64,000 bases of DNA. Source: an uncultured Clostridia bacterium (GTDB lineage Bacteria; Bacillota; Clostridia; Christensenellales; CAG-917). The notes below the pieces were generated by a model, which saw only the letters and a list, made by a program, of their open reading frames with translations, had not been told where the DNA came from and searched no databases. Within the stretch, counting starts at the first letter, position 1, and each line of letters begins with the position of its first letter. The stretch is taken from contig CANQNQ010000001.1 of NCBI GenBank assembly GCA_947625225.1, forward strand, positions 62,001 through 126,000. Direction: 5' to 3'. Below are positions 1-64,000 of this stretch, one piece after another. A program made the position numbers and the translations under genes.

Positions 1-668
1 AACCTCAGCGCGTTGACCGCTCCGACTGCGTACAGACGGCGGCTGTGCGCCTGGTGGACAAGCGTTATGTGCTGAAGTTCCGTACAAAAATGCACCTCAT
101 GTCTGCCCACTTCCTGCCCGAGGCGCAAGGAGCTGACGCCGATCTGCCCCTTTTTGCGCATATCTCTGCGCCCGACAACTATCTCGCCACCGTCGCGCGC
201 CCTACGTATCCCTTCCGCAAGCATGAGCGCCGTGCCGCTGGGCACGTCCCGCTTGGCGGAGTGGTGAGTTTCCACTATTTCCACGTCCGCATACCCAAAC
301 ATCCTTGCCACTTCCGCCGCCATATTGCAAAACAGCGCCACGCCTATGGACATATTGTTTGCAAAAAACACGGGTATCTCGCGCGCGGCGGCGCGAATCG
401 CGGCGACTTCCTCCTCGCTGTGCCCCGTTGTGCCTATCACGGCGGGAATGGCGCGCGACAGCGCAAATTCAAGCACGCCGTACACGGCGCTGTGGCAGGA
501 AAAATCCATCACTGCGTCCGCGCTTCCCTTTACATCCTCTATCCGCTTTGCCACGCAATTTCCATCGCCCAAGGCGTCCACGCCGATAGCCTCTATGCCG
601 CCTGTGCAAAGTTCCCCCGCCACGCAACCGCCCATCCTGCCCAATGCTCCGCACAATACAACTTTCAC
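1..668 (-). CDS. dapB: 4-hydroxy-tetrahydrodipicolinate reductase, partial (3' end off the window)
   Basis: Reduces 4-hydroxy-tetrahydrodipicolinate with NAD(P)H in the cytoplasmic lysine/diaminopimelate pathway; its product route also leads to spore dipicolinate. Read from a GTG at 668 preceded by GAGGTGG, the protein starts with a Rossmann nucleotide loop (GALGRMGG near residues 6-13), continues with VMDFSCHSA, AVIGTTGHSEEE and FANNMSIG, and has the family signature ETHHSAKRDVPSGTA containing the catalytic His pair and Lys. About 222 codons are visible; the C-terminus lies beyond base 1. The start was chosen for its ribosome binding site and for the position of the Rossmann motif. No neighbouring gene in the window belongs to the pathway. 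Confidence 0.93.
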   Translation of the reverse strand, partial: MKVVLCGALGRMGGCVAGELCTGGIEAIGVDALGDGNCVAKRIEDVKGSADAVMDFSCHSAVYGVLEFALSRAIPAVIGTTGHSEEEVAAIRAAAREIPVFFANNMSIGVALFCNMAAEVARMFGYADVEIVETHHSAKRDVPSGTALMLAEGIRRARDGGEIVVGRRDMRKKGQIGVSSLRLGQEVGRHEVHFCTELQHITLVHQAHSRRLYAVGAVNALR

Positions 669-684
669 TTTCCACCTCGCTGAA

Positions 685-723
685 TTCGATATATGATGTT
701 TATATGCGCATTTTGCAACATAA
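685..723. repeat. AT-rich intergenic motif, copy 1
   Basis: The stretch beginning cgatatatgatgtttatat reappears at 34205-34244 with one mismatch in the first 19 bases and a looser match after that. This copy lies just upstream of dapB on its promoter side. The rest of the gap 669-948 holds no convincing gene. Confidence 0.35.
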
Positions 724-948
724 ACACTTTATTTTGATGTATAAGCGTTTTTGTCCGCTTCCTCCGTGCCGTGGCCTCCGCGCCGCGCAAGATATATGGC
801 AACACCTTACTGTTTTCGCGTTGCAACATCGCGCGGACAGCGCGCATAAATTTACAATTGCCCATATAAAAAATATTTGCAATCGTGTCGAAATATGTTA
901 ATATAATTATATACAATTGTATGGTAACAAAAATAGTAGGTGGCGCTT

Positions 949-2289
949 ATGAAAAAAGAAGTTGTTGTGAAGGACAAGAGCAAGCTGAGATTCGAGCTGC
1001 TGCGCGCGCTTGCGCTGGCGGCGTTTTTCTGCACGCTGATACTTGCCTTGGTCATTTTTGTTGAATCCGGAACTCCGGGCGGCGAGAGTGCCAAACACTC
1101 CTCCTTCATAAGCGAAGGCATAAAAAATGTTGTGGATATAAACGACAACGAGCAGTCCTACGCGACCTCCCGCATAGTTGCAAACAGTCCGCTCACCGGC
1201 ACGTTAGGTGAGAAAGCGCAAATCGAGCTTACGCTCTACCCCAAGGGCGCAACGGACCGCGACGTCACGTACACGTCATCCGACCCTGATACCGTGAGCG
1301 TGGATGAAAACGGCATGGCAACCTTCCGCAAGCCGGGCAGCTCCACCATTGAAGTTGTGCTTAAAAGCAATCCCGAAGTAAAGGCAACACTGTCCGCAAT
1401 ATGCGTCGGCGCCGCAATCACCAATGACACCCATATCACGAAGCTGGGTTTGTCACTGTTGAACGGAACTCCCAGATACGGCACCCGGACGCAACCAATC
1501 ACGGTAAGCGAGGGCGAATGCCTATACGGGCATTTGTACGACGACCAAGGCAACGCATATGAAATAAGCAGATTTTCGGTTACGATGTCCAACGAGTCTC
1601 TGTTCACACGTTTTTACGGCTCGTTGACCGCCGTCAAAGCGGGCTCTACCACTATGCGATTTGAGTACGACGATGACGAAAACAATGTCCACATCTCTTC
1701 TGACGAGTTCACCGTAAATGTCCAAAAAACCGACGGCTTCGTGATCCCGCAGCAGTTTGAATTTGAAGAGGAAGTCCACTTTGGGCTTGACGAGCGCATT
1801 GACCCATACAAGCTGGTGCAAAACGCCACTCCGGGCGCAGCCGAGCCCTCTGGCGACAACATAGCCTTCTATATGAAAAGAAACGACGGCTGCCTCATCG
1901 CGCTGTCGTCCAACAATCAATATCAAACCATCGACGTAGGCAAGGCGAAGCTGGAAGTGTCCTCGCGCTACAACCCCGATTGCAAGGCGCTTATAACCAT
2001 AATTGTGGACGAGCCTACGCCCACGACCCTGCGCATAGTGGGCAACGACCGCATCGCGGTGGACAGTCAATACCGCTACTACGCGTACGGCGATTCGACC
2101 TACATAAACGACGTCACCTGGAGCGTCGTCAAGGGGCATGTGGACATAGAGGACGGCGGATTTATCCGCAGCAGGAGCATGGGCACGATGGTCATCCGCG
2201 CCACGTCCAAAAAGGATCCGTCCGTGTACGCCGAAATGACGGTCACGGTGTCGCTGTTTGACAACTTCGGTTGTTTGTGCGCAAGGTAA
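949..2289 (+). CDS. Ig-like (Big_2) surface protein, N-terminal part of a frameshifted VanZ-family gene
   Basis: Membrane-anchored protein. A cytoplasmic basic start and one membrane helix (about residues 15-38) are followed by extracellular bacterial Ig-like modules; the clearest is around residues 80-150 with the TYTSSDPDTVSVDENGMATF pattern of Big_2 domains, and another sits near the end. ATG at 949 is preferred to the GTG at 940 because AGGTGG lies 6 nt before it. The frame stops at 2289, directly after the point where the VanZ domain should begin. The VanZ domain continues in the next frame from base 2271, so this is most simply the 5' part of one gene carrying a one-base deletion. Function unknown. 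Confidence 0.8.
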   Translation: MKKEVVVKDKSKLRFELLRALALAAFFCTLILALVIFVESGTPGGESAKHSSFISEGIKNVVDINDNEQSYATSRIVANSPLTGTLGEKAQIELTLYPKGATDRDVTYTSSDPDTVSVDENGMATFRKPGSSTIEVVLKSNPEVKATLSAICVGAAITNDTHITKLGLSLLNGTPRYGTRTQPITVSEGECLYGHLYDDQGNAYEISRFSVTMSNESLFTRFYGSLTAVKAGSTTMRFEYDDDENNVHISSDEFTVNVQKTDGFVIPQQFEFEEEVHFGLDERIDPYKLVQNATPGAAEPSGDNIAFYMKRNDGCLIALSSNNQYQTIDVGKAKLEVSSRYNPDCKALITIIVDEPTPTTLRIVGNDRIAVDSQYRYYAYGDSTYINDVTWSVVKGHVDIEDGGFIRSRSMGTMVIRATSKKDPSVYAEMTVTVSLFDNFGCLCAR

Positions 2290-2633
2290 TCGGCCACTTC
2301 GGGCTGTTTGTGGTGCTGGGCATAGGGCTTGCCACCAGTCTGTTTATGCTGCTCAAGCCGCGCTGGCTGTACGCGATAATCGCCCCCGTGCTGGGGCTGC
2401 TGTCCGCAATGCTGTCCGAAGCGCTGCAACTGCCCGCTATCACCACGGGGCGCTACGCTTCCTGGACGGACGTCGCGATAGACTTCACGGGCTCGCTGGT
2501 GGGCATAGTGTTGGTCACGGCGGTGGCGCTGATATATATCGCCATCCGCAAACATTCCAAAACCTACGACCAGACCCGCTCCGCTTTCTCCAAATTGAGC
2601 TTCAGATCCGCATTCCGCAAGTATCCCGAATGA
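2271..2633 (+). CDS. VanZ-like membrane domain, C-terminal part of the frameshifted gene
   Basis: About 120 residues with hydrophobic helices and the VanZ pattern: IGHFGLFVVLGIG, then SEALQLP, then TGRYASWTDVAIDFTGSLVG (conserved E, Q, R, D and G positions). No ribosome binding site or ATG precedes it; the only possible start is TTG at 2271, inside the upstream gene. If one T is restored after base 2271 the two frames join as FDNFG-LFVRKVIGHFG, which reads naturally for the family. It is therefore better seen as the 3' half of the 949 gene than as an independent gene. VanZ domains are common in surface proteins and do not by themselves mean glycopeptide resistance. Confidence 0.72.
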   Translation: MFVRKVIGHFGLFVVLGIGLATSLFMLLKPRWLYAIIAPVLGLLSAMLSEALQLPAITTGRYASWTDVAIDFTGSLVGIVLVTAVALIYIAIRKHSKTYDQTRSAFSKLSFRSAFRKYPE

Positions 2634-2648
2634 GCGACTGAATTTACA

Positions 2649-2685
2649 AAACCGCAGGTTTACGTTGGTAAATCTGCGGTTTTAT
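2649..2685 (+). terminator. Rho-independent terminator after the VanZ-like gene
   Basis: Stem formed by aaaccgcaggttta and taaatctgcggttt around a short loop, followed by a T-rich tail. It lies 15 bp after the stop codon at 2633. Confidence 0.8.
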
Positions 2686-2694
2686 TTTACATTA

Positions 2695-3190
2695 TTGCAA
2701 TTTTACTCCCCTGCCTCATCTCACAAAATACGGCGATCAAAATGACATTAAAGTTTATGTTCAACGCTTTGAGACAGACCTTTTGTTGCACTCTTCCGAT
2801 GCTTTTTCTCCTGCCACATCTCTATTCGATCCAATGCTTGATAAAGGCTTTGGCCGTACTTCATTTTGTTTTATATGTCTCTCTTTATAATGTTTTCTGC
2901 TCTATCCAACCAAATACTTTGAGTTGATGTGAAGGCTATATTTTACCTGATTTTGGCTGATATAAATCCCATACTTTACTCCTACCTCTCCGCTGTCAAA
3001 CGCCCACATTTGAGGCGGTACGCTTTCCTTTTATCCAGCCTATCTCTCTATACCAAATGCTTGACATAAAGCCATTGCCACGACTTATCCTTCCGGCAAA
3101 GCGAACTTTCTCCTACCTCCCCGCCGTCAAGCACATCTCCCATTTAAGGCGGTGCGCTCCCTTTTACAATGAGTCATATCCTCTTATATA
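2695..3190. repeat. Degenerate direct repeats in a gene-poor region
   Basis: No credible gene lies between 2690 and 3210. Two stretches of about 60 bp, at about 2977-3037 and 3110-3170, align well (ctcctacct, ccgctgtcaa, aggcggt, cgct and ccttt blocks in the same order). A flanking segment at about 2808-2860 (catctctat, ccaatgcttgat) aligns with 3037-3090 (tctctctat, caaatgcttgac). This indicates two or three decayed tandem copies of a unit of roughly 130-200 bp. The short open frames here are interrupted and do not look coding. Confidence 0.5.
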
Positions 3191-3209
3191 TGGTATACTC
3201 CGTCACACG

Positions 3210-3240
3210 AAAAAGTCCGACGCGCAATGCGTCGGACTTT
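3210..3240 (-). terminator. Terminator of the metallophosphoesterase gene
   Basis: Twelve-base perfect stem aaagtccgacgc / gcgtcggacttt (3212-3223 and 3229-3240). On the minus strand it is followed by a T run, and it sits 20 bp after the stop of the minus-strand gene. Confidence 0.88.
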
Positions 3241-3259
3241 GGATTTGATTGATACCAGA

Positions 3260-4777
3260 TCAGTTGTTGGAAGGGACGTCGCTGCTGCTGCCCTTTTCAA
3301 CGGACACTTCGTAGTCGCTGTAGTAGTTTCTGGGCTCGTTTTCGAAGTTGCCTTCCGCGTCAATGGTGATCACGGTGCAGCCGCGCTGTGCGTGCTTCTT
3401 ATAGATGCCGGTGTATGCCAGATAGTCGATGCTCATGCCATAGGTGAGGCGGACGCCGTTATAATCCACGGAGAAATTGTTGTAGTGATCGTGTCCGCAG
3501 AAGATTCCCTTGAGGTTGTTGTTCAAGCCGGTCTCAAACAGCGAATCGTCATTCTCGCCGCAGAAGATGCCGTAGGTCTTGACTCCGTTCCTCTCGCGCT
3601 CTTCCTCGCCCATCTTGCCGTACTTCAGCTCCAGCGTACCGTCCTTGACCTGCTGATATGCATCGCGGTACTCCTTGAGCGGGATGTGGAAGAACAGCAG
3701 GTTGTTCACGGGCGTGCCGTCGGTGTTCTTGTCGAGGTTGTCGGCATACCAATCTATCTGAGATTGATGGATGTTGTCATACTTCCACATCATGCCGAAG
3801 TAGTCGTTGTCGGTGTAGCTGTGGCTGTCAAGCAGCACGAGGTCCTGAACGACCTGAGCGCCATTCTTTACTCTGATGATCTGGTTGCCGAAGCCCGCGT
3901 CGGGAGTCTTCTTGTTGCTGGAGGGGAGGTATGCCTTTGCCTCGACCGCCGCAGCCTCTTCTTCCTTTGCGAGCGCCTGCTCTATGTAATCGTTGTAAGT
4001 GCTGGTATTGTCGGGATATTGTCCTGCGATCTCGCGCAGATCCTCAGCGTCGCGGTAAAGCTTTTCGGCGTCCTTGATGCAGTCTCTCTGCACCGCTTCC
4101 GAGAAGTCCTCGCCGTTGTAGATGCAATGCGCCAGGTTGCCGTCCGCCTTCTGGTTCATATACCAGTTGTTGATGTCCTCTCTGGTGTACATGCTGTACG
4201 CTTCGGTGTCGTGGTTGCCATATGCAAACGTCCAGTAGACGCCCAGCGTTTCCATGAGGCTGGCGAATATCTTGGTGGCTCTGAGGTTGTTGAAGGTACC
4301 TGCCTGGAAAGGAACGGGATATGCGATATCACCGGTGACTATCACGAGATCGGGCTTTTCCTCCTGCAACATCTTTGCCACGGCATTGATCGCCCACAGA
4401 TCCTTCTGGTGGGAGAAGCTGCCGCCGCCGATGTGCACGTCGGTAAGCTGCACTATTTTGAGGCCGCCCTCTCTGCCGGCGATGTCGAAGTAGTATCTGC
4501 CGTCGCTGTCCACGCCGGGGATCAGCTGAGATTCATACTCGACTTTGGCCTGGCTTCTCACGACCTTGAGCAGAGCGCCCTCAACGACATTGTCCTTGGA
4601 AATCTGCCAATCGTCGTCGATCAGCGTGTTTGCCAGCGCAACCGCCGCCACAAACAGACCAAGGATAAATATGATGCACACTATCACGATCAGCGCCGTG
4701 ATGCCGCGTCTCCTGCTGGCCGATAGGGCGTCTTCGGAAAAACTGAACACTTTGTTAGACTTATAACTTTTGCTCAT
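3260..4777 (-). CDS. membrane-anchored calcineurin-like metallophosphoesterase
   Basis: 505-aa phosphoesterase. A cytoplasmic N-terminus of about 25 residues is followed by one membrane helix (ITALIVIVCIIFILGLFVAA) and a large extracytoplasmic catalytic domain. The two-metal site motifs appear in order: LTDVHIGG, VVTGDIAYP, YGNHDTEAY, LFFHIPLKEY and FCGHDHYNNF. A stretch rich in Glu/Ala and charged residues between the GNHD and His motifs is a family-variable insertion. ATG at 4777 follows GGGAGA with good spacing. The substrate cannot be told from sequence; the outward topology fits a nucleotidase or phosphodiesterase acting at the cell surface. It is monocistronic with its own terminator. 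Confidence 0.87.
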   Translation of the reverse strand: MSKSYKSNKVFSFSEDALSASRRRGITALIVIVCIIFILGLFVAAVALANTLIDDDWQISKDNVVEGALLKVVRSQAKVEYESQLIPGVDSDGRYYFDIAGREGGLKIVQLTDVHIGGGSFSHQKDLWAINAVAKMLQEEKPDLVIVTGDIAYPVPFQAGTFNNLRATKIFASLMETLGVYWTFAYGNHDTEAYSMYTREDINNWYMNQKADGNLAHCIYNGEDFSEAVQRDCIKDAEKLYRDAEDLREIAGQYPDNTSTYNDYIEQALAKEEEAAAVEAKAYLPSSNKKTPDAGFGNQIIRVKNGAQVVQDLVLLDSHSYTDNDYFGMMWKYDNIHQSQIDWYADNLDKNTDGTPVNNLLFFHIPLKEYRDAYQQVKDGTLELKYGKMGEEERERNGVKTYGIFCGENDDSLFETGLNNNLKGIFCGHDHYNNFSVDYNGVRLTYGMSIDYLAYTGIYKKHAQRGCTVITIDAEGNFENEPRNYYSDYEVSVEKGSSSDVPSNN

Positions 4778-5035
4778 AAGTAATCTCCCCGAGATTTATT
4801 CTATTATATATTATATACAACATATCTAGCATTTTCAAGTACATTTTTAAGAAATTTCAAAATTTATGCCCATCCGCGCGCGCAACCGGCGACAAATCGT
4901 TGCAGAATATGGCAAAATTGGTCTATTTACACGCCCTCGAAGGCAATTTTGCGCTCCGTTGGCGGCATGGGGATCTTTAATGTTTTGAGGCTATTTGCCC
5001 TCATCGGCTCACGCTATAATCATACATAAAACCAT

Positions 5036-5324
5036 TTAATGGCGCGCTTTTACATTTTTTACGGCAAATGATATAACTTTATCGGTAGCTTCGCGGTCAT
5101 ACGGATATACGCGCCCGTAATCCGCAAAGAAGATCAGCCTCGCGCTTATTAAACCCTATACTGTCTATTGCTATCAAACAACAGATTTCACTGCTTTCCC
5201 AAACAGAAACCTGCGCCGTCAACCTGTCCGGAACGCCTCTCGCGATCTCATCTTCGCGAGCAAACCCACCCATCGTAATAGGCGTTTTCGGCGTAATATC
5301 TGCTTCGGCAAATCACATTTTCAT
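5036..5324 (-). pseudogene. decayed N-terminal remnant, possibly ceramidase-like (pfam04734 type)
   Basis: From an ATG at 5324 the reading is M-K-M-stop, then FAEADITPKTPITMGGFARED and GVPDRLTAQV, followed by a hydrophobic strand, up to a second stop at 5097-5099. A shifted frame continues with YDREATDKVISFAVKNVK to a stop at 5036. The DITP...M.G(Y/F)A.R......GV.D.L.A order is that of the N-terminus of neutral/alkaline ceramidase-like hydrolases. With an in-frame nonsense codon at 5313-5315, an apparent frameshift and no C-terminal domain, it cannot encode a working enzyme. The remaining DNA between 4800 and 5036 shows nothing recognisable. Confidence 0.45.
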
Positions 5325-5350
5325 AGTTTTATCCTATATACTTCAACAGT

Positions 5351-6280
5351 TTAAGCTTGTTTTTCGCCATTTTCGACCTCGATCTTTTCGGGGCCTTCGC
5401 TCTCTTCGGAGAGAGTGGGCACGCAGGCGGACAGCTTGACGTCCGCGCCAAGTTCGTCATATATGCGCTCCTCTATCTCTGCGCCCGCGTCTATGGTCTG
5501 TTCAAGCGTCATGCCCTCTTTGAACACCACCTCCGCATAGCCCATCTTTGCGCCATAGCCGAAATCGGCAAGCGATATGTCAACTGTCTCCGCAATGTTT
5601 TCGTTGCTGTCAAGCAGGTCGGATATGGCCTTTGCGTCCTCCGCCACTCCGTCGCCAAGCACGATCGCCTTTACGTTGTCGCGCAACATGAATATGGAGA
5701 ATATCACAATGACTATGCTCAAAATTATGCCGAATATCGCGTCCGCGGCAAAGTTGACCTCGGAAGAGATGGCAAACGAGATGAGGGACGTCGCCGTTAT
5801 GCCCGTGTCAAGAAAGCTGTCCATCATTATTGCGCTGAGCGCCTTGGACTTGACTTTTTTGTTGACGAACATATAGAACAGCGCCATACCCAACTTGACG
5901 GGCACGCCGACGGATATAAGTATGCAACTCTGCAAGCCGAAAAAGACGGGTTCGGGCATGGCGAGACGGTTGAGGGAACGGAAGAAGAACAATCCGCCCA
6001 TCACCATCGCCACCGCCGCCACTACGAAGCCCGCGAGGTACTCCGCCCTGCCGTAGCCGTAGCGCGACTTGCGCGTGTGGGGTTTGAGCAATGTCAAAAA
6101 TGCCGCCACCGTGACCGCGCATGTTACGATGTCCAGCGCGCTGTTGGTGCCGTCCAGCATTATGGTCAGGCTGTTGACGCTGACGCCGACATATATTTTG
6201 ATGGCCGCCAACACAACGTTGATGGCCACGCCCACTCCCAGCAGAATGAGCGATTTTTTGATACGTTCCTTCATACTCAT
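5351..6280 (-). CDS. cation diffusion facilitator (CDF) family metal exporter
   Basis: 309-aa inner membrane protein with six predicted helices and a C-terminal cytoplasmic ferredoxin-like domain ending in an acidic tail. The helix-2 metal motif reads LDGTNSALD, giving N-x3-D instead of H-x3-D, and the helix-5 motif reads MMDSFLD, giving D-x3-D. CDF members exchange protons for Zn, Mn, Fe or Co. An Asn in the first site is known from manganese exporters such as pneumococcal MntE, so Mn2+ export is a reasonable but unproven guess. ATG at 6280 has no Shine-Dalgarno; a TATAAT box ends 6 nt before it, implying a leaderless mRNA. Confidence 0.88.
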   Translation of the reverse strand: MSMKERIKKSLILLGVGVAINVVLAAIKIYVGVSVNSLTIMLDGTNSALDIVTCAVTVAAFLTLLKPHTRKSRYGYGRAEYLAGFVVAAVAMVMGGLFFFRSLNRLAMPEPVFFGLQSCILISVGVPVKLGMALFYMFVNKKVKSKALSAIMMDSFLDTGITATSLISFAISSEVNFAADAIFGIILSIVIVIFSIFMLRDNVKAIVLGDGVAEDAKAISDLLDSNENIAETVDISLADFGYGAKMGYAEVVFKEGMTLEQTIDAGAEIEERIYDELGADVKLSACVPTLSEESEGPEKIEVENGEKQA

Positions 6281-6286
6281 GCAAAA

Positions 6287-6315
6287 ATTATATCATCGCG
6301 CAAATATTTTATCAA
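6287..6315 (-). promoter_or_regulatory. promoter of the CDF gene, leaderless layout
   Basis: TTGATA (6310-6315), 17-bp spacer, TATAAT (6287-6292), then 6 nt to the ATG at 6280. Transcription would begin at or next to the start codon. Confidence 0.7.
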
Positions 6316-6372
6316 GATTGTTTTTTTTGTAATAGGTTTCATTGGCAAGGGAGAACTTTTCATTTATCCGCT

Positions 6373-6446
6373 TTGGGGACGGAGCAACACCGCCTGAAAT
6401 GTTAAATTTGGCAAAGACAAATGTAACATTTTTGCCCCGTCCCCAA
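6373..6446. repeat. palindromic intergenic element with ggggacgg ends
   Basis: The ends ttggggacgg and ccgtccccaa are inverted repeats. Inside, aaatgtta (6398-6405) pairs with taacattt (6424-6431). The 74-bp element can fold into one long imperfect hairpin. Similar ggggacgg-bounded palindromes occur scattered in Clostridia genomes; none else was seen in this window. Confidence 0.55.
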
Positions 6447-6515
6447 TGTTAAAAAATTACGTCTATAGCGCCCCAAATAAAACCGCGACACATTATCGCA
6501 ACTTAAAATTTAATC

Positions 6516-6544
6516 TTGCTTTAACCTGCGTATGGTACTATACT
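6516..6544 (+). promoter_or_regulatory. promoter of the two-component operon
   Basis: TTGCTT (6516-6521), 17-bp spacer, TATACT (6539-6544), 22 bp before the start codon and just upstream of AAAGGAGG. Confidence 0.68.
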
Positions 6545-6566
6545 GTTATATCAAAAGGAGGCACAT

Positions 6567-7241
6567 ATGAGAGTTCTGCTTGTCGAAGACGAAAGAGAGC
6601 TGTCGCGCGCCCTCGCCAAGATGCTGACCAAGGACGGCTATGACGTGGACTGCGTATATGACGGCGCTGATGGGCTCAGCTTTGCTTCAACGGGGATGTA
6701 CGACCTGATTTTGCTGGACATCATGATGCCTAAGATGAACGGTTTTGAGGTGCTCAGCGCAATTCGCGCCAAAAAATTGGACACGCCCGTCATTATGCTG
6801 ACCGCGCTCAACGCCGAAAATGACAAAATTGCCGGGCTGGACAGGGGCGCGGACGACTATGTATCCAAGCCTTTTTCCACCAACGAATTGCTTGCGCGCA
6901 TGCGCGCCGTGTTGAGGCGCCGCGGCAAGCTGGTCAGCGACAACAAGTTGGACTACGCGGAGGCGTCACTGGACCTGACCACCTTCACGCTGAGCACGCC
7001 CAACGGAGAGATAGGGCTTACTGGCAAGGAATTCGAGCTGCTGAGGTACCTGTTTGAGTACCCCACTTTTGTCGCGGCAAAGGATGACCTCATCATGAAA
7101 GCGTGGGGGCTCAACAGCGATTTTGAGTCCAACAATCTTGAGGTGTATATGTCCTTCCTGCGCAAAAAGCTCAACCATCTGGGCGCCTCGTTCACGATAG
7201 AATCCGTGCGCGGCGTGGGCTACAGATTGGCAAAAAAATAA
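6567..7241 (+). CDS. OmpR/PhoB-type response regulator
   Basis: 224-aa transcription factor. The receiver domain (1-115) shows the acidic pair E7/D8, the phospho-acceptor D51 in LILLDIMMP, the T of MLTA and the K of SKPF. A winged-helix DNA-binding domain follows (about 125-222), with GLTGKEFELLRYL and the C-terminal SVRGVGYRL. The strong AAAGGAGG ribosome binding site lies 7 nt before ATG. The cognate sensor kinase follows downstream, separated by a terminator-like hairpin. The signal is unknown. Confidence 0.96.
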   Translation: MRVLLVEDERELSRALAKMLTKDGYDVDCVYDGADGLSFASTGMYDLILLDIMMPKMNGFEVLSAIRAKKLDTPVIMLTALNAENDKIAGLDRGADDYVSKPFSTNELLARMRAVLRRRGKLVSDNKLDYAEASLDLTTFTLSTPNGEIGLTGKEFELLRYLFEYPTFVAAKDDLIMKAWGLNSDFESNNLEVYMSFLRKKLNHLGASFTIESVRGVGYRLAKK

Positions 7242-7249
7242 TTGTCATC

Positions 7250-7292
7250 GGCAGTTTATCTTGTAAAAATGTATTGATAAACTGCCGTTTTT
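7250..7292 (+). terminator. terminator-like hairpin between regulator and kinase genes
   Basis: Perfect 11-bp stem ggcagtttatc (7250-7260) / gataaactgcc (7276-7286), followed by gttttt. It ends 10 nt before the kinase ATG, so part of the transcripts may stop after the regulator gene. Confidence 0.75.
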
Positions 7293-7302
7293 GAACGTTA
7301 CC

Positions 7303-8544
7303 ATGAATCTTGTCAAACAACAGCGCATCAAATTTTCCGTGTTTTCCACCCTGTTTTCGGCGGCTATACTCGCCGTGTTGCTGAGCGGATTTTTCGGCTT
7401 TACGGTGATCTCAAACGACATGTACGTGACTCGCACGCTTGAAAGCGCTCTGGGGTCGCCGGACACGTACAATCAAAACAACACGTCCAATCTTGTGTGC
7501 ATGTACGTAAGCGTGGACTCCGAGGGCAACATAACCAACAAGGCGGACCTCAAACACTACGGCGACAAAGCGGCGGACATAGCGCATGCCGCGATCGCCA
7601 CGGGCAAAGGCAAGTTCAAGGTGGGCAAGCTGCACTTCATCGTCTACAACAAAACCACCGACGACGGCAAGCTGTTCGGATTGTTTGACCGCACCCGCTT
7701 TTACGAGCAATTGGTGGACACCGCCCTGCTGCTGGTGTTGCTGTTTTGCATGGCGATGATATTGATATTTATGTTGGCGTACCTCGCCTCATCCAAGCTG
7801 CTTATGCCAGTGATGGACGCGGTGAACAAGCAGCGCGACTTTGTCGCCAACGCCTCGCATGAACTTAAAACGCCGCTCACCATAATCGCCACAAACCTCA
7901 GCGTCATCAAGTCCGAACCGCAGTCCACTGTGGAGGACAACGCGGAGTGGATAGATAGCATAGACTCTCAGATAGGGCGCATGCGCGGGCTTATACAAAA
8001 TATGCTGGAGCTCAACAAACTGGAGCAATCCGCCATGCCCATTCAGGACGTCGACCTCAGCCAGATCGCGGACGGCGCCTGCCTCACCTTCGAGCCGGTG
8101 TGTTTCCAGAATGGCGTGACCCTGATAACCGAAGTCAAGCCGGACATAGTGGTAAAAGGCGACAAAAACTCGCTGGAGAGATTGTTTGTCATCCTGCTGG
8201 ACAACGCGACCAAGTACTGCGGCGAAAACGGCAAGGTGGGCTTCAAACTCTCCTCCGACGCGAAAAAGGCGACCGTTACCGTGATGAATACGGGCGAATG
8301 CATCTCCAAAGAGGACGAAAAGCACGTGTTCGACCGCTTCTACCGCGTAGACGGCGCGCGCAGCGACGGACAGAGCTACGGACTGGGGCTGTCCATTGCG
8401 GAGGCGACCGTGCGCACCCACGGCGGCACGATATCCTGCCACGGCATAGAGGGCAAGGGGACGGTGTTTACAGTTATGCTGCCGCTGCCAAAGACAAAAC
8501 GTACCCCGCGTCTGAGCTTGCCCAAAAGCAAAACCAAGAAATGA
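7303..8544 (+). CDS. sensor histidine kinase
   Basis: 413-aa membrane kinase. Two membrane helices (about 12-35 and 130-155) enclose an extracytoplasmic sensor of roughly 95 residues without a recognisable domain. The DHp helix contains the phospho-acceptor H186 in FVANASHELKTPLT. The ATP-binding domain has the N box (LLDNATKYC), the DRFYRVDGARS motif, and GLGLSIAEATVRTHGG with a final GKGTVFTVMLP. ATG at 7303 was chosen over a TTG at 7291 because the latter lies in the terminator tail; neither has a clear Shine-Dalgarno. Partner of the response regulator upstream. Confidence 0.94.
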   Translation: MNLVKQQRIKFSVFSTLFSAAILAVLLSGFFGFTVISNDMYVTRTLESALGSPDTYNQNNTSNLVCMYVSVDSEGNITNKADLKHYGDKAADIAHAAIATGKGKFKVGKLHFIVYNKTTDDGKLFGLFDRTRFYEQLVDTALLLVLLFCMAMILIFMLAYLASSKLLMPVMDAVNKQRDFVANASHELKTPLTIIATNLSVIKSEPQSTVEDNAEWIDSIDSQIGRMRGLIQNMLELNKLEQSAMPIQDVDLSQIADGACLTFEPVCFQNGVTLITEVKPDIVVKGDKNSLERLFVILLDNATKYCGENGKVGFKLSSDAKKATVTVMNTGECISKEDEKHVFDRFYRVDGARSDGQSYGLGLSIAEATVRTHGGTISCHGIEGKGTVFTVMLPLPKTKRTPRLSLPKSKTKK

Positions 8545-8641
8545 AGGAACTCGCCAATAACAAATGTTTATCGGCGGTTTTTTGACTTATAAACGCCTTG
8601 ATCGCGAATAGTATCCCACATTTGCGCAATTTGTTTACAAA

Positions 8642-8670
8642 AAAACGCCGACGTTTTCCGTCGGCGTTTT
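8642..8670. terminator. bidirectional terminator between convergent genes
   Basis: Stem aaaacgccgacg / cgtcggcgtttt with a 5-nt loop (8642-8670). T-rich tails lie on both strands; the minus strand has the longer run. It serves the lipoprotein gene on the minus strand and probably the kinase gene on the plus strand. Confidence 0.87.
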
Positions 8671-8697
8671 GCTTGTATAACCGCATGCACGGTTAGC

Positions 8698-11600
8698 TTA
8701 TTGATTTTGTGTATTTTGTGTGATGGTCACGTTGTCCGTGCCGTAACCGCTGACGGTATATATCTTGCTCCCGCCGCTTACCGTAAACGTTTGATCGTCC
8801 GTCTTGCTTACTTTGCCCACTACGGCATTGTACGGATAATCGGATGAATAATAGTAAATTCCCGCGACTGTATGATCTTCGTCCAACCAATTGATATAGT
8901 ATGTATTTCCTGAGGCGGCACACAAATATCCCACATCACCCACTGACGCCATAACGCTTACACCGGAAATATTTACAGTCATGGTGACTTTCAATTCATC
9001 GTCGTTGACCATAATATCTACTGTAAAAGTGATGGGCTTTGCAGTATCGCCTTCAAGTTTTTTTACCGTAAAGCCCAATGCCACGTTATACCATGAAGAT
9101 CCATTGCCGTATATGATATAGCCATTGCTTACATGCACCGTAAATCCCTCTGCTGAGAATGAGTACTCGCCATTCGTCTCTTTGTATACAGGAATATATG
9201 CCGTCTTGTTTCTAAAATCAAATTTGGTTTTGCTCACAGCAAGAAAAGTATCGCCACTGTAGTCGTAAACGATATAACCTATGCCATTTTGCGCATCCAG
9301 ATAGCCCGTATGCTTAGCATCTGTCGAACCGTTTATATGCACCGTAATGCTGTTTTGAGTCAGTGCATAATCGCCCGCTTTGAACTCCGCTCCGTTTATA
9401 TAAAGCAGTTGTCCCAACCCGTTAAATATTACTTTGTCATTGTCACCCGACGACGCATAATATACGCCCGCTTCGGCTGCCGTGGGAGCGGAATAGGCGT
9501 GCCCCGCTATGTCAAGGTTGTATACCTTGTCGCCTTCGGGCATGAACACGACCACGCTTGAGCCGAATTGATAATAGCTGTAGCTTTTGCCATCCAACTT
9601 GGCGGTGTAGAACCCGTCCAGATCCAGGTGGCTGTCGCCGTTGTCGAATACGCCGTGCGTACCTACGGACATGCTGACAAAAGTATAGGTGTTGTAATCC
9701 GCGTCGTAGTCGCCCTCCACCTTCTGCGATTGCTTGTCGAACGTCCACTTTTTGCTCTCGCCGTTGAGCGTAAAGATGATGTTTTTGCCGTCGATGATGT
9801 AGGGAGCGGATGAGGTCACTCCGTCCTTGGTGTAATACAACATGCCCGAATAAGTGACGGTGGCGTCAAAAGTGGTGCCCTCGAATGATTTGCCGTCCAA
9901 TTTGACCATCGCCGCATGGAAGAGGTCATAATATACGCCCGCTTCTTCGCCAAGGGCGGACAGCGTCTTTGCATTGAAATAGAGAGCATGCTCTGTCGCG
10001 TTGAAATCTATCTCGCTCACGCCGTCTATGCCCGTCACGGTCAACACGTTGCCCGCCGCCGTATATGTGCCGCTGACAATGGAGCCGTCCTGTTTGTGAT
10101 ATTCTATCTTGCTGTAGCCGTCAATGATGACGTACTCGTTGTCTATATCGCCGAAAATACCCGCCTCGGCGCCTCTGAGCACCAGCTCGGTATCCTTGAA
10201 ATACCCGTAGATGACCTCGCTTTGCATTGCGCCCCCGATCATCTCGGTGAACACCTGTATCTTGAGAGGAACAGACTGCGAATCGTAGTATGACAAATTG
10301 TAACCGGGGACATGACTGAAATATATATATCCCTTGCCGCCGCTTGCAAAATCGATATAGGCGTAGCCGTTGCTTGTGCCGCTCATCGTTATGGTACCGA
10401 TGCCGGCGGTATACTGCTTGCCCTTGCCCGCAAAACCGTCCGTTTTGAACGTGGTGAAGCTGCCGTCCTCATACTTGGCGTCCTTGAAGTCCTCCTCTGC
10501 GTCGCCCACGTTGCCTACCTTGACGACAGGCAGACCTACCAAAGCCTGATTGAGCGCTTCCTGAAATACAATGCCTTTGCCCGGCGTCGGATCCCAGAAC
10601 GAACCCTCGGTCAATGCGTTGACAAGATATATTTTGACCGCCATTCCGTACTGCGCGATCTGATTGTACGTGACGGGTGCAAAGGCGCCGCTTACCAGCA
10701 CGGTGAACGCGCCCTGCCCTATCTCGGGGGCATCTTCCTCGGCGGTGAACAGCAGTTGCTGAAGGGAGCCTTGACCGAAGAAAGCAAACTCCAATATCTC
10801 CTTGACGTTGCTGCCTATGGTGATCCCGAACAGATTGCCCGAACTGAACGCAAAGCTGCCGACAGACGTGACATTGTCCCCTATCTCAAGGAACCTGACG
10901 TTGGGATTGAGCTGCCCTGCGCCGCCCGCTATCTTTGTGACCGCACTTGAAACGGTGTACCTGAGCGCATTGCCCTTGTAGTCATAGAGGTACTCGCCCT
11001 TGATGACTTCGCCCGCGGCGTTTGCCTCAATAAGTTGCACCGTCTTTGCGACCTTATCCAGGAAATAGGTATTTCTGTCTGCCGTGTCCTGCTCGGACAA
11101 AAATTCATATATGTGATCGCTCGGCTCGGCGCCGTCGTACACGGACGTGACCGTTGCCACGTCGCCCTTGTCAAGCACCGCGTTTATACCCATACTGAGG
11201 TATACTTTGACGTTGTCGCCGACATAGCGGCCGTGATATGCCACCGCCTCGGCGATCATCTCGTCCGACCACGTGAATATGGAGGCGTCCTCCACGTTCA
11301 ATTTGGTCATGACGTTATTGATGAAGCTTGCGTCATCGACGTCGCATTCCGCCAGCGCCTCCCATGCCGTCACCGAAGCGACTATGGACACGTTGTCATC
11401 TCCGCGGTCTCCGCTGCCGAACACGCCGCCGTCAACGGCAGGAAACGCGTTTTCAAACCCCACTTCTATCAGCGACGCGCTGTCAAACGCGCCGTCCCCG
11501 ATGTTCTCTACGCCGGAGGGGACAAACAGCAACGCGAGCGTGGAATCTTTGAACGCGTTTGCGCCTATGACCTTTGTGCCGCCCAAATCTATATATCTGA

Positions 11601-12438
11601 GCTTGCCGCCCATAAATGCCTCGGCTCCTATCGATCCGCCGAACGCGCTGAGGTCCACATCATACACATAGTTGTTGCCCTTAAACGCGCCGTCCGCTAT
11701 CTTGGTGACGCTTGCGGGGACCGTGATCGCATTTGCGGAAAGTTTGCTCATATCTCCTATCTCCGTAACCGCTTTGCCGTTGACCTCGGCCTTAATGGTC
11801 ACTGCGGCGGGATAGGCATAGTTGCCGCCGAATGCGGACACGACGTAAGTGTCGTCCTCTTTTTCAATGTATCTGAACCCATCCACAACATAGCCGTCGA
11901 CATAATATGCATACGCTTTTACATCGGCGGTCACCTTGTAGCCGACGCCGACCTCGGTCACGCCGTTCTCAAGAAGCCAACCCATAAAGGTCATCTTATC
12001 ATACGTCGGCGCAACGGGAATTTCCGCTTCGCTCAGCTCATGTCCGTATGAAACGGTCATGTTTTTGATAGTCACGTCGCTGCCCGACGAATCGTCGATA
12101 AACTCGACCGTGAAGGTCAGAACATTGTATTTGGCATAGACATTGATCTCCTTTTTGTCTACGACAAACGCCTCCTTGACCTCCGTCACGCCATCCTCAA
12201 GGAACCAGCCGACAAACTGCTTGCCCTCATACTCGGGCGCGGCGGGGATATCCGAATCCTTCAGACTGTACACCGAGTCGAACTCCAACGACTTTATATT
12301 TGTTTCGCCGTCAATAAAGTTCACGGTATATTTGGTCGGCTTATCTCCGTCCTTATCGTTGCACGCCGCCAGCACACCCAATGTAAGGATGAGCACAAGC
12401 ACGGCAACGATCACGCCGTAGATATACTTTTTCTTCAT
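8698..12438 (-). CDS. large surface lipoprotein with InlB-type and BspA-like leucine-rich repeats
   Basis: 1246-aa secreted lipoprotein. Signal peptide with lipobox (LGVLAAC) at residues 1-26, then two Listeria-Bacteroides type repeats (FVGWFLEDGVTEV and FMGWLLENGVTEV modules, about 38-175). A BspA-like leucine-rich repeat block follows (about 220-360, again near 490-590) with motifs such as VPASVTKIADGAF, VPSGVENIGDGAF and ITIGSNVKEILEFAF. The long C-terminal part repeats a YNTYTF/IDGKNIIFTLNG type beta module without a known name. Start ATG follows GGAGGAGAG. Likely an adhesin or host/substrate-binding protein. Its promoter contains a G10 tract suited to phase variation. Confidence 0.9.
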   Translation of the reverse strand: MKKKYIYGVIVAVLVLILTLGVLAACNDKDGDKPTKYTVNFIDGETNIKSLEFDSVYSLKDSDIPAAPEYEGKQFVGWFLEDGVTEVKEAFVVDKKEINVYAKYNVLTFTVEFIDDSSGSDVTIKNMTVSYGHELSEAEIPVAPTYDKMTFMGWLLENGVTEVGVGYKVTADVKAYAYYVDGYVVDGFRYIEKEDDTYVVSAFGGNYAYPAAVTIKAEVNGKAVTEIGDMSKLSANAITVPASVTKIADGAFKGNNYVYDVDLSAFGGSIGAEAFMGGKLRYIDLGGTKVIGANAFKDSTLALLFVPSGVENIGDGAFDSASLIEVGFENAFPAVDGGVFGSGDRGDDNVSIVASVTAWEALAECDVDDASFINNVMTKLNVEDASIFTWSDEMIAEAVAYHGRYVGDNVKVYLSMGINAVLDKGDVATVTSVYDGAEPSDHIYEFLSEQDTADRNTYFLDKVAKTVQLIEANAAGEVIKGEYLYDYKGNALRYTVSSAVTKIAGGAGQLNPNVRFLEIGDNVTSVGSFAFSSGNLFGITIGSNVKEILEFAFFGQGSLQQLLFTAEEDAPEIGQGAFTVLVSGAFAPVTYNQIAQYGMAVKIYLVNALTEGSFWDPTPGKGIVFQEALNQALVGLPVVKVGNVGDAEEDFKDAKYEDGSFTTFKTDGFAGKGKQYTAGIGTITMSGTSNGYAYIDFASGGKGYIYFSHVPGYNLSYYDSQSVPLKIQVFTEMIGGAMQSEVIYGYFKDTELVLRGAEAGIFGDIDNEYVIIDGYSKIEYHKQDGSIVSGTYTAAGNVLTVTGIDGVSEIDFNATEHALYFNAKTLSALGEEAGVYYDLFHAAMVKLDGKSFEGTTFDATVTYSGMLYYTKDGVTSSAPYIIDGKNIIFTLNGESKKWTFDKQSQKVEGDYDADYNTYTFVSMSVGTHGVFDNGDSHLDLDGFYTAKLDGKSYSYYQFGSSVVVFMPEGDKVYNLDIAGHAYSAPTAAEAGVYYASSGDNDKVIFNGLGQLLYINGAEFKAGDYALTQNSITVHINGSTDAKHTGYLDAQNGIGYIVYDYSGDTFLAVSKTKFDFRNKTAYIPVYKETNGEYSFSAEGFTVHVSNGYIIYGNGSSWYNVALGFTVKKLEGDTAKPITFTVDIMVNDDELKVTMTVNISGVSVMASVGDVGYLCAASGNTYYINWLDEDHTVAGIYYYSSDYPYNAVVGKVSKTDDQTFTVSGGSKIYTVSGYGTDNVTITQNTQNQ

Positions 12439-12481
12439 ACATCTCTCCTCCGTTTTTATTATAAATATTCACTATGGACCC

Positions 12482-12510
12482 ATAATACCCCCCCCCCAGT
12501 AATTTGTCAA
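12482..12510 (-). promoter_or_regulatory. promoter with G10 homopolymer in the spacer (putative phase-variable)
   Basis: On the minus strand: TTGACA (12505-12510), a 17-bp spacer of which 10 bases are a G run (12488-12497), and TATTAT (12482-12487). The start codon is 43 bp downstream. At 10 Gs the spacing is the optimal 17 bp; slippage of one or two Gs would move it to 15-19 bp. Confidence 0.82.
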
Positions 12511-12719
12511 GCAATTTTCTGTATGTTTATTCATTTTATATAATTTTATTTTCGATTGATGAATATAAAGACTTAATTCTTGATTTTTATGCAATTTTAA
12601 TAGAATTTTTATAAAAAATATGCATACGCATTATGCGTATGCACGGTTGGGGCGCGATGTGCGCTAAAAAGTAAATTTGTCCGACTGTTGCCCTTTTTCA
12701 GGCTTTTTTTGACCAAATA

Positions 12720-13922
12720 TCAGAGAGTGAGATCGCTTGAAGATATAAGTTTGCGCTTCTTCAACACCCAGGTCAGCAGGTAGGATACCGCGGCGGGGAT
12801 GACAAACATGCACAAAATTATGCCGAGCGCCAGCCTCCACGTCGGCAAGCCCGCGTCCATAGAGGCGGATACCGCGCCGAACACGCCAACAAGTCCGCTG
12901 GTGCCCATGCCGCCGCCCGCGGCGTTGCAACGAAGACCCAACAGCACCGCGACAAGCCCCGAAAGCGCGCTGGCGACTATCTCCGGCACCATGATCAGCG
13001 GCTTTTTCATTATGTTGGGTATCTGCAACATGGACGTGCCTATGCCCTGCGAGATGAGTCCGCTGATGCGATTTTCCTTTATTGTCGCAACCGCAAAACC
13101 TATCATATGCGCCGAGCAGCCCGCCACCGCCGCTCCGCCCGCTATGGCAAACGCGTCGGGATTGGCAAGCGCCGTTGCCGACGTCGCAATTGCAACCCAT
13201 ATGGCGGCAGAGGACGTGGGCATGGTCAGCAAGACGCCCATCACCACGGCGACCACTATGCCCGTCAGCACCTTGACCGCGGTGCCCGCCGCGATAAGCA
13301 GCACTATCGCCTGCGCAAAGAGGTCTATCAACTTTATAAACGGCCAGGCAAGGAATATGCCCGCAAAACACAGCGCCATCATGCCCAGCGGGACCAGCAC
13401 TATGTCCAGCTTAGTCTTTCCCGCGTACAGCCCGGCGATCTCTATGGTAAGCAACGACACTATGTACGCTCCTATGGGATTGCCCGGGGAACCGAACGCC
13501 AACACAAACGCGCCGCCATGCACCAGCGTCTCCACAAGGCCGCCCGCCCAGGCGCCCACAAAACCCGTGACCGCGGCGGAGAATATCACAAGGGGCTTTG
13601 CGCCCAACTTGTGAGCTATGCCCACGCCTATGCCCGCGCCCATCAACATCTTTGCAACAGAGGCGATCGCCGCCAGCACCGTCGCGAAGGAATTGTGCCC
13701 GCACCACTCGGCTATCTGCGCGAGGATAGTGCCCGCGATGAGCGTGCAGAACAGCCCCTGCGCCATGCCCGTGAACGCGTCGATGAAGTAACGCTTGGCG
13801 TATTTTTTCACGACGTTCAGCACGGCCGCGCCCTTGCTTTTTTTGTCCTTTTTATCCTGCGCGACGCCCTCGCCGTCCTCCGAAGTCTGCTCTTCGATTT
13901 CGTCGATTATATCATCATCCAT
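12720..13922 (-). CDS. PTS EIIC-like membrane protein (PTS_EIIC_2 family)
   Basis: 400-aa integral membrane protein with about ten helices and an acidic, then basic, cytoplasmic N-terminus of about 40 residues. KRYFIDAFTGMAQGLF, AGTILAQIAEW, the GNPIGAYIVSLLTIEIAGL loop and the glycine-rich CNAAGGGMGTSGLVG segment match the family of EIIC-like proteins that stand alone. No EIIA or EIIB gene is nearby, so whether it takes part in phosphotransfer is unknown; family members are usually annotated only as PTS sugar transporter subunit IIC. ATG at 13922 is preceded by a weak GAGGTG. Confidence 0.82.
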   Translation of the reverse strand: MDDDIIDEIEEQTSEDGEGVAQDKKDKKSKGAAVLNVVKKYAKRYFIDAFTGMAQGLFCTLIAGTILAQIAEWCGHNSFATVLAAIASVAKMLMGAGIGVGIAHKLGAKPLVIFSAAVTGFVGAWAGGLVETLVHGGAFVLAFGSPGNPIGAYIVSLLTIEIAGLYAGKTKLDIVLVPLGMMALCFAGIFLAWPFIKLIDLFAQAIVLLIAAGTAVKVLTGIVVAVVMGVLLTMPTSSAAIWVAIATSATALANPDAFAIAGGAAVAGCSAHMIGFAVATIKENRISGLISQGIGTSMLQIPNIMKKPLIMVPEIVASALSGLVAVLLGLRCNAAGGGMGTSGLVGVFGAVSASMDAGLPTWRLALGIILCMFVIPAAVSYLLTWVLKKRKLISSSDLTL

Positions 13923-14088
13923 ACTTTACACCTCGTTTTTGCGCACATAAAGTACGCGTTTGCACTGCTAAAAGCAATTGCTGCACACAGCCGTCCCCAC
14001 GCCTTTGATAGGCGTAATGTTTGCTGTTTATATGATTATACCACAAATTCCACCTTGCGCAACACTTTGCGAGTCAAATGCCAATATG

Positions 14089-14113
14089 AAAAAGGCGGGA
14101 GAGATCTCCCGCC
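14089..14113 (-). terminator. terminator of the SHOCT membrane-protein gene
   Basis: Perfect 9-bp stem ggcgggaga / tctcccgcc (14094-14113), followed on the minus strand by TTTTT. It lies 20 bp after the stop codon. Confidence 0.87.
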
Positions 14114-14133
14114 CGCGATATTATGCCGCAATG

Positions 14134-14709
14134 TCAGTCGAGCGGCTTGTGCGCCTCCTTGGGCTTCTTGATGCCGAGGATCTGTACGCGCTTCTCCTCG
14201 TACTCTTCGGGAGAGATGATGCCCTCCTCCATGATGTGCTTCCACTCCCTTATACGCACGACGCGCACGTCCTCGTTGGGATCTTCCGCCGCGTCGGGAG
14301 AGTTCTTCTTGATGACGTAGATGACAAACATGCAGATGTACTGCAACGCCAGCAGCACCGCCGCGATAAGCATAAACACAGCCGCCACGGAATGCGCGTT
14401 GATAAACGTCAGCGCAACGGTCAGCCCGACTACAAATGAGGAGATGGTTAAGCCGTGTCCCACTCTCTTTGCGGTGTCGCCGTTTGCGCTCATCAGCAGC
14501 ACGCCGACTGCCGCCATTGCAAACAGCCCCACATACGCCGTAAGCGCCGCCATAAACGAAGTGTCCGCAGCAATGCTCTCGATAGTGGAGGCTTCTGCGT
14601 CCTCGTCGACGGTCGTGCCCGCCCTTATGCCGCACAGCACAAAGCTTGCGAGAAACAGCGTCAACGCCAGCACAAGAAATACAACTTTGAGGATCTTGAA
14701 TACTTTCAT
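14134..14709 (-). CDS. four-helix membrane protein with C-terminal SHOCT domain
   Basis: 191 aa when read from ATG 14709, which follows AAGGAG by 7 nt; an upstream in-frame extension lacks a ribosome site. Four membrane helices (about 5-28, 50-75, 85-105, 112-135) precede a charged linker and a short C-terminal domain, WKHIMEEGIISPEEYEEKRVQIL, which is a SHOCT motif (a small oligomerisation/binding module found at protein ends). Function unknown. It is divergent from a small XRE regulator; the shared intergenic region has a strong promoter overlapped by a palindrome, suggesting repression by that regulator. Confidence 0.78.
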   Translation of the reverse strand: MKVFKILKVVFLVLALTLFLASFVLCGIRAGTTVDEDAEASTIESIAADTSFMAALTAYVGLFAMAAVGVLLMSANGDTAKRVGHGLTISSFVVGLTVALTFINAHSVAAVFMLIAAVLLALQYICMFVIYVIKKNSPDAAEDPNEDVRVVRIREWKHIMEEGIISPEEYEEKRVQILGIKKPKEAHKPLD

Positions 14710-14763
14710 ACTTTTGCTCCTTTGATTTATTTGAGCGCTTTTTGAGGCGCCCATGTCGTATTA

Positions 14764-14792
14764 AATATAACATTGTAGACAATAATTGTCAA
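14764..14792 (-). promoter_or_regulatory. promoter with overlapping palindromic operator
   Basis: TTGACA (14787-14792), 17-bp spacer, TATATT (14764-14769) read leftwards toward the SHOCT gene. The perfect palindrome gacaat-a-attgtc (14778-14790) covers part of the -35 box and the spacer, a typical site for a repressor. Confidence 0.7.
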
Positions 14793-14900
14793 ATATATTG
14801 TATATATTACAACAAAATATTGTTTTGTTTGCAATTTGATGATGTACAGCGCACAGGTGTTTTACAAAAGCCGTCTTATACTTTTTATAAGGAGAAAAAT

Positions 14901-15206
14901 ATGGATCGCAACGAAGTCATAGAGCGCATTTCAAAATTGAGGATACGGGCAAATCTGTCCGCGAGGAAGCTGTCTGTGATGATAGGCAAAAACGACAGTT
15001 ACATCGCGGGCCTGGAGAGCAGAAAAAACTTCCTGCCGACGGTGGATGTGCTGCTTGACATAATCGCGGCGTGCGACAGCGACCCGACGGAATTTTTCTA
15101 TTACAGCATAGAGGACTACGCGACGGACAAAAACATTATCGAACAACTGAAGACCGCCTCCCCCGCCGCAAAGGCCGCCGCGCTTAGCGTGCTCAAACTG
15201 AAATGA
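14901..15206 (+). CDS. small XRE-family HTH regulator
   Basis: 101-aa cytoplasmic DNA-binding protein. A helix-turn-helix of the Cro/C1 type spans about residues 5-60 (LRIRANLSARKLSVMIGKNDSYIAGLES), followed by a short helical tail that may dimerise. ATG at 14901 has AAGGAG 6 nt before it. The divergent neighbour is the SHOCT membrane protein, whose promoter carries a palindrome; this protein is the natural candidate to bind it. The N-terminal extension to 14742 is rejected because it lacks a ribosome site and crosses the regulatory region. Confidence 0.85.
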   Translation: MDRNEVIERISKLRIRANLSARKLSVMIGKNDSYIAGLESRKNFLPTVDVLLDIIAACDSDPTEFFYYSIEDYATDKNIIEQLKTASPAAKAAALSVLKLK

Positions 15207-15354
15207 TCCGCAAACTTTTTGCCCATTTATACCCGCTTACTTATTCCCGCTCCCGCAAAAAAAGTTGATTGTTGACGTAACCCATAAATATGTTATAATA
15301 AGTATATATCGGACGCGCGATATGTTTTCGCGTGCAAAAAAGGAAGGATAAATT

Positions 15355-16980
15355 ATGAAACGTAACGGCATGTGCCCCATCTGCTATCTCAAACGCATAT
15401 TTGTCAAAAGCAAGCCGACAAGCGTCAAACCGCAGCTTCCCGACTACAATAGCGGCGTTGCGCTGACCCCTCCCATGGGCTGGTCGAGCTGGAACACTTT
15501 CCACAATCACATCAACGAGCAACTCATACTTGAGACCGCGCAGGCTATGCACGACAATGGCTTGCCGGACGCAGGCTACAAGTACATAAATCTGGACGAC
15601 AATTGGCAGTCCTCTCAGCGCGACAAGAACGGCGAGCTTATAGGCGACTACGAGACCTTTCCAAACGGCATAGGCGAGCTTGCCAAAAAGGTCAACGCGC
15701 TGGGGCTTAAGCTTGGCGCATACACCTCCAACGGCACACTTACCTGCGAGGATCTGCCCGCCAGCCTCGGCCGCGAACGCCTGGACGCCTACACGCTGGC
15801 GAAGTGGGGCGTGGAGTACTTCAAGTACGACTTCTGCCACCACGTGGCGCTGTCCAAATACGCGCCGCTGATATACAGCATATCCCTGTCCGCGTTTGAC
15901 GGCAAAGCGGTGGAATACTCCGTTCAGAACGCGCGCCTCAGCGGCTTCGCCCGCTTCATGACGGACAACAAGTTGCCCAACGGCAGGTACGTATCCGGCC
16001 TTGACAGCAATCTTGGCGCAATAGAGTACGACAACATCACCGTGCCAGCGGACGGCGAATACGTGCTTACCGTAAACATCAAAAAGAAAGGAATGTACGA
16101 AAAGTACCTCATCGCCAAGGTCAACGACGGCGAGGAGTACGAGATAGAATTCCCCCCGCAGAAAAAATACAACGTCACCGCGCGCTTCCAGACCATCGTG
16201 CGCCTCAAGGCGGGCGCAAACAAGATAAAGCTGTTCAATCCCGTAACTTCCGGCGCGGACAGCGAGATGTATCAATACCGCCGCATGGGTCAGGCGCTTA
16301 AAGAGGGCGCTCAGCGCGTCGCGGAGGAGCGCGGCGAACCCGTCAAGCCCATCGTTTTCTCCATCTGCGAATGGGGCTGGGGCAAGCCATTCAATTGGGG
16401 CGCAAAGGCGGGCAACCTGTGGCGCACTACCCCGGACATCCGCCCGTGGTGGTGGTGGATAAAGATGATCTATGAGCACAACGTCAAGCTGTACGAGTAC
16501 GCAAGCGTCGGCCACTACAACGACCCCGACATGCTGGAGGTGGGCAACGGCAAGCTGACCCACGACCAGAACGTGTCCCACTTCTCGCTGTGGTGCATGA
16601 TGAATTCGCCGCTGATACTCGGCAACGACCTGCGCAGTATGGACGAGAAGGTGCGCGCCATCGTCACCAACAAAAAGCTGATCGCCATCAACCAGGATGC
16701 GCTGGGCAAACAGGCTAAGCGCGTGAAGAAGGGCGGCGTGGACGTGCTTGCAAAGCCGCTTGCGGACGGAAGCACAGCCATATGCCTCTTCAACAAGACC
16801 TCCCACAAGGCGACGGCAAAGTACGACCTCAATAAGCTTGCGGACGACAAATACGTAGGCTTCACACGCAAAGCGCAGTACGCGCTTGAGGACGCGTGGG
16901 AGGATTCCACGCTCGCTTCGGACGGCAAACTCAGCTTCAAACTGAGACCGTACGAAAGCAAGGTGTTCATCGTCAAATGA
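15355..16980 (+). CDS. GH27 alpha-galactosidase with inserted carbohydrate-binding-like domain
   Basis: 541-aa glycosidase that removes terminal alpha-galactose. No signal peptide, so probably cytoplasmic. The barrel starts with TPPMGWSSWNTF and LDDNWQ; the nucleophile is D159 in YFKYDFCH and the acid/base is D361 in LWRTTPDI; GHYNDPDML, NDLR and INQDALGKQ follow in family order, with a C-terminal beta domain. Between the nucleophile strand and the next barrel element lies an insertion of about 130 residues (roughly 170-303) with a CBM35-like beta-sandwich pattern (IEYDNITVPADGEYVLTVN). The first 25 residues, with a CPIC motif, precede the usual start of the family. AGGAAGG precedes ATG. Confidence 0.9.
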   Translation: MKRNGMCPICYLKRIFVKSKPTSVKPQLPDYNSGVALTPPMGWSSWNTFHNHINEQLILETAQAMHDNGLPDAGYKYINLDDNWQSSQRDKNGELIGDYETFPNGIGELAKKVNALGLKLGAYTSNGTLTCEDLPASLGRERLDAYTLAKWGVEYFKYDFCHHVALSKYAPLIYSISLSAFDGKAVEYSVQNARLSGFARFMTDNKLPNGRYVSGLDSNLGAIEYDNITVPADGEYVLTVNIKKKGMYEKYLIAKVNDGEEYEIEFPPQKKYNVTARFQTIVRLKAGANKIKLFNPVTSGADSEMYQYRRMGQALKEGAQRVAEERGEPVKPIVFSICEWGWGKPFNWGAKAGNLWRTTPDIRPWWWWIKMIYEHNVKLYEYASVGHYNDPDMLEVGNGKLTHDQNVSHFSLWCMMNSPLILGNDLRSMDEKVRAIVTNKKLIAINQDALGKQAKRVKKGGVDVLAKPLADGSTAICLFNKTSHKATAKYDLNKLADDKYVGFTRKAQYALEDAWEDSTLASDGKLSFKLRPYESKVFIVK

Positions 16981-16998
16981 CGCAAACGACGCTTAAAT

Positions 16999-17505
16999 AT
17001 GCAACTACGACACGTTAAACATCCGTTTCCGCCAATAATAGACAAAGATTGCACGCTGCTCATTTTGGGCAGCGTGCCCTCTCAAAAGTCATGCAAATGC
17101 AATTTTTATTATATGCATCCGCAAAACAGATTCTGGAAAATGATGTCCGCCATCCTCGGCGAGGATCTGGTGGCTATGGATATTGCCGCGCGCAAAAAGG
17201 CGTTGCTTGCGCGGCACATCGCGATGTACGACAGCGTGGAGGAGTGCGACATATCGGGCAGCTCGGACAGCGCAATTTGCAACGTAGTCCCCGCCGACAT
17301 ACCCGCCCTGATCGCCGACAGCGGGATAGAGCGGATATTGTGCAACGGCGCCGCGTCCTACGCGTATCTGACAAAGTATAATCCAAAGCTTGCGCCCATA
17401 GCGGTCAGACTGCCCTCCACCAGCCCCGCCAACGCCGCATGCTCGCTTGACAATCTGATTTGCGTGTGGAAGAGGGACGGCTTCAAACTCACTGACGGCA
17501 TATAA
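16999..17505 (+). CDS. DNA-deoxyinosine/uracil glycosylase, UDG superfamily
   Basis: 168-aa base-excision repair enzyme. The order HPFPPIIDKDCTLLILGSVPS, FYYMHPQNRFWKMM, NVVPADI, ILCNGAASY and a final LPSTSPAN is that of the family annotated as DNA-deoxyinosine glycosylase (UDG family 6 type). It excises deaminated bases from DNA. The gene starts 19 nt after the alpha-galactosidase stop and has no clear ribosome site, so translation may depend on the upstream gene. The functional link between the two is not obvious. Confidence 0.86.
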   Translation: MQLRHVKHPFPPIIDKDCTLLILGSVPSQKSCKCNFYYMHPQNRFWKMMSAILGEDLVAMDIAARKKALLARHIAMYDSVEECDISGSSDSAICNVVPADIPALIADSGIERILCNGAASYAYLTKYNPKLAPIAVRLPSTSPANAACSLDNLICVWKRDGFKLTDGI

Positions 17506-17548
17506 GCGGCTCAGTGGCGCGAGCGACAAAAGAAATGTCACGTTTTTG

Positions 17549-17576
17549 TTGACCTTTGGCAATTTTTGAGTATAAT
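17549..17576 (+). promoter_or_regulatory. ssrA promoter
   Basis: TTGACC (17549-17554), 16-bp spacer, TATAAT (17571-17576). The mature tmRNA begins 26 nt downstream, leaving a short leader for RNase P to remove. Confidence 0.72.
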
Positions 17577-17601
17577 ATAAGTACGTTCGGTTTGCTCCCG
17601 T

Positions 17602-17964
17602 GGGGGTGTACTGGATTCGACAACCGTTTTAGGGCGGTGTAAGCACGTCGCAGGCTCGGCTGCGTCATCAACGGAACGTTAAAATTAAACGCAAACAAAA
17701 CTCAAAAGAACTCCACTATGAAGTTCGCCCTCGCCGCGTAATTCAGCGGCGCGTTGACCTGAGGTTTTCTGTTCCCTCAGCAATCAGCGTCAGAAAAACA
17801 GACAACGCCGACCAAGCGCCCGGTAGGTCGGTTGTAACACAGGGCTCATCAAACGGAGGTTTGTCGCTGGACCGACGGGCGAAACATTCAACCACCGACT
17901 AAACGTGTAGAAAACGCCGATGAGAGGCGGCTGGACCGGGGTTCAACTCCCCGCACTTCCACCA
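17602..17964 (+). ncRNA. ssrA: transfer-messenger RNA (tmRNA)
   Basis: One-piece tmRNA of 363 nt that rescues stalled ribosomes. The 5' end GGGGGTG pairs with CACTTCC near the 3' end (allowing G-U), forming the acceptor stem with discriminator A and an encoded CCA at 17962-17964. The T arm reads ccggggttcaactccccg. The tag reading frame begins at GCA 17691 and encodes ANKTQKNSTMKFALAA before TAA at 17739-17741; the ALAA end is the usual ClpXP degron. The middle of the molecule has the expected pseudoknot-rich sequence. Its 3' end is followed by two further partial copies of the acceptor/T-arm and terminator. Confidence 0.97.
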
Positions 17965-17968
17965 CAGG

Positions 17969-18008
17969 GTAACCAGTTGAACCGCTAGGTTCAGCCGGTT
18001 ACTTTTTT
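17969..18008 (+). terminator. ssrA terminator, copy 1
   Basis: Stem gtaaccagttgaacc / ggttcagccggttac with a short loop and a six-T tail, 4 nt after the mature tmRNA end. Confidence 0.88.
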
Positions 18009-18149
18009 ATGCGGGGGTTGAACTGCGTGTTTCTTAAAACACGCACATTGCTTTGCAATGCCCCGGTCCAGGACCGGCTGCACGCTCCGCTTCCGAGAAC
18101 AAGTTCTCTCGCTCCGCTGTAAGGCAACTCCCCGCACTTCCACCACAGG

Positions 18150-18190
18150 GTAACCAGTTGAACCGCTAGATTCAGCTGGTTATCTTTTTT
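18150..18190 (+). terminator. duplicated ssrA terminator, copy 2
   Basis: Stem gtaaccagttgaacc / gattcagctggttat (wobbles and mismatches against copy 1) followed by six Ts. Confidence 0.75.
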
Positions 18191-18467
18191 ATGCGGGGGT
18201 TGAACTGCGTGTTTCTTAAAACACGCACATTGCTTTGCAATGCCCCGGTCCTTTAACCACGCCGTAGGCGTTCACCAAGCATAGAAAGTAGCGGAATCAT
18301 ATCCGCGCCGCGGATATTATGGAGCGTTAAACTTTGTATGCGCGGTAGTAGCGATAAAATTGCGGAGTGCCTTAAAACTTTGCAATATCAAAGTGCCCGG
18401 CACGCAACAATTTTGAGCAGGCTGCTCGCTCCGCTGTAAGGCAACTCCCCCGCATCTCCACCACAAA

Positions 18468-18511
18468 GTAACCGGTTGAACCCCTAAAGGGGTCAGCCAG
18501 TTACTTTTTTT
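18468..18511 (+). terminator. duplicated ssrA terminator, copy 3
   Basis: Stem gtaaccggttgaaccc / ggggtcagccagttac with a seven-T tail. Sequence changes lie mostly in the loop and in compensated positions. Confidence 0.78.
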
Positions 18512-18591
18512 ATACTGTTTAATGGAAAATTTAACATTAGAAGCGATTCGTTTACATGTTCGAATATATCAGCTGTTTCTGATTTTATATT

Positions 18592-18807
18592 TCAAATATC
18601 TGTCAAACCCAACAAGTAGTCAACAGACACTCCGTAAAAATGTGAAAACTCCGCAAGCAGCGCAAGGGACGGCTGGCGTTGGCCCTTTTCATAATGCAAA
18701 TATGTCACGCTGTTCAACCCGAATTGCGCAGCGCATTGTTTTTGCGTCATACCGCGCTCTTCGCGCAACTCTTTCAAACGTTCTCCCAAAATAATTTTAG
18801 TTGCCAT
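18592..18807 (-). CDS. small XRE-family HTH repressor
   Basis: 71-aa Cro/C1-type DNA-binding protein made almost only of the HTH domain: LGERLKELREERGMTQKQCA, FGLNSVTYLHYEKGQRQPS and the common ending FYGVSVDYLLGLTDI. It lies directly after the ssrA repeats and is divergent from an uncharacterised membrane protein. The intergenic region holds three TTGGTA-type half-sites overlapping a strong promoter, which it probably represses. Upstream of its ATG no good Shine-Dalgarno is visible. Confidence 0.87.
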   Translation of the reverse strand: MATKIILGERLKELREERGMTQKQCAAQFGLNSVTYLHYEKGQRQPSLALLAEFSHFYGVSVDYLLGLTDI

Positions 18808-18811
18808 ACAC

Positions 18812-18840
18812 TTGACATATTAACATTTTGGTAATATTAT
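18812..18840 (+). promoter_or_regulatory. promoter of the ssrA-adjacent membrane-protein gene
   Basis: TTGACA (18812-18817), exact 17-bp spacer, TATTAT (18835-18840), transcribing rightwards toward the gene at 18959. The spacer and -10 box overlap the first operator half-site. Confidence 0.75.
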
Positions 18841-18863
18841 AATTATAAATTACCAATTTGGTA
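18828..18863. promoter_or_regulatory. operator with three TTGGTA half-sites
   Basis: TTGGTAAT (18828-18835) and ATTACCAA (18849-18856) form a 29-bp inverted repeat. TACCAA-T-TTGGTA (18851-18863) adds a second, overlapping palindrome. Placement on the -10 region of the rightward promoter suggests binding by the XRE protein encoded leftwards. Confidence 0.65.
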
Positions 18864-18958
18864 GTCTGATGGTTGGTTTTTTTAGCATTTCCCAAAGCGA
18901 GATGAGACCATGGAAAATGCCAAACCAATAAACTAGCTGTCTAAAAAGAGGAATCAAA

Positions 18959-19465
18959 ATGACGATCGAAGAAGCGGAAAATTATTATTATTACGAAGTA
19001 AGCGAAGCCCTGGCAAAGGCAAGTAAAACGCTTAAAAAGGCGCTGATAATCTGGAACATCATCATTTCTATTCTTATATTGGTTGGGATCATTTTAACGG
19101 CTATCGGTTTTACGACCCCTCCGGAGGATATCTTTGATGGTCATAAAATGTATTCTATTGGCGCGACTTTTGAAAAGATTTGTGGCATTGGAGCGATATC
19201 GTTGGGAATACATTTTATTTTGATTATAGATGTTTTTTATTACAAAAACGCCAAAAAAGCCATAAAAAATAAACAGATAAACCTTTTGCCATACACTAAA
19301 AATTTGTATCTGAATTACTTGAGATGTGAAGATATGGACCCCGAGGATAAGGAATACTATAAACAGCAATTGGAAGATTTCAGGACTATGGCCCTTACCG
19401 ATGCTATGCATAGGAGCGCTGCGGCCGCATCGGCTGCCATTTTATTCAGCACATTGTATAAATAG
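18959..19465 (+). CDS. uncharacterised two-helix membrane protein, partner of the XRE repressor
   Basis: 168 aa, no family recognised. A charged N-terminal helix (about 1-27) is followed by a membrane helix (28-50), an extracytoplasmic loop of about 25 residues, a second helix (about 78-97) and a cytoplasmic charged tail with an Ala-rich end. AGAGGAAT precedes ATG. AT-richer than the surrounding housekeeping genes. It is controlled by a strong promoter overlapped by operator sites, next to the duplicated ssrA 3' ends, which fits a small acquired module; a toxin, immunity or stress role is speculation. Confidence 0.72.
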   Translation: MTIEEAENYYYYEVSEALAKASKTLKKALIIWNIIISILILVGIILTAIGFTTPPEDIFDGHKMYSIGATFEKICGIGAISLGIHFILIIDVFYYKNAKKAIKNKQINLLPYTKNLYLNYLRCEDMDPEDKEYYKQQLEDFRTMALTDAMHRSAAAASAAILFSTLYK

Positions 19466-19685
19466 TAATGTTCAAATTGTAAGCGCAACTTAATCCAAAA
19501 ATTATCCGAAACGCACGGCTCTCCTCCGCATGCTTCGGATTTTTTATAAAATTTTCAAAATATCATTTCGCGCACAAATTCCTTTGCTCTGCTCGTCGAC
19601 CCATCAAATTGACATTGGAATGTTCTGAAAAATATCGGATTTGTCGGCTGCCGTTTTGTCATTCTCCGCGGATTTGGCGGGCTTT

Positions 19686-20663
19686 TTATTTTTTCCTCAT
19701 CGATGATTTTACCGTCTTTTCAACATTATTTTTGTTACCCATTGCAGAGATCGCACCGTAGTGCATTGTCGTGTATGCCCCGCACTTGCAAGCGAAGTCG
19801 AGCATACCCGCGTAGTCAAACCCGCCGTCAAGCAAGTTTTTTACTGTTGCGCCGCAGCCTAAAAGCCGGGCTATGAACGCGCCGAAGAAGGAATCTCCCG
19901 CGCCCGTCGTGTCGACGGTTGCCACTTTATAACCGTCGCAAGCCGCCCGTCTGCCGTCCGAGAGATACAATTTTGCGCCCTTGCCGCCGCAAGTGACCAG
20001 CAACAGCTTCAAATTGCCGCCAAACATCGCCTTGACCGCCTGTTCGCCGCTTAGCCCCGTCAAAAATTCCAACTCGTCCTCGCCCACTTTGATGACGTCT
20101 GCGTAAGCGGCAAAATCCTTGACGATACTCTTAAGCTCCTCTTTATCCTTGTACAGGTTGAATCTCAGATTGGGGTCGAAAAACACCGTCGCTCCCGCCT
20201 TTTTCGCCTTGTCGATGAGATACCTGTGCGTCGCCCGCGCCACCTCTGTCTGAAGCGCTACGCTGCCGTATTCCAGCGCGTCGCCCTCACAAAATTCGAC
20301 GTCCTTGAAGTCCTCTTCCGTGAAGTACAGATCCGCCGCCGCTTTCCTGAAAAACACGAACTCCCTTTCGCCCTCTTTGGTGAGGCTGACAAACGCAAGC
20401 GAGGTGTCGTAGCGTTCGCTTTGAGATATGTAGCTTGCGTCTACGCCCTCATTTTTGAGCGTCTCGATCAGAAAGTCGCCAAAGCCGTCCTTGCCCACCT
20501 TGGTGAGATATACGGAGTCTACGCCCAGCTTTGACGCCTGTACGCAGACGTTTGCGGGCGCTCCGCCGGCCTTGCGCTCAAACTGCGCCGTATCCTTGAA
20601 CGACGCCCTGTCGAGAGGCATGAAGTCTATGAGGAGTTCTCCTATAGAATAAAGTTTACTCAT
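19686..20663 (-). CDS. PfkB-family sugar kinase, probably fructokinase
   Basis: 325-aa cytoplasmic kinase that phosphorylates a sugar, most likely fructose to fructose-6-phosphate. GELLIDFMP at the N-terminus, the substrate motif GGAPANVCVQASKLG, and the C-terminal DTTGAGDSFFGAF (anion hole and catalytic Asp) are those of bacterial fructokinases. Its ATG overlaps the stop of a GH32 fragment by 8 bp, which shows that the gene once followed a full sucrose/fructan hydrolase gene in an operon. A possible extended -10 promoter lies at the 5' boundary of that fragment (20887-20895). Confidence 0.9.
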   Translation of the reverse strand: MSKLYSIGELLIDFMPLDRASFKDTAQFERKAGGAPANVCVQASKLGVDSVYLTKVGKDGFGDFLIETLKNEGVDASYISQSERYDTSLAFVSLTKEGEREFVFFRKAAADLYFTEEDFKDVEFCEGDALEYGSVALQTEVARATHRYLIDKAKKAGATVFFDPNLRFNLYKDKEELKSIVKDFAAYADVIKVGEDELEFLTGLSGEQAVKAMFGGNLKLLLVTCGGKGAKLYLSDGRRAACDGYKVATVDTTGAGDSFFGAFIARLLGCGATVKNLLDGGFDYAGMLDFACKCGAYTTMHYGAISAMGNKNNVEKTVKSSMRKK

Positions 20664-20880
20664 AAATCGCCATATCCTTTATTTGCGCCGCCACTCCGTT
20701 GGAGTAGAAGGCAAAATTTGAATTTTTCATATCGGTTGTCCTCGCGGTTATCGCGATGTCGCCTCCGAGATACACCGAGAGCCCTTCGCCGTCAATGATG
20801 ACGTCCACGGCGTAGCTCTTGCCCTGCTCGTAGTTGTACCAAACGCCGGCGAGCGGGCTGCCGTATATCAACTTGCCGGA
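20656..20880 (-). pseudogene. C-terminal remnant of a GH32 fructan/sucrose hydrolase
   Basis: The frame upstream of the fructokinase reads PLAGVWYNYEQGKSYAVDV, an IIDGEGLSVYLGGDIAITAR strand pair and NFAFYSNGVAAQIKDMAIYE, the pattern of the C-terminal beta-sandwich of GH32 enzymes. The whole catalytic five-blade domain is missing: the frame enters promoter DNA at about 20881. Only about 75 residues remain, so no hydrolase is made. Overlap with the kinase start is preserved. The deletion joins this fragment to the hsp20 control region. Confidence 0.7.
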
Positions 20881-20886
20881 TATGTT

Positions 20887-20895
20887 ATTATAGCA
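20887..20895 (-). promoter_or_regulatory. extended -10 element upstream of the GH32 remnant and fructokinase
   Basis: TGCTATAAT on the minus strand matches the TGn-TATAAT extended -10 form. No good -35 is seen at 17 bp. It could drive the fructokinase now that the upstream operon is lost. Confidence 0.45.
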
Positions 20896-20954
20896 TGTAA
20901 CACAATTATCTTTCGGATTTTTACAACATTTTTCAAAAAAATTTGCACAAACTA

Positions 20955-20983
20955 TTGACAAAGCGCATTGCGTGATGTAATAT
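20955..20983 (+). promoter_or_regulatory. hsp20 promoter
   Basis: TTGACA (20955-20960), 17-bp spacer, TAATAT (20978-20983), directly followed by a CIRCE element. Confidence 0.8.
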
Positions 20984-20984
20984 A

Positions 20985-21011
20985 TTAGCAGTCGATGGGC
21001 AAGAGTGCTAA
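20985..21011 (+). promoter_or_regulatory. CIRCE operator (HrcA site)
   Basis: TTAGCAGTC-N9-GAGTGCTAA differs from the canonical inverted repeat at one base of the left arm. It begins 2 bp after the -10 box, so HrcA would cover the transcription start. Confidence 0.92.
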
Positions 21012-21069
21012 CAAACAGTTGGCACGACTGCCAATCAAAACAAAAAATCAGCATTGGAGGCATAGAATT

Positions 21070-21486
21070 ATGAAAAACGAACTGAGTGGTTACAACAAAA
21101 ACAGGAAGGATCTGTTTGACGAGGCGTTCGACTCCTTCTTCAGGCCCACATTCTTCAATCTTGACGACGCGGCGATGAAGACGGACATCCGCGAGGACAA
21201 AAACGGCTACACGCTGGAGATCGAGATGCCCGGCTACGACAAGGACGACATCAACATCAGCCTCGAGGACGGCTACGTGACCGTCAGCGGCAAGAAGCAT
21301 GAGGAGAAAAACGATAACAGCGTCTATCTGCGCAGGGAGCGCAGCGTGTCCTGCTCCAGAAGCTACTACATCGGCGACGTTGCCGAGGAGGACGTCAAGG
21401 CCAAATTCGAAGACGGCGTGCTGACCGTGTTGCTGCCCAAGGAAAAGGAGAAGGCTGTGACTTCCCACAACATCAAGATAGACTGA
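21070..21486 (+). CDS. Hsp20/alpha-crystallin small heat shock protein
   Basis: 138-aa ATP-independent holdase that keeps unfolding proteins soluble. The alpha-crystallin domain covers about residues 35-130 (MKTDIREDKNGYTLEIEMPG, YVTVSGKKHEE, FEDGVLTVLLPK, with the G-V-L signature). ATG at 21070 is 11 nt after TTGGAGG; the open frame further upstream is ignored because it runs into the CIRCE element. Heat induction through release of HrcA is expected. A strong terminator follows. Confidence 0.95.
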   Translation: MKNELSGYNKNRKDLFDEAFDSFFRPTFFNLDDAAMKTDIREDKNGYTLEIEMPGYDKDDINISLEDGYVTVSGKKHEEKNDNSVYLRRERSVSCSRSYYIGDVAEEDVKAKFEDGVLTVLLPKEKEKAVTSHNIKID

Positions 21487-21507
21487 GCAAAATTGCTAAG
21501 GCTAAAG

Positions 21508-21535
21508 CGCGGCGGCATATCCGCCGCGTTTTTTT
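21508..21535 (+). terminator. hsp20 terminator
   Basis: Perfect 8-bp GC stem cgcggcgg / ccgccgcg with loop catat and seven Ts. Confidence 0.92.
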
Positions 21536-21610
21536 GCCCTTTTGCGAGTATATTTCAAAAATATTGTCACACGCGAAGTTTTTTGATATAATCAAAGCGA
21601 GGAGGGCTTT

Positions 21611-22588
21611 ATGTGCACCGCTGTTACCTTCAAGACCAAGGATCACTACTTTGGCAGAAATCTGGATTATGAATATTCCTACCACGAAACAGTCACCGTC
21701 ACGCCAAGGAATTTTCCGCTGGCATTTCGCACGATCGGCACATTAACCGATCATTATGCGATGATAGGCATGGCTTTTGTGCAAAACGACTACCCTCTGT
21801 ACTACGACGCGACCAACGAGCATGGGCTGAGCGTGGCGGGGCTCAACTTTCCGCGCAACGCTTACTATCCATCGTATGACGAGGCAAAGCGCAACGTGGC
21901 GCCGTTTGAGTTTATACCATATATCCTTGCCTCCTGCAAGGACGTGCGCGAGGCGAAGGCGGCGTTTGACGACCTCAATGTGTTTGACGAAAACTTCTCC
22001 GCCGCGCTTCCCCACTCCCCTCTGCATTGGATGATAGCCGACCGCGACGAGTGCATAGTTGTCGAGCCGCTCAAGGACGGGCTGAAAGTGTACGACAATC
22101 CCGTGGGCATACTCACCAACAATCCCCCCTTCGACTTCCACATGACCAACCTGTGCAACTACCTCAATGTCACGCGCGAGGAGGCGACGAGCCGCTTCGC
22201 CGCGGACTTCGATCTTACCCCGTACAGCCGCGGCATGGGATCGATAGGGCTGCCGGGCGACCTGTCCTCCGCGTCGAGGTTTGTCAAGGCGGCGTTCACC
22301 AAGCTCAACTCCGTCCCGGGCGAGGGCGAAGTGGAAAGCGTAAGCCAGTTTTTCCACATCCTCGGCTCCGTCGAACAGCAAAAGGGCTGCTGCAAGGTGG
22401 AAAAGGGCTTTGAACACACCATCTACTCCTCCTGCTGCAACATCGACAAAGGAAAATACTACTACACCACCTACGACAACAGCCGCATAACGGGCGTGGA
22501 TATGCGCAGCGAGGACCTCGACGGGCGCGCGCTTATAAGCTATCCGTTGCTTAGACAGGACAGCCTGCAAATACAAAACCTCAAATGA
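21611..22588 (+). CDS. choloylglycine hydrolase family protein, probable bile salt hydrolase
   Basis: 325-aa cytoplasmic Ntn-hydrolase that cleaves glycine or taurine from conjugated bile acids. The nucleophile is Cys2 (MCTAVTF), exposed after removal of Met1. Other site residues fit: FGRNLDYEYS (R16, D19), NEHGLSVAGLNFP, LTNNPPFDFHMTNL, and the signature MGSIGLPGDLSSASRF with its conserved Arg. These loops resemble bile salt hydrolases more than penicillin V acylases. CGAGGAGGG precedes ATG. It forms a transcription unit with the small gene 10 nt downstream. Substrate preference cannot be read from sequence. Confidence 0.87.
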   Translation: MCTAVTFKTKDHYFGRNLDYEYSYHETVTVTPRNFPLAFRTIGTLTDHYAMIGMAFVQNDYPLYYDATNEHGLSVAGLNFPRNAYYPSYDEAKRNVAPFEFIPYILASCKDVREAKAAFDDLNVFDENFSAALPHSPLHWMIADRDECIVVEPLKDGLKVYDNPVGILTNNPPFDFHMTNLCNYLNVTREEATSRFAADFDLTPYSRGMGSIGLPGDLSSASRFVKAAFTKLNSVPGEGEVESVSQFFHILGSVEQQKGCCKVEKGFEHTIYSSCCNIDKGKYYYTTYDNSRITGVDMRSEDLDGRALISYPLLRQDSLQIQNLK

Positions 22589-22598
22589 GGAGGAAATT

Positions 22599-23030
22599 AT
22601 GTTCACCGATCTCAACGAATTTCTTAAAGCCAACGCCAAGGCAAACGGCGCCGAGGACAGGCGCGTATATACCTACGGCAAGATGCACTTCTCCGTCGGC
22701 AGCCTTGGCTACACATATCTTATAAACGGCAAGGCGGAGGTGGGCGACATAGCTGTTGTCAACTCAAAGGAGGGCAAGCGCCTGACGCTTATATCAAGAA
22801 TAACCTACGGTCTCAAAAGCGAAGCGCCCTATGACTTTGACAAATTGGTGGAGCCCGCGGAGATAGTAAAGTACGGCACGGAGCGCCACCGCAAATTGCT
22901 GACGGACATGTTTGCGCACGGCAACGACTACCGCGAAGCCGAGGCGCCACAGGATGAGATCGAGGACGAGTTCGACGAGGACGAGGAGTACTTGATGGAA
23001 ATGGATTACCGCGACTCCGAGGGTATATAA
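22599..23030 (+). CDS. uncharacterised acidic protein downstream of the bile salt hydrolase
   Basis: 143-aa cytoplasmic protein, no family recognised. The first two thirds look like a compact alpha/beta fold (VYTYGKMHFSVGSLGYTYLIN, AVVNSKEGKRLTLISRITYG); the last 35 residues are very acidic (EIEDEFDEDEEY). It starts 10 nt after the hydrolase stop behind GAGGAAA and is closed by a terminator, so the two are co-transcribed. Confidence 0.78.
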   Translation: MFTDLNEFLKANAKANGAEDRRVYTYGKMHFSVGSLGYTYLINGKAEVGDIAVVNSKEGKRLTLISRITYGLKSEAPYDFDKLVEPAEIVKYGTERHRKLLTDMFAHGNDYREAEAPQDEIEDEFDEDEEYLMEMDYRDSEGI

Positions 23031-23062
23031 CGTCAAAACGATATGTTAAACCCCCTTTTTAT

Positions 23063-23096
23063 GCGAAAAACGCACGGAACTCGTGCGTTTTTATTT
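23063..23096 (+). terminator. terminator of the bile salt hydrolase unit
   Basis: Stem aaaaacgcacg / cgtgcgttttt with a 5-nt loop and a T-rich tail. It could also end minus-strand transcripts. Confidence 0.87.
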
Positions 23097-23114
23097 TTAT
23101 GGATTTTGCGGCGC

Positions 23115-23879
23115 TCACTCCCCCTCTTTTGGAGTTTTGTCCCTGAATGACGGCGCGGCGGGGGGCCACAGATTGCTGCGCTCGGGATGATATATCGCGC
23201 CCAGAATGCGCTGCTTGGCAAAGGGTATCTCCTCGCAGATGTGCGCGATGAGCTTCTTTGCGTACTCGCGCTGGCTGACGTGATTTTGCGGGCAGGGATT
23301 GTCCACTATCGGCAGCCCCAGCCGCGATACCGCCGAGATGATGTCGTACTCCTCAAGGTATACGAATGGACGTATGAGCGACACCCCCGACTTGTCCATA
23401 TACGCGGTGGGCGCAAAGCAGGAAAACCTGCCCTCGTACAGCAGCGACAGCAACATCGTCTCGGCAACATCGTCCGCATTGTGTCCAAGCGCCAACTTGC
23501 CGCCGCCCAGCGAATTGACGGTGGAATTGAGCGCGCCACGCCTCATCTTTGCGCACAGTGAGCAGGGATTAGACTCCTTGCGGGCGTCGAAGATTATCTC
23601 GGCGATGTCCGTCTTTACCACGTGATGGGGGACGTCATTGTCGCTGCAAAACCGCTCAAGCGCGGCCATTTGCTCCTTACTTGTCTTTTCAAGCCCCATA
23701 TCAATGGTGATCGCCTCCAGCGAAAAGCGCTCCGGCGAAAAGCGGCGATATGCGGAAAGCGCAGCCGTCAGCAACACGCTGTCCTTGCCCCCTGACAACC
23801 CCACGAATATGCGGTCTCCGTCCTCTATCATGCCGTAGTCCTGTATGGCGCGGCGCATGGCGCTCAAAATTTTCTGCAT
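23115..23879 (-). CDS. TtcA-like PP-loop tRNA thiolase family ATPase
   Basis: 254 aa from ATG 23879. The PP-loop SGGKDS lies at residues 29-34 of the N-terminal HUP domain; TIDMGLEK, NPCSLCAKMRRGALN (a CxxC pair), LGHNADDVAETMLL and a further Cys in DNPCPQ follow, as in the TtcA/TtuA group that thiolates tRNA using a cysteine-bound iron-sulfur cluster. Target base unknown. An in-frame extension to 24071 is rejected because it overlaps the upstream gene and lacks family sequence. No strong ribosome site is seen. Confidence 0.84.
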   Translation of the reverse strand: MQKILSAMRRAIQDYGMIEDGDRIFVGLSGGKDSVLLTAALSAYRRFSPERFSLEAITIDMGLEKTSKEQMAALERFCSDNDVPHHVVKTDIAEIIFDARKESNPCSLCAKMRRGALNSTVNSLGGGKLALGHNADDVAETMLLSLLYEGRFSCFAPTAYMDKSGVSLIRPFVYLEEYDIISAVSRLGLPIVDNPCPQNHVSQREYAKKLIAHICEEIPFAKQRILGAIYHPERSNLWPPAAPSFRDKTPKEGE

Positions 23880-23970
23880 TCTTTGATCCCCGACATTAGA
23901 ATTTTGTATATCAATAATATAATTTCGTTCTACGCAAGCAAGCGCGGCAACTGCCGTATCTTTTGGCCGC

Positions 23971-24777
23971 TCAGGCCATGCGGACGTACGGCTCCTGTCT
24001 GTGCACGCGCGCGACGGAAGGCACAAAATATCTGTACACAAGTCCGTTGCGGCGGCGAGAAAGCGGTACAAGAATAAGGTACACTACCGACCCGCCCAGG
24101 CACAGCGCCATGTCGTTGAGCGTGTCAAACAATCCTATATCCAGATATCCGCCCTCGATGGTGACGGTCTGCCCGTTGGCAAGATGGATGACCGTGCGCA
24201 CAATGCCCTCGACATCCGTTGCCTCAACGTGCGTGCCTGACAGGAAGTAGGAATGGAATGACTTTACAACGGTATCCTCCTCCATATCGGCGCCCGTGAC
24301 CTCATAGCCCAGATACTCAAACATTTCCCATATGAGCGCGATCATCATGCAAAAGCAAAAGCCGAACAGCACCGCGGCAAACGCCTGCTTGCCCTTTCGC
24401 GGCTCGCCCATCAGCGACATGAACAGCGAGTATCCCAAGCACCCGAAAAAGAACCCCGAAAACGCGTGCAATATGTTGTCCCACACGGGCACCGTCGTGT
24501 ACAGGTCATAGCCGGAGCCCAGCGTACTGCCCAGCAGCAAAAATATCGCGCCAAGCGCAAAGGGCAACTTCATGCGGACGTTGACAAACATCTCGATGAG
24601 CAATATAAGCGGCGCAAAAAGTATGAACACCGCGGACAGTATGGCGTCTCTGGGCTGCGATATGACTGCAAAATAAACGGTAGACGCAATATAAAACGCC
24701 ACATACAACGCCAGCGTGGCGATCACGCTCTTGCCTGTCGCGACGCGTTCGCTCCAATAATTTTTCAACTTTTCCAT
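23971..24777 (-). CDS. multi-helix membrane protein, YjdF/DUF2238-like
   Basis: 268 aa with about seven helices. VPVWDNILHAFSGFFFGCLGY, ALIWEMFEYLGYE and FDTLNDMALCLGGSVVYL are the conserved blocks of this uncharacterised membrane family (D, H, E, D residues in helices). A loop of about 60 residues between the last helices is unusual. ATG at 24777 sits 7 nt after GGAGG. No known role; the TtcA-like gene follows on the same strand. Confidence 0.72.
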   Translation of the reverse strand: MEKLKNYWSERVATGKSVIATLALYVAFYIASTVYFAVISQPRDAILSAVFILFAPLILLIEMFVNVRMKLPFALGAIFLLLGSTLGSGYDLYTTVPVWDNILHAFSGFFFGCLGYSLFMSLMGEPRKGKQAFAAVLFGFCFCMMIALIWEMFEYLGYEVTGADMEEDTVVKSFHSYFLSGTHVEATDVEGIVRTVIHLANGQTVTIEGGYLDIGLFDTLNDMALCLGGSVVYLILVPLSRRRNGLVYRYFVPSVARVHRQEPYVRMA

Positions 24778-25038
24778 AGTCACTCCTCCGTCAAAATGTC
24801 GCCATCTGCGTCCCGCGACGGCGATATGCCTTCAAAAGCAAGACATCTGTGCCAAAGGCGTTTTTGTAAAAGAGTATACAAGCAAATGATATCATACGCG
24901 ACAAACTTAGTCAACTTCTGTATCCTACGGCAAAAAAGTATGAAAAAAAACATTTTTTTGCGCATCTCACACTAAAATTTAAGTAGCGCCGCCCTCAAAA
25001 GCCGAGCGCGGACGGCAAATACTTGCTCGAGGGACAGT

Positions 25039-25716
25039 ATGGTTACGACAATTGGCAATTGGTTGACTCAGGCGACGGGCGGAAACGCATATCTCATGCT
25101 GTTTTTGATGTCGATGACACCCGTCGTGGAGACGCGCGGCGCGGTCATTTTTATGACGGGGATGTTTGACGACCTCGGACAGATATTTGCGGGACTGTGG
25201 TGCTGTATCGCAGGCTCATCGGCAGTGATTTTGCCGCTTGTTTTGCTTACTCGCCCGCTGCTTGCGCGCCTTAAACGCACGCGCGTTTTCGGCAAATTCG
25301 CACGCGGATTGGAGGGACATTTTGCCCTCAAAGCCTCCCGCGCAATGAAATCGTCAAAGCACAAAAACAAAAGTTTATCATCAAATAACGTCAATTCAAC
25401 ATCGCGTTTACGCAAAAACGGCGACATCCACAAAGCCACCGCGCTTGCCGCGTTTGTCGCCATTCCCCTGCCCATGACCGGGGTGTGGACGGGCTCCTGC
25501 ATAGGCGGCTTCTGCGGGCTGCCCGTATGGAAGGTTGCGGTCGCCGTGTTCACAGGCAACGTAATCGCGGCGCACATAATTCTGGCGCTGTGTATGGCTG
25601 TCCCCGCGGAGCTGAGGAATATATTGCTGTACGCATTTGTAGCGTTGGCGGCAGCTACGGCGGTCTGCGCGATATTCGCGCGATTGAAGAGGGCGGAGAA
25701 AAGACCCGATCCGTAA
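25039..25716 (+). CDS. small multidrug export protein family (COG2426-like)
   Basis: 225-aa membrane protein with about five helices. The opening MLFLMSMTPVVETRGAVIF, with a charged ETRG motif inside the membrane, and the later AAFVAIPLPMTGVWTGS with the G-rich helix AGFCG-type segment match proteins annotated as putative small multi-drug export protein. The central cytoplasmic loop (about 90-130) is basic and Ser/Asn-rich, longer than usual. GAGGGACAG precedes ATG. Transport substrates are not established for the family. Confidence 0.8.
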   Translation: MVTTIGNWLTQATGGNAYLMLFLMSMTPVVETRGAVIFMTGMFDDLGQIFAGLWCCIAGSSAVILPLVLLTRPLLARLKRTRVFGKFARGLEGHFALKASRAMKSSKHKNKSLSSNNVNSTSRLRKNGDIHKATALAAFVAIPLPMTGVWTGSCIGGFCGLPVWKVAVAVFTGNVIAAHIILALCMAVPAELRNILLYAFVALAAATAVCAIFARLKRAEKRPDP

Positions 25717-25818
25717 GGATCGCATACGGCAAAATGTCATTATTTTGCTCAAAAAGACTTGCGGCGACGTAAAGGAAGTTATATAATAGCAAAAGAAATA
25801 AATTTTGGGAGGCTGAAT

Positions 25819-26748
25819 ATGCCATTAGTTACAACAACCGAAATGTTCAAAAAAGCATACGAAGGCGGCTATGCCATCGGCGCTTTCAACGTCAATAATA
25901 TGGAGATAATCCAGGGCATCGTCGAGGCAGCGACCGAGGAGCACGCTCCCCTGATCCTGCAGGTCTCGTCCGGCGCAAGGAAGTACGCCAACACCACCTA
26001 CCTCACCAAGATGGTCGAGGCGGCAGTGGAGACAAGCGGCCTTCCCATCTGCCTGCATCTGGACCACGGCGACAGCTTCGCGCTGTGCAAGGATTGCGTT
26101 GACAACGGCTTCACCTCCGTCATGATAGACGCAAGCTCTCATCCCTTTGCGGAAAACATCAGCATCACCAGACAGGTCGTCGAGTACGCGCACGATCACG
26201 GCGTTGTGGTCGAGGCGGAACTTGGCAAGCTGGCGGGCATAGAGGACGCCGTCAACGTGTCCGAAAAGGACGCCAACTTCACCGATCCCGATCAGGTGCA
26301 GGAGTTTGTTGCCAAGACGGGCGTCGACTCGCTGGCGATAGCCATCGGCACCTCTCACGGCGCATACAAATTCAAGGGCGAAGCAAGGCTGCGTTTTGAC
26401 ATCCTCGAAGAGGTCGGCAAACGTCTGCCCGGGTTCCCCATCGTGTTGCACGGCGCGTCCTCTGTCCCGCAGGAGCTGGTGAAGATAGTCAACGAGTACG
26501 GCGGCAGTATGCCCAACGCGCAGGGCGTCCCCGAGGATATGCTGCGCAAGGCGGCGTCCATGGCGGTGTGCAAGATAAACATCGACAGCGACCTGCGTAT
26601 CGCCGTGACCGGCGCCATCCGCGAACACTTTGCCCTCAACCCCTCGCACTTCGATCCTCGTCAATATCTGGGACCTGCGAGAGAGGCTGTCAAGCAAGTC
26701 GTCAAGCACAAAATCGTGGACGTGCTGGGCTGCGCCAACAAAGCGTAA
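25819..26748 (+). CDS. fba: class II fructose-bisphosphate aldolase
   Basis: 309-aa zinc-dependent glycolytic/gluconeogenic enzyme interconverting fructose-1,6-bisphosphate and two triose phosphates. GAFNVNNMEI, the zinc ligands in CLHLDHGDSF and the second metal region VEAELGKLAG, AIAIGTSHGAYKF, VLHGASSVP and KINIDSDLR are in family order. GGGAGG lies 8 nt before ATG 25819; the upstream extension to 25759 is not used. Tagatose- or other bisphosphate aldolases share the motifs, but length and sequence best fit fructose-bisphosphate aldolase. Own terminator. Confidence 0.94.
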   Translation: MPLVTTTEMFKKAYEGGYAIGAFNVNNMEIIQGIVEAATEEHAPLILQVSSGARKYANTTYLTKMVEAAVETSGLPICLHLDHGDSFALCKDCVDNGFTSVMIDASSHPFAENISITRQVVEYAHDHGVVVEAELGKLAGIEDAVNVSEKDANFTDPDQVQEFVAKTGVDSLAIAIGTSHGAYKFKGEARLRFDILEEVGKRLPGFPIVLHGASSVPQELVKIVNEYGGSMPNAQGVPEDMLRKAASMAVCKINIDSDLRIAVTGAIREHFALNPSHFDPRQYLGPAREAVKQVVKHKIVDVLGCANKA

Positions 26749-26779
26749 CGATGGCTTTATCGCCAAATATCATATGTAT

Positions 26780-26818
26780 AAAAGTCCGCTTTGCGCAACA
26801 AGGCGGACTTTTCTTTTG
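26780..26818 (+). terminator. aldolase gene terminator
   Basis: Ten-base stem aaaagtccgc / gcggactttt (26780-26789, 26803-26812), followed by a T-rich tail. Confidence 0.87.
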
Positions 26819-26872
26819 CCAATCTTCCCCGCCCCGAAAAACCAAATTCGCAAAAAAATGCGCCAAAAGCGG

Positions 26873-26900
26873 TTGCATATTGCCGCGCGCGGGTTATAAT
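26873..26900 (+). promoter_or_regulatory. promoter of the HAD gene, leaderless layout
   Basis: TTGCAT (26873-26878), 16-bp spacer, TATAAT (26895-26900), 6 nt before the ATG at 26907, without a Shine-Dalgarno. Confidence 0.68.
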
Positions 26901-26906
26901 GGATGT

Positions 26907-27584
26907 ATGCTGACCACACTGTTTTTTGACATAGACAACACGCTGCTGGACTTTTCGGCGTGTTCAAAGGACTCCATGCAGCGCGCGTTTGAGGACTACG
27001 GGCTGCGCTTTGACGACGATATGTTTGACACCTTCGTCGCGCAAAACAATATGCTGTGGCGGCGCATAGAGCTTGGCGAGCTGACAAAGGACGGCCTGTT
27101 CAAGATCCGCTGGAATATCATCTTTGAAAAGCTGGGCATAGCGGGCGTGGATGGCGAGGAGTTTGAGGAGGATTTCCACAAATACCTCAACGTCAGCTGC
27201 GTCCCCGTGGACGGCGCAAAGCAGACTCTTAAGTATCTCAGCGGCAAGTACAGGCTGTACGCGGCAAGCAACGCCCCGCTGGGCCAACAGCCGCGCAGGA
27301 TGAAACTGGCGGATCTGGACAGGTATATGGACGGCTACTTCATATCCGAGGAGCTTGGCGCGCCAAAGCCGAGCAAGCGCTTTTTTGACGAGTGTTTCGC
27401 AAGATTGGACGGCGTGACTCCCGCTCAGGTCATGATGATAGGCGACTCCAAAAGCGCGGACATAGACGGCGCAAGGCAGTACGGCATGGCGACCTGTTGG
27501 TTCAACTTCCTCAAAACAAAGGACGCGGATGTGCGCGCCGATATTGTGATAGACGACTTAAGAAAGCTACAAGACCTGCTTTAA
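26907..27584 (+). CDS. HAD-IA hydrolase, YjjG-type pyrimidine nucleotidase
   Basis: 225-aa cytoplasmic phosphatase. Motif I FFDIDNTLLDF carries the nucleophile Asp and acid/base Asp; motif II is AASNAPLGQQ; the motif III Lys is in GAPKPSKRFF; motif IV is MMIGDSKSADIDGA. The GAPKPS and TCWFN features match the YjjG branch that dephosphorylates nucleoside monophosphates and non-canonical pyrimidine nucleotides. ATG 26907 is placed by the start of motif I and by the TATAAT ending 6 nt upstream. Confidence 0.88.
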   Translation: MLTTLFFDIDNTLLDFSACSKDSMQRAFEDYGLRFDDDMFDTFVAQNNMLWRRIELGELTKDGLFKIRWNIIFEKLGIAGVDGEEFEEDFHKYLNVSCVPVDGAKQTLKYLSGKYRLYAASNAPLGQQPRRMKLADLDRYMDGYFISEELGAPKPSKRFFDECFARLDGVTPAQVMMIGDSKSADIDGARQYGMATCWFNFLKTKDADVRADIVIDDLRKLQDLL

Positions 27585-27684
27585 GCGATTTTTCATAATT
27601 TTTTAAGGGATTTTTGTGGGAAATCTTGACATAATACACTAAACAAATGTATAATATAGAAAAAAAGAAAAGGAGATTTTTATT

Positions 27685-27915
27685 ATGGCAACATGGTTTA
27701 ACAAACAGAGCCGTCTTGTTCAGATCATCCTTCTTCTCATCCCGTTCGTCAACTGGATCGTGGAGATCGTCGTCCGCTGGTCGGCATTCCTGCAGACAAA
27801 GAAGCCCCTCACGCTTGTGGCAGCTATTCTGGTCACCTTCTTCGGTCTTGTATTTGGCTGGATCGATATCGTATGGTGCTTACTGTTCAAACACATGGTG
27901 TTTGCAAAGGCATAA
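27685..27915 (+). CDS. small two-helix membrane protein
   Basis: 76 aa with a basic amphipathic start, two hydrophobic helices (about 12-33 and 43-66) and a Lys-containing end. No family named; resembles the many YqaE-like small membrane proteins only in size. AAAAGGAGA precedes ATG and a terminator follows directly, so it is an independent transcript with a promoter-like TTGACA at about 27627. Confidence 0.75.
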   Translation: MATWFNKQSRLVQIILLLIPFVNWIVEIVVRWSAFLQTKKPLTLVAAILVTFFGLVFGWIDIVWCLLFKHMVFAKA

Positions 27916-27933
27916 TCGACGCTCGGCAAAAAC

Positions 27934-27961
27934 CGCTTGCGATATGCAAGCGATTTTTTTT
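27934..27961 (+). terminator. terminator of the small membrane-protein gene
   Basis: Stem cgcttgc / gcaagcg with loop gatat, then eight Ts. Confidence 0.92.
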
Positions 27962-28070
27962 GCGCAATTTTGCCTCGCCCGCCGCTATGGATCCCCGCGA
28001 AGCGAATTTTGTTGACTAATTTCATAAAATGATGTACAATAAAATAAACATTACACGGGAGGTAACAAAT

Positions 28071-28424
28071 ATGTATTGCAAATCATGCGGAAGTCAAATT
28101 GACGACCAAGCGGTGGTGTGCCCCTACTGCGGCGTTGCGACCGGCGCAAATCAACCCGCACAAACTCATTCCAACGAGACCAACACTCTGGCTATAGTGG
28201 GCTTTGTGCTGTCCTTCTTCACCGCTCTTATAGGTCTTATCATATCCGCAATTGCGCTTCACAAGGCAAAGACGGAATACAACGGCAACGGCAAGGGCTT
28301 TGCTATCGCGGGCATTGTCATCGGCGCTGTGGAGATGGGCGCGATCTTCTTGTATGTGATCATCATAGTGGCGGGTTTGGCAGCGCTGGGCGCCGCGGCA
28401 ACCACAAACGCATTTTTGCTGTGA
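28071..28424 (+). CDS. zinc-ribbon membrane protein with DUF4190-like helices
   Basis: 117 aa. An N-terminal zinc ribbon (YCKSCGSQIDDQAVVCPYCG, four Cys) is joined by a short linker to two membrane helices of the DUF4190 type (LAIVGFVLSFFTALIGLIISAIAL; GKGFAIAGIVIGAVEMGAIF). GGGAGG lies 7 nt before ATG 28071. Role unknown; such proteins are common in Bacillota. Confidence 0.85.
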   Translation: MYCKSCGSQIDDQAVVCPYCGVATGANQPAQTHSNETNTLAIVGFVLSFFTALIGLIISAIALHKAKTEYNGNGKGFAIAGIVIGAVEMGAIFLYVIIIVAGLAALGAAATTNAFLL

Positions 28425-28440
28425 TTTGAGCAGCTCCATC

Positions 28441-28469
28441 AAAAAAGACCGCGTCGCGGTCTTTTTTTC
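28441..28469 (+). terminator. terminator of the zinc-ribbon gene
   Basis: Stem aaaagaccgc / gcggtctttt with a 3-nt loop, T run on the plus strand and an A run before it, so it can work in both directions and also ends the PHP-gene transcript. Confidence 0.88.
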
Positions 28470-28493
28470 TACCCTTTTATATGCAAAATCCGA

Positions 28494-29291
28494 TTACAGT
28501 CTCTTGCCTGTGAGGCGGGCGTAGGTGCGCGGGTCTATATCGAACAAAAACTTCTTGTCGCCGTCGCCGTGGTAGTCGCTTCCGCCCGTGGGCAGCAGCC
28601 CGTACCTGTAGCACAGCCCCAACAGTTCCTCCCTGTCCGCGTCGGTGTGGGAGGGATAGTTGACCTCAAGTCCGCCCAGCCCGAACAGTTTCAATCCTCT
28701 AAGCAGCGGCAGCAGGTTTTTGTCCTGCATCAGCTTTTTGGGATGCGCGACGCTTACAAGCGCGCCGAACTCGCGTAGCATGCCCACCGCCTCCAGCGGT
28801 TTGAGCCGTCTGACATCGCAATAGGCAAGCCCGCCGGGCGCAAGGAAGCGCTCGAATGCGTCGCTGACGTCGCGCGCGTAACCCTCCTCTACCATGGCTC
28901 GGGCGATGTTCATCCTGCCCAATCCGTCGCCCTCGAAGTCTATGTCGGGCTTGACATTGTACTGCGCCAGCTTCTTGCCTATCTCTATATTTCGGTTGCG
29001 CCTGTAACCCTGCACAGTCTGCAAAAAATCACCAAACGCGGGGTTGTGCCAATCAAAACCGTATCCTAAAATATGGATCTCGCAAACAGAGTAGGCGGAC
29101 AGCTCTATGCCCGCAACAAATTGGATGCCCTCGGCGACGGACGCCGCATACGCCTCGTCCAGCCCCGCCACGGTATCGTGATCGGTGACGGATATAATTT
29201 CCGCGCCGCCCTCTTTTGCCCATTTTACCGCCTCGGCGGGCGTCTTGGTGCCGTCCGAAGCGGTGGTATGAATGTGTAGATCAGCCTTCAT
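28494..29291 (-). CDS. PHP-domain phosphoesterase (YciV/RNase AM-like)
   Basis: 265-aa metal-dependent phosphoesterase. DLHIHTTASDGTKTP, SVTDHDTVAGL, FVAGIELSAY, SVAHPKKL and TGGSDYHGD supply the metal-binding His and Asp of the PHP fold. The YciV branch removes phosphates from nucleoside 3',5'-bisphosphates and trims RNA 5' ends. ATG at 29291 follows GGAGAGG. The gene starts 18 nt after rmuC and is the last of a minus-strand run that begins at spoIIE. Confidence 0.87.
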   Translation of the reverse strand: MKADLHIHTTASDGTKTPAEAVKWAKEGGAEIISVTDHDTVAGLDEAYAASVAEGIQFVAGIELSAYSVCEIHILGYGFDWHNPAFGDFLQTVQGYRRNRNIEIGKKLAQYNVKPDIDFEGDGLGRMNIARAMVEEGYARDVSDAFERFLAPGGLAYCDVRRLKPLEAVGMLREFGALVSVAHPKKLMQDKNLLPLLRGLKLFGLGGLEVNYPSHTDADREELLGLCYRYGLLPTGGSDYHGDGDKKFLFDIDPRTYARLTGKRL

Positions 29292-29309
29292 AGTCCTCTC
29301 CGTAAAAAA

Positions 29310-30671
29310 TCAATCTTCGCTGTCGCCAGCGACCTCTTCGACGTCGAAGGTTATCTCCGCGTCGGGCGCGTCAAGCAGCTCGTGCGAAGGCTCCTCGCCG
29401 ACAAACGCCGTCGCCTTGTCCAGCGTGTTGCGGATGTAGCCCGTGCGCTTTTCTGCGTCGTCAAAGGTGTCCTTAAGCTTTGCCAGCCTCACGTTGGTCT
29501 GGCGCAGGAACACGGTCAGCTTGTCGAAGTCCTTGTTGAAGCTCTTCAGCAGTTTGGCGATCTCCGTGCTGCGCTTTTCCATAGCCACGCTCTTGAAGCC
29601 CATCTGCAGGCTGTTGAGCAGCGCCGCCAGCGTGGTGGGTCCGCACACGATGACGCGATAGCGCGTCTGCAGGTCGCTGATAAGTCCGTCCCTGCGTATC
29701 ACCTCGGCGTAAAGCCCCTCGGTGGGCAGGTACATTATGGCAAAATCGGTGGTCTTGGGAGGGCGTATGTACTTGTTGCTGATGTCCTGCGCCTCCTTCT
29801 TGACGCGCTGGGCGAGCGCCTTTGACGCCGCCTCCACGCCGTCGGGATCCGCCGCGTCCGCCGCCGCGGACAGCCTTTCGTAATCCTCAAGAGGGAACTT
29901 CGCGTCTATGGGCAACAGCACCTCGCCCTCGCCTTTGCCGGGCATCTTGATGACAAAATCCACCGCGTCGTCGCTGCCGCGCACAAGCCTCTCCTGCTTC
30001 CTGTACTGCTCGGCGATGAGTATCTGCGACAGCAGGCTTTCAAGCGAGACCTCTCCCCACGTTCCGCGGGATTTGACGTTTTTGAAGATGCGGTTGAGGT
30101 CGCCCACGCCCGCCTGCAAGGTCTGCAACTCGTTGAAAGAGCGATTGATAGCCTCCAGCCTTTCCGTCACCTGCTTGAAGGACGTATCGAAACGCTGTTC
30201 CACCGTGGCGGACAACTTTTCGTCCACGGTGAGGCGCACCTGCTCAAGCTGTTTGGCGTTGTCCTCGCGCACCTCTTTGAGACTGAGCGCGTTGGCGTCC
30301 TTAAGTTCGGCTATATTTTTCGCCATAGCCACGTTGAGTGTGCCCATGTTTTCGGACATGGCAAGTTTCAGTTCGCCCAGCTGCTCCACGGTCTGTGTGT
30401 TGAGCTTGTTCATCTTTTCGTTGACGTCCGCAGAGAGCGCCTCGACCCTGCTCATCATGGCGCGGCTGTTTTCGTTTTGTGCGTTGACCGCGCCCGTAAG
30501 CATGGACGTCTCCATCTTGACTATCTTGCCCACGGCGTCCTCTATATCTCCGCCGCCGTTATCCTTTTTTTTGATGGAGCGCAGTGTGATAAGCGCTGCC
30601 GCTCCCACTATAAGCGCGGCAAGCGAAAACACCGCCGCAAACACCGTCAAAACAATTTCCGCTGTAGACAT
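29310..30671 (-). CDS. rmuC: DNA recombination protein RmuC
   Basis: 453 aa from ATG 30671, with GGAGGAGG 7 nt upstream. An N-terminal membrane helix (about 5-30) anchors a long coiled coil (about 45-190, rich in E, K, L, A), followed by the RmuC nuclease-like core: LNRIFKNVKSRGTWGEVSLESLL, VDFVIKMPGKGEGEVLLPIDAKFPLEDYERL, KTTDFAIMYLPTEGLYAEV and VCGPTTLAALLNSLQMGFKSVAMEK. RmuC limits inversions at short inverted repeats in E. coli. Nearby genes are unrelated. Confidence 0.95.
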   Translation of the reverse strand: MSTAEIVLTVFAAVFSLAALIVGAAALITLRSIKKKDNGGGDIEDAVGKIVKMETSMLTGAVNAQNENSRAMMSRVEALSADVNEKMNKLNTQTVEQLGELKLAMSENMGTLNVAMAKNIAELKDANALSLKEVREDNAKQLEQVRLTVDEKLSATVEQRFDTSFKQVTERLEAINRSFNELQTLQAGVGDLNRIFKNVKSRGTWGEVSLESLLSQILIAEQYRKQERLVRGSDDAVDFVIKMPGKGEGEVLLPIDAKFPLEDYERLSAAADAADPDGVEAASKALAQRVKKEAQDISNKYIRPPKTTDFAIMYLPTEGLYAEVIRRDGLISDLQTRYRVIVCGPTTLAALLNSLQMGFKSVAMEKRSTEIAKLLKSFNKDFDKLTVFLRQTNVRLAKLKDTFDDAEKRTGYIRNTLDKATAFVGEEPSHELLDAPDAEITFDVEEVAGDSED

Positions 30672-30779
30672 ATCCGCCTCCTCCCCCTGCGCACGCAATG
30701 GGGTTTATCCCGTATTATAATTTGCTGTTTATATACTAAACGCACGTTTATATCATCATTTTAACAATATAAAACCCGT

Positions 30780-32153
30780 TTACTGTTCTTCGCTTGCGCG
30801 TCGCGCCAAAGCCGCCACAAAGTTGAGCGCCTTTTCGCGGTCGTTGAGCACGGGATTCATCGCGGTCTCCTCCAGCAGTTGCCACAGCAGTTCCCCGCGC
30901 AACCTCTCCTCTATGTTCATATCTATCAGGTCCGCGCCGTTGACCTTAAGTTCGGACAGCCTCAGCGGCACGCCCGCGGCGCGCATATCCGTCAGTTGCT
31001 CCCTCATCCTGTTGCGTTCGGGAGGCAGTTCCATCGCCGCGTGTGAATCCGCGTCCATCAGCTCGCACAAATCGTCCACTATATCCGCATGGCGCACTAT
31101 GAAGCGGCGCAGTTTTGCCTCCGACATGCGTCCGCCGACGTCCGCCATATGACACTGCACCAAACTTACCAGCCTGGTGCGCTCCGCCGTGGAAAACTTC
31201 AGTCGCCTCGCCACGTCGTCCGCCATCTTTGCGCCGTACACGTCGTGCGCGTGCATATTTCCGTCCGCCTTGACAGCGGGCGCCTTGCCTATGTCGTGCA
31301 ACAGAGCCGCCCACCTTATGTTGGGAGGGGCAGCCTGATAGGTCTTGACGGAATGCTCGTAGGCGTCAAATTTGTGCCAGCGCGAAGGTTGCGACAGTCC
31401 CTTGAGCCCCGCAAGCTCCGGAAGCAGCATATCCACAAGTCCCAGCTCGTCCAGCAGTCGGAAGCCCTTGAGATGTGCGTCCTTCAAGCCAAGCTCGGGA
31501 TGGCGGGTGTCCGCAACAAAGATCTTGCTTAGTTCGTCGCGTATGCGCTCCACCGCGATGTCCTTCACGCGCCAGCTGTTTTGCTTTGCGACCTCCAGCG
31601 TGCGCGCCTCCGGCTCGAAGCCAAGCTCCGCGGCGAATCTGACCAGTCGCAGTATGCGCAGACCGTCTGCCTCGAACACATCTTCGGGAATATCCGCCGT
31701 ACGCAGCGTCTTGTCCTCTATGTCCTTTACGCCGCCCACTATGTCCACTATCCTGCCCGCCGCGACGTCAAGGTAAATGGCGTTGCAGGAGAAGTCGCGC
31801 CTCTTGGCGTCCTTAAGCATATCGTCGGTGAACTCCACCTCGACGGGGCTGTGACTGCCCTTTGCGCGACGGTAGCTGTCCGTGCGAAAAGCCGTGTACT
31901 CAAAGGTGACGCCCTGCTTCATGATATGCACGGTGCCGAGGCGCATATTGCGGTCGAAAACTTCAAAATCGGTGGTTGAAATCAGCTTTTTGACCTGTTC
32001 AACCGTCAGTTTTGAGCATACGTCAATGTCATAGCACTCTATACCCAGCAGTTTGTCGCGCACATATCCGCCCACCGCGTACAGCGTCGCCTCAGGCGCA
32101 AACGCGGCGGCAAGCTCGCCAAGCAGTCGTTCGTGAACAGCGTCAGCCACCAT
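30780..32153 (-). CDS. cca: CCA-adding tRNA nucleotidyltransferase with HD domain
   Basis: 457-aa enzyme that builds or repairs the CCA 3' end of tRNA. The nucleotidyltransferase head has YAVGGYVRDKLLG and YDIDVCSK with the catalytic Asp pair, RRDFSCNAIYLD, and the neck EDGLRILRLVRFAAEL form. An HD phosphohydrolase domain follows (RWAALLHDIGKAPA, H...HD). The start lies inside the end of hpt (11-bp overlap) behind GGAGGTGT, indicating translational coupling. A poly(A) polymerase activity cannot be excluded. Confidence 0.92.
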   Translation of the reverse strand: MVADAVHERLLGELAAAFAPEATLYAVGGYVRDKLLGIECYDIDVCSKLTVEQVKKLISTTDFEVFDRNMRLGTVHIMKQGVTFEYTAFRTDSYRRAKGSHSPVEVEFTDDMLKDAKRRDFSCNAIYLDVAAGRIVDIVGGVKDIEDKTLRTADIPEDVFEADGLRILRLVRFAAELGFEPEARTLEVAKQNSWRVKDIAVERIRDELSKIFVADTRHPELGLKDAHLKGFRLLDELGLVDMLLPELAGLKGLSQPSRWHKFDAYEHSVKTYQAAPPNIRWAALLHDIGKAPAVKADGNMHAHDVYGAKMADDVARRLKFSTAERTRLVSLVQCHMADVGGRMSEAKLRRFIVRHADIVDDLCELMDADSHAAMELPPERNRMREQLTDMRAAGVPLRLSELKVNGADLIDMNIEERLRGELLWQLLEETAMNPVLNDREKALNFVAALARRASEEQ

Positions 32154-32685
32154 ACACCTCCGGGGCGAGCACGCACACTTCGGGCAGGTTGCGCATGTGC
32201 TGGTTATAGTCCAGCCCGTAGCCCACGACGTACTCGTTTTCTATGCTGAAGCCTATGTAGTCCCCCTCGAACTCAACCTTGCGGCGGGAGGGCTTGTCAA
32301 GCAGCGAACACACCTTGAGCGAGCGCGGCTGCCTTGCCTCCAACAGCTTTTTGAGGTAGCTGAGCGTCACACCCGAATCTATGATGTCCTCCACGATTAT
32401 GATGTTTTTGCCTTGGATGGGCGAGGACAGATCCTTAACCATCTTGACTTCGCCGCTGGTGTTGGTGCCGCCGCCGTAGCTGGATACAGCGATAAAGTCG
32501 ATCTCCACGTCGCATTTTATCTGCCTGATGAGGTCGGCAAAAAACACGCTGGCTCCGCGCAGGGTGCACACCAATGTGATGGGCTCCCCCCTGTAGTCAA
32601 GTGTTATCTGCTCGCCAAGCTCGCGAACGCGAGACGCAATTTCCTCTTTGGTGATCAGTACCTTTTTGATTTCTTTGCCGTACAT
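32143..32685 (-). CDS. hpt: hypoxanthine phosphoribosyltransferase
   Basis: 180-aa purine salvage enzyme making IMP/GMP from hypoxanthine/guanine and PRPP. LVCTLRGASVFFADLIR, the flexible loop SSYGGGTNTSGEVKM and the PRPP motif IIIVEDIIDSGVTL are diagnostic, with DYNQHMRNLPEVCVL near the end. GAGAGGA precedes ATG. It follows tilS by 54 nt, the usual tilS-hpt pairing of Bacillota, and overlaps cca. Confidence 0.95.
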   Translation of the reverse strand: MYGKEIKKVLITKEEIASRVRELGEQITLDYRGEPITLVCTLRGASVFFADLIRQIKCDVEIDFIAVSSYGGGTNTSGEVKMVKDLSSPIQGKNIIIVEDIIDSGVTLSYLKKLLEARQPRSLKVCSLLDKPSRRKVEFEGDYIGFSIENEYVVGYGLDYNQHMRNLPEVCVLAPEVYGG

Positions 32686-32739
32686 AGCCTGTCCTCTCTT
32701 TATATGATAATATATTTGCGGGTGCTTTTTTGGTACACC

Positions 32740-34062
32740 TCAAAATTTTTCGTGATTTTCAAGCGTAAGTCTGTACGCCTGCCTCTCGTCGGGATCCACC
32801 TTGACCTTTGACGACACGTCCACGCCGAACACCGCGAGCACGTCGCCGCCCACAGCCACCACGGGCAGCCTGTCGCGCAGACGCAGCGGCACCTTTTTGT
32901 CCGTCAAGAAGTCGCCGAGGCTCTTGCTGCCGCCGCCGAATTTGGCGATGCCGTCCCCCTGCCGCCTGAAGCGTATCACCGCTCCCTCAGGCAGTTTACG
33001 CGCGGAGACGTACAGTTCGCCGCGCTCCCTTGCCGCCGCCATATCTGCGGGGACGTCCGCAAGTCTTACCTCGCCGCCAAGGTGGAAACCCTCGCAAAAC
33101 TCCTCGCACGCGTCGGGAGCGTACATCTGCTCTCCCTCGCGTTCGAAAACGATATGCTCCCCCTCGCGGTGGGCGACAAGCCCGTGCGTGAGGGATATGC
33201 GCTTGCCGCTTTCGGCACCCCTGAGTTCCACCACGCTTGCGTAGTGCTTTTCCTCTATATCCTGCCTTACGCCCAGCGCGTTCGCCGCGCGCAGTATAAG
33301 CCGCTTTGCGATTACGGGCTGAGCCATATCGGCGATATTTATGTACGCCGCGCCATCTTTAAGTTCGGGCTGAGGGGTGAGGCTGTCCACCAGTTCCTCC
33401 ACCTCCTCCGCGCTGCGGCTGAGCCTTGCCAGCGACGCGTTGAGATTGGGAAAACTGCGCTTGAGCTGAACCAGCTGCGCCCTTAGCAGATTGCGGGTGT
33501 AACGCGTATCCGAATTGGTCTCGTCCTCGACGTAGCTCAAACCGTTTTGCGCGATATACTCATCTATATCCTCGCGGGAATTGAGTATAAACGGCCTTAA
33601 ATATCTGCCGCTGACCTGCCGCATACCCACCAAGCCCCTGACGCCCGTGCCGCGCAGCATGCGCATAAGCATGGTCTCCGTCTGGTCGTCGAGGTGGTGC
33701 GCCAGCGCGATGTAGTCGCATTTGCCGCACTCAAGCAACTCATCGAATATGCGGTATCTCAGCTCCCTTGCGCCCTGCTCCACGGTATACCCGTTCTGTC
33801 TGGCAAAGGCGAGCGCGTCCACGCTGAACGCCTCGAGAGGGACGCCCCACTGCGCGCACAGATCCGCGACAAATTTGCTGTCTTTAAGGCTGCTTTCGCC
33901 GCGTATGCCGTGCTCGACATTGACCGCGATCACCTTTGCGCCGCACCCTACAAGGCAATGCAAAAGCGCGACGGAATCCCTTCCGCCGCTGACGGCAACG
34001 CCTATGGTCTTTGAAAAAGCGTCCTCCCCGATAAGCTGTTTGAGGTCTATTGAAATTGCCAT
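32740..34062 (-). CDS. tilS: tRNA(Ile)-lysidine synthase
   Basis: 440-aa essential enzyme converting C34 of tRNA(Ile2) to lysidine with ATP and lysine. The PP-loop SGGRDS is at residues 25-30, VEHGIRGESSLKDSKFV and ALAHHLDDQTETMLMRMLRGTG follow, and a C-terminal TilS substrate-binding domain ends with VPLRLRDRLPVV. ATG 34062 has no Shine-Dalgarno; a TATAAT ends 6 nt before it, so a leaderless mRNA is likely. Upstream lies spoIIE, downstream hpt, as in many spore formers. Confidence 0.94.
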   Translation of the reverse strand: MAISIDLKQLIGEDAFSKTIGVAVSGGRDSVALLHCLVGCGAKVIAVNVEHGIRGESSLKDSKFVADLCAQWGVPLEAFSVDALAFARQNGYTVEQGARELRYRIFDELLECGKCDYIALAHHLDDQTETMLMRMLRGTGVRGLVGMRQVSGRYLRPFILNSREDIDEYIAQNGLSYVEDETNSDTRYTRNLLRAQLVQLKRSFPNLNASLARLSRSAEEVEELVDSLTPQPELKDGAAYINIADMAQPVIAKRLILRAANALGVRQDIEEKHYASVVELRGAESGKRISLTHGLVAHREGEHIVFEREGEQMYAPDACEEFCEGFHLGGEVRLADVPADMAAARERGELYVSARKLPEGAVIRFRRQGDGIAKFGGGSKSLGDFLTDKKVPLRLRDRLPVVAVGGDVLAVFGVDVSSKVKVDPDERQAYRLTLENHEKF

Positions 34063-34068
34063 ATAAAA

Positions 34069-34097
34069 ATTATACAGCAATTATAAAAAAAACACAA
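34069..34097 (-). promoter_or_regulatory. tilS promoter, leaderless layout
   Basis: TTGTGT (34092-34097), 17-bp spacer, TATAAT (34069-34074), 6 nt before the ATG. Confidence 0.6.
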
Positions 34098-34204
34098 GAC
34101 GACAAAGAGATAACTTTCAACTTGCCGTTTTGCCGTCCGCCCGCGCCCTGAAACGGCAAAAAGTCAACCACTTTTCTCCTATCTTAGATTTTACAATAAT
34201 ACTG

Positions 34205-34244
34205 CGATATACGATGTTTATATATGTATTTTTAGCATATAAAT
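34205..34244. repeat. AT-rich intergenic motif, copy 2
   Basis: Begins cgatatacgatgtttatat, matching 685-703 at 18 of 19 bases. It lies between the spoIIE stop (34272) and tilS. A second motif, tttgctgtttatat, occurs identically at 14020-14033 and 30721-30734. Confidence 0.35.
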
Positions 34245-34271
34245 TGTCATTTTTGCGATTTATAAAACACG

Positions 34272-36566
34272 TCATACGGCAAACAGTCTCAGCGCCATAA
34301 CGGTGCAATCGTCCTGTGCGCCGCGCGCAAGCGCCCTGCGCAACAGCCCGTCGGCAAGCGTCTGAGGGTTGGCGGTGTCCATCTCGTCCACGGCTTGCAA
34401 CACGCCCTTGCCGTCCAGCGCGTCGAACACGCCGTCCGACATCATGATAAGCATATCGCCGTCGTACAACTGACAGCGGCTGGTGAGGGGACGTATCGCG
34501 TCAAGTATGCCCGCCGGCGGCAGACTGCAGGACAGCGTTTCCACCCCGTCCCGACGTACGATAAAGCTGTTGGCGGCCCCCAGTTTTATGACGTCCAGCG
34601 CGCCGCTGTAGGTGTCTACAACCGCGATATCCATGGAGGAAAAACTGTCCTCCAGGCTGAGCTTGAGCAATTTGTTGACCAGCCCCAGAATTATGTTGCT
34701 GTCAAAGCCCGCCCTGTAAAAGCTCTCTATCATTCCTATCGCGCTTTGGCTGGCTTCCGCCGCGCTCTCGCCGCTGCCCATGCCGTCGCATATGGCAAAC
34801 AGCCTGAGACTGCGCGAAGGGCAAAGTATGCTGCGGCTGTCCCCCGACACGCCCTCCATATCCCGCCTCTTTTCGGCGACTCCGTAGGCGACCTCGAACA
34901 CGGGTGCGTTTTCAAGGTAGACCAGCCGCTTGTCCCCCTTTTCCTCCACGCGGCACACTTCCAACCCCGTCTTGAGACAGGAGGAGATCACCTTTGACAG
35001 CACCGCCTTTTGCGCGTCCTGTTCCCTGACCAGCGCAGTGACAGCTACGCTCCTGTCTCCCTCGGCGATGACAAGCTCGCTTGCGACGATGTTGTGTTTG
35101 AGCAATTCCGCCTTGACGCGTTCCACGCCGTCGCCCGTAAAGCGCACCTGCCCCGAGCAGTTGCCCGCCAGCGAATCCAGCACCAGCGACATGCCCGCAA
35201 ACTGCTCCGACATCAGCTTTTTGCTGAGCATTATGCCGTCGCTCAACTCCCTCTTCATAGCGTACGCCTCCGCCGAGCTGCCAAGCACCTGCGCCAACGA
35301 ATGCATCCTGCTACACCGCGAGGTGATGAAGGGCGGCATATCCAGAATGGTCACCTTGCCGCGTTCGAGGGCTGCCTGAGCCATATCTTTTAGCACGTCG
35401 CGGGTGTCCCCGCCAAGCGCGGAAAAGCACGCCGCCCTGTCGGGGCATTTGCCGCAAAAACTGCGCGCGACCTCCGCCGCGAGCCTGTCCGAGGTATATT
35501 GCGTGCGGCTATCCGCCATATTTTCCATTGTTTTGGACATTTCGTAAAACACCTCGCCCGCGGACTGCAATCTGCTCGCAAGCTCCCTGCCCCGCCTGTT
35601 GACTATGCCCTGATAGGCGCGGCTGTCGTCGTTGCGTCCCATGTCCCGCACCTTGAAAAAAACCTTTGCGGGGATAGCAAGGCACGCCGCCACTCCCACA
35701 GCGGTCATTATCAGCGTGCGCCAATCCGCGCCGACGTACGCGCCCAGCAGCCACAGCGCCGCCTGCGTAAGCAATATGGCGATGGAGGAAGCCCACCTTG
35801 TGAAGGGCGAAAACGCCACTGCCGCTCCGCCCACAAGCACCGCCGCGCCAAGATAGGAAAGACTGCCCGACTTCGCCGCCATACCTATGCCCATAAGCGC
35901 GCAAAACGTGAGCGCCACCCCCGCCTTTGCCGTGCAGGACAGCCATAGCGCCGCAAACGCCAGCGCCACGTAAAACAAGCAAAATCCGTAGGCCTGCACT
36001 CCGCCCAGCGCGTAGCTTGCCGCCACGACCGCCACGCCGCCCGCAATCAGCTCGTCTATGGCGAGGCTTTTGAGACTGCCGCGCACAAGCAGCGCATACG
36101 CCGCTATGGAACAGCAGAATGTCATCACCGCCGCAATAAGCGTAGCTACCGCCACCGTAACATAGTCGCCGTAGAGCGCGCAACCCACCGCTATGTACGG
36201 CAGCATCCCCGCCGCCGCGGTAAGCGCGACAGCCCATATGGGCACATTGCGGCGCAGCTTAAAACAGACCAGATACAGCCCGATCAGCAAAATTATGGGC
36301 GCGGCGCAATTTAGCAGCGACCACCACCTCAGATCGAACACGCAGCACGCCACAGTAAACGCGGGCGCAATGGCAAGGATATTCTGTCTTGCGTACACCA
36401 GCCCGCAGAACAGCGCCAACGCCAACGCGTAACCGAAATGCGGCACGGACGCAAACAAAAACAGCGCCAGACACTCCGCCACGAATTTTACCGCCGCGGC
36501 AGGGGTCAATTTGAATTCGAAGGATGGAAAAAATCGACGTTCCGCTTTAAGAATATTTTTTTTCAT
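34272..36566 (-). CDS. spoIIE: stage II sporulation protein E (membrane PP2C phosphatase)
   Basis: 764-aa septal protein that dephosphorylates SpoIIAA to release sigma-F in the forespore. About ten membrane helices (residues 25-330) precede a regulatory linker with a Cys cluster region (CGKCPDRAACF) and the PP2C domain (about 560-764) with FAICDGMGSGESAAEAS, SMDIAVVDTYSGALDVIKLGA and MLIMMSDGVFDAL containing metal-binding Asp residues. ATG 36566 lacks a ribosome site; a TACACT -10-like box ends 7 nt upstream. Strong evidence that the organism sporulates. Confidence 0.96.
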   Translation of the reverse strand: MKKNILKAERRFFPSFEFKLTPAAAVKFVAECLALFLFASVPHFGYALALALFCGLVYARQNILAIAPAFTVACCVFDLRWWSLLNCAAPIILLIGLYLVCFKLRRNVPIWAVALTAAAGMLPYIAVGCALYGDYVTVAVATLIAAVMTFCCSIAAYALLVRGSLKSLAIDELIAGGVAVVAASYALGGVQAYGFCLFYVALAFAALWLSCTAKAGVALTFCALMGIGMAAKSGSLSYLGAAVLVGGAAVAFSPFTRWASSIAILLTQAALWLLGAYVGADWRTLIMTAVGVAACLAIPAKVFFKVRDMGRNDDSRAYQGIVNRRGRELASRLQSAGEVFYEMSKTMENMADSRTQYTSDRLAAEVARSFCGKCPDRAACFSALGGDTRDVLKDMAQAALERGKVTILDMPPFITSRCSRMHSLAQVLGSSAEAYAMKRELSDGIMLSKKLMSEQFAGMSLVLDSLAGNCSGQVRFTGDGVERVKAELLKHNIVASELVIAEGDRSVAVTALVREQDAQKAVLSKVISSCLKTGLEVCRVEEKGDKRLVYLENAPVFEVAYGVAEKRRDMEGVSGDSRSILCPSRSLRLFAICDGMGSGESAAEASQSAIGMIESFYRAGFDSNIILGLVNKLLKLSLEDSFSSMDIAVVDTYSGALDVIKLGAANSFIVRRDGVETLSCSLPPAGILDAIRPLTSRCQLYDGDMLIMMSDGVFDALDGKGVLQAVDEMDTANPQTLADGLLRRALARGAQDDCTVMALRLFAV

Positions 36567-36685
36567 ATGTTTGAGTGTAGCGCAAAATTACATAAAAAAA
36601 GTTCCGACGGCGCACTAAAATAGGCAAATTCCGTCGAAAATACGCGCGCAAAACCGCACGTCGCTCAAAAATTTACGCTATGCCG

Positions 36686-37108
36686 TCAGATGGCGTGCTC
36701 CACCGCGACCGCCACGGCAAAACATATCCACAGCGCCACTATAAACGCGCCCTCCGCGGGGATGGCGAGCTTGGTGTAGGCGCACTTCCAACCCTTGTCC
36801 ACAAAGGTGAAAACAAGCCTTGTCCAGAACACTGCGTTGGAAAAGATGAGTCCGCCCACAAGCGAATAGAAGGGCTGCTTGAACACAAACGCGAGTATCG
36901 CCAAAAACAGACCCAGCGCAAAGGATATGCCGCCGTAGTACACGCGGATCTCCGTCTTGCCCGCCTCGTCCTTGGGCTTCATGGAGTATTTTTCCGCATA
37001 CTTGACGGGCTTTATGATAAACACCAGCGCCGTGCCCAAAAAGTATATGCAAAGGCCGATGGTGGCGACTGTTGCCGCGATGTTGTGACTGATGACTTCC
37101 GCCAACAT
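36686..37108 (-). CDS. four-helix membrane protein, DUF4345-like
   Basis: 140 aa with four hydrophobic helices. EIRVYYGGISFALGLFLAILAF, close to the middle, resembles the conserved block of DUF4345 proteins. AGGGGGA precedes ATG at 37108. Function unknown, single-gene unit between spore genes. Confidence 0.7.
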   Translation of the reverse strand: MLAEVISHNIAATVATIGLCIYFLGTALVFIIKPVKYAEKYSMKPKDEAGKTEIRVYYGGISFALGLFLAILAFVFKQPFYSLVGGLIFSNAVFWTRLVFTFVDKGWKCAYTKLAIPAEGAFIVALWICFAVAVAVEHAI

Positions 37109-37220
37109 AAGTTTTCCCCCTGAGGTTGATGTAAAAATTGTAAATTATCCTTGGACATTTGTCAATATCCAATCTGTTGCCGCGCGACTTTCTCTTTGCC
37201 TCAAGATTCTATATAATGCA

Positions 37221-37260
37221 AAATGCGACGTTTATCAGAATGTTTTGACAGATAAACGCC
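37221..37260 (-). terminator. probable terminator of the sleB-ypeB operon
   Basis: Stem gacgtttatc / gataaacgcc (one wobble) around a 14-nt loop, downstream of the ypeB stop; on the minus strand it is followed by gcattttg, a modest T-rich tail. Confidence 0.6.
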
Positions 37261-37287
37261 GCTTTACGTCGTATTTTTGATATATCC

Positions 37288-38703
37288 TCAGGCGGTGCGC
37301 ATACCCATGCCGTCGTCGTCTATGACGTAAAGTATGTTTGCCTCGTCGCCGCTTACCGCGTCGATATATATAAAGTAAACGTCCTCGCCGTCGTGGCACT
37401 CAAACTCGTAGGTCAACGCCTCGCGTGTGCCGCGAAGAGGTATCAGCACCGGCCTGCCCTCGTCAATGGGCGGGATGCGCAGCGACCTTGCCGCCTGCGC
37501 CTTGTCTATCGCGGGAGCGGACAGATCGCGTTCGCGGTGGTTATACGCGTAGTGAGTGGCGTCCATGCCCGTCACGACGCCGCCGTCCTCGCTGATCTTG
37601 ACCTTTACAAGGTCGGGATACAGGATGACGCCCTGTTGCACGGGCGCGAGGTTCACCACGCATTCGCCGTCGGCGGATGACGACCACACCACCTGCATAT
37701 CCTCAAAGCCCATTCGACTCAAAAAGGACAGGGCGCGCTGCTGGCAAGTCACGCTTGCCTCTACAAGCGCGGCGACTTCCCCGCCCTCGACGTAGGAGCT
37801 GAAGGACAGCGGCCTGCCGCCCCGCTTGGTGAGCTGCACAAACGCGTCGTTTCCGCCCACCTTCAGCGAGTAGTTGAGCGTGGCTATGTTGCCGCCGCCC
37901 TCGCCGATAAACATTATGTCTAAAGCGCCAAAGCCTTCAAACAATTTCGCCACTATTTCCGCGCCCCGAGCGGAGTCTATCTCCTCTCCGCCCAGCGCGA
38001 GTTGTTCGGGAGCCTCCAGCGCGTCCGAAAATGGCCCGTCGTAGATCATCTCGGGATAGGCGAAACTTGGCTCCGCAAACTGCCCGAACGCGCCCGCGAA
38101 ACTGTCCAGCATGCCGTCCTCGCCCACAAACAGCTTGCCCTCGTCCACTGATGAGCGCAGCTGCTCGAGCGCCTTTAGGTAGACGTCCGCGACCTCGCCC
38201 AGCTTTACGAGCGTCTGTCTTTCGCCGTCGCTGAGGGGCTGCCCGTCCGCGACTCTGAGGGCGAGCGCGTGGGAGTAGTCCCCCAGCTGATTGACAAACT
38301 TCTGCGCCTTCATGACGCCGTCGTCATGGCTGTCGAACACGCCGAGGCTGTTTTCGGCAAGTTCGGCGGCGCTCCACACCTCGTACAGCAGCGACTGCTG
38401 CATGGTGGGCGAATCAGACGCTCCTATTTTGCGCAGGGACGTGCCCAGATCGTTGGCGCCGTCCAGCAGGTCGTAGTACGCCCTGAAATACATCGCGTCC
38501 ATCTGCCGCTGATAGCTCTCATGCGTGCGCACGGTGCGGTTGACGAAGTACAGCGACACAGACAGCCCCACTATGGCGCTTGCGCACAGCCCCAGCACGG
38601 TGCCCAGAGCGGCGGTCTTGGCCACTTTGGCGTTGCGCTGTTTTTTGGATCTTTTGTTTTCCTGCACCTCGTACTCGGTGCAAACGACTTTCTTTTTGCT
38701 CAT
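37288..38703 (-). CDS. ypeB: germination protein YpeB
   Basis: 471-aa spore protein that stabilises and controls the cortex-lytic enzyme SleB. A basic N-terminus and one membrane helix (about 30-52) are followed by a helical region (VNRTVRTHESYQRQMDAMYFRAYYDLL), the typical SFAYPEMIYDGPFSD block, and C-terminal PepSY repeats (ISEDGGVVTGMDATHYAYNHRER; EFECHDGEDVYFIYIDAVSGDEANIL). It lies 24 nt after sleB, the classical sleB-ypeB pair, and acts in the spore inner membrane or cortex. Confidence 0.94.
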   Translation of the reverse strand: MSKKKVVCTEYEVQENKRSKKQRNAKVAKTAALGTVLGLCASAIVGLSVSLYFVNRTVRTHESYQRQMDAMYFRAYYDLLDGANDLGTSLRKIGASDSPTMQQSLLYEVWSAAELAENSLGVFDSHDDGVMKAQKFVNQLGDYSHALALRVADGQPLSDGERQTLVKLGEVADVYLKALEQLRSSVDEGKLFVGEDGMLDSFAGAFGQFAEPSFAYPEMIYDGPFSDALEAPEQLALGGEEIDSARGAEIVAKLFEGFGALDIMFIGEGGGNIATLNYSLKVGGNDAFVQLTKRGGRPLSFSSYVEGGEVAALVEASVTCQQRALSFLSRMGFEDMQVVWSSSADGECVVNLAPVQQGVILYPDLVKVKISEDGGVVTGMDATHYAYNHRERDLSAPAIDKAQAARSLRIPPIDEGRPVLIPLRGTREALTYEFECHDGEDVYFIYIDAVSGDEANILYVIDDDGMGMRTA

Positions 38704-38727
38704 AATATACCTCTATATAATTTGCCC

Positions 38728-39438
38728 TCAGCAGAAGGCGTGATTGCCTATGTTCAGCTTGACCGTGCGGGACAGCATCCACTTGCTTGTCGCGGTGCGC
38801 GGGTTGTAGTAAAACAGGCAGCCGTAGGTGGGGTCCCAGCCGTTCAGCGCGTCGCGCGCGGCGTTAAGCGCGGATTGGTTGGGACTGAGGTTGATCTGCC
38901 CGTCCGCAACGCAATCGAATGCGCCGGATTGATACACCACTCCCGAAACCGTGTTGGGAAAGCTTGAACTTTTCACGCGGTTGAGCACCACCGCCGCCAC
39001 TGCGACCTGCCCGGTATACGGCTCCCCGCGCGCCTCGCCATAGACCACGTGCGCAAGCAGATTGAGGTCGGTGGAGCTTGTGCCGCTGCCGCCTGACGTA
39101 GTGGTCCCGCTGAGCTTAAGCCCCATTGCCTGCGCGGTCTTTGTGCCGACTATGCCGTCCGCGGCAAGCCCGTTGCGCTTTTGGAAATATATCACCGCCG
39201 CCTTGGTTTTGGGCCCGAAAACGCCGTCCGCCTTGCCGCTGAGATACCCCCAATTGATAAGTTTTTGCTGCATTGTCTTGACCGTCGCGCCCGAAGAGCC
39301 CTGTTTGAGGACTGCCGCCTCGGCGACGTCGGGAGCGGGCGCAAGCGAAGCGGCAAGCGCCGCCGCCACAACTATCGCGACGAGGGCGAGCGCCAACGCC
39401 GCTTTTGGAATTTTGAAACCCGATGAGATTGCGTTCAT
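38728..39438 (-). CDS. sleB: spore cortex-lytic enzyme SleB
   Basis: 236 aa from ATG 39438 (GAGGTGA upstream). Signal/anchor helix (about 10-30), an N-terminal peptidoglycan-binding domain (VKTMQQKLINWGYLSGKADGVFGPKT...), a Thr/Ser/Gly linker and a hydrolase_2 catalytic domain (LLAHVVYGEARGEPYTGQVAVAAVVLNRV, GAFDCVADGQ). The Glu in GEARGE is the catalytic residue of this lytic transglycosylase. It degrades cortex muramic-lactam peptidoglycan during germination. A sigma-G type promoter lies upstream. Confidence 0.95.
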   Translation of the reverse strand: MNAISSGFKIPKAALALALVAIVVAAALAASLAPAPDVAEAAVLKQGSSGATVKTMQQKLINWGYLSGKADGVFGPKTKAAVIYFQKRNGLAADGIVGTKTAQAMGLKLSGTTTSGGSGTSSTDLNLLAHVVYGEARGEPYTGQVAVAAVVLNRVKSSSFPNTVSGVVYQSGAFDCVADGQINLSPNQSALNAARDALNGWDPTYGCLFYYNPRTATSKWMLSRTVKLNIGNHAFC

Positions 39439-39452
39439 ATTCACCTCGCAAG

Positions 39453-39481
39453 TAGTGTGTTGATACATTTCGCTTTTATGC
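39453..39481 (-). promoter_or_regulatory. putative sigma-G (forespore) promoter of sleB
   Basis: GCATA (39477-39481), 17-nt spacer, CACACTA (39453-39459) on the minus strand; 11 of 12 positions agree with the B. subtilis sigma-G pattern GMATR/CATWMTR. The predicted start would lie within or just before the ribosome site. Confidence 0.5.
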
Positions 39482-39492
39482 AAAGGGAAAAG

Positions 39493-39522
39493 GTATAAAT
39501 TTTGCCGCGCCCGTCAATAATT
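39493..39522 (+). promoter_or_regulatory. putative sigma-F promoter of spoIIR
   Basis: GTATA (39493-39497), exactly 15 nt, GTCAATAATT (39513-39522), which fits the sigma-F pattern GYATA-N15-GGNNANAMTW with one mismatch. The box ends 6 nt before the spoIIR ATG. Confidence 0.6.
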
Positions 39523-39528
39523 GGGCGT

Positions 39529-40065
39529 ATGAAAAGGTACATAACTTTGCTTGTTGCGCTGATTTCTGTCTTGCTGCTTGCGACTGTCTTGAGCGGTTGC
39601 GACAGTGCGCGTATAGACCCCGCGGAGGGCTGCATACGCGTGCACATCCGCGCCAACTCCGACAGCGACCTTGACCAGAGCGTAAAGCTGGAAGTGCGGG
39701 ACGCGCTGACGCAGTATCTGACGTCGGTTCTTGCAAATTGCAAGGACAAAAACTCCGCCTACGCGACGCTGCAGGGCGAAAAGGAAAATCTCAAAAATAT
39801 CGCGGATAAGGTGCTTTACGCGCACAATATGACATATAAAGCCTCTGTTGCGCTGACAAACGAACATTTCCCGGAGCGCGTGTACGACAAATATACTTTT
39901 CCTGAGGGCGATTATGACGCGCTTATCGTAAACCTCGGCAGCGGAAAAGGACAAAATTGGTGGTGCGTGGCTTTCCCTCCCCTGTGCTTTGTCCCCGCCG
40001 CGGGCGAGGAGAAGATCGTGTACAAGTCCTGGGTGAAAGAGATGTTGGATAAGATTTTTGGATAA
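39529..40065 (+). CDS. spoIIR: stage II sporulation protein R
   Basis: 178-aa signalling protein made in the forespore and secreted into the intermembrane space to trigger SpoIIGA and thus sigma-E activation in the mother cell. N-terminal membrane/signal segment with a possible lipobox (LSGC), then the family core IRVHIRANSDSDLDQSVKLEVRDALTQYL, FPERVYDKYTFPEGDYDALIVNLGSGKGQNWWCVAFPPLC. ATG at 39529 was chosen over upstream codons by the position of the signal segment; there is no Shine-Dalgarno. Divergent from sleB. Confidence 0.95.
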   Translation: MKRYITLLVALISVLLLATVLSGCDSARIDPAEGCIRVHIRANSDSDLDQSVKLEVRDALTQYLTSVLANCKDKNSAYATLQGEKENLKNIADKVLYAHNMTYKASVALTNEHFPERVYDKYTFPEGDYDALIVNLGSGKGQNWWCVAFPPLCFVPAAGEEKIVYKSWVKEMLDKIFG

Positions 40066-40247
40066 AAAAGGATTTTGTGGGTGAAAGCTGTGCGCGGGAC
40101 GGACGGACTTTTTGAAGAGGTCACGGTAATGTTGAAAACGGCGCGGGCGTTAAACAGTTTGAAAAATCGGGGCGCGCGTTATTCGATTTTGCAAAGGAAA
40201 GCGTATACTTTGGGATATGTGGTACAAGCTATGTGCAGGAGGCAAAT

Positions 40248-40664
40248 ATGAAAATTTTCAGAGAAATAGTGCGCAACACCGCGATGGGCGCGCAGTCCAT
40301 CGACAACTTGCTTGGCTACATCGAGTGCGACAAATTGAAAGAGTTGGCAGTTGCGCAAAAGCAAGAGATGGAGGAGTTCTACACTGCCGCCTCGCAGGAG
40401 CTTGGCGAGCAGGAGCTGGACGACGCAAAGACCAAGCCCTTCCAGCGCATGATGCTGAAGGCGGGCGTCAAGATGAACGCGGGGTTTGACAACAGCAACA
40501 CACACATCGCCAGCATGCTGATAGACGGCTACAACATGGGCATCGAGAGCGTGCAAAAGTGCATAAATCAGCTCAACCGCGACGGCGTGGAGGTGCCCAA
40601 GCTGGCGCACGACCTGATGGACGCCTACGACAAGGACATCAAGGCGCTGCGAGAATATCTATAA
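40248..40664 (+). CDS. uncharacterised all-helical protein
   Basis: 138 aa, almost certainly a bundle of long helices (MKIFREIVRNTAMGAQSIDNLL; DKLKELAVAQKQEMEEFYTAASQEL; GYNMGIESVQKCINQL). The general look recalls ferritin-like or DUF bundles, but no metal motif is clear. AGGAGG lies 6 nt before ATG 40248 and a terminator follows, so it is certainly expressed as its own unit. No function assigned. Confidence 0.78.
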   Translation: MKIFREIVRNTAMGAQSIDNLLGYIECDKLKELAVAQKQEMEEFYTAASQELGEQELDDAKTKPFQRMMLKAGVKMNAGFDNSNTHIASMLIDGYNMGIESVQKCINQLNRDGVEVPKLAHDLMDAYDKDIKALREYL

Positions 40665-40666
40665 AA

Positions 40667-40697
40667 AAAGACGGGACGGACAGTCCCATCTTTTTTT
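40667..40697 (+). terminator. terminator of the helical-protein gene
   Basis: Stem agacgggac / gtcccatct (one mismatch) with flanking A and T runs; may also end the minus-strand DUF2804 transcript. Confidence 0.83.
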
Positions 40698-40753
40698 ACA
40701 TATACGGTGGTTTAACCGCTGTTTTTGAGTCTTTATCTGCCAATTTGGCGATT

Positions 40754-41926
40754 TTACCACTTGTTTTCCACGTACTCGCAGAAGGCGTACATGTCCTTTA
40801 TCTCAAGCTTTGTGCCGTCGTCAAGCACAACGGTGCCGTTCCACAATCCGTGCACCTGATGCGCGTGCAGGCGCAGGATGTTGAGCGCGTTGGTGTCCGT
40901 GTGGTGATCGAAGAATGGGGTCATGGTGAGGTCGAATCTGCCGTCGTCGGAGATGAAGTGCCACGGCTGCATCCACTTGTCGTCCTTGGGGAACACTTCC
41001 ACGTCCACGGAGCCGACCTTGTGCGCCACGCCGTCGTAGAACACGCAGGTTTCGGTGGCGTTTGCCTCGTCGCCGATGCCCCAGGTGACCTCGAAGCCGA
41101 AGATATGGTCGTTGCCCTCGGCGTCCTTGATGTGCTGAGCGCCGTTGCCCCAATACCACACGTTGTTGTACGGCCACACGCCTCTGCCCCAATCCAGCAC
41201 GCAGAAGGTGTCCGCCTTGTCAAACGTGACCTCGACGTCTCCGCACTTGAAGTAGCCCTCGCAGGGCATGCAGTTTTGCTTCATCGTCATAAAGAAGCGG
41301 GTGGGCATAAACTTCTTTTTCTTTACGCCCTCGCCGGAGTGCACCGTGCCCGCCGCCTTCCTGAAGGGAGTGACGATAGTGATGTTCTGGTGGTCTTTGA
41401 AAAAGTCCATCTCGAACTTTGCGTCCAGGCTGTCCTTGCCCACGGGGCCGTGGAACTCCAGCACGCGGTGCTCGTCGTTGGTGTCGGCGCGGAAGTGGAA
41501 CTTTTTGGACTTATACTCCGACACATTGGGGTGACCCTGGTCGCCGTTTTCTGGCAGGATGTGGATGGGCTTGTTTTTGCCGCCCGCCCAGAACGCCATG
41601 CTGGTGATGGGCTTCTTGTCATGGTTTTTGAGATCTACCAGCACCGCGGAAGCGTAGCCGCCGATGGAGATGTTCGCCATGGATATCTGCACCATATAGC
41701 GCCCATCGGAAATCTGATAGAAGTCCCACTCCTTGCCGCGCCAACCGGGGCGAGCCTTTGTGCGGTCATACTCGAAGATGTTGTGTCTTGCCCAGCCGCC
41801 CTGCACAAGCAGATTGCCTCTGTCGTCCAGCAGCCTGGTGGGAACGGTGTACTCGATCTGCTTACGCTTTTGCGACGGAGCAAGCTCCTGCCAACCGATG
41901 TACGTTTTTTTGCATTGTTTTGCCAT
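40754..41926 (-). CDS. DUF2804 family protein
   Basis: 390-aa soluble protein of a conserved family without a proven function. The opening QIEYTVPTRLLDDRGNLLVQGGWARHNIFEYDR, the middle GYFKCGDVEVTFDKADTFCVLDWGRGVWPYNNVWYWGNG and the end FFDHHTDTNALNILRLHAHQVHGLWNG are characteristic. The fold is predicted to be all-beta (lipocalin/hydroxyneurosporene-synthase like, by family knowledge). GGAGGAAAA precedes ATG. Alone in its unit. Confidence 0.85.
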   Translation of the reverse strand: MAKQCKKTYIGWQELAPSQKRKQIEYTVPTRLLDDRGNLLVQGGWARHNIFEYDRTKARPGWRGKEWDFYQISDGRYMVQISMANISIGGYASAVLVDLKNHDKKPITSMAFWAGGKNKPIHILPENGDQGHPNVSEYKSKKFHFRADTNDEHRVLEFHGPVGKDSLDAKFEMDFFKDHQNITIVTPFRKAAGTVHSGEGVKKKKFMPTRFFMTMKQNCMPCEGYFKCGDVEVTFDKADTFCVLDWGRGVWPYNNVWYWGNGAQHIKDAEGNDHIFGFEVTWGIGDEANATETCVFYDGVAHKVGSVDVEVFPKDDKWMQPWHFISDDGRFDLTMTPFFDHHTDTNALNILRLHAHQVHGLWNGTVVLDDGTKLEIKDMYAFCEYVENKW

Positions 41927-42031
41927 AATTTTCCTCCATTTATGGAATAAATGTTTACTATACTATAATTGTATTATAAAACCGCGAAAAATTCAATACC
42001 CAATTGCACAAATGCCAAATTTGCGGACAGC

Positions 42032-42065
42032 AAAAGGGCTACCTCCTGCGAGATAGCCCCTTTTT
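42032..42065 (-). terminator. terminator of the 1024-aa lipoprotein gene
   Basis: Imperfect stem pairing aaaagggctacct with agatagcccctttt, just after the stop of the minus-strand gene at 42085. Confidence 0.77.
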
Positions 42066-42084
42066 GTCCATTTGATCGTGCGGA

Positions 42085-45000
42085 TCACCAATCGGAATTG
42101 TCCGTCGGGTACGCCAACTGATCGCTGTACACGCCTATTTCAACATACATCAGATACCCGTCTCCGTAGTACGCATGCGGTACGCCTATCGCTATCTTGA
42201 CATCGCCCTTCTGATACATATCATAGCCCTTGACCGGGTCCTTTTCGGCGCAAATCGTCCAGCCCTGCGCTTTCAACGCGGCTACGTAGTCAGCAACAAA
42301 CTGGTCGCGAGCTTGCTCGGTCTGGAAGTCCACGGTGCTGAAATATGCGAAGTGTTCGCCATAATCTCTGCTCCAGCCGACGCCCGACTTCCAACCGTGT
42401 TGCGCAAAGTATCCGTCCATTGTGTTGTGCGGTTGCACGTACGGGATGTCGGGGAAGTTCCAATCTCTCATGTCTTCCCACAGCATGCTGTTTGCCTCTT
42501 CCCAGGAAGTGGGATCCGGCTCATCTTTTGCCCCGGCATAGTAGAGGTCGATCGAGGCGGTGTTGAACTCGGAGTAAACAATGGATATCTTAAGGTCTTC
42601 GCCATACCATCTTACCGTCGTAGAGGCGGAGCCGAGATAGTTGCCGCTGAGCGTGATCTCCACGGGCTTTGTCCAATCGGTATTGTAGCTGAAAGCAGTG
42701 GATATGTACCCCATAAATGTGAAGAATCCGGAGCCGGGAGTGAGGGAGACATAGACTCCGTCCGCGCCCGCCTTTTGTCCGAAGATCTCAGCCGCAAATT
42801 TGAATGTGGGATAGCGCGTGATGGGATTGCCGTTGCCGTCCTTGTCCCAATCCGTATTGTGATGCTTGGTCATCCATACCTGATTGTCTTTGACCGTGTA
42901 CTCGTAGTACTTGTTGTCGCCCTCCTTGTGGATACCGCTACGCGTAGTATAAATGTTATCCGTTGTAGTGATATCTATCGCGTCCTCGGTGAATATATAA
43001 GTTGATTGGGTGTTTCCATACGTGATCACAGCCTTGTAGTTGTGAAGCTCTGCCATGTTTTTAATAGCGGTCGCGATGCCGTCATGGTAAGTCTCATGCT
43101 TATATGGTTCAATGTGAGTTATCTTTGCGGTGCCTTTATCGGAAAATGCATAAATCAGCTCGCTGCCGTACTTCATGGTGATCTCAGCACCCTCTATTTC
43201 ATCCACAAGGGAACGCATAGGATCGATTATACCCGTTATCTTGGTTATCTGACCATTTTCAACAGTGAAGTACAGGTCGTCCGTAAGCAGATCCGACTGC
43301 CACAGCTGCACGCAAATGGTCTGCATCTCCACGCCGCTGGAGCTGCCGATGAAGTGATAGGTGTGCCCGTCGTCAAAGCTGACCCAATTGGCGGCGGAGA
43401 TATCATCATAGCTGGTGAAGATGTTGGTGTAGGTCGAATTCAACCAAGATGCATAATATGCCTCATATTCATCGCCGAAGTTGTGCGCCTGTTTGGCAAT
43501 ATTGTTGTTCCAATCGAGGTACTCGTCACACACATATCTTCCGTCGGTCACATATTTTCTTGCCCATGTCACCTTTTGGCTTTCTTTATCCCTTGCTTCA
43601 AACTGGAAGGCGTCCGTGGTGTCGGGAATGTCCCAAACGTCGTCGCTGAGGTCTACGTCCATGTCTTCCCAGATGAGCGTGAGCTCCTGCACGCGCTCCA
43701 CCGCCGGTTTATAACCGCTGTTGTAGTAGTCCTCGCTGTAGTTGAGCCAAGTTTCTGTACCTTGAAGCTTCAAACTGCCCTGAAGTTGTGCGTACAACTC
43801 GGCTGGCAACGCTGTGCCGTTTGAAACGCCCTTTACGTTGACGAAATACTCGGCGTAAACGGACTCGTCCTCGGCAAGTGCGCAGGTGATGGTGGTCGTG
43901 CCGACGCTTTGACCCACGAGGATGGTATCGGGCATGTTGCCCTGCAAAGTCAGGGAGTTGGAAACATAGGCGACGCTCTCATCGGAAGAGGACCACACAA
44001 GGTCTTGTCCCTTGTACTTGTCGGCGAGATGCGCGTAAAGTGTGCGCATGCCGCCCGTGTACAGGTCGCCGTACATCCACAGCTGGATGTCATTGCTTTC
44101 CGCCTGCTTGGTGGCAAGGGTGATCACGATGGTGACCGCCTTTGCGGGCATTGTGAATTGATACGTCCTTGCCATGCCGTTTATGCCATGGATGGGGACT
44201 TGCTCGGAAGTCACGCTCTGCAGATACTTATCGCTGTTGTTGACCGCGACGGTAAACGTGACTGTCGCGCCCGCCTTGTAGCCGTCCTCGGCAAGTCCGC
44301 CGATGGTGTATTCGCCGCTTGCCGCATAGCTCACCTGATAGAGCGTATCTTCGGGAGCGGTGCTCTTGAGCAGCACGACAAGGTAGATATTGGAGTCTAT
44401 CATCGTGAAGCTGAAGTAGCCGTCGCCCAAATCGACTATCTCGATGTCGCTGACAGAAGTGACCTCGTCAAGAGCCATTTGGGCCGCATTGACTTCGACG
44501 TGGAATATTACTTGGTCGCCCTCGGCGTAGCCCAATCTGTCAAGTCCCGTGACGGTGAAGTCCGCGCCTGCGTTGTATACCTCGACATTGTACTTGGTCG
44601 CTTCGCTGTCCGCATTTTTCAACACAATCGCAATGGACACGTCCTTGTCGGGCATGGTGAAAGTGTAGCTGCTGCCCGCGGCGTTTATGACAACGTCGTC
44701 GGACAAGACCGCGCTGACGATCTTGTCGGGATCCGTGACCTCTATGGTGAAGCTGACGGGTGCGTTCGCCTCATAGCCCTCGGCAGCAAGTCCGTTGACG
44801 GTGAAGTCGCCCGTGTTGCGCACGGTGACGCTGTGCTTCACGCCAACTGTGCCGTTGACGTAGCTGGCGACCGCCGTCCTGGAAGCGGTAGGCGTGTAAC
44901 CGACATCGACCTTCAGGGAACCTATGTACCAGCCCATAAAGGTCTGCCCGGCATGGTCGGGACCCAGAGGAATATCCTCCGCAGTCAACGCCGCGCCCGC

Positions 45001-45159
45001 CTTGACCTCCGCCTTGTACACCACATTGGTGCCGTCCTGGAAGGTGATCGTGTAGGTGCCGCCGTCACCGCCCTTGTCGTTGCACGCGACAAGCAATGTG
45101 ACAGCCAAAAGCAGTACCAGCACGGTGCATATCACGCTGCATAATGCTTTTCGTTTCAT
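42085..45159 (-). CDS. large surface lipoprotein with InlB-type module, tandem beta repeats and Ig-like domain
   Basis: 1024-aa exported lipoprotein. Signal peptide and lipobox (TLLVAC) at residues 1-26; one Listeria-Bacteroides-like module (FMGWYIGS, about 35-95); then three tandem repeats of about 80 residues, each with (T/A)(G/S)(D/E)(F/Y)T(V/I)(N/G/T)GL...GY(E/A/K)....V.F..EV and ending in a TMP(D/A)K-like strand (about 105-350); then a Big_2-like domain (LVWSSSDESVAYVSNSLTLQG). The C-terminal 500 residues are unassigned and rich in aromatic residues. AGGAGG precedes ATG. Related in design to the 8698-12438 lipoprotein. Confidence 0.87.
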   Translation of the reverse strand: MKRKALCSVICTVLVLLLAVTLLVACNDKGGDGGTYTITFQDGTNVVYKAEVKAGAALTAEDIPLGPDHAGQTFMGWYIGSLKVDVGYTPTASRTAVASYVNGTVGVKHSVTVRNTGDFTVNGLAAEGYEANAPVSFTIEVTDPDKIVSAVLSDDVVINAAGSSYTFTMPDKDVSIAIVLKNADSEATKYNVEVYNAGADFTVTGLDRLGYAEGDQVIFHVEVNAAQMALDEVTSVSDIEIVDLGDGYFSFTMIDSNIYLVVLLKSTAPEDTLYQVSYAASGEYTIGGLAEDGYKAGATVTFTVAVNNSDKYLQSVTSEQVPIHGINGMARTYQFTMPAKAVTIVITLATKQAESNDIQLWMYGDLYTGGMRTLYAHLADKYKGQDLVWSSSDESVAYVSNSLTLQGNMPDTILVGQSVGTTTITCALAEDESVYAEYFVNVKGVSNGTALPAELYAQLQGSLKLQGTETWLNYSEDYYNSGYKPAVERVQELTLIWEDMDVDLSDDVWDIPDTTDAFQFEARDKESQKVTWARKYVTDGRYVCDEYLDWNNNIAKQAHNFGDEYEAYYASWLNSTYTNIFTSYDDISAANWVSFDDGHTYHFIGSSSGVEMQTICVQLWQSDLLTDDLYFTVENGQITKITGIIDPMRSLVDEIEGAEITMKYGSELIYAFSDKGTAKITHIEPYKHETYHDGIATAIKNMAELHNYKAVITYGNTQSTYIFTEDAIDITTTDNIYTTRSGIHKEGDNKYYEYTVKDNQVWMTKHHNTDWDKDGNGNPITRYPTFKFAAEIFGQKAGADGVYVSLTPGSGFFTFMGYISTAFSYNTDWTKPVEITLSGNYLGSASTTVRWYGEDLKISIVYSEFNTASIDLYYAGAKDEPDPTSWEEANSMLWEDMRDWNFPDIPYVQPHNTMDGYFAQHGWKSGVGWSRDYGEHFAYFSTVDFQTEQARDQFVADYVAALKAQGWTICAEKDPVKGYDMYQKGDVKIAIGVPHAYYGDGYLMYVEIGVYSDQLAYPTDNSDW

Positions 45160-45219
45160 ATAGTACCTCCTATATTATAGGATATCAAAGAATATACCTA
45201 TATTATCTATATGTCATAT

Positions 45220-45248
45220 AGTATCCACCCAAGTATGCAATTTGTCAA
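45220..45248 (-). promoter_or_regulatory. putative promoter of the 1024-aa lipoprotein gene
   Basis: TTGACA (45243-45248), 17-bp spacer, GATACT (45220-45225). It shares the TTGACAAATT start with the phase-variable promoter at 12482-12510 but has only a GGGTGG where that one has ten Gs. The rest of 45250-45587 shows no gene. Confidence 0.5.
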
Positions 45249-45587
45249 GTGAATTTTGCGTATATTTATACAATTTAATTTGAATATTTGAAATAATTGC
45301 ATATTTGTGCATTTTTTTCATGGGAAATTTCATTTTTTATGCGGTCTGCGGAGACATATTATGCATAGACCGTTCCATTTTCGGATACGCCCTGCTCCAC
45401 GCCAACTCGACAAGCAGACCCGCTTTGCTCTCCCGCCAAAAAGAATCCTACGCATCTCTCACACGACGTCACGTCCTTAAATCCGCGCCTCGTCGGACGG
45501 CATAAAAAATATGCGCACAACCAAAAGCGATGTTTATGCCTACGTTGCGCACATATCAACTGCGGTTTGCTTAAAATGCTTTATCCG

Positions 45588-46550
45588 TCAACCGAAGAAA
45601 CTTCTGCTGCCTCCCGTGGTCAAAAACTTGTGCTTGTCAAACTTGAGCAGCGTGTGCGGCACCTCAAACTGCGCAAGGAACACCGCGATCAGCACAATGA
45701 GGCAGCCCGCCAGCTCGCGCGCGGAATGGCTTTCGTGCAGCACTATCGCGCCGCCCAATATGCCAAAGACGGACTCCAGACACATCATAAGCGTGGCGAC
45801 GGAGGGTTCGACGTGCTTCTGCCCTATCGTCTGCAAGGTGAAGCCCACGCCCGCGGACATTATGCCCATATACAACAGCTCCCACGCGTTGGCGCCTATC
45901 TCCGCGGGAGTCGGGAAGCCCACAATGCCCATCGCGGGGATGCCGATGAGCGCGCAGGTGACAAACTGCACCAGCGTCAGTTTGATGGGGTCTGTCTCGC
46001 GCGCAAACATGTCCACAAACAATATCTGTATCGCCAACAACATCGCCGCGAACAGCACGAACGCGTCGCCCGAAGTCGCGGTAAACTTTTCGTCATAAAT
46101 GCTGATAAAATAAAAGCCCACCACCGCCAGCGCCACCGCATACGCGCTGAATATGGACGGCTTGCGCCCCGCAAGCAGACCCAGTACGGGCACGAATACG
46201 ATGTACATTACGGTGATGAAGCTTGCCTTGCCCACCGTGGTGGAAGCAATACCTATCTGTTGCAGATTTGCCGCGATAAACAGCGCGATGCCGCACAGCA
46301 CGCCGCCGATGATCGTTTCCTTGTTCCAAGGCACACTCTTGGTGCCCCGCTTTTTGTGGATCAACTCGAACACAGCGTAAACCATAGCCAGCGCCGCGGC
46401 CGCCAACACGAACCTGAGTCCGTTGAAGGCGATCGCGTCAAGCTGCCCTACGGCGGCAGAGTGCTGCGCAATGAAAGCAAAGCCCCATACGCACGCGCTC
46501 ACAATGAGCGCCGCACTGCCAAATAACCTGTTTCTTCGTCGATTTTGCAT
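45588..46550 (-). CDS. EamA/DMT-superfamily transporter
   Basis: 320-aa membrane protein with ten helices in two EamA repeats. SACVWGFAFIAQHSA and RFVLAAAAL in the first half, GVGFTLQTIGQKHVEPSVATLMMCLESVFGILGGAIVLHES in the second, are the usual drug/metabolite exporter blocks. The substrate is unknown; relatives export amino acids or other metabolites. No ribosome site is visible in front of ATG 46550. Confidence 0.88.
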   Translation of the reverse strand: MQNRRRNRLFGSAALIVSACVWGFAFIAQHSAAVGQLDAIAFNGLRFVLAAAALAMVYAVFELIHKKRGTKSVPWNKETIIGGVLCGIALFIAANLQQIGIASTTVGKASFITVMYIVFVPVLGLLAGRKPSIFSAYAVALAVVGFYFISIYDEKFTATSGDAFVLFAAMLLAIQILFVDMFARETDPIKLTLVQFVTCALIGIPAMGIVGFPTPAEIGANAWELLYMGIMSAGVGFTLQTIGQKHVEPSVATLMMCLESVFGILGGAIVLHESHSARELAGCLIVLIAVFLAQFEVPHTLLKFDKHKFLTTGGSRSFFG

Positions 46551-46635
46551 AGTTTATCCCGCGATTTCGCAAAAATGCGCTATCTGATGTCCTTTCGACG
46601 TCAAGTTGCTCACGCGCATGGGAGCGCGCGTTTAA

Positions 46636-47826
46636 TCAGCCAAACACCGCCAGCAGGAAGCCCGCTGCCACCGCCGAGCCTATAACGCCCGCGACGTTGG
46701 GTCCCATTGCGTGCATAAGCAGATAGTTGCCTTTGTTGTACTGCAGTCCTACCGTGTTGCTGACGCGCGCCGCCATGGGCACCGCGGATACGCCCGCCGA
46801 ACCGATGAGCGGATTGATCTTGCCCTTGGAGATGACGTACAGCAGCTTGCCTATAAGCAATCCGCATATCGTCGCAAGCACAAAGCCTGCAAGACCCAGC
46901 ACGATGATGACCAGCGTCTTTGCGGACAGGAACGTCGTACCCACCGCCGTCGCGCCCACGGATATACCCAGGAACAGCGTGACGATGTTCATAAGCGCGT
47001 TCTGCGCCGTGTCGGACAACCTCTCGGTAACGCCGCACTCCTTAAGCAGGTTGCCAAACATCAAGCTACCCAGCAGAGGCGCAACGGATGGCAACAGCAA
47101 GCCCACCACTATGGTGACAAGGATGGGGAAGATTATCTTCTCCTTCTTGCTGACTTTGCGCGTTGCCGCCATGACGGTCATGCGCTCCTTCTTTGTTGTC
47201 AACAGCTTCATAAACGGAGGCTGCAGAAGCGGTATCAGCGCCATATAACTGTACGCTGCCACCGCAATAGCAGGCAACAGCTGCGGCGCAAGCTCTTTGG
47301 TGAGGAATATAGCCGTGGGACCGTCCGCACCCGCGATGATGGATATGGATGCCGCCTCGCCGCCGGAGTACATGCCCGTCGCCGCCGCAAGGATAAGCAC
47401 AAGATATATGCCGCCCTGCGCCGCCGCTCCGAGAATGAGGGAGCTGGGACGGGAAAGCATGGGACCGAAGTCCGTCATGGCGCCTACGCCCATAAAAATG
47501 AGGCAGGGATATACGCCCGTCTTGACGCCTATGTACAGTATGTCCAGCAGACCGCCGTGGCGCAATATCTCAAGATAATCTATATCACTGACCGTCCACC
47601 AATCGGGATGAAACAGCTTGTCGCCGTCAAGCGCGGGCAGGTTGGTCAGCAACATACCGAACGCTATGCCCACCAACAGCAACGGCTCGAACTTCTTTTT
47701 GATGCCCAGATAGAGGAAGAACAGCGCAATGATTATCATCACGATGGACTGCCAACCGCCGTCTTTGCCGAAAAGGTTGTAGCCGCTGCCCTCCCACAAA
47801 TTTTCTAAGATCTTACCTATGTCCAT
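46636..47826 (-). CDS. oadB: sodium-pumping decarboxylase beta subunit (OadB/GcdB type)
   Basis: 396-aa integral membrane subunit that decarboxylates carboxybiotin and pumps Na+ outwards. Conserved SIIAGADGPTAIFLT contains the functional Asp; GGLLDILYIGVKTGVYPCLIFMGVGAMTDFGPM, GSLMFGNLLKECGVTERLS and NPLIGSAGVSAVPMAARV are typical. It is the last gene of the operon oadA-oadG-biotin carrier-oadB. The enzyme could be oxaloacetate, methylmalonyl-CoA or glutaconyl-CoA specific; the alpha subunit argues for oxaloacetate. Confidence 0.93.
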   Translation of the reverse strand: MDIGKILENLWEGSGYNLFGKDGGWQSIVMIIIALFFLYLGIKKKFEPLLLVGIAFGMLLTNLPALDGDKLFHPDWWTVSDIDYLEILRHGGLLDILYIGVKTGVYPCLIFMGVGAMTDFGPMLSRPSSLILGAAAQGGIYLVLILAAATGMYSGGEAASISIIAGADGPTAIFLTKELAPQLLPAIAVAAYSYMALIPLLQPPFMKLLTTKKERMTVMAATRKVSKKEKIIFPILVTIVVGLLLPSVAPLLGSLMFGNLLKECGVTERLSDTAQNALMNIVTLFLGISVGATAVGTTFLSAKTLVIIVLGLAGFVLATICGLLIGKLLYVISKGKINPLIGSAGVSAVPMAARVSNTVGLQYNKGNYLLMHAMGPNVAGVIGSAVAAGFLLAVFG

Positions 47827-47834
47827 TTGGCACC

Positions 47835-48218
47835 TCAGAGAACTTCGATAAGCGGAGCGCCCGTCTCGACCGTCGCGCCCTTCTGCACATATATCTGTCC
47901 CACTTTGCCGTCCTTGGGAGCCACGATCTCGTTTTCCATCTTCATAGCCTCAAGGATGATGAGCACGTCGCCCTTCTTGACCGCCTGTCCTGTCGTGACC
48001 TTTACGGCGTTGATGTTGCCGGGCATGGGTGCATTGATGGCCGCCGCGCTCCCCGTTGCCGCGGGTGCCGCCGCAGGCGCCGCCGCGGGAGCCTGAACTG
48101 CCGCCGCTACAGGCGCTGCGGAAGGAGCCGCCGCGTCATATTCCGCCTGGATGCAGGCCTCGCCCTTTTCCACTTCCACTTCATATATTTTGCCGTTGAG
48201 ACTTACCTTGTATATCAT
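47835..48218 (-). CDS. biotin carboxyl carrier protein of the Na+ decarboxylase
   Basis: 127 aa. Short N-terminal beta region, a flexible Ala/Pro hinge (about 30-60) and a biotinyl domain whose target Lys lies in EAMKMENEI. Carries CO2 between the carboxyltransferase and the membrane beta subunit. ATG overlaps the oadG stop (ATGA), with GGAGGAG upstream, so the two are coupled; oadB begins 8 nt after its stop. Confidence 0.92.
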   Translation of the reverse strand: MIYKVSLNGKIYEVEVEKGEACIQAEYDAAAPSAAPVAAAVQAPAAAPAAAPAATGSAAAINAPMPGNINAVKVTTGQAVKKGDVLIILEAMKMENEIVAPKDGKVGQIYVQKGATVETGAPLIEVL

Positions 48219-48646
48219 TTTTGCTCCTCCTCGATCAGTTTGATGGATTTGAAACGCAGCTCGTTGAGCGGCGTGCCCGTGCTGTCGGCAACGATCGCCA
48301 TGATCATCGCCGCGTCGCGCTCGGATGTGTTGACAAGCGTCAGCTCGCCGCAAGTGCCATTTGCAAGCGCGGGAACCTCCTCGGCGGGAGCTTCCTCAGC
48401 GGGCTGCGCCTTCTTCCAAAACATCAGCTTTGCCTTGAAGTCGTTGACCTTCTGTCCCCACTCGGGGTGTTTTTGCTGCAGCGCGTCGCTTGAGTCGAAT
48501 ATCTTGCCCACCAGCGACACGATAAGCATCAGCGCGATGAGCACGACAAACACTATGACTATGCCTATCGCCGCAAGTATAAGCGCGTCGACCACGCTGA
48601 GCGGGTCGTCCTTTTTCAATATTCCGCTTAAAATCAAGTCGTTCAT
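48215..48646 (-). CDS. oadG: sodium pump decarboxylase gamma subunit
   Basis: 143 aa. A single N-terminal membrane helix (ALILAAIGIVIVFVVLIALMLIV) with the family start, then a Pro/Glu-rich linker and a C-terminal domain. The gamma subunit assembles alpha and beta subunits. Start at ATG 48646 behind GAGGTG; it lies 7 nt after oadA. The C-terminal tail, about 55 residues after the linker, is longer than in minimal OadG proteins. Confidence 0.85.
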   Translation of the reverse strand: MNDLILSGILKKDDPLSVVDALILAAIGIVIVFVVLIALMLIVSLVGKIFDSSDALQQKHPEWGQKVNDFKAKLMFWKKAQPAEEAPAEEVPALANGTCGELTLVNTSERDAAMIMAIVADSTGTPLNELRFKSIKLIEEEQK

Positions 48647-48653
48647 ATGCACC

Positions 48654-50060
48654 TCACTCGTCCACACGCTCGATTGTGTACTTCACGACCTTCTCTTCCT
48701 TTGCCTTGCGCGCGGCGAAATACTTCTCCGCCACCTGCGGGAACAGCACGTAGGACAGCACGTCCTCGTCGCTTCTGGCGATGCCTGCAAGCTCCGCCTT
48801 GGTCTTTTCAAACACAGGCTCGAGCGTATCGGCGTACCTGCCCTCGATGGGCTTTTCGTCGCCGAGCGCCTTTTTGAGCACGTCGGGGTCTATGGGCGCG
48901 GGAGCGGTGCCGTATTCCCCGCGGCAATACGCCTTGACCTCTTTGGATATATTCTTGTACCTTTCGCCCGCAAGCACGTTGCTGGTGGCCTGCACGCCCA
49001 CCATCTGGCTCATAGGCGTGACAAGCGGAGGATACCCCAGATCCGCGCGCACCTTGGGCGTCTCGATAAGCACTTCCTCAAAGCGATCCATTGCGTTTTG
49101 TGCCTTGAGCTGGCTGACAAGGTTGGACAGCATGCCGCCAGGCACCTTGTAGTTGAGCGCGTCGGTGTCCGTCGCCATCATCTTGGGATTGAGCAGACCG
49201 TCCTTGATGTATTGGTCCCTGATGGGCTTGAAGAAATCGTTGACCTTCTTCAGCGCCGCGTCGTCCAGGCCCGTCTCGATGCCCAGCTGCTTGAGCGCAA
49301 AGTTGATGGTCTCCGTCGCGGGTTGGCTGGTGCCGCCCGAAAAGCAGGAAGTTGCGGTGTCTATCACGTCCACGCCCGCCTCGATCGCCTTGAAATAGGT
49401 CATATACGCCATGCCCGTCGTGCAATGCGTGTGCAAAACCACCGGCAGCTTGACCTCCGCCTTGATGGCGAGTATCAATTCGTAGGCCTCTTCGGGAGTC
49501 ATCACGCCCGCCATATCCTTTATGCAGATGGTGTTGACGCCCATGTTTTCCATTTCCTTTGCCTGCTTTGCAAACGCCGCGAGGGTGTGCACGGGGCTTT
49601 GAGTGAAGCTGAGCGTGCCGGACACGGTCGCGCCGCACTTGAGGGCGGTCTTGGTGGCGACTTCGATGTTGCGCAGGTCGTTGAGCGCGTCGAATATACG
49701 TATGATGTCTATGCCGTTTTCAACGGATTTTTCCACAAACATCTTGACAATTTCATCGGGATAATGCTTGTAGCCCAGCAGATTCTGACCTCTTAGCAGC
49801 ATCTGCAGCTTTGTGTTGGGCATATTTTTGCGCAGATCGCGCAGCCTCTGCCACGGATCCTCGTCCAGGTAGCGCAGGCAGACGTCAAACACCGCTCCGC
49901 CCCAGCACTCTACGGAATAGTAGCCCGCCTTGTCCATGGTTGGAAGGATGTCTGCAAATTTGGAATAAGGCAAACGCGTCGCTATCAAAGATTGATTGGC
50001 GTCACGCAGCACAGTTTCAGTCAATTGAACTTTTTGAGTTGCATTTTGAGCTGTTTTCAT
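48654..50060 (-). CDS. oadA: oxaloacetate decarboxylase alpha subunit (carboxyltransferase, no biotin domain)
   Basis: 468-aa HMGL-like carboxyltransferase that moves CO2 from oxaloacetate to biotin. LTETVLRDANQSLIATRLP, SVECWGGAVFDVCLRYLDEDPW, LLRGQNLLGYKHYPDEIV, TICIKDMAGVMTPEEA, LPVVLHTHCTTGM (metal His) and the PPLVTPMSQMVGVQA region are as in OadA and pyruvate carboxylase subunit B. The biotin domain is a separate gene. GGAGGAT precedes ATG. First gene of the operon. Confidence 0.93.
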   Translation of the reverse strand: MKTAQNATQKVQLTETVLRDANQSLIATRLPYSKFADILPTMDKAGYYSVECWGGAVFDVCLRYLDEDPWQRLRDLRKNMPNTKLQMLLRGQNLLGYKHYPDEIVKMFVEKSVENGIDIIRIFDALNDLRNIEVATKTALKCGATVSGTLSFTQSPVHTLAAFAKQAKEMENMGVNTICIKDMAGVMTPEEAYELILAIKAEVKLPVVLHTHCTTGMAYMTYFKAIEAGVDVIDTATSCFSGGTSQPATETINFALKQLGIETGLDDAALKKVNDFFKPIRDQYIKDGLLNPKMMATDTDALNYKVPGGMLSNLVSQLKAQNAMDRFEEVLIETPKVRADLGYPPLVTPMSQMVGVQATSNVLAGERYKNISKEVKAYCRGEYGTAPAPIDPDVLKKALGDEKPIEGRYADTLEPVFEKTKAELAGIARSDEDVLSYVLFPQVAEKYFAARKAKEEKVVKYTIERVDE

Positions 50061-50391
50061 CTTGATCCTCCAAAAAATTTTCCACTTTATTATATCATCA
50101 AAATATGATACCTACAAGCATTAACGTCAATTTTTTATAAATTTATTATAAATTTATACAATTTGTGCAACTTGTCGTTTTTAACAAAAAACACGCCTTG
50201 TTTTGCGCGTTGCAATATAAGGATATTTGCGCCACTTTTTGTCCCCTGTTTTGAAATTCAAAAAACAACTTGTTCGCGCAAAACGCGCGTTTTACACATC
50301 AAAACGATTTGTATCAACATCTTTTTGTGCAAAATGCCACATTTGCAAAAGCGCCGCGTTTTCCCTCCACTCGCGGCTTAAAAACATGCAA

Positions 50392-50440
50392 CAAAAAGCC
50401 CGCTTCGCGCCCGCCTTTTCGGCGTCGGAAACGGGCTTGC
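50392..50440 (-). terminator. terminator of the foldase-like lipoprotein gene
   Basis: Long imperfect stem with ends aaaaagcccg and cgggctt; the minus-strand tail is TTTTTG. It follows the stop at 50458. Between this and the oadA start at 50060 (50061-50391) I see no gene, only AT-rich DNA and a few scattered short motifs. Confidence 0.78.
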
Positions 50441-50457
50441 ATATCGTTTACGTAAAC

Positions 50458-53022
50458 TCAGTCAAGGTCCTTCCACAAGGACTTGTACGCCTTCTCGTAG
50501 TAGACGATGCTGTGCGCGGGATTGGTGTCGCTGCCCAGCTCGTTCACCTTGAGGTTGTACACGTTTGACTTTTTGGCGTCGGACAGGGTCTGCTCTATAA
50601 GCTGCTTGATGGTCTTTACGTCGTCCTGCTTCTCGGCATATGTGAAGATGTAGTCAAGAGGCAGCGTACCGTTTGTCGCGTCAAGCCGGTTGCCGTCGGG
50701 ATTTGCATCGTCCGTTGTGAGCTGCTTGTACAGGTCATTGTCCCACACTTTGTAGGTGCACAGCAACACGAACACGCCTGCGTATGCGTTGGATGTGCTG
50801 CCGCTATCGATGAAGCTGTCCGCCGCGACAAACACTTCGCCGTTGCCGTTCAGCGTGCCTTCGCTACCCGCGGGCGCAAAGTCGCCCTGCCCCGGGGTTG
50901 TGTCAACCGCATCGCTCGCCGTATATTTGCCCGTGCCGTTTTTCACAACGTTGCGCGCATATGCGGTGAAGTCCTTGAGGTAGCTGCTGTCCTCGCCTTC
51001 GGGGGTGATGAGGTAGCCCAAGCCGTTGTTGTTGGAGCTGGACGTCACCGCGCCGGTGTCGTCGCCCACGAGGTACGCCCATGTGTTGGCGATCTTTCTC
51101 AGCCAATATATGCCCTGCTCGATGGTGAGGTCCTTGCTTTCCACGAAAGCGTTGACCTGCTCGAAGCTGTTGTATATCTGATGGATTATACCCGTCTTGC
51201 CCTCGCGGTCAAATGCGGGCCACTTTTCAAGCAGATACGCCATTGCGGGATGCTCCGTCGCTTGGAACACTATCTCGAACTTGCCCGTTTCCTCATTCTT
51301 TTGGAAGTTGAGGATATGGTTGTAGTCGTTTTGATAGATTTCGTTGCCATCGGCGTCCTTTTCCTTTGTCTTGAACTCGTAGGTTTTGACAAACTTGTTG
51401 GTTTCGTCGTCCTTACCCACATTGTTGTAGGGGTTTTTGGGATCGGTCATGGGATCGCGCAGCTCTATCTCGTTGCCATCTGCGTCCTCTACCACAGCGG
51501 TAGAGTCGTAGTTGGGGTTGGACACGCTGATCTCCATCTCGCTGAGCAGCGCGTTGCGGCGCTTGACGATATAGTCCTTGTTGCGAGGATCCTTGGCGTA
51601 CAGGTCGGTCAGCTCCTCCAGCTTCTCGTCGTCGAGCCTGAGCAGGATGTTGGTGACAAAGCCGTAGCTGCCTTTGTCCATATCGGGATGATAGTAGGTG
51701 CCGGTGAGGTTGCTTGTAAGCGCGGAAGAATACGCGCTGTCGGAGTTGCCGAACATCTCCTTGTTGCGGGCGACTATGCGATTGAATTCCGCCTCTATCT
51801 CCGCCTCGGACACAGTGACGCTTGCGCCAAGCATGCGCTCCATCTTTTCGGTAAGCGCGCTCTCCAACTGACGGATGAGATAGTAGTCATAGCAGAACGC
51901 ATCCTCACTCTCAGAGCCGTATGACTTTGCCATGGAGCTTGCATACAGGTTGTTTTTGAGGTTGGTTTTGAGATCCTCGAGGCAATCGGAGATGTACTCC
52001 TTTATCTTGGCGTCCTCAAGGTCCTTTGCAAACTCTTCGTCGTCCTCTCTGAGGTCGGCAAGCAGATCGTCCACGGACTTCTTGAAAAATTCGGTTTCCT
52101 TTTCGCCCTGCACGGTCTCCTCGTCGGGGTCGTAGTCGTCCTCCTCCTCGGCGGCTTCGGGCATCTCGGTGCGAGGAGCAAGATACTTCTCCCACTTGGC
52201 GTACAGCGTTTTGCGTGCGTCGACGACGTCATTGTCAAAGTCCCACTCTTTATCCAGTATGACTTCGTCGTCCTCGTCCCTTACGATGTTGTTTTGCTCG
52301 TCATACTTGGGCAGATACCAGCCGTAGAAGGTGTATCCGTCGCGGGTGGGATCGTCGGGCGCCTTGAGCTTTGCGCCCTTGGATACGCGCACTCTCTCCA
52401 CGTCGCTGCCGCCGTTGGAGTTGAAGTAGACGTACACGGGATCTTTGATCTCCTCGTCGTCCTCTTCTTCCTCCTTGTCGGTATCATTGTCCGTATTTGA
52501 GGAGGACTGGTTGTATTCGTCCTCGTCAATGCTGTCGTTTATCAAAGTTTTCAGCGAGGACAGCAAGCTGTCGTTTGCCGCGCCGACGGCGTGGTTGTAC
52601 TCGTTTTCGTTGAGCAATCCGTTTGCGCCGTGGGATTCAAGAAGGTTGTCCATCTTGTCCGTGGCGACGGATTTGCCCTGCCCCCTAAGCAACAGGGCGA
52701 CCTGCTCCTTTGCGAACATCACCAGCAAGCGCTGCTGAGCAAGGGACTGCGCGACGTATTTTGCGGCTGCCTCGTAGGTCATGCCGTAGTAGTTGACGTA
52801 GTAGTAGGCGTAGTTGTTGAAGCTTGAAGCCATCTCGAACTTGTACACATAGTCGACGAAGTCACGATTGAGCTCGTCGCTGTGGTAGGTCACCTTGGCA
52901 ACGACTTGCGTCATATCGCGCTGGTCGTTCCTCTTGAAGATTTCATCGCAACCCACAAGCAGAGTCATCGCCACGGCAAGCAGCAGTAGAAGTGAGATCG
53001 CGACAGTCAGTTTCTTTTTCAT
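50458..53022 (-). CDS. SurA/PrsA-like lipoprotein with inserted InlB repeat
   Basis: 854 aa from ATG 53022 (GGAG upstream). Lipobox LLVGC; then a SurA_N-like helical region (YHSDELNRDFVDYVYKFEMASSF, AAKYVAQSLAQQRLLVMFAKEQV), a very acidic linker, a Listeria-Bacteroides repeat (VYVYFNSNGGSDVERVRV, GYTFYGWYLP, KTLYAKW, about 200-290) and a long helical body (EAEIEAEFNRIVARNKEMF; YGFVTNILLRLDDEKLEEL) resembling foldase-type parts of PrsA/SurA proteins. No classic parvulin active site was identified. Perhaps a chaperone for secreted proteins such as the other lipoproteins here. Confidence 0.75.
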   Translation of the reverse strand: MKKKLTVAISLLLLLAVAMTLLVGCDEIFKRNDQRDMTQVVAKVTYHSDELNRDFVDYVYKFEMASSFNNYAYYYVNYYGMTYEAAAKYVAQSLAQQRLLVMFAKEQVALLLRGQGKSVATDKMDNLLESHGANGLLNENEYNHAVGAANDSLLSSLKTLINDSIDEDEYNQSSSNTDNDTDKEEEEDDEEIKDPVYVYFNSNGGSDVERVRVSKGAKLKAPDDPTRDGYTFYGWYLPKYDEQNNIVRDEDDEVILDKEWDFDNDVVDARKTLYAKWEKYLAPRTEMPEAAEEEDDYDPDEETVQGEKETEFFKKSVDDLLADLREDDEEFAKDLEDAKIKEYISDCLEDLKTNLKNNLYASSMAKSYGSESEDAFCYDYYLIRQLESALTEKMERMLGASVTVSEAEIEAEFNRIVARNKEMFGNSDSAYSSALTSNLTGTYYHPDMDKGSYGFVTNILLRLDDEKLEELTDLYAKDPRNKDYIVKRRNALLSEMEISVSNPNYDSTAVVEDADGNEIELRDPMTDPKNPYNNVGKDDETNKFVKTYEFKTKEKDADGNEIYQNDYNHILNFQKNEETGKFEIVFQATEHPAMAYLLEKWPAFDREGKTGIIHQIYNSFEQVNAFVESKDLTIEQGIYWLRKIANTWAYLVGDDTGAVTSSSNNNGLGYLITPEGEDSSYLKDFTAYARNVVKNGTGKYTASDAVDTTPGQGDFAPAGSEGTLNGNGEVFVAADSFIDSGSTSNAYAGVFVLLCTYKVWDNDLYKQLTTDDANPDGNRLDATNGTLPLDYIFTYAEKQDDVKTIKQLIEQTLSDAKKSNVYNLKVNELGSDTNPAHSIVYYEKAYKSLWKDLD

Positions 53023-53067
53023 ATCTTTCTCCATATAACATAGATGAGATTTATCAATAGTACATCT

Positions 53068-53096
53068 ATTATACACGCGTAAGTCGACTCGCGCAA
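53068..53096 (-). promoter_or_regulatory. promoter of the foldase-like lipoprotein gene
   Basis: TTGCGC (53091-53096), 17-bp spacer, TATAAT (53068-53073), 46 nt before the ATG. Confidence 0.6.
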
Positions 53097-53204
53097 GCAT
53101 TTTTTCATCGACTTTGCGATTAAAATGCTTTTAATGCAAAAATTTGCCCGCTTTGGGGGCAAATTGTTGGACAAAAGCGTCGTGTATCTGCGGCAAATTT
53201 GCTC

Positions 53205-54029
53205 TCAATCTTCGTATTCCACGCTTACAAGATGCAATCCGCGCGCGGGCAGAGTCTTGCCCGCCAGCTTTCTGTCGCCCGTCTCGAGCGCGCGCCGCAC
53301 GTCCTCGACGGTGAGCTTGCCCATGCCGACGTAGACCAGCGTGCCGGCGATGATGCGCACCATGTTGTACAAAAATCCGTTGCCCGTGACGCTTATGCTC
53401 ACCTCGCAATCGTACACGTCGTCCCCCATCGCGTTGGGAGTTGTCGGGACGGCGGCGAGGGACTCGTCGGGCTTGGGCGCGGGCACCACGGGGAGAGGCG
53501 AAACGTCTATAAGGACGGAGTACACAGTGCGAACGGTGTTTTTTATCACGCTTCCCGCCGCTTCGAAACACTTGAAGTCGTGCGTGCCCTCTATGACGCG
53601 GGCGGCGGAGCACATCAGCGTCCTGTCAAGCGGAATGACGATATGCTCGTGCGTGGGGTCCAGCAATGGGCGGCGGTGGCGGGAGAGGTACAGCTTGTAG
53701 CAGTACGTCTTGCGCTTTGCGCTGAAGCGCGCGTTGAAGCCTTCGGGCGCGGGCTCGCACCACAGCATGCTGACGTCGTCGGGCAGCTCCGCGTTGACCG
53801 CAAAGGGTATCTTGTCGCAGGGGATGGAAGTTTCCGCGTCAAAGTGGACCGCCTGTCCCTCGGCGTGCACTCCCGCGTCCGTTCTGCCGCTGGCGGTGGC
53901 GGATGTGGGCGCGCCGAACGCCTTGGTAAGCGCCTTTTCCAACACTTCCTGCACGCTCAGCCCGTTCAGCTGGCGCTGCCAACCTACGTAGCGCGTGCCG
54001 AGATAGGATATGATCGCCCTGTACCTCAT
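53205..54029 (-). CDS. truA: tRNA pseudouridine(38-40) synthase TruA
   Basis: 274 aa. YRAIISYLGTRYVGWQRQ at the start, the catalytic Asp in ASGRTDAGVHAEGQAVHF, and FLYNMVRIIAGTLVYVGMGKL near the end are diagnostic. Modifies uridines in the anticodon arm of tRNAs. It follows ecfT with a 4-bp overlap (GGGGGAT upstream), the common ECF-truA arrangement. A Ser/Pro/Ala-rich insertion of about 25 residues (LPVVPAPKPDESLAAVPT) lies in the second half. Confidence 0.95.
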   Translation of the reverse strand: MRYRAIISYLGTRYVGWQRQLNGLSVQEVLEKALTKAFGAPTSATASGRTDAGVHAEGQAVHFDAETSIPCDKIPFAVNAELPDDVSMLWCEPAPEGFNARFSAKRKTYCYKLYLSRHRRPLLDPTHEHIVIPLDRTLMCSAARVIEGTHDFKCFEAAGSVIKNTVRTVYSVLIDVSPLPVVPAPKPDESLAAVPTTPNAMGDDVYDCEVSISVTGNGFLYNMVRIIAGTLVYVGMGKLTVEDVRRALETGDRKLAGKTLPARGLHLVSVEYED

Positions 54030-54877
54030 AACAATCCCCCGAATATCATTGCGTCGATGTCTATGCCCACCGTGCCAAAGTAGTATTTGTCAAGCAAGAT
54101 GACCGTGAAAAACGCCAACGCCACGACGGTTGCGACGGCGTCCGCCCACCTGAGGCGCATCTTTTTCATCTTTGTGCGCCTGTCCGTGGCGTTGTAACAG
54201 CGCGCGTCAAGCGCAAACGCCAGCTCGTCCGCGCGGCGGAATGAGCTGATAAAAAGGGGTATCAGCACGGAAAGCATCGCCCCTATGCGCCTGAAAACGT
54301 TGCCGGTGTCTATCGCCGCTCCCCTTGCCTTCTGCGCATTCATTATCTTGGTGGTCTCCTCAAACAGAGTGGGGATAAACCTCAGCGCGATGCTCATTAT
54401 CATGGCGATGTCCCTTACGGGGACGCGGATAAGTTTCAAGGGCGACATCAGGCTTTCCAGCCCGTCCGCCAGCTCCACCGGAGTTGTCGTAAGCGGCAGC
54501 AGAGACGCGCCGGAAATCAACAAAATCAACCTTAAAACCATCTTTATGGTGGTATGAACCCCTTTTTTGGTGATAACAATGACTCCCCACTCGGCTATCA
54601 CGTCGCCGTCTTTTATCAAAAACAGATTGAGCAGGGCGCCTATCACGACTATAAGCAAAATGCCTCTTACCGACTTCAGCACGGAGGCGATGGGCAGCCG
54701 CGCGACTATCACCGTGAGTATAAGCAGCGCCGCCGCCACCATAAAGCCGAAGTAGCCCTTTACAAAAAATATGGATACCACGTACGCGATGGTCAACAGC
54801 AACTTGACGCGCGCGTCAAGGCGATGCACCGCGGAATCAGTGGGATAGTACTGACCGAAGGCGACGTCCCTAAACAT
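54026..54877 (-). CDS. ecfT: energy-coupling factor transporter membrane subunit
   Basis: 283-aa membrane scaffold of the ECF vitamin/metal uptake system. About six helices and the two coupling motifs LEEARG-like (MNAQKARGA) and SSFRRADELAFALDARCY that contact the ATPases. Links EcfA1/EcfA2 to exchangeable substrate-binding S components encoded elsewhere. Overlaps ecfA2 by 8 bp and truA by 4 bp. Confidence 0.94.
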   Translation of the reverse strand: MFRDVAFGQYYPTDSAVHRLDARVKLLLTIAYVVSIFFVKGYFGFMVAAALLILTVIVARLPIASVLKSVRGILLIVVIGALLNLFLIKDGDVIAEWGVIVITKKGVHTTIKMVLRLILLISGASLLPLTTTPVELADGLESLMSPLKLIRVPVRDIAMIMSIALRFIPTLFEETTKIMNAQKARGAAIDTGNVFRRIGAMLSVLIPLFISSFRRADELAFALDARCYNATDRRTKMKKMRLRWADAVATVVALAFFTVILLDKYYFGTVGIDIDAMIFGGLL

Positions 54878-55748
54878 TGTCCGCCTCCTTTGCGCCCTTG
54901 AGGCGCGCCAGCTCGTCCGCCAGCTCCGCCATGGTGATGACGTCGGGCTTTACGGGCACGCCGCGCGCGATAAGTTTGTCCGCAACGCGCGTAGCGGTGG
55001 GCAGCTCCAGTCCCGCCGCCTCTACAAGCTCCCGCTTGCCGAAAACCTCGCGGGGGGAGCCGTCGGCGACTATCTTGCCGTGGGACAGCGCGACTATCCT
55101 GTCCGCGATCTGCGCCATGTCGTCCATGCTGTGCGACACTATTATGACGGTGGGCGACACCTCGCGCTTCAGCTTGCCGATGAGGTCGAGTATCTCCGCT
55201 CTGCCCGCGGGGTCCAGCCCCGCCACGGGCTCGTCCAGCACGAGTATGCGCGGCTGCATTGCGATTACGCCCGCTATCGCCACCCTGCGCTTTTCGCCGC
55301 CGCTGAGATCGAAGGGGCTGCGCGTAGCGAACGTATCGTAGTCCAATCCCACGACGTCCAGCGCGCGCCTGACACGCGCGTTTATCTCTTCCGCGCCCAG
55401 CTTCATGTTTTTGGGGCCGAACGCGACGTCCTTTTCCACGGTGTCGGCAAACAGCTGATATTCGGGATATTGGAAAACCATGCCCACCGTAAAGCGCAGC
55501 TTGCGCAGCGTCTTTTTGGAGGAGGTGTCCATGCCGTCCACCACAATTGAGGCGCGCTTTTTGTCCTGCACGCGGATGAGGCCGTTGAGGTGCTGTATAA
55601 GCGTGCTTTTGCCGCTGCCCGTGGCGCCCACGACGCCCACAAGTTCGCCTTCTGCGACGCTCAGATTTATGTCGTCCAGCGCCTTTTGCTCGAAAGGAGT
55701 GCCCTTGGAGTATATGAAACTGAGGTTTTTTATCTCAATTGCTTGCAT
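54870..55748 (-). CDS. ecfA2: energy-coupling factor ATPase EcfA2
   Basis: 292-aa ABC ATPase. Walker A GATGSGKST, Q-loop region FQYPEYQLF, signature LSGGEKRRVAIAGVIAM and Walker B ILVLDEPVAGLDP. GTPFEQKALDDINLSVAEGE at the start matches EcfA2. Forms the heterodimeric motor with EcfA1; overlaps ecfA1 by 19 bp. Confidence 0.95.
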   Translation of the reverse strand: MQAIEIKNLSFIYSKGTPFEQKALDDINLSVAEGELVGVVGATGSGKSTLIQHLNGLIRVQDKKRASIVVDGMDTSSKKTLRKLRFTVGMVFQYPEYQLFADTVEKDVAFGPKNMKLGAEEINARVRRALDVVGLDYDTFATRSPFDLSGGEKRRVAIAGVIAMQPRILVLDEPVAGLDPAGRAEILDLIGKLKREVSPTVIIVSHSMDDMAQIADRIVALSHGKIVADGSPREVFGKRELVEAAGLELPTATRVADKLIARGVPVKPDVITMAELADELARLKGAKEADNV

Positions 55749-56560
55749 ATTTCCTCCACAAGACCGTCCTCGTCTATGACGTTCATTTTATCAAAGCCGC
55801 GGCGGGAAAGCTCGTTCGCCAGGCTGACCGAAGGCGGCAAAGTAAGTCCGCACGCGTCAAGAAGATCCGACGCGAACACGTCCTCGGGCGCGCCGTCTAT
55901 TGCAAGTCTGCCGCGCCTGAGCGCAATGACGCGGCTCGCGCGGGCAGCCTCATCCATATTGTGCGTTATGTTGATGACGGTGATGCCCTGCTCGTTAAGC
56001 TTGCGCACCACGTCCATCACTTCCCTGCGCCCGACGGGGTCGAGCATGGCGGTCGCCTCGTCGAGGATGATTATCTCGGGCTGCATTGCCAGCACGCCCG
56101 CTATAGCCACCCTCTGCTTCTGCCCGCCGCTGAGCTTTGCCGCGGAATGCTTGGCGTAGTCGGACATGCCCACAGCCTCCAGCGCGGAGCGGACGCGCTC
56201 TATTATCCGTTGACGTTCTATCCCCAGATTTTCGGGACCGAACGCCACGTCGTCCTCAACGATGGTGGCGACGTTCTGGTTGTCGGGATTTTGAAAGACC
56301 ATGCCCACGCGCTTGCGTATCTCGAAGGTGTTTGCCTCGTCGGAGGTGTCAAGCCCGTCTATCTTCACTGTGCCTGAGGTAGGCACAAACAATCCGTTGA
56401 GCAACTTTGCCAATGTGCTTTTGCCGCTGCCGTTCATGCCCACAAGCGCGACAAATTCCCCTCTTTCCACACTGAAAGAGAGGTTTTTGACAGCCTTGAG
56501 GCTGACGCCGTCCCTGACGGGATAGTTGTAACTGACTTGACTTAGCTCGATTTGCGGCAT
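55730..56560 (-). CDS. ecfA1: energy-coupling factor ATPase EcfA1
   Basis: 276-aa ABC ATPase. Walker A GMNGSGKST, FQNPDNQNVATIVEDDVAFGPENLGI, signature LSGGQKQRVAIAGVLAM and Walker B IIILDEATAMLDP; the Q-N at the Q loop fits EcfA1. First gene of ecfA1-ecfA2-ecfT-truA. No Shine-Dalgarno precedes ATG; TATAAT ends 6 nt upstream, a leaderless layout. Confidence 0.95.
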   Translation of the reverse strand: MPQIELSQVSYNYPVRDGVSLKAVKNLSFSVERGEFVALVGMNGSGKSTLAKLLNGLFVPTSGTVKIDGLDTSDEANTFEIRKRVGMVFQNPDNQNVATIVEDDVAFGPENLGIERQRIIERVRSALEAVGMSDYAKHSAAKLSGGQKQRVAIAGVLAMQPEIIILDEATAMLDPVGRREVMDVVRKLNEQGITVINITHNMDEAARASRVIALRRGRLAIDGAPEDVFASDLLDACGLTLPPSVSLANELSRRGFDKMNVIDEDGLVEEICKQLR

Positions 56561-56566
56561 AAGCGT

Positions 56567-56595
56567 ATTATATCATACCGCTTCAAATTTGAAAA
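56567..56595 (-). promoter_or_regulatory. ECF operon promoter, leaderless layout
   Basis: TATAAT (56567-56572) ends 6 nt before the ecfA1 ATG; a weak -35 (TTTTCA, 56590-56595) lies 17 bp further up. Confidence 0.55.
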
Positions 56596-56732
56596 GCGTA
56601 TTTGTTCAGGGCACAAAAATATGCCCGTTCTGCAATTTGCGCGCCCGTTTGACGAGCGCGTCAAAAAGTTATGCGATTGCACAACAGGGATTTTATAGGC
56701 GTAAAAACGCCGATAAACGCCCTTTTGGGCGA

Positions 56733-56909
56733 TTACTGCAAAGGCAGCCCCTTCAGCCCGGAATCGGTGAGGGACAGCAAAAGTTTACGCCCGTCTTTGA
56801 GCACGACGTAACACATCGCGCCCATTGCCTCGTCGAGATAAATGACGTCCGCGACCTGCTCCATGTTTTTGGAGATCAGAGCGCCCATCTGTTTCAAAAG
56901 CTCTATCAT
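56733..56909 (-). CDS. 58-aa conserved-looking small protein
   Basis: Starts at ATG 56909 with a perfect AGGAGGTGG six nt upstream. Sequence: an N-terminal helix (MIELLKQMGALISKN) and two or three beta strands (DVIYLDEAMGAMCYVVLKDGRKLLLSL). No family recognised. It lies between the GH13 gene (stop 57064) and the ECF operon on the same strand; the strong ribosome site argues that it is translated. Confidence 0.6.
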   Translation of the reverse strand: MIELLKQMGALISKNMEQVADVIYLDEAMGAMCYVVLKDGRKLLLSLTDSGLKGLPLQ

Positions 56910-57063
56910 GTCCACCTCCTAAATGCCATCATAGCGTGCGGCGCACCGTACGGGTACATGGTTAAAATGGGTTACAATGACCGCCCTTGTCAACCTGCTA
57001 TTTTGGATTTTTTGTGCTTATTTGCTTATATTGTATAATTTTTATTCGAAAAAAGCAACTACT

Positions 57064-58899
57064 CTATTTGTCGTTGGCGTTATCTGCTATCACGCGCACG
57101 CCAATAGGCGGCACCGTCACCCTTGAAGAAATGCGCCTGCCCGTCAGCGCGTCCACGCCTTGCGCCTTCCTCACAAGCGTCTTGTCGCCCGCGTTGGCGT
57201 ACACCGTAAGCGCGCCGTTTGCGCTCTCGCGCCTGAACACGACCATCTCTCCGTCGTCCACAAAGCGAGTTTCGCCCGTAAGCGCATCTGCATAACGCTT
57301 GCGCATGCCGCCCAGAGCCTTGTAGCGCTTTACAAGCTCCTCGTCCTCGTTTCCCCACGGATATGTGCCGCGATTGAGCGGGTCCTCGAAGCCCTGCATG
57401 CCCGCCTCGTCGCCGTAAAACAAACAGGGCACGCCCGGCAGCGTATATTGCAGCGCGGCGGCAAACATCAGCCTGCGCTTTGCCGCCTCATACGCCTGCG
57501 CGCTCAGCGCAAAGTCCGCTCTCTCGCGCTTGGACGCGGGAGCTTTCGCCCCCGACAGCGCGGTTAGCGCCCTGACGGTGTCGTGGCTGCCTATTATATC
57601 CATACATACGTCGAGGCTCTGCTTCGGGTAGTTTTCAAGGATGTGCGTAACGCTATCCCTGAAAGCCCATACGTCGCCGCCCGTCGCAAAATTCAGAATG
57701 GCGCGCCTGAAGGGATAGTTCATCACGCCGTCAAGCTGCCCTCCCATAAAATACGGCCGCCACAGGTCGTAGGCTATCTTGACGGACGCGTCCTCCCACA
57801 CCTCGCCCACAATGAGCGCCTCGTCGTCCAATTGCTTTATGCGGCGACACAGCTCGGAGGTAAATTGAATGGGCAATTCGTCCACGACGTCCAGTCGCCA
57901 CCCCTTTACGCCCATTTTTGTCCACTTGTCAAGCACGCCGCCCTCGCCCATAAGCAGCTGCCTGAAGCCCTCGGCGGACTTGTTGACGGTGGGCACAACG
58001 GTGCTGCCCCACCAGCAGTCGTAAAGATTGGGATATGCCGAAAATTTGTACCAATCGTAGTAGGGCGAATGTTTGCTTTGATACGCGCCGAGGGAGGGAT
58101 AGTTGCCGAATTTGTTGAAATATATGCTGTCCGCGCCCGTATGGTTGAACACGCCGTCCAACATCACCTCTATGCCCCGCTTTTTACACTCGGCGATCAG
58201 CGCGGCAAACTGCTGCTCGTCCCCAAACAGCTCGTCTATCTTAAGGTAGTCCCCCGTGTCGTAGCGATGATTGGAACTTGACTCGAAAATGGGCGACAGA
58301 TAGATGAGGCTGACTCCCAGCGAGACGAGATAGTCCAGCCTTGAAATTATGCCCTCTATGTTGCCGCCGAAGAAGTCGTCCGCGCGGTAATCCTTGCCGA
58401 ACTCCTCTATATCCGGCCTCTCGTTCCAATAGGCGTGCAACCTGCCGCGCTTTATAAATTTGCGCTCTCCGACCTTGCAGAACCTGTCCGCGAATATCTG
58501 ATACGTCACGCCGCGTTTTGCCCAATCGGGGGTTTTATATGCATATTTTGATACAGTCAACTGCCATTCCGGCAACCAATCGCCGCGTATGGCGCGCCCG
58601 TCGCGCCCTCTTCCGAAAAACGCGAGCGCGCCTCCTTCAAGCTCGCCCTCGAAGCGGTAGAGGAAAACTCCCCACATCTTGGGGACAAATTCCAGAGTGA
58701 AAATATCCTCGTTTTTCTCGCGCCCCGCGTACTTAAATTCCATCCGCTCGCTGTAAGACGTATCCTCGCCGAACACCTGACGTATAACCATAAAAACCCT
58801 CTTGACGCCCATTTCGGTATCGAGAGGGAATTTGATGGCGGTAGGCGTCCCTACCGACGTAGCCCCATAGGGGCGTTTGTCTGCAAGCGGATCGTACAT
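57064..58899 (-). CDS. GH13 alpha-amylase family enzyme (neopullulanase/maltogenic type)
   Basis: 611-aa cytoplasmic glucan hydrolase. An N-terminal CBM34-like beta domain (about 1-120) precedes the barrel: QIFADRFCKVGERKF, region I VMLDGVFNHTG, region II GWRLDVVDELP (nucleophile Asp), region III IVGEVWED (acid/base Glu), region IV MDIIGSHDT. VPCLFYGDEAGM and the C-terminal beta domain complete it. The start lies 2 nt from the glgP stop, so the two are co-translated; acts on linear or branched dextrins from glycogen. Confidence 0.92.
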   Translation of the reverse strand: MYDPLADKRPYGATSVGTPTAIKFPLDTEMGVKRVFMVIRQVFGEDTSYSERMEFKYAGREKNEDIFTLEFVPKMWGVFLYRFEGELEGGALAFFGRGRDGRAIRGDWLPEWQLTVSKYAYKTPDWAKRGVTYQIFADRFCKVGERKFIKRGRLHAYWNERPDIEEFGKDYRADDFFGGNIEGIISRLDYLVSLGVSLIYLSPIFESSSNHRYDTGDYLKIDELFGDEQQFAALIAECKKRGIEVMLDGVFNHTGADSIYFNKFGNYPSLGAYQSKHSPYYDWYKFSAYPNLYDCWWGSTVVPTVNKSAEGFRQLLMGEGGVLDKWTKMGVKGWRLDVVDELPIQFTSELCRRIKQLDDEALIVGEVWEDASVKIAYDLWRPYFMGGQLDGVMNYPFRRAILNFATGGDVWAFRDSVTHILENYPKQSLDVCMDIIGSHDTVRALTALSGAKAPASKRERADFALSAQAYEAAKRRLMFAAALQYTLPGVPCLFYGDEAGMQGFEDPLNRGTYPWGNEDEELVKRYKALGGMRKRYADALTGETRFVDDGEMVVFRRESANGALTVYANAGDKTLVRKAQGVDALTGRRISSRVTVPPIGVRVIADNANDK

Positions 58900-58901
58900 C
58901 T

Positions 58902-61334
58902 TCAGTTGAGGATGGGCTTTATGCCCCAGATGCGTTGGGCATATTCCTCCACGGCTCTGTCAGCCGCGAAGTAGCCCGCCTTTGCTATGTTGACAAGGGA
59001 CATCCTGTTCCAGGTCTGCGGATCGAGATAAGTGGCGTTGACTCTGTCCTGCGCCGCGGCGTAGCTCTCGAAGTCCGCCAGCACCATATAGCTGTCGGGC
59101 GCGCCGCCCCTGCCTATGGTCAGCGAATCCGCTATCTCGCCGAAAGAGATGCCGTTGAGCCCGTGCCTGAGCGCGTCGATGAGGCGCTTGATGCGGCCGT
59201 TGGTCTGATAGTAGTGGGAGGGGTCGTAGCCCTTGCGCCACATTTCCTCCACTTCCTCGGCGAGCATGCCGAACAGGAATATGTTGCTGTCTCCCACCTC
59301 CTGATGTATCTCGACGTTGGCGCCGTCCAGCGTACCTATGGTGAGCGCGCCGTTTATCATAAACTTCATATTGCCCGTGCCGCTGGCTTCCTTGCCCGCA
59401 AGGGAGATCTGCTCGGACACTTCCGCCGCGGGCATGATCATCTCGGCAAGCGTGACGCGGTAGTTTTCCAAAAACACGACTTTCAGCTTGTCCTTGACGT
59501 CGGGATCGTTGTTTATCACGTCGCCCAACGTGCATATAAAGCGGATGATCTGCTTAGCCATATAGTACGCGCTTGCCGCCTTCGCGCCGAATATGAACGT
59601 GCGCGGGCAGATGTCAAGATTTGGATTTTCCTTTATGCGGAAGTACAGATCGAGGATGTTGAGAGCGTTGAGCAACTGGCGCTTGTACTCGTGCAAACGC
59701 TTAACCTGCACGTCGAATATGCTGTCCGGGCTGACCTGAACGCCGTTGTGAACGCGGATATAGTCCGCCAACTTGCACTTGTTTTCGCGCTTGATGACGG
59801 CAAGACGCTCAAGCACCTGCCTGTCGCCCATATATCTCATCAGATCCTGCAATTTTTCGGGCTGTTTGAGCCAACTGTCGCCGATAAGCTCTGTTATAAG
59901 CTCGCCCAACTTGGGATTTGCCTGCGCCACCCAGCGGCGATGAGTGATGCCGTTGGTGACGTTGGTGAACTTCTCGGGATGCATGCGGCAGTAGTCCCTG
60001 AATACGTCGCGCTTCAAGATGTCGCTGTGCAATGCCGACACGCCGTTGATGGTGTGTGCGGTGGCTAGGCACAGATTTGCCATCTTCACCTGCCCGTTGG
60101 ACAGTATCGCGCTGCCCGAAACGATGTCCCAATTGTTGGGATAGTATCTCCACAGCTCGTCGCAGAAGCGCTGGTTTATCTCGTGCACTATCTGGTAAAT
60201 GCGCGGCAACAAACTTGAAAACAGCTCCTGCGGCCACTTTTCAAGCGCCTCCGCCATAACGGTGTGATTGGTGTAGGAAATTGTGTTGCAAGTGATGTTC
60301 CACGCCTCGTCCCAGCCGTAGCCGTACTCGTCGAGCAGCAGCCTCATCAGCTCCGGAATGCACAGCGTGGGGTGTGTATCGTTGATGTGTATCGCCACGC
60401 AATCCGCAAGGTTGTCCAGCGTGGGATTTGTCTTGAGGTGGCGGCGCAGTATGCTCTGCACGGACGCGGACACAAAGAAGTATTGCTGTTTAAGCCTCAG
60501 CGACTTGCCCTCGATGTGGTCGTCGGCGGGATACAGCACCTTGTTGATGGACTCCGCCATCGCCTTTGCGGCGCTCGCCTTGACGTACTCGCCGCGGCTG
60601 AACATGTGGATATCAAAATCGTGTGATGCCTCAGAGTGCCAGAAGCGGATGCGGTTGACGGTCTGCGTGTCGTAGCCGGAGATGTTCATATCGTAAGGGA
60701 CCGCGTTGACGACGGTGCAATCGTGATGATTGACCTTCAGCTTGCCGTTCTCCCAATTCTGGTCCACGACGCCTCCGAACTTGACCTGATACACCTCCTC
60801 CATGCGAGGCGAAAGCCACACGTCGCCGCCCGTCTTGAGCCAATCGTCAGGCTGCTCCAACTGCCAGCCGTCCACTATCACCTGCTTGAAAAGACCGTAG
60901 TCGTACAGTATGGAAAAGCCGCTTGCCGCATATCCGCGGGACGTAAGCGCGTCCATATATGCGGCGGCAAGCCTGCCAAGACCGCCGTTGCCCAGGCCCG
61001 CGTCGGGTTCGAACTCGTAGATCTCGTCCATGCTGACGCCAAAGCTCTCTATCGCCTTGGTGACCTCGTCGGTGATGCCCATGTTGAACAGGTGGTTTTT
61101 GAGCGAACGCCCAAGCAAAAACTCCATAGACATGTAGTATATCTGCTTGGCGTTTTTTTCATGGACCTGCTTTTTGAAGTTGACCCTGGTCTGCGTGAGG
61201 ATGTCCCTTATGCAGATGCACGTGGCGCGATATATCTGCGCCTTGCTGGCGTCCTCGGGCTTGACCCCGAAATATCTGGCGAGCGTAGACGAAACCTGTG
61301 ATGCAAATTCCTTAGAAGTGACGTTATATTTCAT
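58902..61334 (-). CDS. glgP: glycogen/maltodextrin phosphorylase
   Basis: 810-aa PLP enzyme releasing glucose-1-phosphate from alpha-1,4-glucan ends. YYMSMEFLLGRSLKNHLFNMG, EFEPDAGLGNGGLGRLAAAYMDALTS, HINDTHPTL and the PLP region EASGTGNMKFMINGALTIGTLDGANVEI with the cofactor Lys are present. Strong promoter TTGACA-17-TAAAAT lies 90-118 bp upstream. It follows glgA and precedes the GH13 gene on the same strand: a glycogen turnover cluster. Confidence 0.96.
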   Translation of the reverse strand: MKYNVTSKEFASQVSSTLARYFGVKPEDASKAQIYRATCICIRDILTQTRVNFKKQVHEKNAKQIYYMSMEFLLGRSLKNHLFNMGITDEVTKAIESFGVSMDEIYEFEPDAGLGNGGLGRLAAAYMDALTSRGYAASGFSILYDYGLFKQVIVDGWQLEQPDDWLKTGGDVWLSPRMEEVYQVKFGGVVDQNWENGKLKVNHHDCTVVNAVPYDMNISGYDTQTVNRIRFWHSEASHDFDIHMFSRGEYVKASAAKAMAESINKVLYPADDHIEGKSLRLKQQYFFVSASVQSILRRHLKTNPTLDNLADCVAIHINDTHPTLCIPELMRLLLDEYGYGWDEAWNITCNTISYTNHTVMAEALEKWPQELFSSLLPRIYQIVHEINQRFCDELWRYYPNNWDIVSGSAILSNGQVKMANLCLATAHTINGVSALHSDILKRDVFRDYCRMHPEKFTNVTNGITHRRWVAQANPKLGELITELIGDSWLKQPEKLQDLMRYMGDRQVLERLAVIKRENKCKLADYIRVHNGVQVSPDSIFDVQVKRLHEYKRQLLNALNILDLYFRIKENPNLDICPRTFIFGAKAASAYYMAKQIIRFICTLGDVINNDPDVKDKLKVVFLENYRVTLAEMIMPAAEVSEQISLAGKEASGTGNMKFMINGALTIGTLDGANVEIHQEVGDSNIFLFGMLAEEVEEMWRKGYDPSHYYQTNGRIKRLIDALRHGLNGISFGEIADSLTIGRGGAPDSYMVLADFESYAAAQDRVNATYLDPQTWNRMSLVNIAKAGYFAADRAVEEYAQRIWGIKPILN

Positions 61335-61423
61335 GTTCCTGCCCTGCCTTCCGCTTTCCCCCGCACGAAAGATCCTGTGGTTTATTTTATAATATTCTTA
61401 TCCCCTATGACGAGGCTCAACCT

Positions 61424-61452
61424 ATTTTACGTTTTTATTGCAACAATGTCAA
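61424..61452 (-). promoter_or_regulatory. glgP promoter
   Basis: TTGACA (61447-61452), 17-bp spacer, TAAAAT (61424-61429). The leader to the glgP start is about 80 nt. Confidence 0.72.
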
Positions 61453-61496
61453 CGACTTGACAACATTTGCGCGCGCATTTACGCGCGCGACAAGGC

Positions 61497-62921
61497 TCAA
61501 AGCTTCTTGTATATTTCAAGATACTTCTTTGCGCTGACGTCCCAGCTGAAATCGGACTTCATGCCGTTTTTGACCACCTTTGTCCAATTGTCCTTGTCGT
61601 AGTAGCAGGCGTAGGCGCGCCACACCGCGTCAAGCATATCGTAGGCGTTGTAGGTCTTGAAAGTGAAGCCCTTGCCCTCGCCCGTTTCGGGATTGTATGC
61701 GGGCACTGTGTCCTTCAGCCCGCCCGTCTCGCGCACGACGGGCACGGCGCCGTAGCGCATGGCTATCAGCTGGCTGAGTCCGCACGGCTCGAATTTGGAG
61801 GGCATCAGGAATATGTCGCTCGCGCCGTACAGTTTGCTTGCCAGATCTCCCGAAAACGCCAATATCACGCGGAACTTGTTGGGATAGCGCTCCTCCACCT
61901 GCTTGAACATGTTTTCGTACTTCCAATTGCCCGTGCCCAGCACGACCACCTGCATATCGGCGCGCATCATGTCGTCTATCACGGCGCCCACCAGATCCAG
62001 ACCCTTTTGCTCCGTGAGGCGGGACACCATGGACACCAGCGGACGCGTCCCGTCGTAAGGCAGGTTGATAAGCTCCAGCAGAGCCTTCTTGTTCGCCGCC
62101 TTTTTGGAGGCGAAGTTGCGCACGGTGTAATTTTCAAACAGGCGGTTGTCCGTGGCGGGATCGTAGGTCGCGGTGTCTATGCCGTTGACCACGCCGTGCA
62201 GCTTGAAACGGCGCTCGGACAATATGCTCTCAAGCCCGTAGGAGTAAAACGGGTCGAGGATCTCGTTGGCGTAGGTCTCGCTGACGGTGGTCACCGCGTT
62301 GGAGGACTCTATGCCGCCCTTCATGAAATTGACGTTGCCCTTCATCATCACAAGCGGCCTTGCCCAATCCGGCAAGCCCAGGATGTCGCCCAACAGCTCC
62401 TCGCCGTACTCGCCCTGAAATTCTATGTTGTGTATCGTGAACACGGACTTTATCTGCTGATATTGACTGTTGAACCTATAGAATACGTCAAGAAATACCG
62501 GGGTGAGAGCCGTGTGCCAATCGTTTGCGTGGATGACGTCGGGATAAAAATCTATCAGCGGCAACGCCTCCAAAACCGCCTTTGAGAAGAATGCGAAGCG
62601 CTCCCCGTCGTCAAAGTGCCCGTACAGTCCCTTGCGCTTGAAGTAGTATTCGTTGTCCACAAAGTAATACGTGACGCCGTCCAGCGTCGTCTCGTAGATA
62701 CCGCAATACTGCCGCCTCCAGCTGAGGTCCACAAAAGTGGACGCCTTGAAGCGGAACGTGTGCTGATACATATCGTTTATCTCGTCCTTGTAAAAGGGGA
62801 TGATGACGCGGCAGTCGTGCCCGCGCTCGTTGAACGCCTTGGGCAGCGCGCCCGCTACGTCGCCGAGGCCTCCCGACCTCACAAACGGAGCCGCTTCGGA
62901 TGCGACAAACAAAATTTTCAT
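61497..62921 (-). CDS. glgA: glycogen synthase (ADP-glucose type)
   Basis: 474-aa GT5 enzyme adding glucose from ADP-glucose to glycogen. SEAAPFVRSGGLGDVAGALPKAF (ADP-glucose loop, with R-S in place of the usual K-T), FTIHNIEFQGEY, SRLTEQKGLDLV, and FEPCGLSQLIAMRYGAVPVVRETGGL with the catalytic Glu pair. GAGGTGAG precedes ATG. ADP-glucose pyrophosphorylase and branching enzyme genes are not in the window. Confidence 0.95.
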   Translation of the reverse strand: MKILFVASEAAPFVRSGGLGDVAGALPKAFNERGHDCRVIIPFYKDEINDMYQHTFRFKASTFVDLSWRRQYCGIYETTLDGVTYYFVDNEYYFKRKGLYGHFDDGERFAFFSKAVLEALPLIDFYPDVIHANDWHTALTPVFLDVFYRFNSQYQQIKSVFTIHNIEFQGEYGEELLGDILGLPDWARPLVMMKGNVNFMKGGIESSNAVTTVSETYANEILDPFYSYGLESILSERRFKLHGVVNGIDTATYDPATDNRLFENYTVRNFASKKAANKKALLELINLPYDGTRPLVSMVSRLTEQKGLDLVGAVIDDMMRADMQVVVLGTGNWKYENMFKQVEERYPNKFRVILAFSGDLASKLYGASDIFLMPSKFEPCGLSQLIAMRYGAVPVVRETGGLKDTVPAYNPETGEGKGFTFKTYNAYDMLDAVWRAYACYYDKDNWTKVVKNGMKSDFSWDVSAKKYLEIYKKL

Positions 62922-63075
62922 AACTCACCTCATCTTAAAGTTATTTTGCCACGCGACGCAAACTTTAAGCGCTACTTTACTTTACCAATATTTTAACATT
63001 TATAAAAACAATATGCAATACAAACTTACAATCGTTTACGCCAATATTCGGCTGAGATTATAACTGTTATCCACC

Positions 63076-63108
63076 AAAAAGAGCTGTCGGTCGACAGCCC
63101 TTTTTGAT
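63076..63108 (-). terminator. terminator of the partial surface-protein gene
   Basis: Stem aaaaagagctgtcg / cgacagcccttttt (63076-63105), 50 bp after the stop of the minus-strand gene. Nothing else is seen in 62922-63152. Confidence 0.87.
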
Positions 63109-63152
63109 ATATTTACATATACGATTTTTCATTTGCAAATTAAGTTTTACTG

Positions 63153-64000
63153 TCAATTCCAATCGACGACTCCCGCCAACACATTGAAACTGCCGGTCAC
63201 TTTAGCGCCGTCATAGCCGTTCGCCGCGTAGTAGTTGTCCGGAGTTACAAACAGCGACCCCAACAGTCCGCCCGCAGAAGCATTGCCCGAGCCATAAGTA
63301 CCGCCTTCGCCGCCTGCGCCTCCGACAGTCGTTATCTCGCCAGTGAGCATGATGTAGCACTCGGAGCAGGCAATACCCGCGCCGCCCTGTCCGCCACGCG
63401 CGCCTGCTGCCTGCATATGCGTTCCTTTTGAATTGGCTCCTTTGCCGCCAACGCCGCCAACGCCGCCATATGCTTTAAGGTCTCCCTCGCCATATATGAC
63501 CATCTTTGCCAAATTGATGCTCGCCACACCGGGTGTGCCGGCAGTGCCGGAGATGCCGCTACCGGAAGCAGGCTGAGGAGGAACATATGTAATTGCGCCT
63601 GCGCGCAGCGAACAATTCCCGTCAAGCTCTATGCATGTGGTGAATTGAGGCGTGTGTCCTTCGGGCATCTCGCCATATCCTATGCAGGACATCGCCGCCG
63701 GAGCGGTCATTTGCACACCCTTCAAAGTGATGAACAAATCGTCCGAGCGGTTTTCGATCACCAGGCACGCGTTATTGGAGCTACCCGAAACTTGTACCTG
63801 TTTAATATCATCTTTAACTATAATGCTACCGCTTTGGGTGGACAAATCGACTTTCAGTATTTCCTGTTTGCTGAATACGGTTCGCGCAACCTTAACTTCA
63901 TTGGACAACTTAGACGCATTTTCGCCTTTATCGTTCTTGGCGCGCACAGTATATGTCTGCTCTTCTTTGTTTTCGGGCACACGATAGTAGGTGTTGACTG
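63153..64000 (-). CDS. FnIII/glycine-rich surface protein, partial (5' end off the window)
   Basis: About 282 residues of the C-terminal part; the frame stays open to base 64000. The visible start (VNTYYRVPENKEEQTYTVRAKN, then NEVKV) is the end of a fibronectin type III-like module. Then come beta strands with STQSGSIIVKDDIKQVQVSGSSN and a long Gly/Ala-rich region with repeated GGVGG, GARGGQGGAG and GGAGGEGG blocks, as found in bacterial adhesin-like proteins. No sortase motif or C-terminal anchor is present at the end (FNVLAGVVDWN). Function unknown. Confidence 0.78.
   Translation of the reverse strand, partial: VNTYYRVPENKEEQTYTVRAKNDKGENASKLSNEVKVARTVFSKQEILKVDLSTQSGSIIVKDDIKQVQVSGSSNNACLVIENRSDDLFITLKGVQMTAPAAMSCIGYGEMPEGHTPQFTTCIELDGNCSLRAGAITYVPPQPASGSGISGTAGTPGVASINLAKMVIYGEGDLKAYGGVGGVGGKGANSKGTHMQAAGARGGQGGAGIACSECYIMLTGEITTVGGAGGEGGTYGSGNASAGGLLGSLFVTPDNYYAANGYDGAKVTGSFNVLAGVVDWN

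Follow-up and report, generated by a model that had tools for sequence, protein, structure and literature searches.

A poly-G tract in the promoter spacer of a lipoprotein gene from an uncultured Clostridia bacterium, a probable phase-variation switch

The window analysed here, a stretch of 64,000 nucleotides from an uncultured Clostridia bacterium, carries on its minus strand a gene for a lipoprotein of 1246 amino acids (8698-12438) and, in front of it, a promoter with a long G run in the spacer. Read from the sequence, this promoter consists of a perfect consensus -35 hexamer (TTGACA, 12505-12510), the G-free spacer part AATTACT (12498-12504), a homopolymer of ten G (12488-12497) and the -10 hexamer TATTAT (12482-12487), all on the minus strand, and the total spacer length is 17 bp. 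The distance from TATTAT to the ATG at 12438 is 43 bp and includes a good ribosome-binding site, with the Shine-Dalgarno sequence GGAGGAG at 12445-12451 (minus strand). The first-pass annotation had described exactly this arrangement, and direct reading of the sequence confirms it in every element. The site at 12482-12510 matches the consensus in 11 of 12 bases and is the top promoter-like site of the region, and its G10 is the only run of G or C of at least 7 nucleotides in the 64-kb window.

The lipoprotein has a signal peptide with an N-terminal lipobox (LAAC), and Pfam identifies a Listeria-Bacteroides repeat (PF09479, one match) and BspA-type leucine-rich repeats (PF13306). The earlier description of the protein as repeat-rich needs a nuance: the repeats seen by Pfam amount to the one Listeria-Bacteroides match and two LRR_5 stretches. 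The NCBIfam models gave a weak match to the streptococcal LRR adhesin HupY/LrrG, far under the model cut-off. Structure prediction for the C-terminal 867 residues reached a mean pLDDT of 53. The product is predicted to be located at the surface, and it is likely that it is an adhesin or a surface antigen. A PTS EIIC gene of the same orientation lies next upstream, and a terminator-like hairpin with a T run (12644-12620) is found behind it. Together with the promoter below it, this hairpin suggests that the lipoprotein gene is a transcription unit of its own, probably driven by the G10 promoter alone. A paralogous lipoprotein gene of 1024 amino acids is located on the minus strand at 42085-45159; its homologous promoter, TTGACAAATTGCATACTTGGGTGGATACTAT (about 45217-45247), contains a short broken G patch in place of a homopolymer. 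The window also contains a tmRNA gene (17602-17964), which encodes the tag peptide ANKTQKNSTMKFALAA.

The genome assembly to which the window belongs comprises 1.52 Mb in 31 contigs and contains eight G runs of at least nine nucleotides, four of which are located between a TTGAnA-type -35 and a TAnnnT -10 element (p about 8e-9). At C2:166300, TTGACAAATTACT-G9-TATTAT precedes a gene for a DUF898 membrane protein; its core, including the letters AATTACT, is identical to the window promoter except that the tract is G9. Another lipoprotein gene is preceded by TTGAAAAGTAACT-G11-TATTAT (C3:127879), and on contig C14 the sequence TTGACAATC-G11-TTG-TATCCT lies upstream of a gene for a 59-aa protein with four cysteines. 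An interrupted tract, G5TG5, is found in front of a paralogous lipoprotein gene on contig C9, and the promoters of further lipoprotein paralogues are clearly homologous, with G patches that are degenerate or absent. Elsewhere in this genome, TTGACA promoters have spacings of 17 bp (n=35), 16 bp (n=11) and 18 bp (n=3), with a mode of 17.

Tract length differs between promoters that are otherwise alike. Within the genus, the two full-length orthologues that match best (41% identity) have the promoters TTGACATATTGCC-G10-TATTAT and TTGACATATTGCC-G9-TATTAT, which are identical base for base save for the tract, and their flanks are about 94-96% identical. As one genome per species was compared, this G10/G9 difference is one between orthologous promoters of sister species. 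Two more distant orthologues (in genomes G003 and G009) have no tract, and the promoter of one allows the reading TTGACA-17-TATTAT; the base spacing of this promoter is thus 17, and the tract is a state specific to a lineage. Unequal lengths were also found in other homologous pairs, in Treponema (G9/G11), Synergistales (G8/G11) and Bacillales/Erysipelotrichaceae (G10/G9), and pairs upstream of exported proteins with identical promoter flanks differ by G10/G9, G9/G11 and G10/G9. Altogether, tract length was unequal in 38% of 47 related pairs, which are not independent of each other. The 193 distinct G-tract promoters have lengths from G8 to G15, with G8 in 37, G9 in 83, G10 in 54, G11 in 12 and few longer ones, a distribution that begins at G8 because the searches demanded at least G8 and left shorter alleles uncounted; their spacers range from 11 to 20 bp. 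Tract length did not correlate with the length of the rest of the spacer in the order set, and in the named set a weak correlation was seen that is conditioned by the search pattern. The core of the window promoter had no match in viral contigs, where spacer-tract patterns occurred in five contigs only.

The first-pass annotation had treated the site as an isolated one, and here our results differ: it belongs to a large class in the genus and the order. The pattern TTGACA-N3-9-G8+-N0-3-TANNNT was matched 324 times, in 94 of the 395 genomes from the order, and a few of these matches are one site counted twice when the -10 element can be placed in two ways. The richest genome contains up to 14 matches, and the reversed control pattern had none in the 395 genomes. 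When 30 tracts of G9 or longer were sampled from 20 genomes, eight were located, by a strict promoter test, in the spacer of a near-consensus promoter, compared to 0.33% of positions drawn at random from this DNA (binomial p about 8e-14); since these 20 genomes were chosen as holders of such promoters, 8/30 is not an order-wide rate. The position of the G10 in the spacer of the window promoter is not due to chance. The strand matters as well: in the family, a G run was found in the spacer position in 13 of 34 genomes and a C run in four. Furthermore, centrally interrupted G patches were present in 20 of the 395 genomes versus 94 with a pure run, despite the threefold number of interrupting letters. 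This rarity of interrupted tracts argues for a homopolymer that acts through slippage, not for a G-rich protein site.

The genes downstream of such promoters are enriched for exported proteins. Among the matches listed for named groups, 64 of 92 downstream genes encode a signal peptide, compared to 62 of the 321 other genes located on the same stretches (odds ratio 9.5, p 6e-19), and the odds ratio for a lipobox among these listed matches is 14; both features were called with a simple home-made predictor. The named groups among the matches listed include uncultured Clostridia and Bacilli, Treponema, Lachnospiraceae, Selenomonadaceae, Synergistales, Saccharibacteria, Streptococcus ovuberis and others, and some of the single matches in these groups will be due to chance. 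The comparative evidence fits the earlier reading of a phase-variable surface gene, but the class also holds non-surface genes that this reading does not cover. In several genomes of one genus, the gene for class II fructose-bisphosphate aldolase (L227, L233, L237 and L266, in genomes G103, G347, G090 and G326, respectively) has a promoter with a G8-G9 tract in the spacer and a mostly constant spacing of 18 bp. The spacing is likewise mostly 18 bp in the G-tract promoters of a TIM-barrel isomerase-like gene, and genes for ABC transporter ATPases were also found behind G-tract promoters. Aldolase and isomerase-like genes behind G-tract promoters of rather constant spacing are odd for a random switch, and the aldolase was not expected of a switch for surface antigens.

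We consider it probable, with a rough probability of 0.72, that the G10 is the variable element of a slipped-strand phase-variation switch of a surface lipoprotein, of the type known from Neisseria meningitidis porA and Treponema pallidum tp0126. The homopolymer stands between the -35 and -10 elements as it does there, it is pure and has a length in the range that is taken to be hypermutable on the basis of other bacteria, and the G10 allele has the optimal spacing of 17 bp. Slipped-strand mispairing at replication would add or remove one G, each change would shift the distance between -35 and -10 by 1 bp, and the strength of the sigma-70-type promoter would be altered in a graded manner. Because the TTGACA promoters of this genome cluster at 17 bp, G10 is expected to be the strongest (ON) state; G9 (16 bp) and G11 (18 bp) would be weaker, and tracts of G8 or shorter and of G12 or longer would be near OFF. 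A population would become a mixture of cells that express the lipoprotein, presumably exposed at the surface, and cells that do not, from which it might benefit. That the promoter is controlled by slippage, as had been proposed for this site, is supported by the comparison of genomes, namely by the lengths of G9, G10 and G11, the purity of the tracts, the bias for the G strand and the exported proteins and lipoproteins encoded downstream.

Loss of mismatch repair was considered as a cause of the tracts and rejected. The genome contains an intact mutL gene, and slippage at mononucleotide runs is therefore presumably held down. In the order as a whole, tract promoters are present in 6 of 13 genomes in which mutL is absent and in 88 of 382 others, a weak association (p 0.09).

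A different function of the tract is conceivable. It might be a fixed element, that is, a stiff or G-rich spacer or the binding site of a regulator, which sets promoter strength, rarely changes in length and tunes expression without switching. Some paralogue families indeed have one fixed length, with G8 in the four copies read in genome G346 and G9 in four copies in genome G113, each with a spacer of 15 bp, and this is a counterpoint to the switch. The 18-bp spacing conserved upstream of fba and the isomerase-like gene points in the same direction, and the degenerate, G-rich and interrupted patches that homologous promoters carry in the window's own genome would also be expected of a fixed G-rich element. 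A binding site, however, ought to tolerate interruptions, yet pure runs prevail by 94 genomes to 20; moreover, the lengths of G8 to G15, the spacers of 11 to 20 bp and the promoters that are alike in all but the length of the tract speak against a fixed element. Owing to the uniform lengths in G346 and G113, the housekeeping genes and the intact mutL, this explanation retains a minor but real share of the probability, clearly below that of the slipped-strand switch.

It is improbable that slippage in an ordinary promoter produced the tract as a neutral feature that has little effect on regulation. Most promoters and most of the distant orthologues have no tract, and with G9 to G11 the spacer measures 16-18 bp, a range tolerated by RNA polymerase; both observations would agree with neutrality. 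It does not predict the concentration of long G runs in promoter spacers (8/30 versus 0.33%) and in front of genes for exported proteins. Even less probable, and largely refuted, is an origin by chance or as an artefact of assembly or sequencing, such as the poly-G reads of two-colour chemistry. The window tract is located deep in a contig of 290 kb with unique flanks on either side, and the same architecture is present in orthologues and in assemblies of other groups, while the reversed control gave 0 of 395. What speaks for an artefact comes from contig ends: several contigs of genome G346 break off within a G run or directly behind it, one of them with TTGACA-G20 up to the contig end (L340), and this could be due to heterogeneity of the tract or to a poly-G sequencing artefact. 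Three of the 59 tracts are located no more than 60 bp from the end of a contig, compared to 0.29 expected, but this excess is weak evidence of heterogeneity since poly-G sequencing dropout explains it equally well.

Homopolymers in promoters are known to cause phase variation in a few pathogens. The closest systems to the slipped-strand switch proposed here have a poly-G tract in the spacer as well. In N. meningitidis porA the spacer contains 9 to 11 G in front of a gene for a major surface protein, and the strong state is near 17 bp (PMC3639595; PMC7864442); escape variants with 9G and 10G have been described for an 11G strain (PMC3639595). In contrast to the lipoprotein of an uncultured Clostridia-like bacterium, PorA is an outer-membrane porin of a Gram-negative pathogen, and length polymorphism within the species as well as an effect on expression have been demonstrated there, whereas switching at our locus is inferred from sequence. 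The poly-G of tp0126, encoding an OmpW homologue in T. pallidum, is likewise located between -35 and -10 and works best at a spacing of 17 nt (PMC7864442). That system belongs to a spirochaete and is the sole spacer-type locus in that report, whereas several are present per genome here. In T. pallidum tprE/G/J/L (poly-G) and N. meningitidis opc (poly-C), the length of a homopolymer also governs the transcription of surface genes. The tprL tract, which has 7-11 G in vivo, spans part of the -10 element, however, and the opc poly-C covers the -35 region (PMC7864442); since these tracts lie outside the spacer, spacing is not their mechanism.

Stochastic switching of surface and regulatory genes at the promoter level is also found in gut anaerobes, with the invertible promoters of Clostridioides difficile and gut Bacteroidales (review PMC11868660), but these require a recombinase and inverted repeats. 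An invertible promoter is not supported at our locus: the search for recombinase-type inverted repeats around the promoter yielded just imperfect AT-rich pairs (12455-12470 / 12603-12618, 88%) and a 10-nt pair. Our literature search, which did not extend to subscription papers, found no report on poly-G promoters in Christensenellales, Lachnospiraceae or Clostridia. The mechanism is already known; new are the locus and, judging by the literature searched, the lineage.

If the slipped-strand reading is correct, poly-G promoters would be a common means of varying surface lipoproteins in uncultured host-associated Clostridia, Bacilli and others, one that sequence alone suffices to recognise, and the presence or absence of surface genes in such genomes would tell little about their expression. 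A wider interpretation is speculative and in our view rather doubtful: the poly-G spacer promoters might together make up a large transcriptional SSR phasome of this order of uncultured gut-type Clostridia, recur in other host-associated groups and act mostly on lipoprotein genes and in part on core metabolism (such as fructose-bisphosphate aldolase), so that both surface and metabolism would be bet-hedged.

G runs of the same genome were also found at other kinds of sites. The longest is a G13 just beyond the window (C1:128720-128732), which is neither crossed by a long reading frame nor flanked by -35/-10 elements. A G10/C10 tract at C2:88250-88259 (L021) lies in the 3´ part of a histidine kinase-like frame of 475 amino acids, about 49 codons from its end, and is a candidate for coding phase variation by frameshift. 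Possibly, the G9 at C2:119430-119438 (L024), in an open frame of at least 916 codons with an N-terminal membrane segment, is another coding contingency tract.
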